IMG/VR virus record: IMGVR_UViG_3300017763_000085
Coordinates: 1-33,352 of that record
Length of the DNA stretch: 33,352 nt
Origin: a virus
Direction: 5' to 3' (one strand)
This document shows positions 1 through 33,352 of the stretch, piece by piece; the first letter of the stretch is position 1, and each line of letters begins with the position of its first letter. Below the pieces are notes generated by a model. The model searched no databases, had not been told where the DNA came from, and saw only the letters and a program-made list of their open reading frames with translations. The position numbers and the translations under genes were made by a program.

Positions 1-2485
1 AACTGGTATTGGAACAACTACTCCAACTACAGCAACTTATTCTGGTTCTACTGGAGAACTTGTTCTGACTATTCCAGGTCACTCATACACAACGTCAAAC
101 ACTGTTGGTATTGGAACAAGTACAATTGCGTTTACTTGTGGTAGTGATGATAATCAAACTATACTCTATTACCCCAAACCAACAGACCCAATTGCTGGAA
201 TTGTTACTGGAATTACAACTACAACAGCAAACACGATTACATTGTTTGTTGGTATATCCACTTTAGTCAAGTATCCAGTTCATAATGCAACATATGATCC
301 TACTAGTGGATTGTCTGTACTGACTATTGGAACACACAATCTTACAACTGCAAATAGTATTAGACTTGCTAATGAGTCTCTGCTATTCAAATGTTCTCTT
401 GACGATTTCAATAGAATTGAAGCATATCCAAGACAATATAAGGATAGAGTATATGGTAATTCTATTGGAATCACATCATATACGGCAGACAGTATAACGG
501 TATTTGCTGGTCCATCAGTAGAAAGTGAGAGATACGTTCATGAGTTTGTTGGTGTTGGATCATTCCAACAATTTGAACTAACCGTTGAGACAACTTTCCA
601 ATCAAAATTCTCTGGATGGAATGTAGGTGAATTCATTGTACTCGATAAAATCGACCCCTTCTTTAATGGCAAAAGAAGACTGTTCTCACTGGCAGTAAAC
701 TCAGATCCAATCTCATTCTTTGCAAGATCAAACTCTGGTATTAATCTGCAATCGAATTTATTGGTATTCATCAATGATATCCTTCAAACTCCTGGTGAAG
801 GTTACGAATTTACAGGTGGTAGCACAATTAGATTTACAGAAGCACCAAAAGGTGGAGTAACAGGAGTCTCTACTGAAGGTGATACTGCTAAGATGTTTAT
901 GTACACAGGTACACAAACAATTGACGTTCAAACCGTTGAGGTTCTTCCCTCTGTAGAGGTGGGAGATGAACTTCAACTCTACAGTAATCAATCTACAACA
1001 TTCACAGAAGATCCTAGATTGGTGATGGAAATTAAAGCAGCAGATAAAGTTATTACTAACAACTATGCTGGTCAGGGTGTTACTTTAAATGAATTGTTTG
1101 AAAGACCATTAACTTGGTCTAAACAACTTGTTGATAAAATTATTGACTCTGAATTCGTAGGAAAAGATAGAGTATACTATGAACCAGTTATAAATCCAAC
1201 AACTAAATTGATTAGATCTGTTGGTGCTGGTGACAGCGTAGCATATGTTAATAGTGTCCGCCCATTCTTTGACAATCCATATGAAGGTATCGGAACAAAA
1301 GAGAAATCTATTATTGAACTTGTCTCTCCTGATACTCTTGATGTTGCTACTGCTAAAGCAGTATTTGGAGTTAATGGAACTATCGCAAATGTTCTTGTTG
1401 AGAATATTGGATATGGATATACCGCTGCTCCTGATGTTGTAATTGCTCCACCATTGGATGGTCAACAAGCAGAAGCTGGTTCTCAGATTGGTGTTGCTGG
1501 TACAGTCACTCAAATCAATGTAAGTGTGGCAGGAACTGGTTATGATAGTGGTCCTATGAGTTCTATAACTGTTAAGGAACAGGGTGGTGGATTCCCATCA
1601 ACAATTGAATCTGGAACGAACACTTTTGTTGGTGCAAGACTTAAGTCCGAGACTGGTGTTGGACTTGGTGCTGTTGCAAATATTGAAATTAGTCCTCTGA
1701 ACTTCAATGTTGCTGCAATTAGTGTTGTAGCAGGTGGCAAAGATTACAAAGTTGGTGATACTTTATTCATCGATACTTTTGATAATGTTGGACTTGGAAC
1801 TTCTTCTAGAGGATTCCGTTTATCTAATCCAGTTAAATTTACTGTTGCAAGTATTACCCCACCTCAAGTTCTTGTAGCACCACCAATGAGATTTAAAGAA
1901 GAATGTGCTTTTGTAACATATACTGGGGATTATGGAATGATAGTTGGAGTTGGCACAACAACTATAGGTGCTGGAACCAGTCTTGGTCTTGCTCTAGATA
2001 TGTACATTCCAATGGATTCTGAGATTAGAAAATCTCTAGGTATAACTCTAACTACAATTGAACCTGGTGATTATTTCCAATTAGTTAATTCTAACTTTGT
2101 TAGTGCTGCCCAAACGTCATTGGGTTCTGATGGATCTGTAATTGGCATATCAACAGAATGTGCTGACATGGTTTATGAATGCTTAAGTATTTCTACAAAG
2201 CAATCAGTGATTCCTCCTGGTATCAATGGACTTGGTACAACTGTTGGATTTGGTACTACAGTATCTACTGTAGTTGTTGCACTACAAAGTGCAGGATCTA
2301 ATAATGTTGTTGGACTTGCGACTACATCGTTCTACGGAACATATACTTTTGGTAAGATTGGACTACCAGTAAGAACTAAGCAAAAAGAATTCTTAGTAAC
2401 TAATGGCACCAGTCAAGCAGGCATAACAACAAACCCAATTATTAGAAGAAAAAATCCACTCAAATTTAGAGGTTATATTTCGTGA
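1..2485 (+). CDS. Large virion structural protein, gp7 position (5' end outside window)
   Basis: This reading frame is open from the first complete codon at position 2, so the gene begins upstream; the TTG at 242 is only an internal codon. About 827 residues are visible. The protein is Gly/Thr/Val-rich with many G-[IV]-G-T-T motifs. It carries beta-type repeats centred on a GxGY motif near nucleotides 1389-1450 and 1502-1550, with a weaker copy near 1719-1762. The C-terminus (FGKIGLPVRTK, then NPLKFRGYIS) is of the kind seen in cyanophage tail structural proteins. It lies directly before a clear gp8 homologue, where T4 has gene 7, the baseplate wedge initiator of about 1030 residues. The gp7 role is therefore inferred from position and size, not from residue-level similarity to T4. 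A virion structural role is fairly secure; the exact role is not. Confidence 0.65.
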   Translation, partial: TGIGTTTPTTATYSGSTGELVLTIPGHSYTTSNTVGIGTSTIAFTCGSDDNQTILYYPKPTDPIAGIVTGITTTTANTITLFVGISTLVKYPVHNATYDPTSGLSVLTIGTHNLTTANSIRLANESLLFKCSLDDFNRIEAYPRQYKDRVYGNSIGITSYTADSITVFAGPSVESERYVHEFVGVGSFQQFELTVETTFQSKFSGWNVGEFIVLDKIDPFFNGKRRLFSLAVNSDPISFFARSNSGINLQSNLLVFINDILQTPGEGYEFTGGSTIRFTEAPKGGVTGVSTEGDTAKMFMYTGTQTIDVQTVEVLPSVEVGDELQLYSNQSTTFTEDPRLVMEIKAADKVITNNYAGQGVTLNELFERPLTWSKQLVDKIIDSEFVGKDRVYYEPVINPTTKLIRSVGAGDSVAYVNSVRPFFDNPYEGIGTKEKSIIELVSPDTLDVATAKAVFGVNGTIANVLVENIGYGYTAAPDVVIAPPLDGQQAEAGSQIGVAGTVTQINVSVAGTGYDSGPMSSITVKEQGGGFPSTIESGTNTFVGARLKSETGVGLGAVANIEISPLNFNVAAISVVAGGKDYKVGDTLFIDTFDNVGLGTSSRGFRLSNPVKFTVASITPPQVLVAPPMRFKEECAFVTYTGDYGMIVGVGTTTIGAGTSLGLALDMYIPMDSEIRKSLGITLTTIEPGDYFQLVNSNFVSAAQTSLGSDGSVIGISTECADMVYECLSISTKQSVIPPGINGLGTTVGFGTTVSTVVVALQSAGSNNVVGLATTSFYGTYTFGKIGLPVRTKQKEFLVTNGTSQAGITTNPIIRRKNPLKFRGYIS

Positions 2486-2491
2486 TAAATA
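2485..2491 (+). promoter_or_regulatory. T4-type late promoter box upstream of gene 8
   Basis: ATAAATA here matches the core of the T4 late promoter (TATAAATA). It shares one base with the TGA stop of the preceding gene and lies 25 nt before the gene 8 ATG, leaving a short leader. No clear Shine-Dalgarno sequence is visible in that leader. Confidence 0.5.
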
Positions 2492-2516
2492 GAACATAGA
2501 AAAAGACTGTCACCCA

Positions 2517-4100
2517 ATGGCTGCAATTATAACTGACTTGCTGAGAGTTAATAACGCTAGGAACTTTATCGAAAAGATAAGAGATCCCAGCAGGTCTTAT
2601 TACACATTCTTAGGATTACCGAACGCAACGGAAGTTACGTCCACTTGGAACACGTCACCTCCTGCTCCAAGAGATTGTTTTGATGACAATAATTTTTATT
2701 TTGATACAATGATCGCACTTAAAAAAGTAGGTGCTGATGATGTTCGCCCAGTTGTAAGGAAAGTAGAGTGGGCGTCTGCAACAATTTATGATGCATATCG
2801 TCATGATGTTAATAGGAATAGTCTTTCTAGACCATCAAATAAGACAAGTTTATATGCGTCAAACTACTTTATTGTAAACAGTGAATTTAGAGTTTATATT
2901 TGTATAAGCAATGGCGCAGATCCTGAGAATCCAAACGGAAGACCATCCCTAGATGAACCAAAGTTCACAGACTTAGAACCAAGAGTTGCTGGAACCAGCG
3001 GTGATGGTTACGTTTGGAAATATCTTTATACAATTAGTCCTAGTGATATTATTAAATTCGACTCTCTGAATTTTATTCCTCTTCCTGTAGATTGGGAATC
3101 AAATGCAGAATATCAATCTGTCAGAACTAACGCTACTACTAGTGGTCTGTTAAAACATATCACAATTACAAATAGAGGGTATCTTGTAGGTCCTGCAAAT
3201 ACTACTTACTCTAGAGTTCCTATCAGAGGTGACGGAAACGGAGCAGAGTGTACAATTGTTATCAACAACGATTCAAAAGTTGAATCAATTACGATATCTA
3301 GTGGTGGAAGTGGATATACTTATGGCACTGTCGATCTGATTGGGGGTAATGTTCCTCAAGGATCAACAACACCAACTTTTAATGTTATTATTCCACCTCA
3401 AGGTGGTCACGGATTTGATATTTACAAAGAATTGGGTTCAACCAATGTTTTGATCTACTCAAGGATTGAAAATAATGATCAAAACCCCGACTTTGTTACT
3501 GGAACCAATGTTGCAAGAATTGGTATTATTGAAAATCCCGAAGGATTTGAGTCTAATGTAGTTCTTGGAGAAGATAGGGTAAGTGCCTTATATGGTCTGG
3601 TACTGAAAGGTTTACCACCAAATCAGAACGACTATAAAACAACAACATTTAATCAGAACGCCATAATCACTCAAACCATTGGTACTGGTGTCACTGCAGT
3701 TGGTAGAGTAGTCGCTTACAATGCAGAAACTGGTGTACTAAAGTATTGGCAAGATAGATCTTTGGTTGGTTTTAATACTGATGGCACTCAAAAAGCAAAT
3801 CCAACTTATGGTCTTTCTATGAATGAATTTTCTGCTGGAGTTGGGCAGGGTGGAGCATTAAAAGTTAGTGGCGGATCTAAAGAGTTATACATAGATGATG
3901 GATTTGGAGACGACACTAATCCAGGTATTAGTACCGTCATAAATAATAAAACATACTACCTGGGTCAGACATTTATTGACGGTCTTGCTGATCCAGAGAT
4001 CAAAAAATATTCTGGAACGGTATTGTATGTAGACAACAGACCTTCAATTCTCAGGTCTGTGAACCAAAGAGAAGATATCAAAGTTATTTTGCAATTCTAA
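2517..4100 (+). CDS. 8: Baseplate wedge subunit gp8
   Basis: This is the T4 gp8 homologue, a baseplate wedge component. Two segments match T4 gp8 as I recall it: GDGYVWKYLYTISP (T4 has GDGYVWEYLFEIPP) near residues 162-175, and the C-terminus LYVDNRPSILRSVNQREDI...F (T4 has IYMENRPPIIMAMDQTEEI...F). The 527 residues exceed T4's 334. The extra length lies mostly in the middle, residues about 205-470, and includes the GxGY-type repeat ITISSGGSGYTYG near residue 255. It starts at ATG 2517, 31 nt after the previous stop and behind a late promoter box. The next gene begins 6 nt after its stop, so the two are probably co-transcribed. The identification is firm at both ends; the middle insertion has no T4 counterpart that I can see. 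Confidence 0.88.
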   Translation: MAAIITDLLRVNNARNFIEKIRDPSRSYYTFLGLPNATEVTSTWNTSPPAPRDCFDDNNFYFDTMIALKKVGADDVRPVVRKVEWASATIYDAYRHDVNRNSLSRPSNKTSLYASNYFIVNSEFRVYICISNGADPENPNGRPSLDEPKFTDLEPRVAGTSGDGYVWKYLYTISPSDIIKFDSLNFIPLPVDWESNAEYQSVRTNATTSGLLKHITITNRGYLVGPANTTYSRVPIRGDGNGAECTIVINNDSKVESITISSGGSGYTYGTVDLIGGNVPQGSTTPTFNVIIPPQGGHGFDIYKELGSTNVLIYSRIENNDQNPDFVTGTNVARIGIIENPEGFESNVVLGEDRVSALYGLVLKGLPPNQNDYKTTTFNQNAIITQTIGTGVTAVGRVVAYNAETGVLKYWQDRSLVGFNTDGTQKANPTYGLSMNEFSAGVGQGGALKVSGGSKELYIDDGFGDDTNPGISTVINNKTYYLGQTFIDGLADPEIKKYSGTVLYVDNRPSILRSVNQREDIKVILQF

Positions 4101-4106
4101 AGGATT

Positions 4107-7100
4107 ATGCCACAAGAAACTAACCTAAATGTATCTCCTTATTTTGACGACTTTGATCCGAAAGATAATTACTATAAAGTATTATTCAAACCAGGATTGC
4201 CTATTCAGGCCAGGGAGTTAACTTCCTTACAGTCTATCTTACAGGATCAAGTAGAGCAACTTGGAACTCACCTCTTTAAAGAGGGTTCTGTAGTGATCCC
4301 TGGTCAGATCAACTATAATAACGAGTTGACCAGTGTTGAAGTAGAGCATACATATCTCGGTTTAGATGTTGATACGAATGCTGAAGACCTTATTAATGAG
4401 ATTATTATAGGTCAAAATTCCAATGTAAGGGCAAAGATTGTATTTTATGGTGAGAGAGATGAGTCTGAAAGAGATTACTTAACATTCTTTATTCAATACT
4501 TGGGTGGCGGAGTATCTGGTAAATCTGTATTTGATGATGATGAGGTACTGCTTTTAGAAAGTACAGTTACTGCCGACACAGGAGTAACTCTTCAAGCAGG
4601 ACAAGCAATTACAAAAACTGCTCCTACAAATGCAACTTCTTTTGGATCTGCAGTATTTTTAAGTGAAGGCGTATATTTCTTGAGAGGAACTTTCGTAAAA
4701 GTTCCAGCACAAACTCTGATTTTAGATGCACACAATAATTCACCATCATTCAGAGTTGGATTAACCATTTATGAGGATATTATAACATCGGGACAAGATG
4801 CATCCCTTACAGATAATGCAAAAGGATTTAATAACTATGCTGCACCAGGTGCAGATAGATTAAAGATCTCAGCATCTTTAGATAAGTTAGATTTAGAAGC
4901 AACAAAGAATGAAAATTTTGCTGAGTTGATGATCATCAGAGATGGTGATATTCAGCATATTACTGATAAGACTCAATATAATGAGTTGGCAGAAGAACTA
5001 GCAAGAAGAACATATGATCAATCTGGTGACTTCTATATAAAACCATTTGCTATTCATGCAAGAGAATCTCTCAATGATATGAGGGGTAATAATGGTGTAT
5101 TTACAAAAGACCAGTTAACATATAATCAGAACGTACCTAGTGATGATTTAGGAACATATAAAATCTCTCCAGGTAAAGCATTTATTCGTGGATTTGAATG
5201 TGATTCCAAAACTGTACATTATCTAGATTTCCCTAAAACCCGAGAAACTAAAAAGTTAAAAGGTCAAGCAGTTAACTATTTTACTGGACCAACCTTAACA
5301 CTCAATAGAGTCACGGGTGCTCCAAGAATTGGATTTAGCACATCATCCATAATTAGTCTTAGAAGTGATAGGATTGGATCTGTAGGTACAGACCCAGCAG
5401 GTAGAGAGATTGGTGTTGCTAGGGTTTATGACTATGCATTAGAGTCTGGATCATATTCCAGCGTAGCATCTGAACTCAACGAATGGGATATTGCTCTTTA
5501 TGATATTCAACCATATACTGAAATCCAATTAAATAACGCAGCAACCTTAACTGTACCAACTTACATTGAGGGTAGATCTAGTGGTGCTACTGGGCATTTA
5601 AGATTTGATACTGCTGCTGGTATTGCTACTGTATATGGAACTAGAGGCACATTTCTTAAAGGTGAGAAGTTAGCCTTTAATGGTTTAAATGATGGTAGAA
5701 TATCTGTTGCTGTTACCACTTTTGGTGTTGGTGATGCTCAATCAATTTATTGTGAAGTTGGTACAGGTATCACTTTTAACGGTGACACAAAGCAATCTGC
5801 AAGAATTTCTCTTCCTAGTGTAACTATATCCCCCAAATCGGGATCTGCACCAGGAATTTCTACGGTAACTTCAGTTACAGAATTTACTAACCAAATCAAA
5901 CCAGGTGATCTTGTAGCATTTACAAATAGTCTTCTTGGTAGTACTAAAGTTAGATCTTTTGCAAAAGTTACTCAGATTATAGATGAAAATAACTTTGTTA
6001 TAGTAGGTGTTGCAACTGTATCAAATATTAACGATGGAGGTCTTCCAACATCATCTATTAGTCCAACCGACTTTTCTGTATTTAATACAAAGTTCCAAAA
6101 TTCGTCAGATAACACTCTTTATACACCACTTCCTAAAGAATTTATTGGATCTGTAAATTTAGAGTCATCTAGACTTACAATTAAAAAGGAATTTACTGTA
6201 ACTCTCACTGCAAATGCAACTAATACGATTCAGGCAGGAGATAATGAGACATTCTTACCTTATGATGAAGAACGATATGTTTTAGTTAATAATAGTGGTG
6301 CTTTTGAAGAGTTAACAGAAGATAAATTAAGATTTACTAATGGTAACAAGGAATTAAGAATATTTGGATTGGCACAACAATCTGGTCCAGCAAGACTGAT
6401 TACCACTCTTAGAAAAACAAACGTAACAACCAAGGTAAAGAAATCAAAGACAACTAATTCTATTATTGTCAATAAATCAAAACTAGTATCTTCTGGTATT
6501 GGATCTACGACACTTAATGATGGTTTGGTTCATGGTTCTTTCGGTTATGGTCTCAGAGTACAGGATAGAGAGATCTGTCTTTTAGAACCAGATGTAATTA
6601 AGGTATATGGAGTATATGAATCTAGTGATACAGGTAATCCAGAACTTCCCACAATCTCATTATTCAACCTGAATGGTCCAACAGGCAAAACCGATGACTA
6701 TACTATTGGTGAAGAGGTTACGGGTCAAAAATCTGGATCTATTGCTATTGTTTATGGTAGACAAACAAGTTCTATTTTAAATATTGTTTACTTGAACGAT
6801 ATTAAATTTGAGAATGGGGAATCTGTATTATCTTCTACTACAGGAATTACTGCTACTGTCAACGATTTTACTGTAGGTGATAATAATATCCTTAGTAGGT
6901 ATACTCTTGACTCTGGACAAAGAGACACTATTCTTGATTACTCTAGATTAATTAGAAAACCAGGAACAAAAGATCCTAGAAATCGTTTAAGAGTTGTATT
7001 CCAATCTGCAGAATATACTTCCTCAACAGAAGGAGATATCACTACTTTAGCGTCTTACAATCAGTTCGACTATTGCGACTTACCTATTGTTAAGGATAGA

Positions 7101-10100
7101 ACTAGAGTAACTGATATTATTGATATCAGACCTAGAGTTACAGTATTTGATCCAGATTCAACTACAGCATCTCCATTTGAATTTAGGTCAAGAGACTTCT
7201 CTGATTCAACAAACTCTGCTAAAAATATTTTAGCATCTGACGAATCAATTTTGGTAGACTATTCCTATTATCTTCCACGAATTGATAGAATTTACTTTAA
7301 ACCTGATGGTGGATTCCAACTACTGCAAGGTGTTGCTGCAGAATCTCCATTACCTCCAATTCCATTAGAGAATGCATTGGAAGTTGGAACAGTCAGACTT
7401 CCTCCTTACGTTTGTAACGCTGAAAACTTATCTATATCTCTAAAATCTCATAAGAGATATAGAATGAAAGATATTGCTATCTTAGAAGATAGAATTGAGA
7501 ATCTTGAGTATTATACTGCACTATCTTTACTTGAAGCGAAGACTGATTCTCTGAATATTACAGATGATGCTGGATTGACAAGATTTAAATCTGGTATTTT
7601 TGTTGATAACTTTACAACTAGAACAAATCAACTACAAGGTGGTAGAGTCACTAACTCTATTGACCCTGTAAATCTTGAACTAAGACCTTCACACTTCACA
7701 ACTCAAGTTGACCTACTAGTTGGTTCTAGATCTTTACTTGGAATTGGAACAACATCTGTTGTATCGGATCCTGGTTTAGTTACTGACTTAATTGGATCAA
7801 ACTTTAGAAGAACTGGTCAACTATTGACCATTAACTACTTCTCAGAACTTGAAATTCAACAACCATTTGCAACAAGAGTTGAAAATGTAGTTCCATATCT
7901 TGTCGTATCTTATACTGGTAATATTGAACTATTCCCAGCATCTGATATATGGATTGACCAAGTTAGATTACAACCACAAAGGATTGAAGTAGATAACTAC
8001 ACTCAAACCAGACTTCAATTGGAGTTTGCTGGTTATGATGCTCAAACTGGTCTTGGTCCCGCTAGATGGGGTTCTTGGGCAACAACATGGACTGGCAGTA
8101 GTGCCAGTTCTAGTTCAGATACTGTTGTTACAGGTTCTTCTGTTCAAAATAGAGGAAATACTTTAGTACAGACAAACAATACAAGAACTACAGTTACCAC
8201 TACAACAACTAGAACTGGTACTCGTACTAGAACTGGTTCACAACTTAGAGTATCAGAACAGGTACAAACTCGTAACGAGGGTGATAGAGTTGTGAGCACC
8301 GACGTGGTTCCCTTTATGAGATCACGTAATGTTGAGTTCACTGGTAAGAGATTCAAACCAAGAACAAGACTTTATGGATTCTTTGACGGTGAAGATGTAA
8401 ATCGTTATGTAGTACCAAAACTTATTGAAATTAGAATGGTCAGTGGATCGTTCGAGATTGGTGAGAGAGTTACTGGCACCATGACTGGTGTTGCTCCTGG
8501 TGGAACTTTACCGACAATTTCATTTAGAGTAGCACAGTCTAATCATAAGTATGGTCCTATTACAGCACCAACAGATACTTTTGGTAATAGTCCATATGAT
8601 GAAAACTATACTATTCCAGAGAACTATTCTAGTTCATCCGTAATTCTTAATGTTGATACTAGAACACTTGCAGAAAGTAACCAGTCTCTTTATACGGGTT
8701 ATATTACTTCAGGAATGAGACTGCGTGGTACTTCTGGTGAAGCAGTAGTTACTGCAGTTAAACTTATAACAGATACTTCTGGTACAGTTCTTGGAACATT
8801 CTTTATTCCAAATCCAAACGTAGCAACTAATCCTCAGTTTGAAGTTGGTACTAAGATCTTTAGATTAACTAGTAATTCTACAAATAGTCAAATTGCTGGT
8901 CTTACTGATACCTCTGGCGAAGAATCTTACTTTGCTTCGGGTAGTGTCAATAACATGCAAGAGACCATTAGGTCTACTAGAAGTCCAAGATTTGAAAGAG
9001 TTGCTGCTTCTGAGACTCAACCTGCTACTGATGTACGTGTTACTAGAACATCAACTAACTCAACATCTACTAGTACGACTCCACTACCAGTTCCTCCTCC
9101 CCCACCACCACCACCACCGCCGCCATCGCCGCCAACACCTTCTTCACCTCCCAATCCACCAAGACGTGGAGGTGGAAGACGCCGCGTAGTTATTCGTCGT
9201 CCTAGAATCGTCAGACGTGTACGTAGAGTGCGTAGAAGACCCGTCAGAAGAAGAAGGCGCAGACCAGCACCACCGCCACCACGTAGACGGCCCCCACCGC
9301 CACCACCACCGCGTCGTCCACCCAGACCACCGCGTCGTCGTAGAGGAAAGGATCCCCTTGCACAGTCCTTCTCACTCGCGGATGACCCAGGTTCATTCAT
9401 CACTGAGGTTGATGTTTACATCAGAACAAAGGACCCAGTTCTACCTCTGATTGTTCAACTGCGTCCAATGAATGCAGGTGTTCCATCTGAACAGATCTAC
9501 CCCTTCGGTGAAGTAATCCTTGATCCTGCTGATGTAATTGAAACTCATGATGCGAGTATCCCAACCAAAGTTATATTCCCATCCCCAGTTTATCTTAACG
9601 GTGAAGCAGAACATGCAATTGTTATGCTGTCAAACTCTCACGAGTACACCGCTTGGATCTCTAGAATGGGTGAAGTCGATGTAAGCACTCTTCTGCAACC
9701 AGAATCTAGGCAAGTGATTGTGTCTTCACAACCACACCTCGGATCTCTGTTTAAGTCTCAGAATGGTTCTACTTGGACTCCTAGTCAATATGAGGACATG
9801 AAATTTAGTCTTTATACTGCTAACTTTGATGAGACTGCTACAGTATCGTTCTTTAACCCAGAGTTGGGGATTGGTAATAACCAAATCGCAACCCTTGTTC
9901 AAGATCCTATTGAATTTAATTCAAGATCACTTGTTGTAACTGCAAATGATATTATAGACACCACCAACTTTGTTGAGGGTAATACTATCGTTCAAGAGAA
10001 TACAAATGCTAGTGGCGATTATGTTGGTGCTGGTGGATCTGCTACTGGTATATTAACAATCGTAAATGCAGGTATTGGTTACACACCATCTAATGGTACA

Positions 10101-11834
10101 CAACTTACATATCCTAACGTAGCACTTAGATCGTTCTCTGGTAGAGGAAGAAACGCCACTGCAGACATCACTATCGGTGCTTCAGGTGCCAGTAACGGTG
10201 TTGCTATTGCAGCAACCATTACCAGTGGTGGTTCTGGTTATCAAGTTGGTGACGTATTCCTTGTTGAATCTGTTGGTAGCGAATCTCTTGGTAGAAATCT
10301 TGAGTTATCTCTTGGTGCTATCAATGGAATCAATGAACTGTTCATTGAAAATGTTCAGGGCGAATTCCAATTGAACGCTTCAAAACCACTTCAATACGTA
10401 AGTCCTGCTACAGGAATTACTACCATGGTCTCCCTTGCTGGCAATGCCATTCAAGTATCAGACTTTGAACTTGAAGCACTTGATAGAGATGGACTTCACC
10501 TCAATGTTCAACATAAGAATCATGGTATGCATGATTCAAGGAACATTGTCAGAATTCAAAATGTTCAAAGTGATAGAAGACCAACTACATTAACTGCAGA
10601 GTATACAAACTCTGAATCTGGTGGAATTAGTATTGCAAGCACTGCTGGATTTGAAACCTTTGAAAGTGTTTCTGTTGGATCAACCAACCCAGGTTATGCA
10701 ATAATTGATGATGAGATTATTTCTTACACTGGCATTTCTAACGGTCAGTTAACAGGAATTACTAGAGGTGTTGATGGAACAGGATCATTTACATATCCTG
10801 ATACATCAAATATCAGCAAGTACGAAAACAGTGGAATTTCTCTCAGAAGAATTAACACCGATCACACACTTTCTGATTCTTTAGTCTCACGTTCTATTGC
10901 ATTTGATAACTATCATCTCAAAGTTAATACCGCAATAAATGGTGTTGATAGAAGTACTGGAGTAGGGTTCCCCAAACTCTTTATCAGTTCAAATACTTCT
11001 GAAGGTGGTAACCGTGTAACTGCTACACAAAACATTCAGTTTGAAGCAGTTAGACCAATTGTTCAAACGATGGCACTCCCAGGAACTGCTATTAAGGCAG
11101 AACTGAAAGGTATTAGTGCAACTAGTATCGATGGTAATGAGTTGTCATTTGAACAGACGGAATCTACGCCTATTAACTTGAATGAAGATAGTTACATGCC
11201 TGAAGCAAGAATGATTGCTTCTAGAGTTAACGAACTTCAGCAGCAAAGTGGACTTCCTGCGGATAAGTCGATGGAACTTACATTTACATTATCCACCGCG
11301 AACAATAACATCTCACCTGTAATTGACCTTGACAGAGTTGGTATGGTTCTCATCTCAAATAGAGTCAATTCTCCAATCACGGATTATACCACTGACAGGA
11401 GAACTGCAAATATTGATGATGATCCTACTGCGTTCATATATGCAAACAAGCAAGTTGAGTTGGAAAATCCAGCAACTTCTATAAAAATTCTGCTTGCAGG
11501 ATATGTGAACACCTTTAATGATGTTAGAGCGTTCTACTCAATTAGTAACACTCCAGAAATTGAACCACTATATTATCCTTTCCCTGGATATAGAAACCTG
11601 GATACTAATGGTAAGATTATTGACTTTGCTAAGAGTGATGGTCTCCCTGACAAGAGAGTTCCAAAAACTGATAAATTGGCATCTGAAAGTCAAAATTTAG
11701 TTTACCGCGATTATGAATTTAGTATTGATAATCTGCCAGAGTTTAAATACTTCAGTATTAAACTTGTTGGTACATCCACAAATCAGGCATATCCTCCAAG
11801 GATTAAAGATCTGAGAGTTATTGGATTAGCGTAA
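4107..11834 (+). CDS. Giant baseplate/tail protein with DUF4815-like N-terminus
   Basis: A single 2575-residue frame with no interruption, preceded by AAGGA at 4100-4104. The N-terminus (YYKVLFKPGLPIQARELTSL near residues 22-41) resembles the DUF4815 region of cyanophage structural proteins. In order it then shows beta-rich Gly/Thr/Ser segments, a Thr/Arg-rich linker (residues about 1339-1391), an 88-residue Pro/Arg tract (1659-1746), a DPLAQSF motif just after it that is common in phage tail proteins, two GxGY repeats (about 1981-2050) and an RGVDGT module (about 2170-2250). It occupies the interval where T4 carries genes 9, 10, 11, 12 and wac. A role as a baseplate-to-fibre or tail-pin protein is inferred from that. 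It may be a fusion of several functions. No receptor-binding domain could be recognised. Confidence 0.75.
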   Translation: MPQETNLNVSPYFDDFDPKDNYYKVLFKPGLPIQARELTSLQSILQDQVEQLGTHLFKEGSVVIPGQINYNNELTSVEVEHTYLGLDVDTNAEDLINEIIIGQNSNVRAKIVFYGERDESERDYLTFFIQYLGGGVSGKSVFDDDEVLLLESTVTADTGVTLQAGQAITKTAPTNATSFGSAVFLSEGVYFLRGTFVKVPAQTLILDAHNNSPSFRVGLTIYEDIITSGQDASLTDNAKGFNNYAAPGADRLKISASLDKLDLEATKNENFAELMIIRDGDIQHITDKTQYNELAEELARRTYDQSGDFYIKPFAIHARESLNDMRGNNGVFTKDQLTYNQNVPSDDLGTYKISPGKAFIRGFECDSKTVHYLDFPKTRETKKLKGQAVNYFTGPTLTLNRVTGAPRIGFSTSSIISLRSDRIGSVGTDPAGREIGVARVYDYALESGSYSSVASELNEWDIALYDIQPYTEIQLNNAATLTVPTYIEGRSSGATGHLRFDTAAGIATVYGTRGTFLKGEKLAFNGLNDGRISVAVTTFGVGDAQSIYCEVGTGITFNGDTKQSARISLPSVTISPKSGSAPGISTVTSVTEFTNQIKPGDLVAFTNSLLGSTKVRSFAKVTQIIDENNFVIVGVATVSNINDGGLPTSSISPTDFSVFNTKFQNSSDNTLYTPLPKEFIGSVNLESSRLTIKKEFTVTLTANATNTIQAGDNETFLPYDEERYVLVNNSGAFEELTEDKLRFTNGNKELRIFGLAQQSGPARLITTLRKTNVTTKVKKSKTTNSIIVNKSKLVSSGIGSTTLNDGLVHGSFGYGLRVQDREICLLEPDVIKVYGVYESSDTGNPELPTISLFNLNGPTGKTDDYTIGEEVTGQKSGSIAIVYGRQTSSILNIVYLNDIKFENGESVLSSTTGITATVNDFTVGDNNILSRYTLDSGQRDTILDYSRLIRKPGTKDPRNRLRVVFQSAEYTSSTEGDITTLASYNQFDYCDLPIVKDRTRVTDIIDIRPRVTVFDPDSTTASPFEFRSRDFSDSTNSAKNILASDESILVDYSYYLPRIDRIYFKPDGGFQLLQGVAAESPLPPIPLENALEVGTVRLPPYVCNAENLSISLKSHKRYRMKDIAILEDRIENLEYYTALSLLEAKTDSLNITDDAGLTRFKSGIFVDNFTTRTNQLQGGRVTNSIDPVNLELRPSHFTTQVDLLVGSRSLLGIGTTSVVSDPGLVTDLIGSNFRRTGQLLTINYFSELEIQQPFATRVENVVPYLVVSYTGNIELFPASDIWIDQVRLQPQRIEVDNYTQTRLQLEFAGYDAQTGLGPARWGSWATTWTGSSASSSSDTVVTGSSVQNRGNTLVQTNNTRTTVTTTTTRTGTRTRTGSQLRVSEQVQTRNEGDRVVSTDVVPFMRSRNVEFTGKRFKPRTRLYGFFDGEDVNRYVVPKLIEIRMVSGSFEIGERVTGTMTGVAPGGTLPTISFRVAQSNHKYGPITAPTDTFGNSPYDENYTIPENYSSSSVILNVDTRTLAESNQSLYTGYITSGMRLRGTSGEAVVTAVKLITDTSGTVLGTFFIPNPNVATNPQFEVGTKIFRLTSNSTNSQIAGLTDTSGEESYFASGSVNNMQETIRSTRSPRFERVAASETQPATDVRVTRTSTNSTSTSTTPLPVPPPPPPPPPPPSPPTPSSPPNPPRRGGGRRRVVIRRPRIVRRVRRVRRRPVRRRRRRPAPPPPRRRPPPPPPPRRPPRPPRRRRGKDPLAQSFSLADDPGSFITEVDVYIRTKDPVLPLIVQLRPMNAGVPSEQIYPFGEVILDPADVIETHDASIPTKVIFPSPVYLNGEAEHAIVMLSNSHEYTAWISRMGEVDVSTLLQPESRQVIVSSQPHLGSLFKSQNGSTWTPSQYEDMKFSLYTANFDETATVSFFNPELGIGNNQIATLVQDPIEFNSRSLVVTANDIIDTTNFVEGNTIVQENTNASGDYVGAGGSATGILTIVNAGIGYTPSNGTQLTYPNVALRSFSGRGRNATADITIGASGASNGVAIAATITSGGSGYQVGDVFLVESVGSESLGRNLELSLGAINGINELFIENVQGEFQLNASKPLQYVSPATGITTMVSLAGNAIQVSDFELEALDRDGLHLNVQHKNHGMHDSRNIVRIQNVQSDRRPTTLTAEYTNSESGGISIASTAGFETFESVSVGSTNPGYAIIDDEIISYTGISNGQLTGITRGVDGTGSFTYPDTSNISKYENSGISLRRINTDHTLSDSLVSRSIAFDNYHLKVNTAINGVDRSTGVGFPKLFISSNTSEGGNRVTATQNIQFEAVRPIVQTMALPGTAIKAELKGISATSIDGNELSFEQTESTPINLNEDSYMPEARMIASRVNELQQQSGLPADKSMELTFTLSTANNNISPVIDLDRVGMVLISNRVNSPITDYTTDRRTANIDDDPTAFIYANKQVELENPATSIKILLAGYVNTFNDVRAFYSISNTPEIEPLYYPFPGYRNLDTNGKIIDFAKSDGLPDKRVPKTDKLASESQNLVYRDYEFSIDNLPEFKYFSIKLVGTSTNQAYPPRIKDLRVIGLA
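9081..9344 (+). repeat. Proline/arginine-rich low-complexity tract inside the giant tail gene
   Basis: This stretch encodes residues 1659-1746 of the giant protein. It opens with a run of eleven prolines after PLPV, continues with PSPPTPSSPPNPPRR, and ends in blocks of arginines and prolines; about thirty of the 88 residues are Arg. The DNA is GC-rich against an AT-rich background. Many Arg codons here are CGT or CGC, whereas AGA dominates elsewhere in the gene. Ordinary structural sequence resumes at KDPLAQSF. The frame is intact throughout, so this is a translated low-complexity insert rather than an assembly break. Confidence 0.9.
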
Positions 11835-11836
11835 AC

Positions 11837-12058
11837 ATGAAAGACGAAGAATCTAGATTTTTAAAAGTTGAAGGAAACAGTTTTCTCGTAAGAGATACTG
11901 TTTCCAATGCCATCATCAATCAAGATGAAAAATCTTATGTTCATTATAAAAATCTAAGATCAATTAGAGGTAAAGAAAGAGAGAGACTTGAACAATTAGA
12001 AGATGATGTTAGTGAAATCAAATCTCTCCTTATCCAATTAATAAACAAGGAAAAGTAA
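11837..12058 (+). CDS. Small coiled-coil protein between giant tail gene and gene 13
   Basis: A 73-residue protein starting 2 nt after the giant gene's stop and ending directly against the gene 13 start. The N-terminal half contains LVRDTVSNAIINQDE, a pattern I associate with small conserved hypothetical proteins of cyanophages. The C-terminal half (residues about 45-73) is charged and heptad-like (RERLEQLEDDVSEIKSLLIQ), consistent with a short coiled coil. T4 has wac (fibritin, a coiled-coil whisker protein) just before gene 13, but nothing here shows homology to it. Function is unknown; a small virion or assembly protein is possible from context. Confidence 0.7.
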   Translation: MKDEESRFLKVEGNSFLVRDTVSNAIINQDEKSYVHYKNLRSIRGKERERLEQLEDDVSEIKSLLIQLINKEK

Positions 12059-12889
12059 ATGGCAACTCCAGCAAGCAGACAAGGACTGATTGATTATGCA
12101 AGGAGGCAACTGGGTGCTCCTGTGCTGGAGATTAATGTTGCCGATGAGCAAGTTGATGATATTATTGATGACTCCTTACAATATTTTTATGAACGGCATT
12201 TTGATGGTGTAGTTCAAACATTTTTAAAATATGAAATAACTCAAGCAGATATTGATAGAGCACGATCTAAAGTAGGTGGTGTTGGTATTGCAACCACATC
12301 TGCTACAGATAGTTCAGGAAGAACTTACAATTTTTATGAGACTGAAAATTATATTCAAGTTCCTCCACAAGTTATTGGTATTACCAAAATATTTCAATTT
12401 GAAGGAACTAGTGGTCTTTCCAGTGGAATGTTTAATATTAAATATCAGTTATTCTTGAATGATTTATACCAATTCAGTTCAATTGAACTTTTAACATATT
12501 CTATGGTTAAGAGACAATTATCAGATATTGATTTCTTATTGTCTACGCAAAAACAAATAAGATTTAATCAAAGGCAAGATAGGTTGTATATGGACATGGA
12601 TTGGTCTTCCTTAAATGTGGGAGAGATTCTAGTTATTGATTGCTATAGAGTTCTTGATCCAAACGAATCTACTGGAGTGTGGAATGATTCATTCCTGAAA
12701 AAATACGTTACTGCTGCTCTCAAAAAACAGTGGGGTCAAAATTTAATTAAATTCCAAGGAGTAAAACTTCCTGGAGGAACAGAATTAAATGGAAGACAGA
12801 TTTATGATGATGGAGTAAGTGAGATGAGTGCATTGATGGATAAGATGTCCTCTACATACGAACTTCCACCATTAGACATGATTGGTTAA
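12059..12889 (+). CDS. 13: Neck protein gp13 (head completion)
   Basis: 276 residues; T4 gp13 has about 309. In T4, gp13 and gp14 form the neck that seals the filled head and receives the tail. The N-terminal region (LIDYARRQLGAPVLEINVAD, then DDSLQYFYERHFDGV) is characteristic of cyanophage gp13. The order 13-14-15 with the expected sizes supports it. The start ATG directly follows the previous TAA, with AAGGA about 8 nt upstream. A G-x-G-x-A-T-T insert (GVGIATTSAT, near residue 75) echoes the Gly/Thr motifs of the neighbouring structural proteins. Confidence 0.82.
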   Translation: MATPASRQGLIDYARRQLGAPVLEINVADEQVDDIIDDSLQYFYERHFDGVVQTFLKYEITQADIDRARSKVGGVGIATTSATDSSGRTYNFYETENYIQVPPQVIGITKIFQFEGTSGLSSGMFNIKYQLFLNDLYQFSSIELLTYSMVKRQLSDIDFLLSTQKQIRFNQRQDRLYMDMDWSSLNVGEILVIDCYRVLDPNESTGVWNDSFLKKYVTAALKKQWGQNLIKFQGVKLPGGTELNGRQIYDDGVSEMSALMDKMSSTYELPPLDMIG

Positions 12890-12893
12890 TAAT

Positions 12894-14300
12894 ATGGCAT
12901 TAAATCCATTCTTTCTCCATGGATCTTCTGGGGAACAAAACCTAATACAAGATTTAGTTAACGAACAACTAAAAATGTTCGGGGTTGAGATTTATTATAT
13001 TCCTAGAATATATGTAAATGAAAAAACTATTATGGAGGAAGTGTCTCGCTCAGAGTTTAGTGCGGCAATTCCATTAGAAGCATATGTTGATACATATGAG
13101 GGATTTAGTGGAGCAGGCACCCTATTATCAAAATTCGGTGTTCAAGAAGTAGATGATTTAACTTTAGTTATATCAAAAGAGCGTTATGAATCTGTTGTTG
13201 AATCGCAGATAGCACTCATAGATAAAGCAAAATTAACTAGCAGACCAAAAGAGGGTGATTTAGTATATTTCCCATTGGGAGATAGATTATTTGAGATTAA
13301 GTACGTCGAACATGAGAAACCCTTCTGGCAACTACAAAAAAATTATGTTTATGAACTTAGATTAGAACTCTTTGCATACAATGATGAAGAGATTGATACT
13401 GGCATTTCTGAGATTGACGACAATGTTGTCGATCAAGGTTATATTCAAACCTTCAACATGGTTGGTGTTGGATCTACTGCAGTAGCAATAACATCTCTGA
13501 TTCCAAATGGTGCTGTAAGAAATATTATTGTAGCTAGAAGAGGACATGGTTATCAATCAACTCCAAGAGTAGCAATTACCTCAGCACCTAGTGGTGGTAT
13601 AACTGCTGTTGGTATTGCTTCTATGATAACAGGTATCGTAGATCTATGTGAACCAAGTCCAGATAAAGGTAGAGTTCAAAGAGTAGAAATCTCCAATCCT
13701 GGTGCAGGTTACACTGTAACACCAAAAGTTGCTTTTTATGATGGTAATGGTGGATCTGGAGCATATGCAATTGCACAAATATCAGATGCTGCTATTGGTA
13801 TTGTCACTATAACTAGTGGTGGTACTGGATATATTGGAGTACCTGATGTCACTGTTATTGCACCTGGCATTGCAAGTACAACTATTACCGCAAAAATTAG
13901 AGCACGTATTAACACATTAGGTCAAGTATCTGAATTGGTAGTTGATGATGCTGGTGGATATTTTGAAGGAGTTCCAGAAATCCGAATTGCTGGTCCCACA
14001 CAAAACGTTGGTTATGGAACATATCTTACAAATGAAGATGTAGTTGGATCTGCAACTAGTGCAACTGGAAGAGTAAATTCTTGGAACGCTGTTACACAGG
14101 TCCTTAAACTTAAAGATATTATTGGAGAGTTTGCATCTGGAGAAGCAATTATAGGTCAAACTAGTGGTGCAGCATATGCGAACATTGACCTAAATACATT
14201 TAACATTCCAGAAGATGGATTTGCACAAAATAATACCATTGAATTGGAAGCAGACAATATACTAGATTTTAGTGAGTCCAACCCATTTGGTAATCCTTAG
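12894..14300 (+). CDS. 14: Neck protein gp14, enlarged by GxGY repeats
   Basis: The N-terminus (FLHGSSGEQNLIQDLVNEQ, then FGVEIYYIPR) matches T4 gp14's SGEQNLVQ...YYIPR pattern. I chose ATG 12894 rather than the upstream TTG at 12882, which would overlap gene 13. The product is 468 residues against about 256 in T4. The N-terminal 190 or so residues correspond to gp14. The remainder holds at least four GxGY-type repeats near residues 209, 262, 302 and 345, spaced about 40-55 residues (for example VEISNPGAGYTVTPKV and VTITSGGTGYIGVPDV), and then an acidic tail. gp14 joins gp13 at the neck. The repeats are probably surface-exposed beta modules, which is an inference. Confidence 0.85.
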   Translation: MALNPFFLHGSSGEQNLIQDLVNEQLKMFGVEIYYIPRIYVNEKTIMEEVSRSEFSAAIPLEAYVDTYEGFSGAGTLLSKFGVQEVDDLTLVISKERYESVVESQIALIDKAKLTSRPKEGDLVYFPLGDRLFEIKYVEHEKPFWQLQKNYVYELRLELFAYNDEEIDTGISEIDDNVVDQGYIQTFNMVGVGSTAVAITSLIPNGAVRNIIVARRGHGYQSTPRVAITSAPSGGITAVGIASMITGIVDLCEPSPDKGRVQRVEISNPGAGYTVTPKVAFYDGNGGSGAYAIAQISDAAIGIVTITSGGTGYIGVPDVTVIAPGIASTTITAKIRARINTLGQVSELVVDDAGGYFEGVPEIRIAGPTQNVGYGTYLTNEDVVGSATSATGRVNSWNAVTQVLKLKDIIGEFASGEAIIGQTSGAAYANIDLNTFNIPEDGFAQNNTIELEADNILDFSESNPFGNP

Positions 14301-14311
14301 GAGTCTATACA

Positions 14312-15286
14312 ATGTTTAATCATTTTTATCACCAAATTTTTAGAAAGACGGTGATTGCGTTTGGAACGTTATTTAATAATATTGAGATTAATAGGGACGG
14401 CGGCGAAATTATAAAGGTTCCTTTGGCATATGGTCCCACTCAAAAATTCTTGGCACGCCTTGAGCAACAACCAGATTTGAACAAACCTGTTCAAATTAGT
14501 TTACCAAGAATATCTTTTGAGTTTACTGGAGTCTCTTATGACTCCAGTAGAAAGTTGGCATCAACCCAGCATTTTGCAACCTCGTTGTCTACTGACTCAA
14601 AAGAGATACGTAAAATGTATCATCCTGTTCCATATAATATGGAATTTGAATTGTCTGTAATGACACTTCTAAATGATGATGCTCTTCAAATTGTAGAACA
14701 AATTTTACCATACTTTCAACCAAATTTTAATCTTACAATTGATCTAGTTGAGTCTATTGGTGAGAAAAGAGATATACCAATTACTTTAGAGTCAGTATCT
14801 TTTGAAGATAATTATGACGGCGATTATAGCTCAAGAAGGGTTTTACTTTATACGTTAAAGTTTAGTGCAAAAACTCATCTCTTTGGTCCTGTTCCAGAAA
14901 CAAAAGGAGATATTATTACCAGAGTTTCTATTGGTGTTGCTGGTGGAGACCCAAGTCCAGATGCAAGAAGAGATTTGGTATATCAAAAACCAATCGCAAC
15001 CAAAGCATACAGTGGAACTATTATTAGTAATATTTCTGATGATATTTTAGCAGGTACAGGTGTTATTACTGTTGATGATGCATCAAATATATCAGCTAGA
15101 ACATATATTACTCTTGACGAAGAGACTCTTTATATTAAGGAAATAACTAATAATGATTTAACAGTAAACAGAGGTGTGTATAGGACAAGTGCTACTGAAC
15201 ACGTTGGTGGAACGCCAGTGTATTTGATTACTGAGGCAGATAATGATTTAATTGAATCTGGCGATAACTTTGGATTTAGTGGTTGA
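14312..15286 (+). CDS. 15: Proximal tail sheath stabiliser / tail completion protein gp15
   Basis: The opening FNHFYHQIFRKTVIAFGTLF followed by NNIEINR is typical of gp15, which caps the sheath and tube and docks the tail to the neck. It has 324 residues against 272 in T4. The first 230 or so residues fit the family. The extra C-terminal part (residues about 235-320) contains a beta module with VDDASNI, LDEETLYIKEI and NRGVYRTSATEHVGGTPV. A related RG-x-x-GT element occurs in the giant tail protein. The start is preceded by AGGAG at 14299-14303, which overlaps the gp14 stop. Its stop TGA lies 2 nt before the ATG of gene 16. Confidence 0.85.
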   Translation: MFNHFYHQIFRKTVIAFGTLFNNIEINRDGGEIIKVPLAYGPTQKFLARLEQQPDLNKPVQISLPRISFEFTGVSYDSSRKLASTQHFATSLSTDSKEIRKMYHPVPYNMEFELSVMTLLNDDALQIVEQILPYFQPNFNLTIDLVESIGEKRDIPITLESVSFEDNYDGDYSSRRVLLYTLKFSAKTHLFGPVPETKGDIITRVSIGVAGGDPSPDARRDLVYQKPIATKAYSGTIISNISDDILAGTGVITVDDASNISARTYITLDEETLYIKEITNNDLTVNRGVYRTSATEHVGGTPVYLITEADNDLIESGDNFGFSG

Positions 15287-15288
15287 TT

Positions 15289-15711
15289 ATGAGTGATAAA
15301 TTTAAGGATCTTAACGATACATTTGATGTGGAAGCAGAGATTGTAAAACCAGAAAAAGAAAAGAAGGAATTAATAAAACCTTCAGAATCTGAAGACGTAA
15401 CTAAAGATTATCAATATACAAGAGGTAACCTCTATTCCATCATTGAGAAGGGGCAGGAGGCGTTGGATACTGCGTTGGAACTCGCTCAAGATAGTGGACA
15501 AGCAAGACAATTTGAAGTAGTTGGTCAGTTAATTAAAAACGTTGCAGATGCAACAGATAAATTGCTCGATCTTCAGAAGAAGGTAAAAGATTTGGATGCT
15601 GATGAAAAGGGTCCTACAAACGTAACTAACAACGCAATGTTTTTTGGATCTACTGCAGAGTTATCAAAAATGCTTAAGAAGCAAGCTAAAAATATTAATG
15701 AAGATAAATAG
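15289..15711 (+). CDS. 16: Small terminase subunit gp16
   Basis: This is the 140-residue counterpart of T4 gp16 (164 residues), which recognises DNA and regulates the gp17 packaging motor. The alignment runs through DYQYTRGNLYSIIEKGQEAL (T4 [20 protein letters not shown]) to the C-terminal NAMFFGSTAELSKML (T4 NATVFMGSPTELMDEI). The central helices are predicted to form the oligomeric coiled-coil core. ATG 15289 is preferred over TTG 15283, which would overlap the gp15 stop. Unlike T4, where gene 17 follows directly, three genes separate 16 from 17 here. Its TAG stop overlaps a late promoter box. Confidence 0.88.
   Translation: MSDKFKDLNDTFDVEAEIVKPEKEKKELIKPSESEDVTKDYQYTRGNLYSIIEKGQEALDTALELAQDSGQARQFEVVGQLIKNVADATDKLLDLQKKVKDLDADEKGPTNVTNNAMFFGSTAELSKMLKKQAKNINEDK
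15704..15710 (+). promoter_or_regulatory. Late promoter box overlapping gene 16 stop
   Basis: ATAAATA, preceded by G, overlaps the last codons and TAG stop of gene 16. It sits 22 nt before the ATG of the next gene, the expected distance for a T4-type late promoter with a short leader. Confidence 0.45.
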
Positions 15712-15731
15712 AAAAAAAGTGTTTTCTAGAG

Positions 15732-17558
15732 ATGCATAGTTTTGAAATTACACACCCGAAGAAGGGTTCCGATAGAGATAAGAAAATTCGGGATAGAGCA
15801 GACGCTGGTGGCCCTGAAGGAAGAAATGCTGCGAAGATGATGCAGAAGAAAGGTCAAGGTCCTTCCCTCCCTGGACGTACTGCAGACATGAGAAAAGTGC
15901 GTGAAGAGGAAGTCGTGCCTGGTATCAAACTTGTTGATGTCATTCTTGGTGAAGAGAAGTGTGGTAAGGGTATGTACTACTGCTACACTGACAAGAAGTG
16001 TAAGAAACTTCCTGCAGGTCTGAAGATGACCGCACGTTTTGGTGGTGGTGGTCGCGAACCAGAAGAAGTTGGTATTGACAAACCAGTAGAAGGTGGAGAA
16101 GGTGGTAACGGCGGCAACGGCGGTGGAGACGGTGGCGGCGGCATGGGAGAATCGCTTGCTATTGAAGATGCCTTCGGTAATAAGTTTATGGAAGTTATTG
16201 ATCTAATTAAACCTGAAGATGTTGTAGAGAAGTGTTGGGATGGATATAAGAAAAAAGGTATGAAGACTATGTTTGGTAAGAAGTATCCAAACTGTGTCAA
16301 AGAAGGTGATAAAAATTCAGAAACTTATGTAAAGGGTTCTGCACCTGTTAGAGCTACTTATGGTGGTAAACCAGAATCGTTTACTAAAGAAAAGTATATA
16401 AAAAAATCTGCTAAAGCAACAACAAAAGAAGAAATCCAAGTTAAGGAGAGTCACAAGGATCCTGAGAGTGTGAAAGGTATTGCCAAAGAACTTGATAGGG
16501 CTGTTGAGATGCATAAGAGTCAAGCAAAGAGACTCAGAAAATCTGGTGTATCTGAAGGATTAAGACTTCCTGCAGAGTATGGTAACTTGTTGGCAGTTGT
16601 TGTTATATGGAGAGGTAGATCTCTGATGATCAAAATGTTCTTTCCTCAGGCAGCAATGCCTAAGAAGTCAGAAATTCAGACAGAGATTGAAAAAGTATAT
16701 CCTGGCGGTAGGGTAACCCAATTCCAAAGAACTTCTTTACCTAGTGAGTATTCGCCTCACAATTCACCAATTTTAAAAGTTCAAAAAGAAGAAGTAGAAT
16801 GTGCAGGAACTCCACAAGGTAAGGACTGTGGTGTTCATGGTCAGAAGTGCTGCCCCAGTCTTTCTGAAAAAGAAGTAGATGAAGCAGCAGGTGAGAAAGA
16901 TGCTTGCTATAAGAAAATAAAAGCAAGTGCAAAGGTATGGCCTTCTGCATATGCTAGTGGTAGATTAGTCCAGTGCCGTAAGAAAGGTGCCGCTAACTAT
17001 GGCAATAAGTCTGAAGGAATGGCATTTGATCAATTTAAAGAAGAATGCTGGAAGACTCATAAAAAAGTTGGTATGAAGATGAAGGGTGGCAAACTTGTAA
17101 ATGATTGTCGCCCAAAGAATGAAGAAAATGACGTAGATGAAAATCGTTTTGCAGCTTATGGTGGCAAAGATACTGATGCTGGATATGCTTATGCCAACCA
17201 AAACAAAGGGAAAGGAAGTGGGAAAGTTTACACTATGATGGGTAAAGATGGTAAACCTTTGTTTGATAAAAAAAAAGAAACTAAGGAAGATTGGCAAAAA
17301 GCTAATCGCAAAGATAAGACCGATGGTCTAAGTCAAAGCACAGTAAATGCTTATAAGAGAGAGAATCCAGGTTCTAAACTTAAGACCGCAGTTACTACTA
17401 AACCTTCTAAAATTAAAAAGGGATCTAAAGATGCTAAGCGCAGATCTTCATTCTGCTCCAGAATGTCGGGTATGAAGAAGAGACTGACCTCTGCAAAAAC
17501 TGCAAGAGATCCAGACTCTAAGATCAATAAAGCATTACGTCGTTGGAATTGCAACTAA
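15732..17558 (+). CDS. Mosaic Lys/Cys-rich protein between terminase subunits
   Basis: 608 residues, very rich in Lys and Gly, with several small modules and no enzyme motif that I recognise. In order: a Cys motif at 77-90 (CGKGMYYCYTDKKC); a glycine run at about 121-138; a C-W...G-M-K...G-K...C module at 168-188; a folded-looking beta segment at about 281-350 (GNLLAVVVIWRGRSLMIKMF); a Cys cluster at 357-374; a module at 392-425 containing KVWPSAYASGRLVQCRKKG, which is recurrent in marine phage proteins; a second C-W...C copy at 439-459; and a Lys/Arg-rich C-terminal module at about 527-606 ending KALRRWNC. The last two types resemble database domains of unknown function. Its TAA shares one base with the next ATG, so the two are probably translationally coupled. 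A DNA- or head-associated role is conceivable, but function is unknown. Confidence 0.75.
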   Translation: MHSFEITHPKKGSDRDKKIRDRADAGGPEGRNAAKMMQKKGQGPSLPGRTADMRKVREEEVVPGIKLVDVILGEEKCGKGMYYCYTDKKCKKLPAGLKMTARFGGGGREPEEVGIDKPVEGGEGGNGGNGGGDGGGGMGESLAIEDAFGNKFMEVIDLIKPEDVVEKCWDGYKKKGMKTMFGKKYPNCVKEGDKNSETYVKGSAPVRATYGGKPESFTKEKYIKKSAKATTKEEIQVKESHKDPESVKGIAKELDRAVEMHKSQAKRLRKSGVSEGLRLPAEYGNLLAVVVIWRGRSLMIKMFFPQAAMPKKSEIQTEIEKVYPGGRVTQFQRTSLPSEYSPHNSPILKVQKEEVECAGTPQGKDCGVHGQKCCPSLSEKEVDEAAGEKDACYKKIKASAKVWPSAYASGRLVQCRKKGAANYGNKSEGMAFDQFKEECWKTHKKVGMKMKGGKLVNDCRPKNEENDVDENRFAAYGGKDTDAGYAYANQNKGKGSGKVYTMMGKDGKPLFDKKKETKEDWQKANRKDKTDGLSQSTVNAYKRENPGSKLKTAVTTKPSKIKKGSKDAKRRSSFCSRMSGMKKRLTSAKTARDPDSKINKALRRWNCN

Positions 17559-18007
17559 TGAAAACCTTTAAAGAATTTGTATATGAATCGAAAAGTGGTG
17601 ATTCTTCTCTGCGTGACTGGTTTGGCAAGAGTAAGTCTAGTGATGGCAAGCCTGGTTGGGTTCAACTGGGTGGCAAATTTTCAGGAAAACCCTGTGCCAA
17701 ACAACCAGGTCAAACAACCAAACCAAAATGTGGTTCTTCAAAAATGAAGCGTAACCTCACTAAAGATGAGGAAGAAGCAGCATTTAGACGCAAGAATCGA
17801 GAGGACGGTAATCCAGATCGCAAAGGAAAAGCGATTAACGTTGATACCGAGAAGAAAAAGAAGAAGATGTCTGAGGAAGAAAATTTTACTCAGGCAGATA
17901 AAGTGATGAAGAAGCATCGCAAAAGATTGAACGATCTTCATCGTCAAAGACACAAGGGAACTGGTGGTAGTGGTGAAGATGTCAACGAGTCTACACAGAC
18001 TAAATAA
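17558..18007 (+). CDS. Small basic protein with capsid-targeting-like N-terminus
   Basis: I chose ATG 17558, which overlaps the preceding stop (TAATG), rather than TTG 17543. This gives 149 residues. The N-terminus MKTFKEFVYE closely resembles the T4 capsid-targeting sequence MKTYQEFIAE of the internal proteins IPI-IPIII, which the prohead protease removes after the Glu. Next comes a module SLRDWFGKSKSSDGKPGWV with a C-x(n)-C pair (CAKQPGQTTKPKC), a type common in marine phages. The rest is strongly basic (TEKKKKKM, KKHRKRLNDLHRQRHK) with an acidic tail. A DNA-associated protein packaged inside the head is a reasonable inference. The family itself is of unknown function. Confidence 0.75.
   Translation: MKTFKEFVYESKSGDSSLRDWFGKSKSSDGKPGWVQLGGKFSGKPCAKQPGQTTKPKCGSSKMKRNLTKDEEEAAFRRKNREDGNPDRKGKAINVDTEKKKKKMSEEENFTQADKVMKKHRKRLNDLHRQRHKGTGGSGEDVNESTQTK
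18000..18006 (+). promoter_or_regulatory. Late promoter box (CTAAATA) before the 85-residue ORF
   Basis: CTAAATA overlaps the TAA stop of the preceding gene and lies 26 nt before the next ATG. It is followed by a further AT-rich stretch (ATATATAAGG) that includes a possible Shine-Dalgarno element. Confidence 0.4.
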
Positions 18008-18031
18008 TATATAAGGTAAAACTATAGAACA

Positions 18032-18289
18032 ATGAAGATTTTAGGAGATGCAACTGCTTTAGCAGCAGGCACAACAAAATTTACTTCAGCAACTGCAGTA
18101 TGGGTGTCTAACACTGCTACCAGTGCATCTAATGTGACTCTTCGTAATGCTGCTGATGATGCTGATCTTGGATCAATAAGTATTCCTGCATCAAGTGGAG
18201 TTTTAATCCATTTAATTGCTGGTCAAGGTTTGAGAGGTGCAGCAACTATTACTGGTACACAAGTTGGCGCATCAGAAACTGGATATTAA
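18032..18289 (+). CDS. Small beta-rich hypothetical protein upstream of gene 17
   Basis: 85 residues, almost free of charged residues, rich in Ala, Thr, Ser and Gly. It has alternating beta-like segments (TAVWVSNTATSASNVTLRN, then GSISIPASSGVLIHLIAGQG). There is no signal peptide or membrane segment. The composition resembles small phage capsid decoration or fibre-like proteins, and I recall similar short ORFs near gene 17 in cyanophages. No function can be assigned with certainty. It has its own late-type box upstream, and its TAA overlaps another weak box in front of gene 17. Confidence 0.7.
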   Translation: MKILGDATALAAGTTKFTSATAVWVSNTATSASNVTLRNAADDADLGSISIPASSGVLIHLIAGQGLRGAATITGTQVGASETGY

Positions 18290-18292
18290 ATA
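18286..18292 (+). promoter_or_regulatory. Possible late promoter box before gene 17
   Basis: TTAAATA fully contains the TAA stop of the preceding ORF and lies 19 nt before the gene 17 ATG, in a very AT-rich 21-nt gap. The match to the late consensus is weaker than at other sites, so this may be chance. Confidence 0.3.
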
Positions 18293-18310
18293 TTTTTAAT
18301 TAATTAAATT

Positions 18311-19957
18311 ATGTCTGTTGATCATTATCTTGGTAATCCACTACTAAAAAAAGCAAATACAACTCAAGAATTTTCGCAAGATCAGGTTCTTGAATTTGCA
18401 CGTTGTATCGATGATCCAGTATATTTTGCAGAAAATTATATACAGATTGTTACCCTAGATTATGGTCTGAAGAATTTTGAACCATATGAATTTCAAAAGG
18501 TTATGTTGGATCGATTCCATCATAATCGATTCAATGTATGTAAACTTCCCAGACAATCTGGTAAGTCTACTATTGTTGTGTCTTATCTTCTTCATTATGC
18601 ACTTTTTAATGACAACGTAAATATTGCAATTCTTGCAAACAAAGCAGCAACTGCTAGAGATTTGCTTGATCGTCTACAAACTGCATACGAAAATCTTCCT
18701 AAGTGGTTGCAGCAAGGAGTATTGACATGGAACAAAGCATCTCTTGAATTGGAGAATGGGTCGAAAATTATTGCAGCATCTACATCCGCATCTGCAGTTC
18801 GTGGTGGATCATACAATATCATCTTCCTTGATGAGTTTGCGTTCGTTGCAAATCATATAGCAGACCAATTCTTTAGTTCAGTATATCCCACAATTTCTTC
18901 AGGTCAAAATACTAAAGTTATTATCGTGAGTACACCTCATGGTATGAATCACTTTTATAAAATTTGGCATGACGCAGAACGTAGTAAGAACGAATATATT
19001 CCAACAGAAGTTCATTGGAGTGATGTACCAGGAAGAGATGCTGAGTGGAAAAGGCAAACAATTGCAAACACATCAGAACAACAGTTTAAAGTTGAGTTTG
19101 AATGCGAATTTCTTGGATCTGTCGATACTCTAATTTCGCCAAGTAAACTTAGAACGATGGTATATGAACAACCATCAATAACACACCAAGGGTTAGATGT
19201 ATTTACTGATGTAAAATCTGAGAACAATTATGTAATTACAGTTGACGTTGCCAGAGGAGTTGGTGGAGACTATTCTGCATTTACTGTTATTGACATTACA
19301 ACATTTCCACATCAATTAGTATGTAAGTATAAGAATAATGAAATCAAACCGATGCTATTTCCAAGCATCATTAAAGAAGTAGCAGATAATTATAATAAAG
19401 CATATGTATTATGTGAAGTAAATGATGTAGGTGATCAAGTTGCTGCAATTTTGAATTTTGATTTGGAATATGAAAATGTTTTAATGTGTTCTATGAGAGG
19501 TAGAGCAGGACAAATTGTTGGGCAAGGATTCTCTGGCAAAAAGACACAACTTGGTGTCAAGATGTCTAAAACAGTCAAAAAGGTTGGATGTTTAAATCTA
19601 AAGACCTTAATTGAAGAGGATAAATTAATCTTCAAAGATTATGATGTGATTGCTGAACTTACTACATTTATTCAAAAGCATAACTCATTTGAGGCAGAGG
19701 ATGGTTGTAATGATGACTTAGCAATGTGTCTCGTCATCTATGCCTGGTTAGTTCAACAAGATTACTTTAAAGAATTGACCGATCAAGATGTTCGTAAACG
19801 TCTATATGAAGAGCAGAAAAATCAAATAGAACAAGATATGGCACCATTTGGGTTTATTGAAGATGGTTTAGATTCTACATCTTTTGTAGATGTAGATGGA
19901 GATCGTTGGCATACTGACGAATATGGTGATATGTCATACATGTGGGACTACGGTTAA
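18311..19957 (+). CDS. 17: Large terminase subunit gp17 (packaging ATPase/nuclease)
   Basis: 548 residues; T4 gp17 has 610. It pumps DNA into the prohead through the portal and cuts the concatemer. The N-terminal ATPase has Walker A PRQSGKST at 80-87, Walker B IIFLDEF at 170-176 (D174, E175) and the coupling motif VSTPHG at 206-211. The C-terminal RNase H-like nuclease has D312 in VDVARGVGGDYSAF, E369 in LCEVND and D468/D469 in NDDLAMCLV. These fit T4 D401, E458 and D542. All expected catalytic residues are present. Its TAA overlaps the ATG of the next small gene. It partners with gp16 (15289-15711) and gp20 (23748-25424). Confidence 0.95.
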   Translation: MSVDHYLGNPLLKKANTTQEFSQDQVLEFARCIDDPVYFAENYIQIVTLDYGLKNFEPYEFQKVMLDRFHHNRFNVCKLPRQSGKSTIVVSYLLHYALFNDNVNIAILANKAATARDLLDRLQTAYENLPKWLQQGVLTWNKASLELENGSKIIAASTSASAVRGGSYNIIFLDEFAFVANHIADQFFSSVYPTISSGQNTKVIIVSTPHGMNHFYKIWHDAERSKNEYIPTEVHWSDVPGRDAEWKRQTIANTSEQQFKVEFECEFLGSVDTLISPSKLRTMVYEQPSITHQGLDVFTDVKSENNYVITVDVARGVGGDYSAFTVIDITTFPHQLVCKYKNNEIKPMLFPSIIKEVADNYNKAYVLCEVNDVGDQVAAILNFDLEYENVLMCSMRGRAGQIVGQGFSGKKTQLGVKMSKTVKKVGCLNLKTLIEEDKLIFKDYDVIAELTTFIQKHNSFEAEDGCNDDLAMCLVIYAWLVQQDYFKELTDQDVRKRLYEEQKNQIEQDMAPFGFIEDGLDSTSFVDVDGDRWHTDEYGDMSYMWDYG

Positions 19958-20181
19958 TGGATTTAGATGGGCAATTAAAACTGGGGCATTTATTATTATA
20001 TGATAGAAAATGTAGAACTTGTAGTGAAACAAAAAATTTAGTTGAGGGATTTTATAGAACCAGAAAAGATAGAGGAGCAGTAGCATCTTCATATTCTTAT
20101 GAGTGCAAAGAATGCACAAAAAAGAGAGTGTGTAAAGGAAAAACTAATGATTCTACAAAGTGGAATTACCCAGACTGGTAG
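19957..20181 (+). CDS. Small zinc-ribbon protein between genes 17 and 18
   Basis: 74 residues from ATG 19957, which overlaps the gene 17 stop (TAATG); the GTG at 19942 would lie inside gene 17. Two CxxC pairs, C19-C22 (CRTC) and C50-C53 (CKEC), separated by 27 residues, predict one structural zinc site. The spacer holds FYRTRKDRGA, which is basic. The pattern resembles short phage zinc-ribbon proteins and truncated HNH-like domains, but there is no His-Asn-His signature, so nuclease activity is not supported. Coupling to gene 17 suggests a role in packaging or late regulation. That is only an inference from position. Confidence 0.7.
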   Translation: MDLDGQLKLGHLLLYDRKCRTCSETKNLVEGFYRTRKDRGAVASSYSYECKECTKKRVCKGKTNDSTKWNYPDW

Positions 20182-20200
20182 TTCACGTCACAATTCCCCC

Positions 20201-20217
20201 GTGAAAAGTCACTTTTT
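20201..20217 (+). terminator. Weak hairpin with T-run before gene 18
   Basis: GTGA-AAAG-TCAC forms a 4-bp stem and is followed by five T. An overlapping alternative pairing, TTCACG (20182-20187) with CGTGAA (20200-20205), is also possible. The stem is short, so termination is uncertain, but it sits in the one sizeable gap (82 nt) of the + strand block before gene 18. Confidence 0.3.
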
Positions 20218-20218
20218 A

Positions 20219-20225
20219 ATAAATA
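20219..20225 (+). promoter_or_regulatory. Late promoter box for the tail sheath gene
   Basis: ATAAATA lies in the 82-nt gap before gene 18, just after a T-run. A clear ribosome binding site, AAGGAGA at 20249-20255, follows, 8 nt before the ATG. Box, leader and strong RBS together are the best-formed initiation region in the window, as expected for an abundant protein. Confidence 0.6.
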
Positions 20226-20263
20226 TTTTCAGATAAACTGAGACTAACAAGGAGACAGAATCC

Positions 20264-23071
20264 ATGGCGACTCCTCAATTATCTCCTGGTGTATTAACTA
20301 GAGAGGTTGATTTAACCGTAGGAAGAGCTGAAAACGTTCTTGATAACATTGGAGCAATTGCGGGTCCATTTGAGATTGGACCTGTCAACGAACCTACTAC
20401 GGTATCTACAGAGCAAGAGCTTATTAACGTTTTTGGGCAACCAAGATCTTCAGATCAACACTACGAGTATTGGATGAGTGCCTCATCCTTCTTATCTTAT
20501 GGTGGTGTGATGAAAGTTGTCCGTGTAGACGGAGAATCACTTAAGAACGCAAATGCAGGTTCTCTGATAGCAAGCAGAGATATCAAGATTAAAAACTACG
20601 ACGATTACCAAGCAAACCATACCGACGCTCCCAACTGGCTTTATGCCGCTAAGAACCCTGGAGAGTGGGGCAACGATCTTAAAGTTTGCTACATTGATAA
20701 CTTCGGTGATCAGGTTCTGGGTATTGGAACCACTTCAGCTACCGCTCTTGGTGCTGCTGTTGGATATGGTGTTACCGTAGATATTAGTGGTGCTGTTATT
20801 CCAGGTGTTGGACGCACAACACCATTTACGGGATATCTTAAGGGAATCATCACTCAAGTAATTGATGGTGGTATTATCGATACTAGTGCGATTGTCGTTA
20901 AAATTGAGTCTAGAGTTGCTACTGGTGGAACTCAAATTGGACGAGAGACTAATGTCACCTATGCAGAAAATAGCACATATGCATCGTTCCTAAAAAATCA
21001 AAGACTAACGTTTATTGATTCTAACGATTTAGTAACTTCACCTAAAGACTCTATTGATACTGTAGGTATTACAACGTCTACAGCAATAAACGGTCAACAA
21101 GGACAAGTTTATACTGGTGTTGCTGGTACTTCTTCAGCAAGTGGAAGTAATGCAACATTTACAATCACCAGAAACAATACTGACGGCAATGTTGCCAGCA
21201 CAGTGATTGTTAATGCTGGTGCAGGATATACTGTTGGAGAGACTGTATCTATCGGTGGTTCCATTGTTGGTGGTTTTGACCTTTATCAAGGTGCTATCGC
21301 TGAGAAGAGTGGACTCACAACTTCAACTAGCGTTCCTGCTGCATCTAACGGAATCTATCTGAACGTTGCAGGCGTAAGTACTGTTGGTACTGGCGTAACA
21401 TTAAACGTTTACAGAGATGGAACTGGCGGAATTGGAACCGTCACAATGACCTCTGCTGGTCTTGGATATGCTACTGGTACTGTAATCACACTTCCAGGAA
21501 ACCTGGTTGGTGGTGTAACTCCTGGAGACGATGCTCAATTTAGCGTAGTCACTCTGAGAGATGACCAAGTTATATTAAATATTGCTGAAAGCAACTCTAG
21601 AGTTGTAGTCGCTGGTGTTGATGACTGGTACAATTCTCGTACACTTGGTCTTGACAACTCCACTATCTTCTGGAGAACGATTGCCCCTAAACCAGGCACA
21701 TCATCATATGCTTCTGAAAGAGGTGGATTTAACGACGAAATGCATGTCGTTGTTGTAGATGATAGTGGAAAGATTACTGGCGTCCGAGGAAATATCCTTG
21801 AGAAGCATACTTTCCTATCTAAAGCACAAGACTCTGTATCTGCTGTAAATTCTCCACAGAAGACATTCTACAAGCAGTTCATTGCAAACTTCTCGCAGTA
21901 CATTTATGCGGGAACAAACCAAAGTACTCAGAATGACATATTCAACGGTACTTCACCAACGAGTATTAAGCATAGAGCAAAAGCTACACAGGTTTGGTCT
22001 AGTGGAGATGGAGACATTGAAACCTCATTCGCGGTTGAAGATGCTATCAACAACCAACAGTGGGATAGAAATGCTGCAGGAGCTATCTTTAGTTCTATTG
22101 GTTCTAAGACATACACCTTGGTAGCAGGTAGAGATTATGGTGGCGAGGTAAACACCTCTTCCATGAAGACTGATCTTGGTTCAATTATTGCTGGTTACGA
22201 ACTCTTCAATAATAAAGAAGACGTTGCAGTTGACTACTTAATCATGGGTCCTGGAATGGATACTCTGAATGATAGTCAAGCAAAAGCAAACAAACTAATC
22301 TCTATCGCTGATGGTAGAAAGGATTGTGTTGCATGTATCGGTCCTCACAGATTTGGAATTGTAGACATTACAAATCCAGTTACTCAAACTCAAAATCTTC
22401 TTGAGTACTTCGGTCCACTCTCTTCATCTTCTTATGCAGTCTTTGATAGTGGATATAAGTACACTTATGATAGATTCAACAATCAATTCCGTTACATCCC
22501 ATGCAACGGCGATATTGCTGGTCTGATGTGTCGCACTAACCTTGTTGCTTACCCATGGTTCTCACCTGCAGGTCAACAAAGAGGTGTAATCAAGAATGCA
22601 ATTAAACTTGCATTTAACCCAAATAAAACTCAGAGAGATTCTTTATATTCTGCAAGAATCAACTCTGTTGTCAATCAATCTGGCGCTGGCGTAATTCTCT
22701 TCGGAGATAAGACAGCACTATCATTTGCATCTGCATTCGATAGAATTAACGTTCGTCGCCTGTTCTTAACAGTAGAACAAGCATTGCAGAAAGCAGCAGA
22801 AGCACAACTATTTGAGTTCAACGATCAAATTACAAGAACCAACTTCGTAAACATTGTTGAACCCTATCTCCGCGATATTCAAGCAAAGCGTGGAGTATAT
22901 GACTATCTCGTCATTTGCGACGAGACAAATAATACGCCCGACATCATTGACAACAACGAATTTAGAGCAGACATCTTCCTGAAGCCTGCTAAGTCAATTA
23001 ATTACGTGACTCTAACATTCGTTGCAACGAGAACTGGCGTCTCGTTTGAAGAAGTCGCTGGTAGAGTTTGA
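20264..23071 (+). CDS. 18: Tail sheath protein gp18
   Basis: The N-terminus SPGVLTREVDLT followed by AIAGPFEIGPVNEP is the standard sheath opening. The C-terminal region (RTNFVNIVEPYLRDIQAKRG, then TFVATRTGVSFEEVAGRV) is the conserved sheath core that polymerises around the tube and contracts. It has 935 residues against 659 in T4. Extra sequence in the region of residues about 165-440 carries two GxGY-type repeats, near 312 (VIVNAGAGYTVGETV) and 392 (VTMTSAGLGYATGTV), plus a GIGTT motif near residue 152. In T4 the equivalent outer domains face outward, so these repeats probably decorate the sheath surface. The gene has a strong promoter and RBS and is followed by the tube gene. Confidence 0.95.
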   Translation: MATPQLSPGVLTREVDLTVGRAENVLDNIGAIAGPFEIGPVNEPTTVSTEQELINVFGQPRSSDQHYEYWMSASSFLSYGGVMKVVRVDGESLKNANAGSLIASRDIKIKNYDDYQANHTDAPNWLYAAKNPGEWGNDLKVCYIDNFGDQVLGIGTTSATALGAAVGYGVTVDISGAVIPGVGRTTPFTGYLKGIITQVIDGGIIDTSAIVVKIESRVATGGTQIGRETNVTYAENSTYASFLKNQRLTFIDSNDLVTSPKDSIDTVGITTSTAINGQQGQVYTGVAGTSSASGSNATFTITRNNTDGNVASTVIVNAGAGYTVGETVSIGGSIVGGFDLYQGAIAEKSGLTTSTSVPAASNGIYLNVAGVSTVGTGVTLNVYRDGTGGIGTVTMTSAGLGYATGTVITLPGNLVGGVTPGDDAQFSVVTLRDDQVILNIAESNSRVVVAGVDDWYNSRTLGLDNSTIFWRTIAPKPGTSSYASERGGFNDEMHVVVVDDSGKITGVRGNILEKHTFLSKAQDSVSAVNSPQKTFYKQFIANFSQYIYAGTNQSTQNDIFNGTSPTSIKHRAKATQVWSSGDGDIETSFAVEDAINNQQWDRNAAGAIFSSIGSKTYTLVAGRDYGGEVNTSSMKTDLGSIIAGYELFNNKEDVAVDYLIMGPGMDTLNDSQAKANKLISIADGRKDCVACIGPHRFGIVDITNPVTQTQNLLEYFGPLSSSSYAVFDSGYKYTYDRFNNQFRYIPCNGDIAGLMCRTNLVAYPWFSPAGQQRGVIKNAIKLAFNPNKTQRDSLYSARINSVVNQSGAGVILFGDKTALSFASAFDRINVRRLFLTVEQALQKAAEAQLFEFNDQITRTNFVNIVEPYLRDIQAKRGVYDYLVICDETNNTPDIIDNNEFRADIFLKPAKSINYVTLTFVATRTGVSFEEVAGRV

Positions 23072-23084
23072 TCACCAGTTCTAA

Positions 23085-23091
23085 TTAAATA
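23085..23091 (+). promoter_or_regulatory. Possible late promoter box for the tail tube gene
   Basis: TTAAATA sits in the 40-nt gap between genes 18 and 19. A strong ribosome binding site, GGAGG at 23097-23101, follows 10 nt before the ATG of gene 19. Confidence 0.45.
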
Positions 23092-23111
23092 AACACGGAG
23101 GAATCACCCCA

Positions 23112-23714
23112 ATGTCACGCACAATTAAAACTATCTCCGACTTCAAAGCTAAATTACAAGGCGGAGCAGCAAGACCAAACTTATTTGAAGTAAGTATCCC
23201 ATCCTTCCCTGACTTTGTTCAGGGTTGGGATGATGATACCTTCAACTTTATGTGCAAATCTGCAGCATTGCCTGCATCTAATGTTGCACAAATTGACGTT
23301 CCATTTAGAGGACGTGTTCTCAAAATTGCTGGAGACAGAACTTTTGATGTCTGGACTGTTACAGTCATCAACGATGAAGACTTCAAATTAAGAACATCCT
23401 TTGAAGAATGGATGAACCACATCAGTAAACTGGATAATGCCACTGGCGCTACCAGTCCATCTTCTTACATGGTTGACGCATATGTCCACCAAATGGGTAG
23501 AGGTGAGCAAAGATTCTCTACAGAGAATACTGTTGCAGACACTCATATCCCACTAAGAACCTATAGATTCTACGACATCTTCCCAACTAATATCTCTCAG
23601 ATTGATCTTTCTTACGATACATCTGACAGTATTGAGGATTATACCGTTGACTTCCAAGTTCAATACTGGGCAGCAGATGGTGGTAGAGATCAAACTGGTC
23701 GTGCAATAAGTTAA
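23112..23714 (+). CDS. 19: Tail tube protein gp19
   Basis: 200 residues; T4 gp19 has 163. It polymerises into the inner tail tube through which DNA passes. The start TISDFKAKLQGGAARPNLFE followed by VSIPSFP is the conserved tube opening. Further family-like features are FMCKSAALPASNVAQIDVPF (residues about 45-64) and the C-terminal DYTVDFQVQYW. Its place between the sheath and portal genes is invariant in T4-like phages. It has a strong GGAGG ribosome binding site. The stop TAA shares a base with the late promoter box of gene 20. Confidence 0.95.
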   Translation: MSRTIKTISDFKAKLQGGAARPNLFEVSIPSFPDFVQGWDDDTFNFMCKSAALPASNVAQIDVPFRGRVLKIAGDRTFDVWTVTVINDEDFKLRTSFEEWMNHISKLDNATGATSPSSYMVDAYVHQMGRGEQRFSTENTVADTHIPLRTYRFYDIFPTNISQIDLSYDTSDSIEDYTVDFQVQYWAADGGRDQTGRAIS

Positions 23715-23720
23715 TAAATA
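23714..23720 (+). promoter_or_regulatory. Late promoter box for the portal gene
   Basis: ATAAATA, preceded by A and followed by G, begins on the last base of the gene 19 stop and lies 28 nt before the gene 20 ATG. There is no strong Shine-Dalgarno sequence in the leader. Confidence 0.5.
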
Positions 23721-23747
23721 GTACATAGTTCACGATCCTAAATTATA

Positions 23748-25424
23748 ATGGCCAAGTTATTTGGATTCTCGATAGAGGATAATGATGAAAAGAAACCCAA
23801 GGGTGCTGTGGTTTCCCCCGTTCCTCAAAACAATGAGGACGGGGTTGACCATTATTTAACCAGTGGGTTTTTTGGGTCTTATGTTGACATTGAAGGTGTA
23901 TATAGATCAGAGTATGATCTAATTAGAAGATATAGAGATATGGCACTGCATCCAGAAGTGGATGGTGCAATTGAAGATATTGTCAATGAAGCAATTGTAA
24001 GCGATACCAACGACAGTCCAGTTGAGATTGAACTTTCAAACGTCAATGTCACTGATGGTCTAAAGAAAAAAATCAGAGAAGAATTTAAGCATATTCTTGA
24101 ATTGCTAGACTTTGATAAAAAGTGTCATGAGATCTACAGGAACTGGTACGTAGATGGAAGACTTTATTATCATAAAGTAATAGACTTAAAGAATCCTCAA
24201 GATGGTATTCAAGAGTTAAGATATATTGATGCGTTAAAAATGAAGTTTGTCCGTCAAGCGGGCAAAAAGAATACTGATAGAAATCAAGTAAGATTTAATC
24301 CAAACGGAGAAAAGGATCCTAAAGATACTGGATTCCCAGAAATTCAAGAATATTTTGTTTACAACCCAAAGTCTGCACAGGTAGGAAATCTTGCTGCTAG
24401 AGGTGGTGGAAACTCTGCAACTGAGGGTGTAAAATTCTCAAAAGATTCTATTGCATATTGCACCTCTGGTTTAGTAGATCGTAATAAAAATCTTACACTC
24501 TCATATCTTCACAAAGCAATCAAGGCACTCAATCAACTGAGAATGATTGAAGATTCGCTGGTTATCTATAGAATGTCACGCGCTCCTGAGCGTAGAATTT
24601 TCTATATTGATGTTGGTAATCTTCCTAAGATGAAAGCAGAGCAATATCTGCGTGATGTTATGATGCGTTATCGTAATAAACTAGTTTATGATGCTTCGAC
24701 AGGAGAGATCAGAGACGATAAGAAGCATATGAGTATGCTTGAGGATTTCTGGTTGCCACGTCGCGAAGGTGGTAGAGGAACTGAGATCACAACTCTTCCA
24801 GGTGGACAAAATCTTGGAGAACTTTCAGATATCAAGTACTTCCAAGAAAAACTATATCGCGCACTAAATGTACCATCATCTAGAATTGGTGGACAAGAGG
24901 GATTCAATCTTGGTCGTTCTTCTGAAATATTAAGAGATGAGTTGAAGTTTACTAAGTTTGTTGGAAGATTGAGAAAGAGATTCTCAAATATGTTCAACGA
25001 CATGTTGAGAACTCAATTACTTCTCAAAAATATTGTCAGTATTGAAGATTGGGAAACTATCTCTGAGCATGTTCAATACGACTTCCTGTATGACAACCAC
25101 TTCTCTGAACTGAAAGATGCAGAGTTGATGACTGAGAGACTTAATATTGCTGCCACTGCAGAACCTTACATTGGTAAGTATTACTCTCAAGATTACGTTC
25201 GCCGTAAGATTCTTCGTCAGACAGATGAAGAAATTATCGAACAGGATAAGTTGATCAAAAAAGAAATTTCGGCAGGAATTATACCTGATCCAAATGCACC
25301 AATTGATCCCGCAACTGGAGAACCACTTCCCACTAATGGAAATGATTTAGGAGCACCAATTGATGAACCAGATCTTGATGGTGCAAAAGATGGTGGAAGT
25401 ACTGAGGCACCAGAGATAGTTTAA
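23748..25424 (+). CDS. 20: Portal vertex protein gp20
   Basis: 558 residues; T4 gp20 has 524. The dodecameric portal nucleates the prohead, docks the gp17 motor and later the neck. Diagnostic segments are RSEYDLIRRYRDMALHPEVD (residues about 52-71), the following AIEDIVNEAIV, YRMSRAPERRIFYIDVGNLP (about 273-292) and LPGGQNLGELSDIKYFQEKL (about 350-369). The proline/acid-rich C-terminus (after about residue 505) is variable in the family. The next gene starts 2 nt after the stop (TAATTATG), so it is likely read from the same transcript even though it is not a T4 core gene. Confidence 0.95.
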   Translation: MAKLFGFSIEDNDEKKPKGAVVSPVPQNNEDGVDHYLTSGFFGSYVDIEGVYRSEYDLIRRYRDMALHPEVDGAIEDIVNEAIVSDTNDSPVEIELSNVNVTDGLKKKIREEFKHILELLDFDKKCHEIYRNWYVDGRLYYHKVIDLKNPQDGIQELRYIDALKMKFVRQAGKKNTDRNQVRFNPNGEKDPKDTGFPEIQEYFVYNPKSAQVGNLAARGGGNSATEGVKFSKDSIAYCTSGLVDRNKNLTLSYLHKAIKALNQLRMIEDSLVIYRMSRAPERRIFYIDVGNLPKMKAEQYLRDVMMRYRNKLVYDASTGEIRDDKKHMSMLEDFWLPRREGGRGTEITTLPGGQNLGELSDIKYFQEKLYRALNVPSSRIGGQEGFNLGRSSEILRDELKFTKFVGRLRKRFSNMFNDMLRTQLLLKNIVSIEDWETISEHVQYDFLYDNHFSELKDAELMTERLNIAATAEPYIGKYYSQDYVRRKILRQTDEEIIEQDKLIKKEISAGIIPDPNAPIDPATGEPLPTNGNDLGAPIDEPDLDGAKDGGSTEAPEIV

Positions 25425-25426
25425 TT

Positions 25427-26086
25427 ATGAATTCGTATCATAGATTTTTAGACATTAGTGACTATGTTCCTAATGTCGATACATCGCAGTACGATGTTGA
25501 TAACATTCATTGGCCTGAATTTCATAAAACATTCGATTTGAAGGAATTGGGTAATAATAAGATTGAACCCTGGTTAAACAGTATGGGGTTTACTTCTACC
25601 TGGATAGAATTTTTTTACACTCCTCCAGGAGAAGACGGAGTAATACACTCTGATAATGTATGGTATGCTGATTGGGCAAAATTAATCTTTCAATTTGGTG
25701 CTAAAGGAAGCACTATGAGATTTTGGGAATCAGATACTGTTTTAAGAATGAGTACTAGTGCTGAGCAGGTTAGTACCGATATACCAGAAAGAAGTGAATA
25801 TAACGTAGGTGACAGAACTAATGATCACTATCATGGACAAGTTCTTGTAACAAGAGAAGAGTTTGCAGATCTAAAGTATGAGGTAGAGGTTGGAACTTGT
25901 AGTCTCGTTAATGTTGGTCCTCTACACAGTTCACATAATCCAACAAAAGAAGGTAGATTTTCTTTAACTATTGCTTTGATGGATAATACTACAAAGTATG
26001 AGAAGAGAATTTTATGGGATGAAGCACTAATAGCACTTAAACCTTACATAGTTGATTCTTCAATAGACCTTTGCGTCTCAAGATGA
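25427..26086 (+). CDS. 2-oxoglutarate/Fe(II) oxygenase-like protein
   Basis: 219 residues. A plausible double-stranded beta-helix iron site is visible: H74-S-D76 (HSDN, after FYTPPGEDGVI), then a distal His at H167 or H170 (NVGPLHSSHNPT) and R177 (EGRFSLTIAL) for 2-oxoglutarate binding. This HxD...H...R arrangement and the hydrophobic strand after the Arg fit the 2OG-Fe(II) hydroxylase superfamily, members of which are frequent in cyanophages. Substrate is unknown. It follows the portal gene by 2 nt on the + strand. Its last 50 nt overlap, tail to tail, the 3' end of the minus-strand radical SAM gene. It could act with that cassette on a shared product, but this is only contextual. Confidence 0.65.
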   Translation: MNSYHRFLDISDYVPNVDTSQYDVDNIHWPEFHKTFDLKELGNNKIEPWLNSMGFTSTWIEFFYTPPGEDGVIHSDNVWYADWAKLIFQFGAKGSTMRFWESDTVLRMSTSAEQVSTDIPERSEYNVGDRTNDHYHGQVLVTREEFADLKYEVEVGTCSLVNVGPLHSSHNPTKEGRFSLTIALMDNTTKYEKRILWDEALIALKPYIVDSSIDLCVSR

Positions 26087-27788
26087 ATACTGTATGTGGA
26101 TCATTCCTATCAAATTCTTTAAATTCAGTGTCTACAATATAATTGTCATCTCCACATTTAAGTTTATATGGATACTTAGATTCTTCATCAAAGATAAATG
26201 CTCTTTGAAGGTTTAGTGTATCTTCATCAACCAAATCTAACTCAGATAAAATTTTAAATATACTTTCCTTATTCCTAAACATAAAAGCAAAACTTGCTGC
26301 ATGCAGAGTATGTCCATGCTTGCCTTGATCTAGAATCTTGCCAGTCTTCATGTAATGGGATACTGATTTTTGAATTTCACCATAATGCTCTCCAATTACG
26401 CCAGTATCATTTCTTATATAATCAAATAGTTTGTCATAAAAAATTCTATACCCCACTCCTAAACTATTCAAATGTTTGGCAACAAGTTGAGTATATCCAG
26501 CAATGTGAAATTGAATGACTAACCACCCGTAAAGATATGCTTCAATAAGTTCATCATTAGTCATTGTATTAGTTTCTGAAATCAATTCAATGATTTCTTT
26601 AATGTCATAATCTTCTTTGCTAAATGACATATAATCTTCTGCTTTTATAGTTTTAATACCATAGACTTCCCTTGACAAAGAACTATTCAGATCAGTGTCG
26701 CCAAACATTTGGCAGAACCAAACATCAATAGAATCATGCTGACCACATTGAAGAATTTGTGCAAATCCGTCTTTCCAAGAATCTAAGGTTTCTTCTGGAA
26801 GTCCAAGTATTAGTTCAGTGTATGTTTTAACGCCATATTTTTTACTCTTCTCAATCTGTTCTGATATTTTATTGATACTCATATTCTTTCTCTTAATAGA
26901 TTTAAGAGTTGGTTCATTCATACTTTGAACACTAAGAGTCACACCTCTACTAATATCACCTAGAATTTGAGCGATCTCAAAAATAACTTCTGTTGAGTTC
27001 TTTGAATACTGAACATTAATTGCTTCTAGTTTACCTCGATCTGCTGCAGCACGAAATAGTTTGGCAATCTCAAGATCCCGCTCTTTAAACATACCAAAGT
27101 TTGCATCGGCATTAAATATAAATCCAACATTATTTCTTTCTGCCCAATTAATGTCTTGCTCAACTCTTTCTAAACCAAAGTGTTTAACTTTTTGATATGT
27201 CATCCCACCCCAGTCACAATAAGTACATCTATGAGGACATCCCCTATTTGTCTCCACGGTCATGGACCAAAGAACATCAGGATTCTCTTCAACAATTTTA
27301 TTAAAAATACCTAATTGATATGGGCTCGGAAAATCAAGATCTTCAATTCTTTCTTTGCGATATATCCTATCATAAGGTTCACTCATAATTATCTTCCTAA
27401 GAAAATCTAAGAATGATTGTTCTCCTTCAGATATAATAATGCAGTCAATAAAATCATACTTTGCAAGTTTCTCGGTTGCTTGAGGTCCACCAAATTCTAT
27501 AACACAGTACGGATACCTTTCTTTTATAAGTTTAGCAACATGTAGATTATATTGTTCATTCCAAATATATGTACTGAATGCACATACTTTTGGATCTTCT
27601 AGTCTGTTTACTAACTCTTCAGGATCTTCTCTTTTAAATATGAGATCCTTTAAATGAAAACCACTAGAAACGTCACCATATTGTAGACAATATGCCCAGA
27701 GACAACCGACACTGTAAGGCAACCAATACGTGTCTTCCTTTCTAACTTCTACCGCATACTGCGGTTGGAACATGTATAGGTTTCTCAT
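26037..27788 (-). CDS. B12-binding-type radical SAM protein, downstream copy
   Basis: 583 residues. The N-terminal part (about 1-140) looks like a Rossmann-type B12-binding domain: YWLPYSVGCLWAY, then AFSTYIWNEQ, EFGGPQ and the terminal SEGE. The DxHxxG cobalt-ligand motif is not evident. The radical SAM core follows with the [4Fe-4S] triad C184, C188, C191 (RGCPHRCTYC) and a later VTLSVQSMNEPTLKSIKRKN segment. The C-terminal region (about 380-583) is shared with the upstream paralogue and has no assigned role. Its ATG overlaps the paralogue's TGA by 4 nt (ATGA), which indicates translational coupling. Chemistry could be methylation, epimerisation or another radical reaction on a glycan, lipid or peptide. 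Substrate is unknown. Confidence 0.82.
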   Translation of the reverse strand: MRNLYMFQPQYAVEVRKEDTYWLPYSVGCLWAYCLQYGDVSSGFHLKDLIFKREDPEELVNRLEDPKVCAFSTYIWNEQYNLHVAKLIKERYPYCVIEFGGPQATEKLAKYDFIDCIIISEGEQSFLDFLRKIIMSEPYDRIYRKERIEDLDFPSPYQLGIFNKIVEENPDVLWSMTVETNRGCPHRCTYCDWGGMTYQKVKHFGLERVEQDINWAERNNVGFIFNADANFGMFKERDLEIAKLFRAAADRGKLEAINVQYSKNSTEVIFEIAQILGDISRGVTLSVQSMNEPTLKSIKRKNMSINKISEQIEKSKKYGVKTYTELILGLPEETLDSWKDGFAQILQCGQHDSIDVWFCQMFGDTDLNSSLSREVYGIKTIKAEDYMSFSKEDYDIKEIIELISETNTMTNDELIEAYLYGWLVIQFHIAGYTQLVAKHLNSLGVGYRIFYDKLFDYIRNDTGVIGEHYGEIQKSVSHYMKTGKILDQGKHGHTLHAASFAFMFRNKESIFKILSELDLVDEDTLNLQRAFIFDEESKYPYKLKCGDDNYIVDTEFKEFDRNDPHTVFILRRKGLLKNQLCKV

Positions 27789-29515
27789 AAAAATTTAACT
27801 TTATTCTTCAAAAGATTTTTTCTTTTTAGTGTCCAGATATCATTACGGTCTTCTTCTAGTCTAGCATTAGTTATCAAATAATCATCCACAATTTTAGGAT
27901 AGTTATCCTCTGGGTTATATATGTAGTTTCTCTGAAGTTGATATATGTCTTCAGGTATCTCCATTCCACATCCCTCCTTTGCAAAGTATATTGCCAGATC
28001 TTTATTTGACCAAAAGAAGTCAAAGTCTGTACCCATACTAAGTTCAAGCGTATGACCAGTATCTTTGCTGGATATAATTTTCCCCGAAGTTAGATATTCA
28101 GTTATCCTTTCTTTTAATTGTCTAAAGTAATTGCCAAATATAGTTTTATCGTTATTTACATGTAAGTATAAGTTATCATAGAATTTACGATAACTTATGT
28201 CAAATGTTCTATGAAGATAATTTGATAATACCTCAGAATAACCGTTGATGTGAAATTGAATTATTAACCAAGAATACAAATATGCTTCAATCATTTGTTC
28301 AGTTGACATTGAGTTTGTCTTATTAACAATTTCAACAATCTCCTTTACAGTATCCTTTTTGTTTGTAAAAGATACATAATCTTCTGCATTAACTACTGTA
28401 ATACCATACTTATCTCTATTCATATTTAATTCAGTATTACCAAATACTTGACAAAACCAAACATCAATACTGTCTTGCCCATGATCAAGTAGAGTACAAA
28501 TTCCTGTTTTCCAAGACTCTAGTGTTTCTTCTGGTAATCCTAAGATCAGTTCTGTATATACATTGAGATTTCTATCTCTTGCCTTCTTTACAAATTCTGC
28601 ATTTTTTACATTGTTCTGTCTTTTGATTGCACGTAGTGTAGGACCATTCATTGACTGAACACTCATACTAACCCCACGCCGATCATACGGACCAAGTGCC
28701 TCACTAATATCAAAGACAACATCAGTTGCATTCTTTGTATATTGAACTGTTAGATCATCAATAATTGCATCTGGATGATCCGCCGCTTTTCTCAACATCT
28801 TTGCAATTTTTAAATCGCGTTCAGCAAAAATTCCAAAATTAGCATCAGCAAGCATCAAAAATCCAACACGATTTGTGGACATCCAGTTAATATCTTTCTC
28901 TACTTGATCAACATCAAATTTTTTTATTTTCTTCATCCATGTTCCCCAATCACAAAAAGTGCAATGGTGTGGACATCCCCTAGTGGTCTCAACTAAAGTT
29001 GCCCAAACATATTCTGGATATTTACTCACAAGATCATCAAAGACTCCAGAAGTGTATGGACTAGTATAATGAAGTTCTTCTAGTTGAACTCGTTCATATA
29101 TTGATTGTATTGGTTTTGAATTTTTTACTCTATCAAGTAGATCTACAAAATCTCTCTCACCCTCACCAAGAATAACACAATCAACATAATCCAATTCAAC
29201 TAATTTTCTAGTAGTTTGAGGTCCACCAAATTCTATAATGCAATTTGGATATTTGCGTTTAATTTCTTGTGCTAACTTTAAATTGTATTGTTCGTTCCAA
29301 ATATATGTACTAAATGCACAAACGTCTGGATCTTTTATTACTTTAAGGACATCTTCAATACTATCTCTTTTAAAGATAAGTCCACCTAATTTATAACCAT
29401 CTACGTTATCCTTTACATAACTCCATAAACATCCTATGGCATAGGGTAACCAATAATTCTTTACATCTTTAATTATAATCTCGTGTTGTGGTTGGAACAG
29501 ATACAGGGTTTTCAT
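27785..29515 (-). CDS. B12-binding-type radical SAM protein, upstream copy
   Basis: I chose the ATG at 29515 (minus strand) because the product then begins MKTLYLFQPQ, matching the paralogue's MRNLYMFQPQ. An earlier ATG at 29548 would add 11 residues. The protein is 576 residues with C181, C185, C188 (RGCPHHCTFC). It has a B12-binding-like N-terminus (YWLPYAIGCLWSY, EFGGPQ, LGEGE) and the same C-terminal region as the next gene, ending LKRKNLLKNK where the paralogue has LRRKGLLKNQ. The two are collinear over their full length, so they arose by duplication and have diverged. Its 5' end overlaps the glycosyltransferase 3' end by 47 nt. It is probably a partner or alternative-specificity enzyme to the downstream copy. 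Confidence 0.82.
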   Translation of the reverse strand: MKTLYLFQPQHEIIIKDVKNYWLPYAIGCLWSYVKDNVDGYKLGGLIFKRDSIEDVLKVIKDPDVCAFSTYIWNEQYNLKLAQEIKRKYPNCIIEFGGPQTTRKLVELDYVDCVILGEGERDFVDLLDRVKNSKPIQSIYERVQLEELHYTSPYTSGVFDDLVSKYPEYVWATLVETTRGCPHHCTFCDWGTWMKKIKKFDVDQVEKDINWMSTNRVGFLMLADANFGIFAERDLKIAKMLRKAADHPDAIIDDLTVQYTKNATDVVFDISEALGPYDRRGVSMSVQSMNGPTLRAIKRQNNVKNAEFVKKARDRNLNVYTELILGLPEETLESWKTGICTLLDHGQDSIDVWFCQVFGNTELNMNRDKYGITVVNAEDYVSFTNKKDTVKEIVEIVNKTNSMSTEQMIEAYLYSWLIIQFHINGYSEVLSNYLHRTFDISYRKFYDNLYLHVNNDKTIFGNYFRQLKERITEYLTSGKIISSKDTGHTLELSMGTDFDFFWSNKDLAIYFAKEGCGMEIPEDIYQLQRNYIYNPEDNYPKIVDDYLITNARLEEDRNDIWTLKRKNLLKNKVKFL

Positions 29516-30407
29516 GGTATGCGTTTCCAACTTTATTTGCTTCTTCATAGAAATATTTATCCGACCATCTTGACGTGTCTCTTTGCATCAGAATATCGTT
29601 ATCCTTTCCAAATGTAAATAACTCATCTAAAGAAAATTTATCTGAGTCATTTCTCCACCATTCATGATATGCCTCTATACATTTTACAAAACTAATTTTT
29701 GGTTCCCATTGCAATTCACCATATGGTCCTTGATGACTTATACCTGCAAGATATGGATTTATTGGAATTATTGGAATCGAATATGATTTACCTGCTTGGT
29801 TTATATAATAATCTGGACCCCCAGAGGTATTTGAATAATCCTTATCATCATGTATACCAGATTCTCTATTCAAGTAAATTGCATTTGCTATAGTATAGTC
29901 AAATTTAAATTTATCATCGCGATAATGTAGACTAACTAATTTATCAACATATGATCTATGTAGAAGTGAAGCACCTAAAGAATATTCTGGTTGTGTTGGA
30001 TGTAAGTAGAATGGAATTATATCAGTAGTTTCAAATCCAAGTTGAATACAATCCCAGTCATAGGGAAGTCTGTTAATAAATTCATCCCAATTAAATTTAC
30101 ATTTTGGAAGTAGAGACAAATCATAATCATCTTCCATCAATATTAAGTATGGATCATCTGTGGTTCTCATCCACTCGTCCATAAATTCAAATAGTTGGGA
30201 ACCGTATAAATTTATCCAATGTGACGTTGAGGGTCCATAGTTACCATCTAAACGATCTAGAAACTCTTGCGGAACTTGCTTAGGAAAAGATGGCATGTTA
30301 ATCCGTTCATATGAAATTCCCATAGATTTAAACTGAGATTCCATATATTCTTTACGGTCTTTTTTTCTATCTACATTTGTATAATAAACAGTGGGTAAGT
30401 TTAACAT
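29469..30407 (-). CDS. GT25-like glycosyltransferase
   Basis: 312 residues. The N-terminus TVYYTNVDRKKDRKEYMESQ, then GISYERINMPSF, matches the opening of glycosyltransferase family 25 (LPS/collagen-type): a strand, N-x-D-R, D-R, and an amphipathic helix before the acceptor-side loop. TSHWINLYGS (61-70) corresponds to the conserved serine/histidine loop. LILMEDDYDL (88-97) supplies the acidic EDD motif that binds metal and nucleotide-sugar. There is no signal peptide or membrane segment, so it acts in the cytoplasm. It is the first gene of the minus-strand cassette and overlaps the following radical SAM gene. Donor and acceptor are unknown; host LPS-like glycan or a virion protein are candidates. 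Confidence 0.75.
   Translation of the reverse strand: MLNLPTVYYTNVDRKKDRKEYMESQFKSMGISYERINMPSFPKQVPQEFLDRLDGNYGPSTSHWINLYGSQLFEFMDEWMRTTDDPYLILMEDDYDLSLLPKCKFNWDEFINRLPYDWDCIQLGFETTDIIPFYLHPTQPEYSLGASLLHRSYVDKLVSLHYRDDKFKFDYTIANAIYLNRESGIHDDKDYSNTSGGPDYYINQAGKSYSIPIIPINPYLAGISHQGPYGELQWEPKISFVKCIEAYHEWWRNDSDKFSLDELFTFGKDNDILMQRDTSRWSDKYFYEEANKVGNAYHENPVSVPTTTRDYN
29554..29560 (-). promoter_or_regulatory. Possible minus-strand late promoter inside the glycosyltransferase gene
   Basis: On the minus strand this reads ATAAATA, 39 nt before the chosen start of the upstream radical SAM gene. Initiation about 7 nt downstream would leave a leader of roughly 30 nt and would exclude the earlier ATG. 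The site lies within codons for D-K-Y in the glycosyltransferase, so chance is possible. Confidence 0.3.
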
Positions 30408-30433
30408 CTAAATAACTAGGTATTTCTATTTAA
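30408..30433. promoter_or_regulatory. Face-to-face late promoter boxes between divergent genes
   Basis: The 34-nt gap between the glycosyltransferase start (minus) and the small acidic ORF (plus) holds CTAAATA on + at 30408-30414 and TTAAATA on minus at 30427-30433. With initiation about 7 nt downstream of each box, both start sites would fall near 30420. The + gene also has a strong AAGGAGA ribosome site at 30432-30438, which overlaps the minus box. Confidence 0.4.
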
Positions 30434-30441
30434 GGAGAACA

Positions 30442-30612
30442 ATGGATCAAGATCTTTTGGATATGATCATCAGCGACGAGTCTTCATCTAACGTCTCTGA
30501 TAAAATTAAAGAAATTCTTTATACAAAATCTGCTGGAAAAGTAGAGGGTATGAGACCTGAAATCAATAATAGCATGCTTAGCGTAGATTCGGAAGACTCT
30601 GACGAAGAGTGA
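30442..30612 (+). CDS. Small acidic protein, possible gp67-like prohead core protein
   Basis: 56 residues, start ATG 30442 with AAGGAGA 4 nt upstream. The sequence begins MDQDLLDMIISDESSS, has a short amphipathic basic middle (DKIKEILYTKSAGK) and ends in a strongly acidic tail (SVDSEDSDEE). T4 carries gene 67 (prohead core protein Pip, acidic C-terminus) between genes 20 and 21, so position, small size and acidic tail favour an analogous role. There is no alignment strong enough to call it homologous. A strong RBS and flanking late boxes argue that it is a real, well-expressed gene. Confidence 0.6.
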   Translation: MDQDLLDMIISDESSSNVSDKIKEILYTKSAGKVEGMRPEINNSMLSVDSEDSDEE

Positions 30613-30616
30613 GTAT

Positions 30617-30632
30617 TATAAATAACTAAATA
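30617..30632 (+). promoter_or_regulatory. Tandem late promoter boxes for gene 21
   Basis: TATAAATA at 30617-30624 is an exact T4 late consensus and is followed by a second box, CTAAATA, at 30626-30632. Both lie in the 36-nt gap before the gene 21 ATG at 30649. Confidence 0.6.
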
Positions 30633-30648
30633 ACCAATCAATGAACAG

Positions 30649-31302
30649 ATGAAACTCATAAGGGAAGAAATTGAGAAGGTAGAAGTTCTCACTGAAACTG
30701 TTAATGGTAAAAAGAACATGTTCATTAAGGGCGTGTTTCTTCAAAGTGAAATGGTCAACCGTAATGGGCGGATGTACCCCTTTCCAATTATGGAAAGAGA
30801 AGTGAAAAGATATACCAAAGACTATGTTGATAAGGGCAGAGCTCTTGGTGAACTTGGACATCCTGATGGTCCCACGGTAAACCTCGATAGAGTTTCTCAT
30901 AAAATTACTGAACTAAGACAGAACGGTAATAACTTTATTGGTAAAGCACAGATTCTTCATACCCCAATGGGTAAAATTGCAGAGGCACTCCTTAAAGATG
31001 GAGTAACCCTTGGTGTTTCTTCGCGTGGCATTGGATCTCTAAGAGATAATGCAAAATCTGGTTATAAAGAAGTTGGTGAAGATTTCATGTTAGCAACTGC
31101 TGCTGATATTGTTGCAGATCCATCTGCACCTGATGCTTTTGTTCAGGGAATCATGGAAGGTAAAGAATGGGTTTGGGATGGTGGAGTTCTACGCGAACAT
31201 CTTGCAAGACAAACTCGTCAAAGGATTGAAGCTGCTTCAGCAAGCAGAGTTTTAGAAGAGAAGAAGTTGGGTTTATTTGACGACTTCTTAAATTCTCTTT
31301 GA
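30649..31302 (+). CDS. 21: Prohead core protein protease gp21
   Basis: 217 residues, close to T4 gp21 (212). It is the serine protease of the phage prohead/herpesvirus assemblin-type fold that digests the scaffold and trims capsid proteins before packaging. Visible catalytic elements are H71 in GELGHPDGPTVNLDRVSH and the nucleophile in LGVSSRGIGS (S124 or S125). The opening strand FIKGVFLQSEMVNRNGRMYP is typical. The preference of T4 gp21 for [L/I]-x-E sites is matched in the gp23 start (LNE) and in the small basic head-like protein at 17558-18007 (VYE). An exact late promoter lies upstream; gene 22 follows. Confidence 0.93.
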   Translation: MKLIREEIEKVEVLTETVNGKKNMFIKGVFLQSEMVNRNGRMYPFPIMEREVKRYTKDYVDKGRALGELGHPDGPTVNLDRVSHKITELRQNGNNFIGKAQILHTPMGKIAEALLKDGVTLGVSSRGIGSLRDNAKSGYKEVGEDFMLATAADIVADPSAPDAFVQGIMEGKEWVWDGGVLREHLARQTRQRIEAASASRVLEEKKLGLFDDFLNSL

Positions 31303-31339
31303 ACTAGACGCTATATATGTAACGTAACTGTTCAAAATA

Positions 31340-31350
31340 CTAAATAAATA
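31340..31350 (+). promoter_or_regulatory. Overlapping late promoter boxes for the scaffold gene
   Basis: CTAAATA (31340-31346) overlaps ATAAATA (31344-31350) in the 84-nt gap between genes 21 and 22. A GGAGAG ribosome site at 31375-31380 precedes the gene 22 ATG by 6 nt. Confidence 0.5.
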
Positions 31351-31386
31351 TAGATTAAATTACAAAGGTTAATCGGAGAGTCTCAA

Positions 31387-32571
31387 ATGTCTAGTGACAA
31401 CAAATTACATGAAATGGAAGCGGGCACAACTCAATCCAAGACCGCTGTCAATGCTGGTGCAAAGGCAGGGGATCCCATGGCAAAACTTGCTCCTGGTGCA
31501 GTAGCAGGTCAAACTGGATCCTACGAAGATCTTGGTGGTCCTACTCCAGACAACTATAAGTCGGACGACGACTCAGCTAAGCTTAAAACACCTGGCGCAA
31601 CCCTTAAGCAAGTTAAGGATGTTGTAAACAAAGGTGCTAAAGCCGCTGATGCAATGAAGGGGATGAAGGAAGAAGAAGAACTCGACTCTGAAGAGGTAAT
31701 CGAAGAGGGTGAGGACGCTCCTGAAGAGGAAGTCGTTGCTGAAGAAGAGTCTTCTGAAGAAGAAGTTGTATCTGAAGAAGAAGAAGCTTCTGAAGAAGTT
31801 GTCGCTGAGGCAGATGAGGTTCAAGAGGAAGAGTTTGATGTCTCTGAAGATGTCGATGCTCTCCTCGCAGGTGAAGAGCTCTCGGAAGAATTCCAAGAGA
31901 AAGCTCGCACCATCTTTGAAGCAGCATTGCGTTCCAAGGTCGATCAGATCAAGGAAGGCATCACCGCTGCTTATAATGAAGCATACGAGGAACGCCTCGT
32001 AGAAGAAGTCAATGAGATCAAGAGTGCTCTTGAAGAAAGAGTAGACTCTTATCTTGAGTATGTTGCCGATGAATGGGTAACAGAAAATAGACTTGCCATC
32101 GAAAGTGGTCTCAAGTCGGAAATGACAGAATCCTTCATGTCTGGCATGAAGAGTCTTTTTGAAGAACATTATGTATCTGTACCTGAAGAAAAATATGATG
32201 TGCTTGAGAGCATGGTAGAAAAACTTGATGAAATGGAGACAAAACTCAACGAGCAAATTGAGAAGAATATCACACTCAACTCCCGACTTTCTGAGTCGGT
32301 TGCTGATGGTATCTTTGATGAAGTAGCTGAAGGTCTTGCCCTCAGTCAAAAAGAGAAGCTCGCCTCACTTGCCGAAAGTGTGGAGTTTGAAAGTGGCGAA
32401 AAGTATCGTGAGAAACTGGGGATGCTGAAGGAGTCTTACTTCTCAGCGCAGAAAACTCCAAAAGCACAGACCGAGAATCTGTCTGAGGAAGTAGACATTG
32501 ATGCAGCAGGTAATACTCCTGACTACATGAATAACTATCTCAGAACACTTGGTGCTGTTAGCAAAAAGTGA
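31387..32571 (+). CDS. 22: Scaffolding prohead core protein gp22
   Basis: 394 residues against 269 in T4. It forms the internal core around which the capsid shell assembles and is then digested by gp21. An Ala/Gly-rich N-terminus is followed by a strikingly acidic low-complexity region at residues about 94-170 (repeats such as EEEVVAEEESSEEEVVSEEE). A long helical part (about 165-350, for example VEKLDEMETKLNEQIEKN) then follows, with several L-x-E sites suited to gp21. The C-terminus NYLRTLGAVSKK is of the family type. Position between protease and major capsid protein is diagnostic. The acidic insert is the main difference from T4. Confidence 0.9.
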   Translation: MSSDNKLHEMEAGTTQSKTAVNAGAKAGDPMAKLAPGAVAGQTGSYEDLGGPTPDNYKSDDDSAKLKTPGATLKQVKDVVNKGAKAADAMKGMKEEEELDSEEVIEEGEDAPEEEVVAEEESSEEEVVSEEEEASEEVVAEADEVQEEEFDVSEDVDALLAGEELSEEFQEKARTIFEAALRSKVDQIKEGITAAYNEAYEERLVEEVNEIKSALEERVDSYLEYVADEWVTENRLAIESGLKSEMTESFMSGMKSLFEEHYVSVPEEKYDVLESMVEKLDEMETKLNEQIEKNITLNSRLSESVADGIFDEVAEGLALSQKEKLASLAESVEFESGEKYREKLGMLKESYFSAQKTPKAQTENLSEEVDIDAAGNTPDYMNNYLRTLGAVSKK

Positions 32572-32617
32572 ATTCTTAATTATTAATCAAACAAAACTAA
32601 ACTAAGGTAAAAAGCAA

Positions 32618-33352
32618 ATGTTCCAATCTGAGCATCTGCAGGAAAAGTGGGCACCACTTCTCGACTATGACGGTCTTGATCCTATCAAAGATAACCATAG
32701 AAGAGCGGTAACCGCCGTCCTGTTAGAAAACCAAGAAAAGTTCCTCCGCGAACAACAAGCATTCCAAGGCGGAATCCTGAATGAAACCCCAACCATGGGC
32801 GCTAATGCCGCTGGTGCTGGTGGTGGATTTGGTGGAGACGCTGCAGCAGGTGGTCCTGTTGCTGGTTTCGACCCCGTTCTGATCTCCTTGATCAGACGCT
32901 CTATGCCTAACCTGGTCGCATATGACCTCGCAGGCGTACAACCAATGAGTGGTCCTACTGGACTCATCTTTGCAATGCGTTCCCGCTATACCAATCAAAG
33001 CGGATCCGAGTCCTTCTACAACGAAGTTGATACTGCATTCTCTGGTCAAGGCGATGGTCTTGATGAGGACGCTGGATTCTCTGATGGCGTTGCAGGTATG
33101 GGTACTACCAGCCAGTCTGGTTCTAACCCTGGTCTCCTGAACCCCGTTGGTACTGCAGTTTCTACCTCCTACAACGTAGGTCAAGGTATGAAGACTGGCG
33201 ATGCTGAGAACCTGGGCAATGGCTCTGGTAATCAGTTCAACGAGATGGCATTCTCTATCGAGAAAGTTCTTGTTGAAGCCAAGTCAAGAGCACTGAAGGC
33301 AGAATACAGCCTTGAGCTTGCACAAGACCTTAAGGCAATCCATGGTCTGAAC
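32618..33352 (+). CDS. 23: Major capsid protein gp23 (3' end outside window)
   Basis: The first 245 residues are visible and the frame runs off the end. FDPVLISLIRRSMPNLVAYD followed by LAGVQPMSGPTGLIFAMRSRY aligns with T4 gp23 (MGMVRRAIPNLIAFDICGVQPMNSPTGQVFALR). A prohead protease site of the L-x-E type is seen at residues 54-56 (ILNE then TPTMG), close to T4's cleavage at residue 65 (LAE then AEIGG). About 56 residues would therefore be removed. The start ATG has AAGG at 32604-32607 upstream but no clear late promoter box in the 46-nt gap. The expected full length is around 450-520 residues. Confidence 0.95.
   Translation, partial: MFQSEHLQEKWAPLLDYDGLDPIKDNHRRAVTAVLLENQEKFLREQQAFQGGILNETPTMGANAAGAGGGFGGDAAAGGPVAGFDPVLISLIRRSMPNLVAYDLAGVQPMSGPTGLIFAMRSRYTNQSGSESFYNEVDTAFSGQGDGLDEDAGFSDGVAGMGTTSQSGSNPGLLNPVGTAVSTSYNVGQGMKTGDAENLGNGSGNQFNEMAFSIEKVLVEAKSRALKAEYSLELAQDLKAIHGLN

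Follow-up and report, generated by a model that had tools for sequence, protein, structure and literature searches.

A radical SAM, oxygenase and glycosyltransferase cassette between head genes 20 and 21 of uncultured T4-like cyanophages consists of a constant and an exchangeable arm

The locus described here raises the question of what four enzyme genes do between the portal gene (gp20) and the prohead protease gene (gp21) of a T4-like phage. The window, i.e., the whole 33,352-nt stretch analyzed, derives from IMG/VR virus record IMGVR_UViG_3300017763_000085 and covers a T4-like head/tail module. Its gp18-gp23 module has cyanophage homologues and two of its long relatives carry photosystem-type genes, as is characteristic of T4-like cyanomyoviruses. 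DNA matches to the window were found in 304 phage records, the majority from Synechococcus phages. Because two long contigs with the cassette (246 kb and 149 kb) contain psbA/psbD-type genes, we consider the long carriers to be cyanophages.

In the window, gp20 (positions 23748-25424, plus strand; Portal_T4, PF07230, E 1.4e-193) is followed by a gene for a 2OG-Fe(II)-oxygenase-like protein of 219 aa (25427-26086, plus strand), which starts 2 bp past gp20, and then by three minus-strand genes. These encode two putative cobalamin-dependent radical SAM proteins, i.e., radical SAM 2 (26037-27788, 583 aa) and its paralogue radical SAM 1 (27785-29548, 587 aa as called), and a GT25-like glycosyltransferase (29469-30407, 312 aa). 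The ORF calls match the initial annotation exactly, and Pfam confirmed the portal, the protease and two Radical_SAM domains. The overlaps that had been reported between the genes were also found: the oxygenase and radical SAM 2 genes converge with a 50-bp overlap, the two radical SAM genes overlap by 4 bp (ATGA), and the glycosyltransferase and radical SAM 1 genes overlap by 80 bp as called. Comparison with homologues suggests that the true start of radical SAM 1 is Met12 at position 29515, which would give a protein of 576 aa. The cassette had been said to hold the only minus-strand genes in the window; this applies to long genes that are not antisense to a plus-strand gene, but not more generally. 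GC skew is negative across ~26.0-29.5 kb, over the cassette genes. The initial annotation used T4, with its genes 67 and 68, for comparison; isolated cyanophages are the better reference. In the isolates S-SCSM1 and S-SM2, the gp20-gp21 interval holds two to three small genes and nothing more, and one such native gene (30442-30612, plus strand; PHROG 14164, E 8.9e-20) is retained in the window ahead of gp21 (30649-31302, plus strand; Peptidase_S77, PF03420, E 2e-37).

Radical SAM 1 and 2 share 48% identity, and both contain the Radical_SAM domain (PF04055; 57 bits versus a cut-off of 29.5). The CxxxCxxC cysteines are invariant in 19 sequences, and the fold agrees with the TIM-barrel core of the superfamily. 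In radical SAM 2, C184xxxC188xxC191 and W76 are invariant among homologues, and radical SAM 1 retains CxxxCxxC and W84. The Pfam B12-binding domain scored 30.8 and 20.8 bits, under the cut-off of 32.1, and this region is covered by the fold match. A profile of 19 homologues searched against the PDB matched TokK (E 4e-97, spanning TokK residues 22-507) and CysS (E 6e-53). Similarly, a structural model of radical SAM 2 (pLDDT 85.6) matched TokK (7kdx, E 9e-44, TM 0.84 over the full length) and CysS (9n1b, E 7e-31, TM 0.77) in Foldseek, with the next matches far behind. Profile and fold include the N-terminal Rossmann domain, lower-face Trp and C-terminal domain of class 1 cobalamin-dependent radical SAM enzymes. 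Trp76 in TokK and Trp75 in CysS fill the lower face of cobalamin (PMC12846815, PMC13331322), and this column is the invariant Trp of the phage family. In our reading of the profile alignment, two further CysS residues, Trp188 and Trp206, likewise align with invariant Trp, while the substrate-gating Trp271 has no conserved counterpart. These results provide good support that the pair are TokK/CysS-type cobalamin-dependent C-methyltransferases, which would share the chemistry of TokK and CysS and act on a different substrate. The best NCBIfam model for both was KedN5, a methylcobalamin-dependent C-methyltransferase family (NF033712), with 172 and 147 bits versus a curated cut-off of 700; by sequence, the phage proteins are relatives of this family outside its membership as curated. 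In a radical SAM tree, the proteins grouped by position, with support values of 94 and 83 for the two groups, and we therefore regard the pair as an old duplication.

The labels of the other two enzymes rest on weaker evidence. For the oxygenase-like protein, no Pfam, PHROG or NCBIfam model gave a naming match above threshold, profile searches returned no TET/JBP match, and a PDB profile search gave nothing significant. However, H74-x-D76, H167 and R177 are invariant among 18 homologues, as expected for the iron triad and 2OG-binding Arg of 2OG dioxygenases. Using a low-confidence structural model (pLDDT 57), the Foldseek matches were weak (E about 0.01), while all 50 of the 50 matches listed by VIA-align were 2OG dioxygenases (Z 6.2-6.8), among them protein hydroxylases. 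The 2OG-oxygenase-like label is based on the motif together with the modeled fold. For the glycosyltransferase, the GT25-like label is suggested by PHROG 2835 ("glucosyltransferase"; E 1.8e-28), which all 18 family members match. Pfam Glyco_transf_25 (PF01755) gave 14.4 bits, below the gathering cut-off of 24, and matched 8 of the 18 members weakly. MEDDYD is invariant in the family, and the PDB profile search returned nothing significant. Overall, the assignments agree with the modification chemistry envisaged in the initial annotation.

We found that the cassette recurs as a unit at the same site and in the same orientation in dozens of IMG/VR contigs and is absent from isolates. Among 50,697 GenBank phage records, the oxygenase had no match, neither radical SAM protein had a close relative, and radical SAM 1 had just two remote matches (21-27% identity); glycosyltransferase relatives that are ~27-36% identical occur in cyanophages at other loci. 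IMG/VR contained 61 radical SAM 1 loci, of which 54 have a portal and/or protease flank and are always divergent from the head genes; six others (L056, L057 and L059-L062) are in other contexts, and L058 is a short fragment. There were also 61 oxygenase loci, each of which adjoins gp20 or is truncated, and radical SAM 2 adjoins the oxygenase in all 58 contigs that reach far enough. The oxygenase was never found without a radical SAM neighbor, in line with the earlier suggestion of one functional unit. In some carriers, the oxygenase or the glycosyltransferase is missing, so that these two enzymes are dispensable for some versions of the cassette. Single, scattered homologues, which had been named as the finding that would speak against a unit, are ruled out for the oxygenase (58/58) and for the radical SAM pair (54/61 at gp20-gp21). 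The glycosyltransferase family is the only one for which scattering is partly true, as it also occurs in arrays away from gp20-gp21.

We compared the presence of the cassette with gp20 phylogeny in 112 contigs, 24 of which were too short for cassette scoring. With few exceptions, the cassette is present in gp20 relatives of >~78% identity and missing from more distant ones. On the gp20 tree, carriers form one main clade and one small clade, corresponding to 2 changes versus 29.5 with shuffled labels. The cassette is therefore close to clade specific, and because it occupies a single site and follows a gp20 clade, we consider it an inherited trait of uncultured cyanophages rather than a scattered set of genes. 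Median dN/dS values were 0.06 for radical SAM 2, 0.11 for radical SAM 1, and 0.16 for both the glycosyltransferase and the oxygenase, supporting that all cassette genes are under purifying selection. These values and the gene order kept in dozens of contigs rule out chance or an annotation artifact. The data are metagenomic fragments in which chimeric contigs are possible, yet the same alleles recur across independent assemblies. Acquisition from a cultured bacterium received no support, since a scan of bacterial genome contigs with two short patterns yielded no donor, the sole match being a Ruminococcaceae MAG (37%). We found no description of the cassette in a literature search that reached few subscription-only papers; the nearest report concerns T4-like marine genomes with multiple radical SAM genes (PMC5332604).

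During these comparisons, the cassette resolved into two parts, a structure that is new here: a constant arm (oxygenase and radical SAM 2) and a variable arm (radical SAM 1 and glycosyltransferase; 27785-30407, minus strand). Pairwise identities of the oxygenase and radical SAM 2 followed those of gp20 (Spearman 0.86 and 0.87, compared with 0.81 for gp21), while those of radical SAM 1 and the glycosyltransferase did so poorly or not at all (0.36 and 0.01) and correlated with each other (0.60). Thus, the constant arm tracks the phage backbone. At 70% identity, gp20 and the oxygenase each form one class, radical SAM 2 two, the glycosyltransferase four, and radical SAM 1 seven, as counted over 31 contigs. 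Two contigs, L026 and L044, match at 99-100% over most of gp21-gp23 and of oxygenase-gp20 and are 90-98% identical in radical SAM 2, but only 60-70% identical over a block of ~2.8 kb comprising the glycosyltransferase and radical SAM 1 genes. At the protein level, phages with 99-100% identity on both flanks are only 49-57% identical within the variable arm, and the divergent blocks in the pairs L006/L026 and L017/L033 are centered on radical SAM 1. The window and L036 have nucleotide identities of 0.80-0.92 over gp20-radical SAM 2 and gp21 and of 0.55-0.65 within the variable arm, with edges at ~27.9 and about 30.3-30.4 kb. Conversely, L036 and L044 share an arm (radical SAM 1, 96%; glycosyltransferase, 91%) in different backbones (gp20, 89%). 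Fast divergence of the variable arm is ruled out, as alleles are common to different backbones and the block edges are sharp. We conclude that the variable arm is swapped by recombination between near-identical phages.

The initial annotation proposed that the cassette is active late, and a late-promoter motif on the cassette strand agrees with this. The described cyanophage late promoter is NATAAATA (PMC2984593). Upstream of the glycosyltransferase gene, the window has only a degenerate, weak late-promoter-like TTAAATA (30427-30433, minus strand), at which position relatives have GATAAATA. The first cassette gene has ATAAATA or CTAAATA ahead of it at all 22 loci tested (2.6 expected from shuffles). 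As a calibration with the same contigs, 26/26 gp20 and 14/17 gp21 genes have the motif in front, and it precedes the internal gene for radical SAM 2 in 1/29. Over the full window, ATAAATA is no more frequent than expected by chance, and its placement alone stands out; a sigma-70 promoter scan found no more sites than in shuffles. An ATAAATA copy upstream of radical SAM 1 (29554-29560, minus strand) lies within the glycosyltransferase gene and overlaps a conserved Asp-Lys-Tyr, and may reflect coding constraint. For this reason, we do not count this copy as independent evidence in loci with the glycosyltransferase.

How could these enzymes work together? Each radical SAM protein would use two SAM per cycle, with the corrinoid being methylated and a methyl radical transferred to an unactivated carbon. 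Because Synechococcus makes pseudocobalamin (PMC4850488), a corrinoid is at hand in the host. Judging from fold and family, the oxygenase would introduce a hydroxyl group at a C-H bond, and a sugar would be added by the GT25-like enzyme. The constant arm would thereby install a shared modification and the variable arm an allele-specific one that is replaced by recombination, with all four enzymes acting in one pathway on an exposed target. The variable arm swaps while the neighboring head proteins are constant; hence, its enzymes are not keeping pace with changes in a neighbor protein, and it would be the decoration that varies. Because the swap pattern is that of typing systems and fits diversifying selection, we prefer a surface glycoconjugate. 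That the cassette is a late-expressed phage decoration module for C-methylation, hydroxylation and glycosylation, with an exposed glycoconjugate as the putative target, strikes us as an evenly balanced proposition. The late promoter and the site among head genes make us lean weakly toward the virion over the host envelope. More tentatively, and with doubt prevailing, we suggest that the constant core and the exchangeable arm form a "serotype" system by which near-isogenic phages acquire, by B12 radical chemistry, chemically different C-methylated and glycosylated virion surfaces. The known substrates of TokK and CysS are pantetheine-linked small molecules and not glycans or proteins, an observation that speaks against decoration, as do the missing counterpart of the CysS gate Trp271 and the carriers that have no oxygenase or no glycosyltransferase.

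Alternatively, the cassette could alter the host surface glycan late in infection, as a lytic analogue of serotype conversion that would, e.g., limit superinfection or re-adsorption of progeny. GT25-like enzymes are of the LPS type, and cyanophage GT25 arrays include aminotransferase-, amidinotransferase- and NDP-sugar-dehydrogenase-like genes. In gtr modules, gtrA and gtrB are constant and combined with a type-specific gtr, which the constant and variable parts of the cassette resemble. Pelagimyophage glycosyltransferases have also been interpreted as host-surface modifiers (PMC7029224). However, late expression in a lytic phage would leave little time for such an effect, the cassette has no flippase or lipid-linked glycosyltransferase, and it lies among head rather than tail-fiber genes, and we consider this explanation rather unlikely. 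Direct C-methylation and hydroxylation of a peptide or virion protein, comparable to polytheonamide-type RiPPs or to glutamine methylation of MCR, appears unlikely to a marked degree: no precursor peptide is evident, RiPP-type models score far under KedN5, and the adjacent head proteins are constant while the enzymes swap. This is so even though B12 radical SAM pairs with a 2OG oxygenase occur in RiPP and protein-methylation pathways and protein hydroxylases are among the structural neighbors of the oxygenase.

Pairs of an oxygenase and a glycosyltransferase are known from DNA hypermodification, in which case the oxygenase would hydroxylate a methyl base, the glycosyltransferase would glycosylate it, the radical SAM proteins would methylate, and an arms race with restriction would favor the exchange of alleles. 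We give this little chance, as six long carriers (one of 246 kb; the contigs may be incomplete) contain no gene for a DNA C5-methylase or a thymidylate-synthase-fold hydroxymethylase, the promoter is late rather than early, and the oxygenase lacks a TET/JBP match. Finally, the genes might be auxiliary metabolic genes of the usual kind that act on a small molecule of the host, given that the products of TokK and CysS are secondary metabolites and that TokK-like enzymes are also present in bacterial arrays. This we find very improbable; the cassette includes no carrier, synthetase or precursor genes, its position and late promoter point to the assembly stage, and swapping of alleles would be odd for a housekeeping function.

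TokK/CysS-type enzymes are familiar from antibiotic pathways, whereas here a tandem pair is inherited in a marine phage clade and tied to head genes and, judging from the motif, to transcription late in infection. In the constant and variable arms, selection for diversity has left a natural record, and a decoration module of this kind, if confirmed, would link infection to the corrinoid supply of the host. The phage pair shares with TokK and CysS the full-length fold with three domains, CxxxCxxC, the lower-face Trp and the equivalents of CysS Trp188 and Trp206; it differs in being phage encoded and in tandem, in having no antibiotic cluster and in the absence of the gate Trp271. In the S-SCSM2R cluster, GT25-like genes likewise lie beside 2OG oxygenases, together with genes for an aminotransferase, an amidinotransferase and a radical SAM protein; however, this cluster and the IMG/VR glycosyltransferase arrays occupy other genomic locations, no TokK-type enzymes were seen in them, and glycosyltransferases of isolates reach at most ~36% identity with that of the cassette. 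The cyanomyovirus hyperplastic region g15-g18 places accessory genes within the structural module (PMC2984593), as does the cassette, which by contrast is located at g20-g21, on the opposite strand and with a conserved composition. By analogy, the cassette may be compared with gtr serotype conversion in temperate phages, where constant genes are likewise combined with an exchangeable type-specific enzyme, while the cassette has no gtrA/gtrB-like genes, uses other enzymes and is carried by a lytic phage.

Three radical SAM genes per cassette are present in the loci L023 and L024, with the third located upstream of the glycosyltransferase (GT) gene; this third gene is found at the same position, in part, in L022 and L025. 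A lone radical SAM gene encoding a protein of 556 aa (L216:9651-11321) is present in the gp20 interval of L216, a phage that does not belong to the main carrier clade, together with neither an oxygenase gene nor a GT gene.

In five relatives lacking the cassette (L212, L214, L248, L269, and L274), ~2 kb of other sequence extends from the small gene (PHROG 14164) to gp21, a stretch that may serve generally as a site of insertion. The carriers L040 and L053, which have psbA and lack the GT and oxygenase genes at the gp20-gp21 site, contain two ORFs in this stretch (L040:4101-5974 and L053:3732-5974), one repeat-rich, structural-looking and 518-641 aa long and the other of 106 aa.

Radical SAM matches also adjoin an amidinotransferase-like gene in the virally classified contigs L059-L062, among which L059 has 14 such matches in 53 kb; these contigs perhaps represent bacterial sequence or an unusual phage. 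A Ruminococcaceae MAG contig from a gut bacterium (L064; DCTF01000073.1) contains ~9 TokK-like radical SAM genes in a tandem array. Outside the cassette, GT25-like genes occur in tandem arrays of 4-6 (L170-L203) adjoining aminotransferase-, amidinotransferase-, and NDP-sugar-dehydrogenase-like genes and, in L192, also a tryptophan-halogenase-like gene. The phage isolate S-SCSM2R (L279, 229.6-234.6 kb) has a cluster related to these arrays that includes several 2OG oxygenases and one radical SAM protein.
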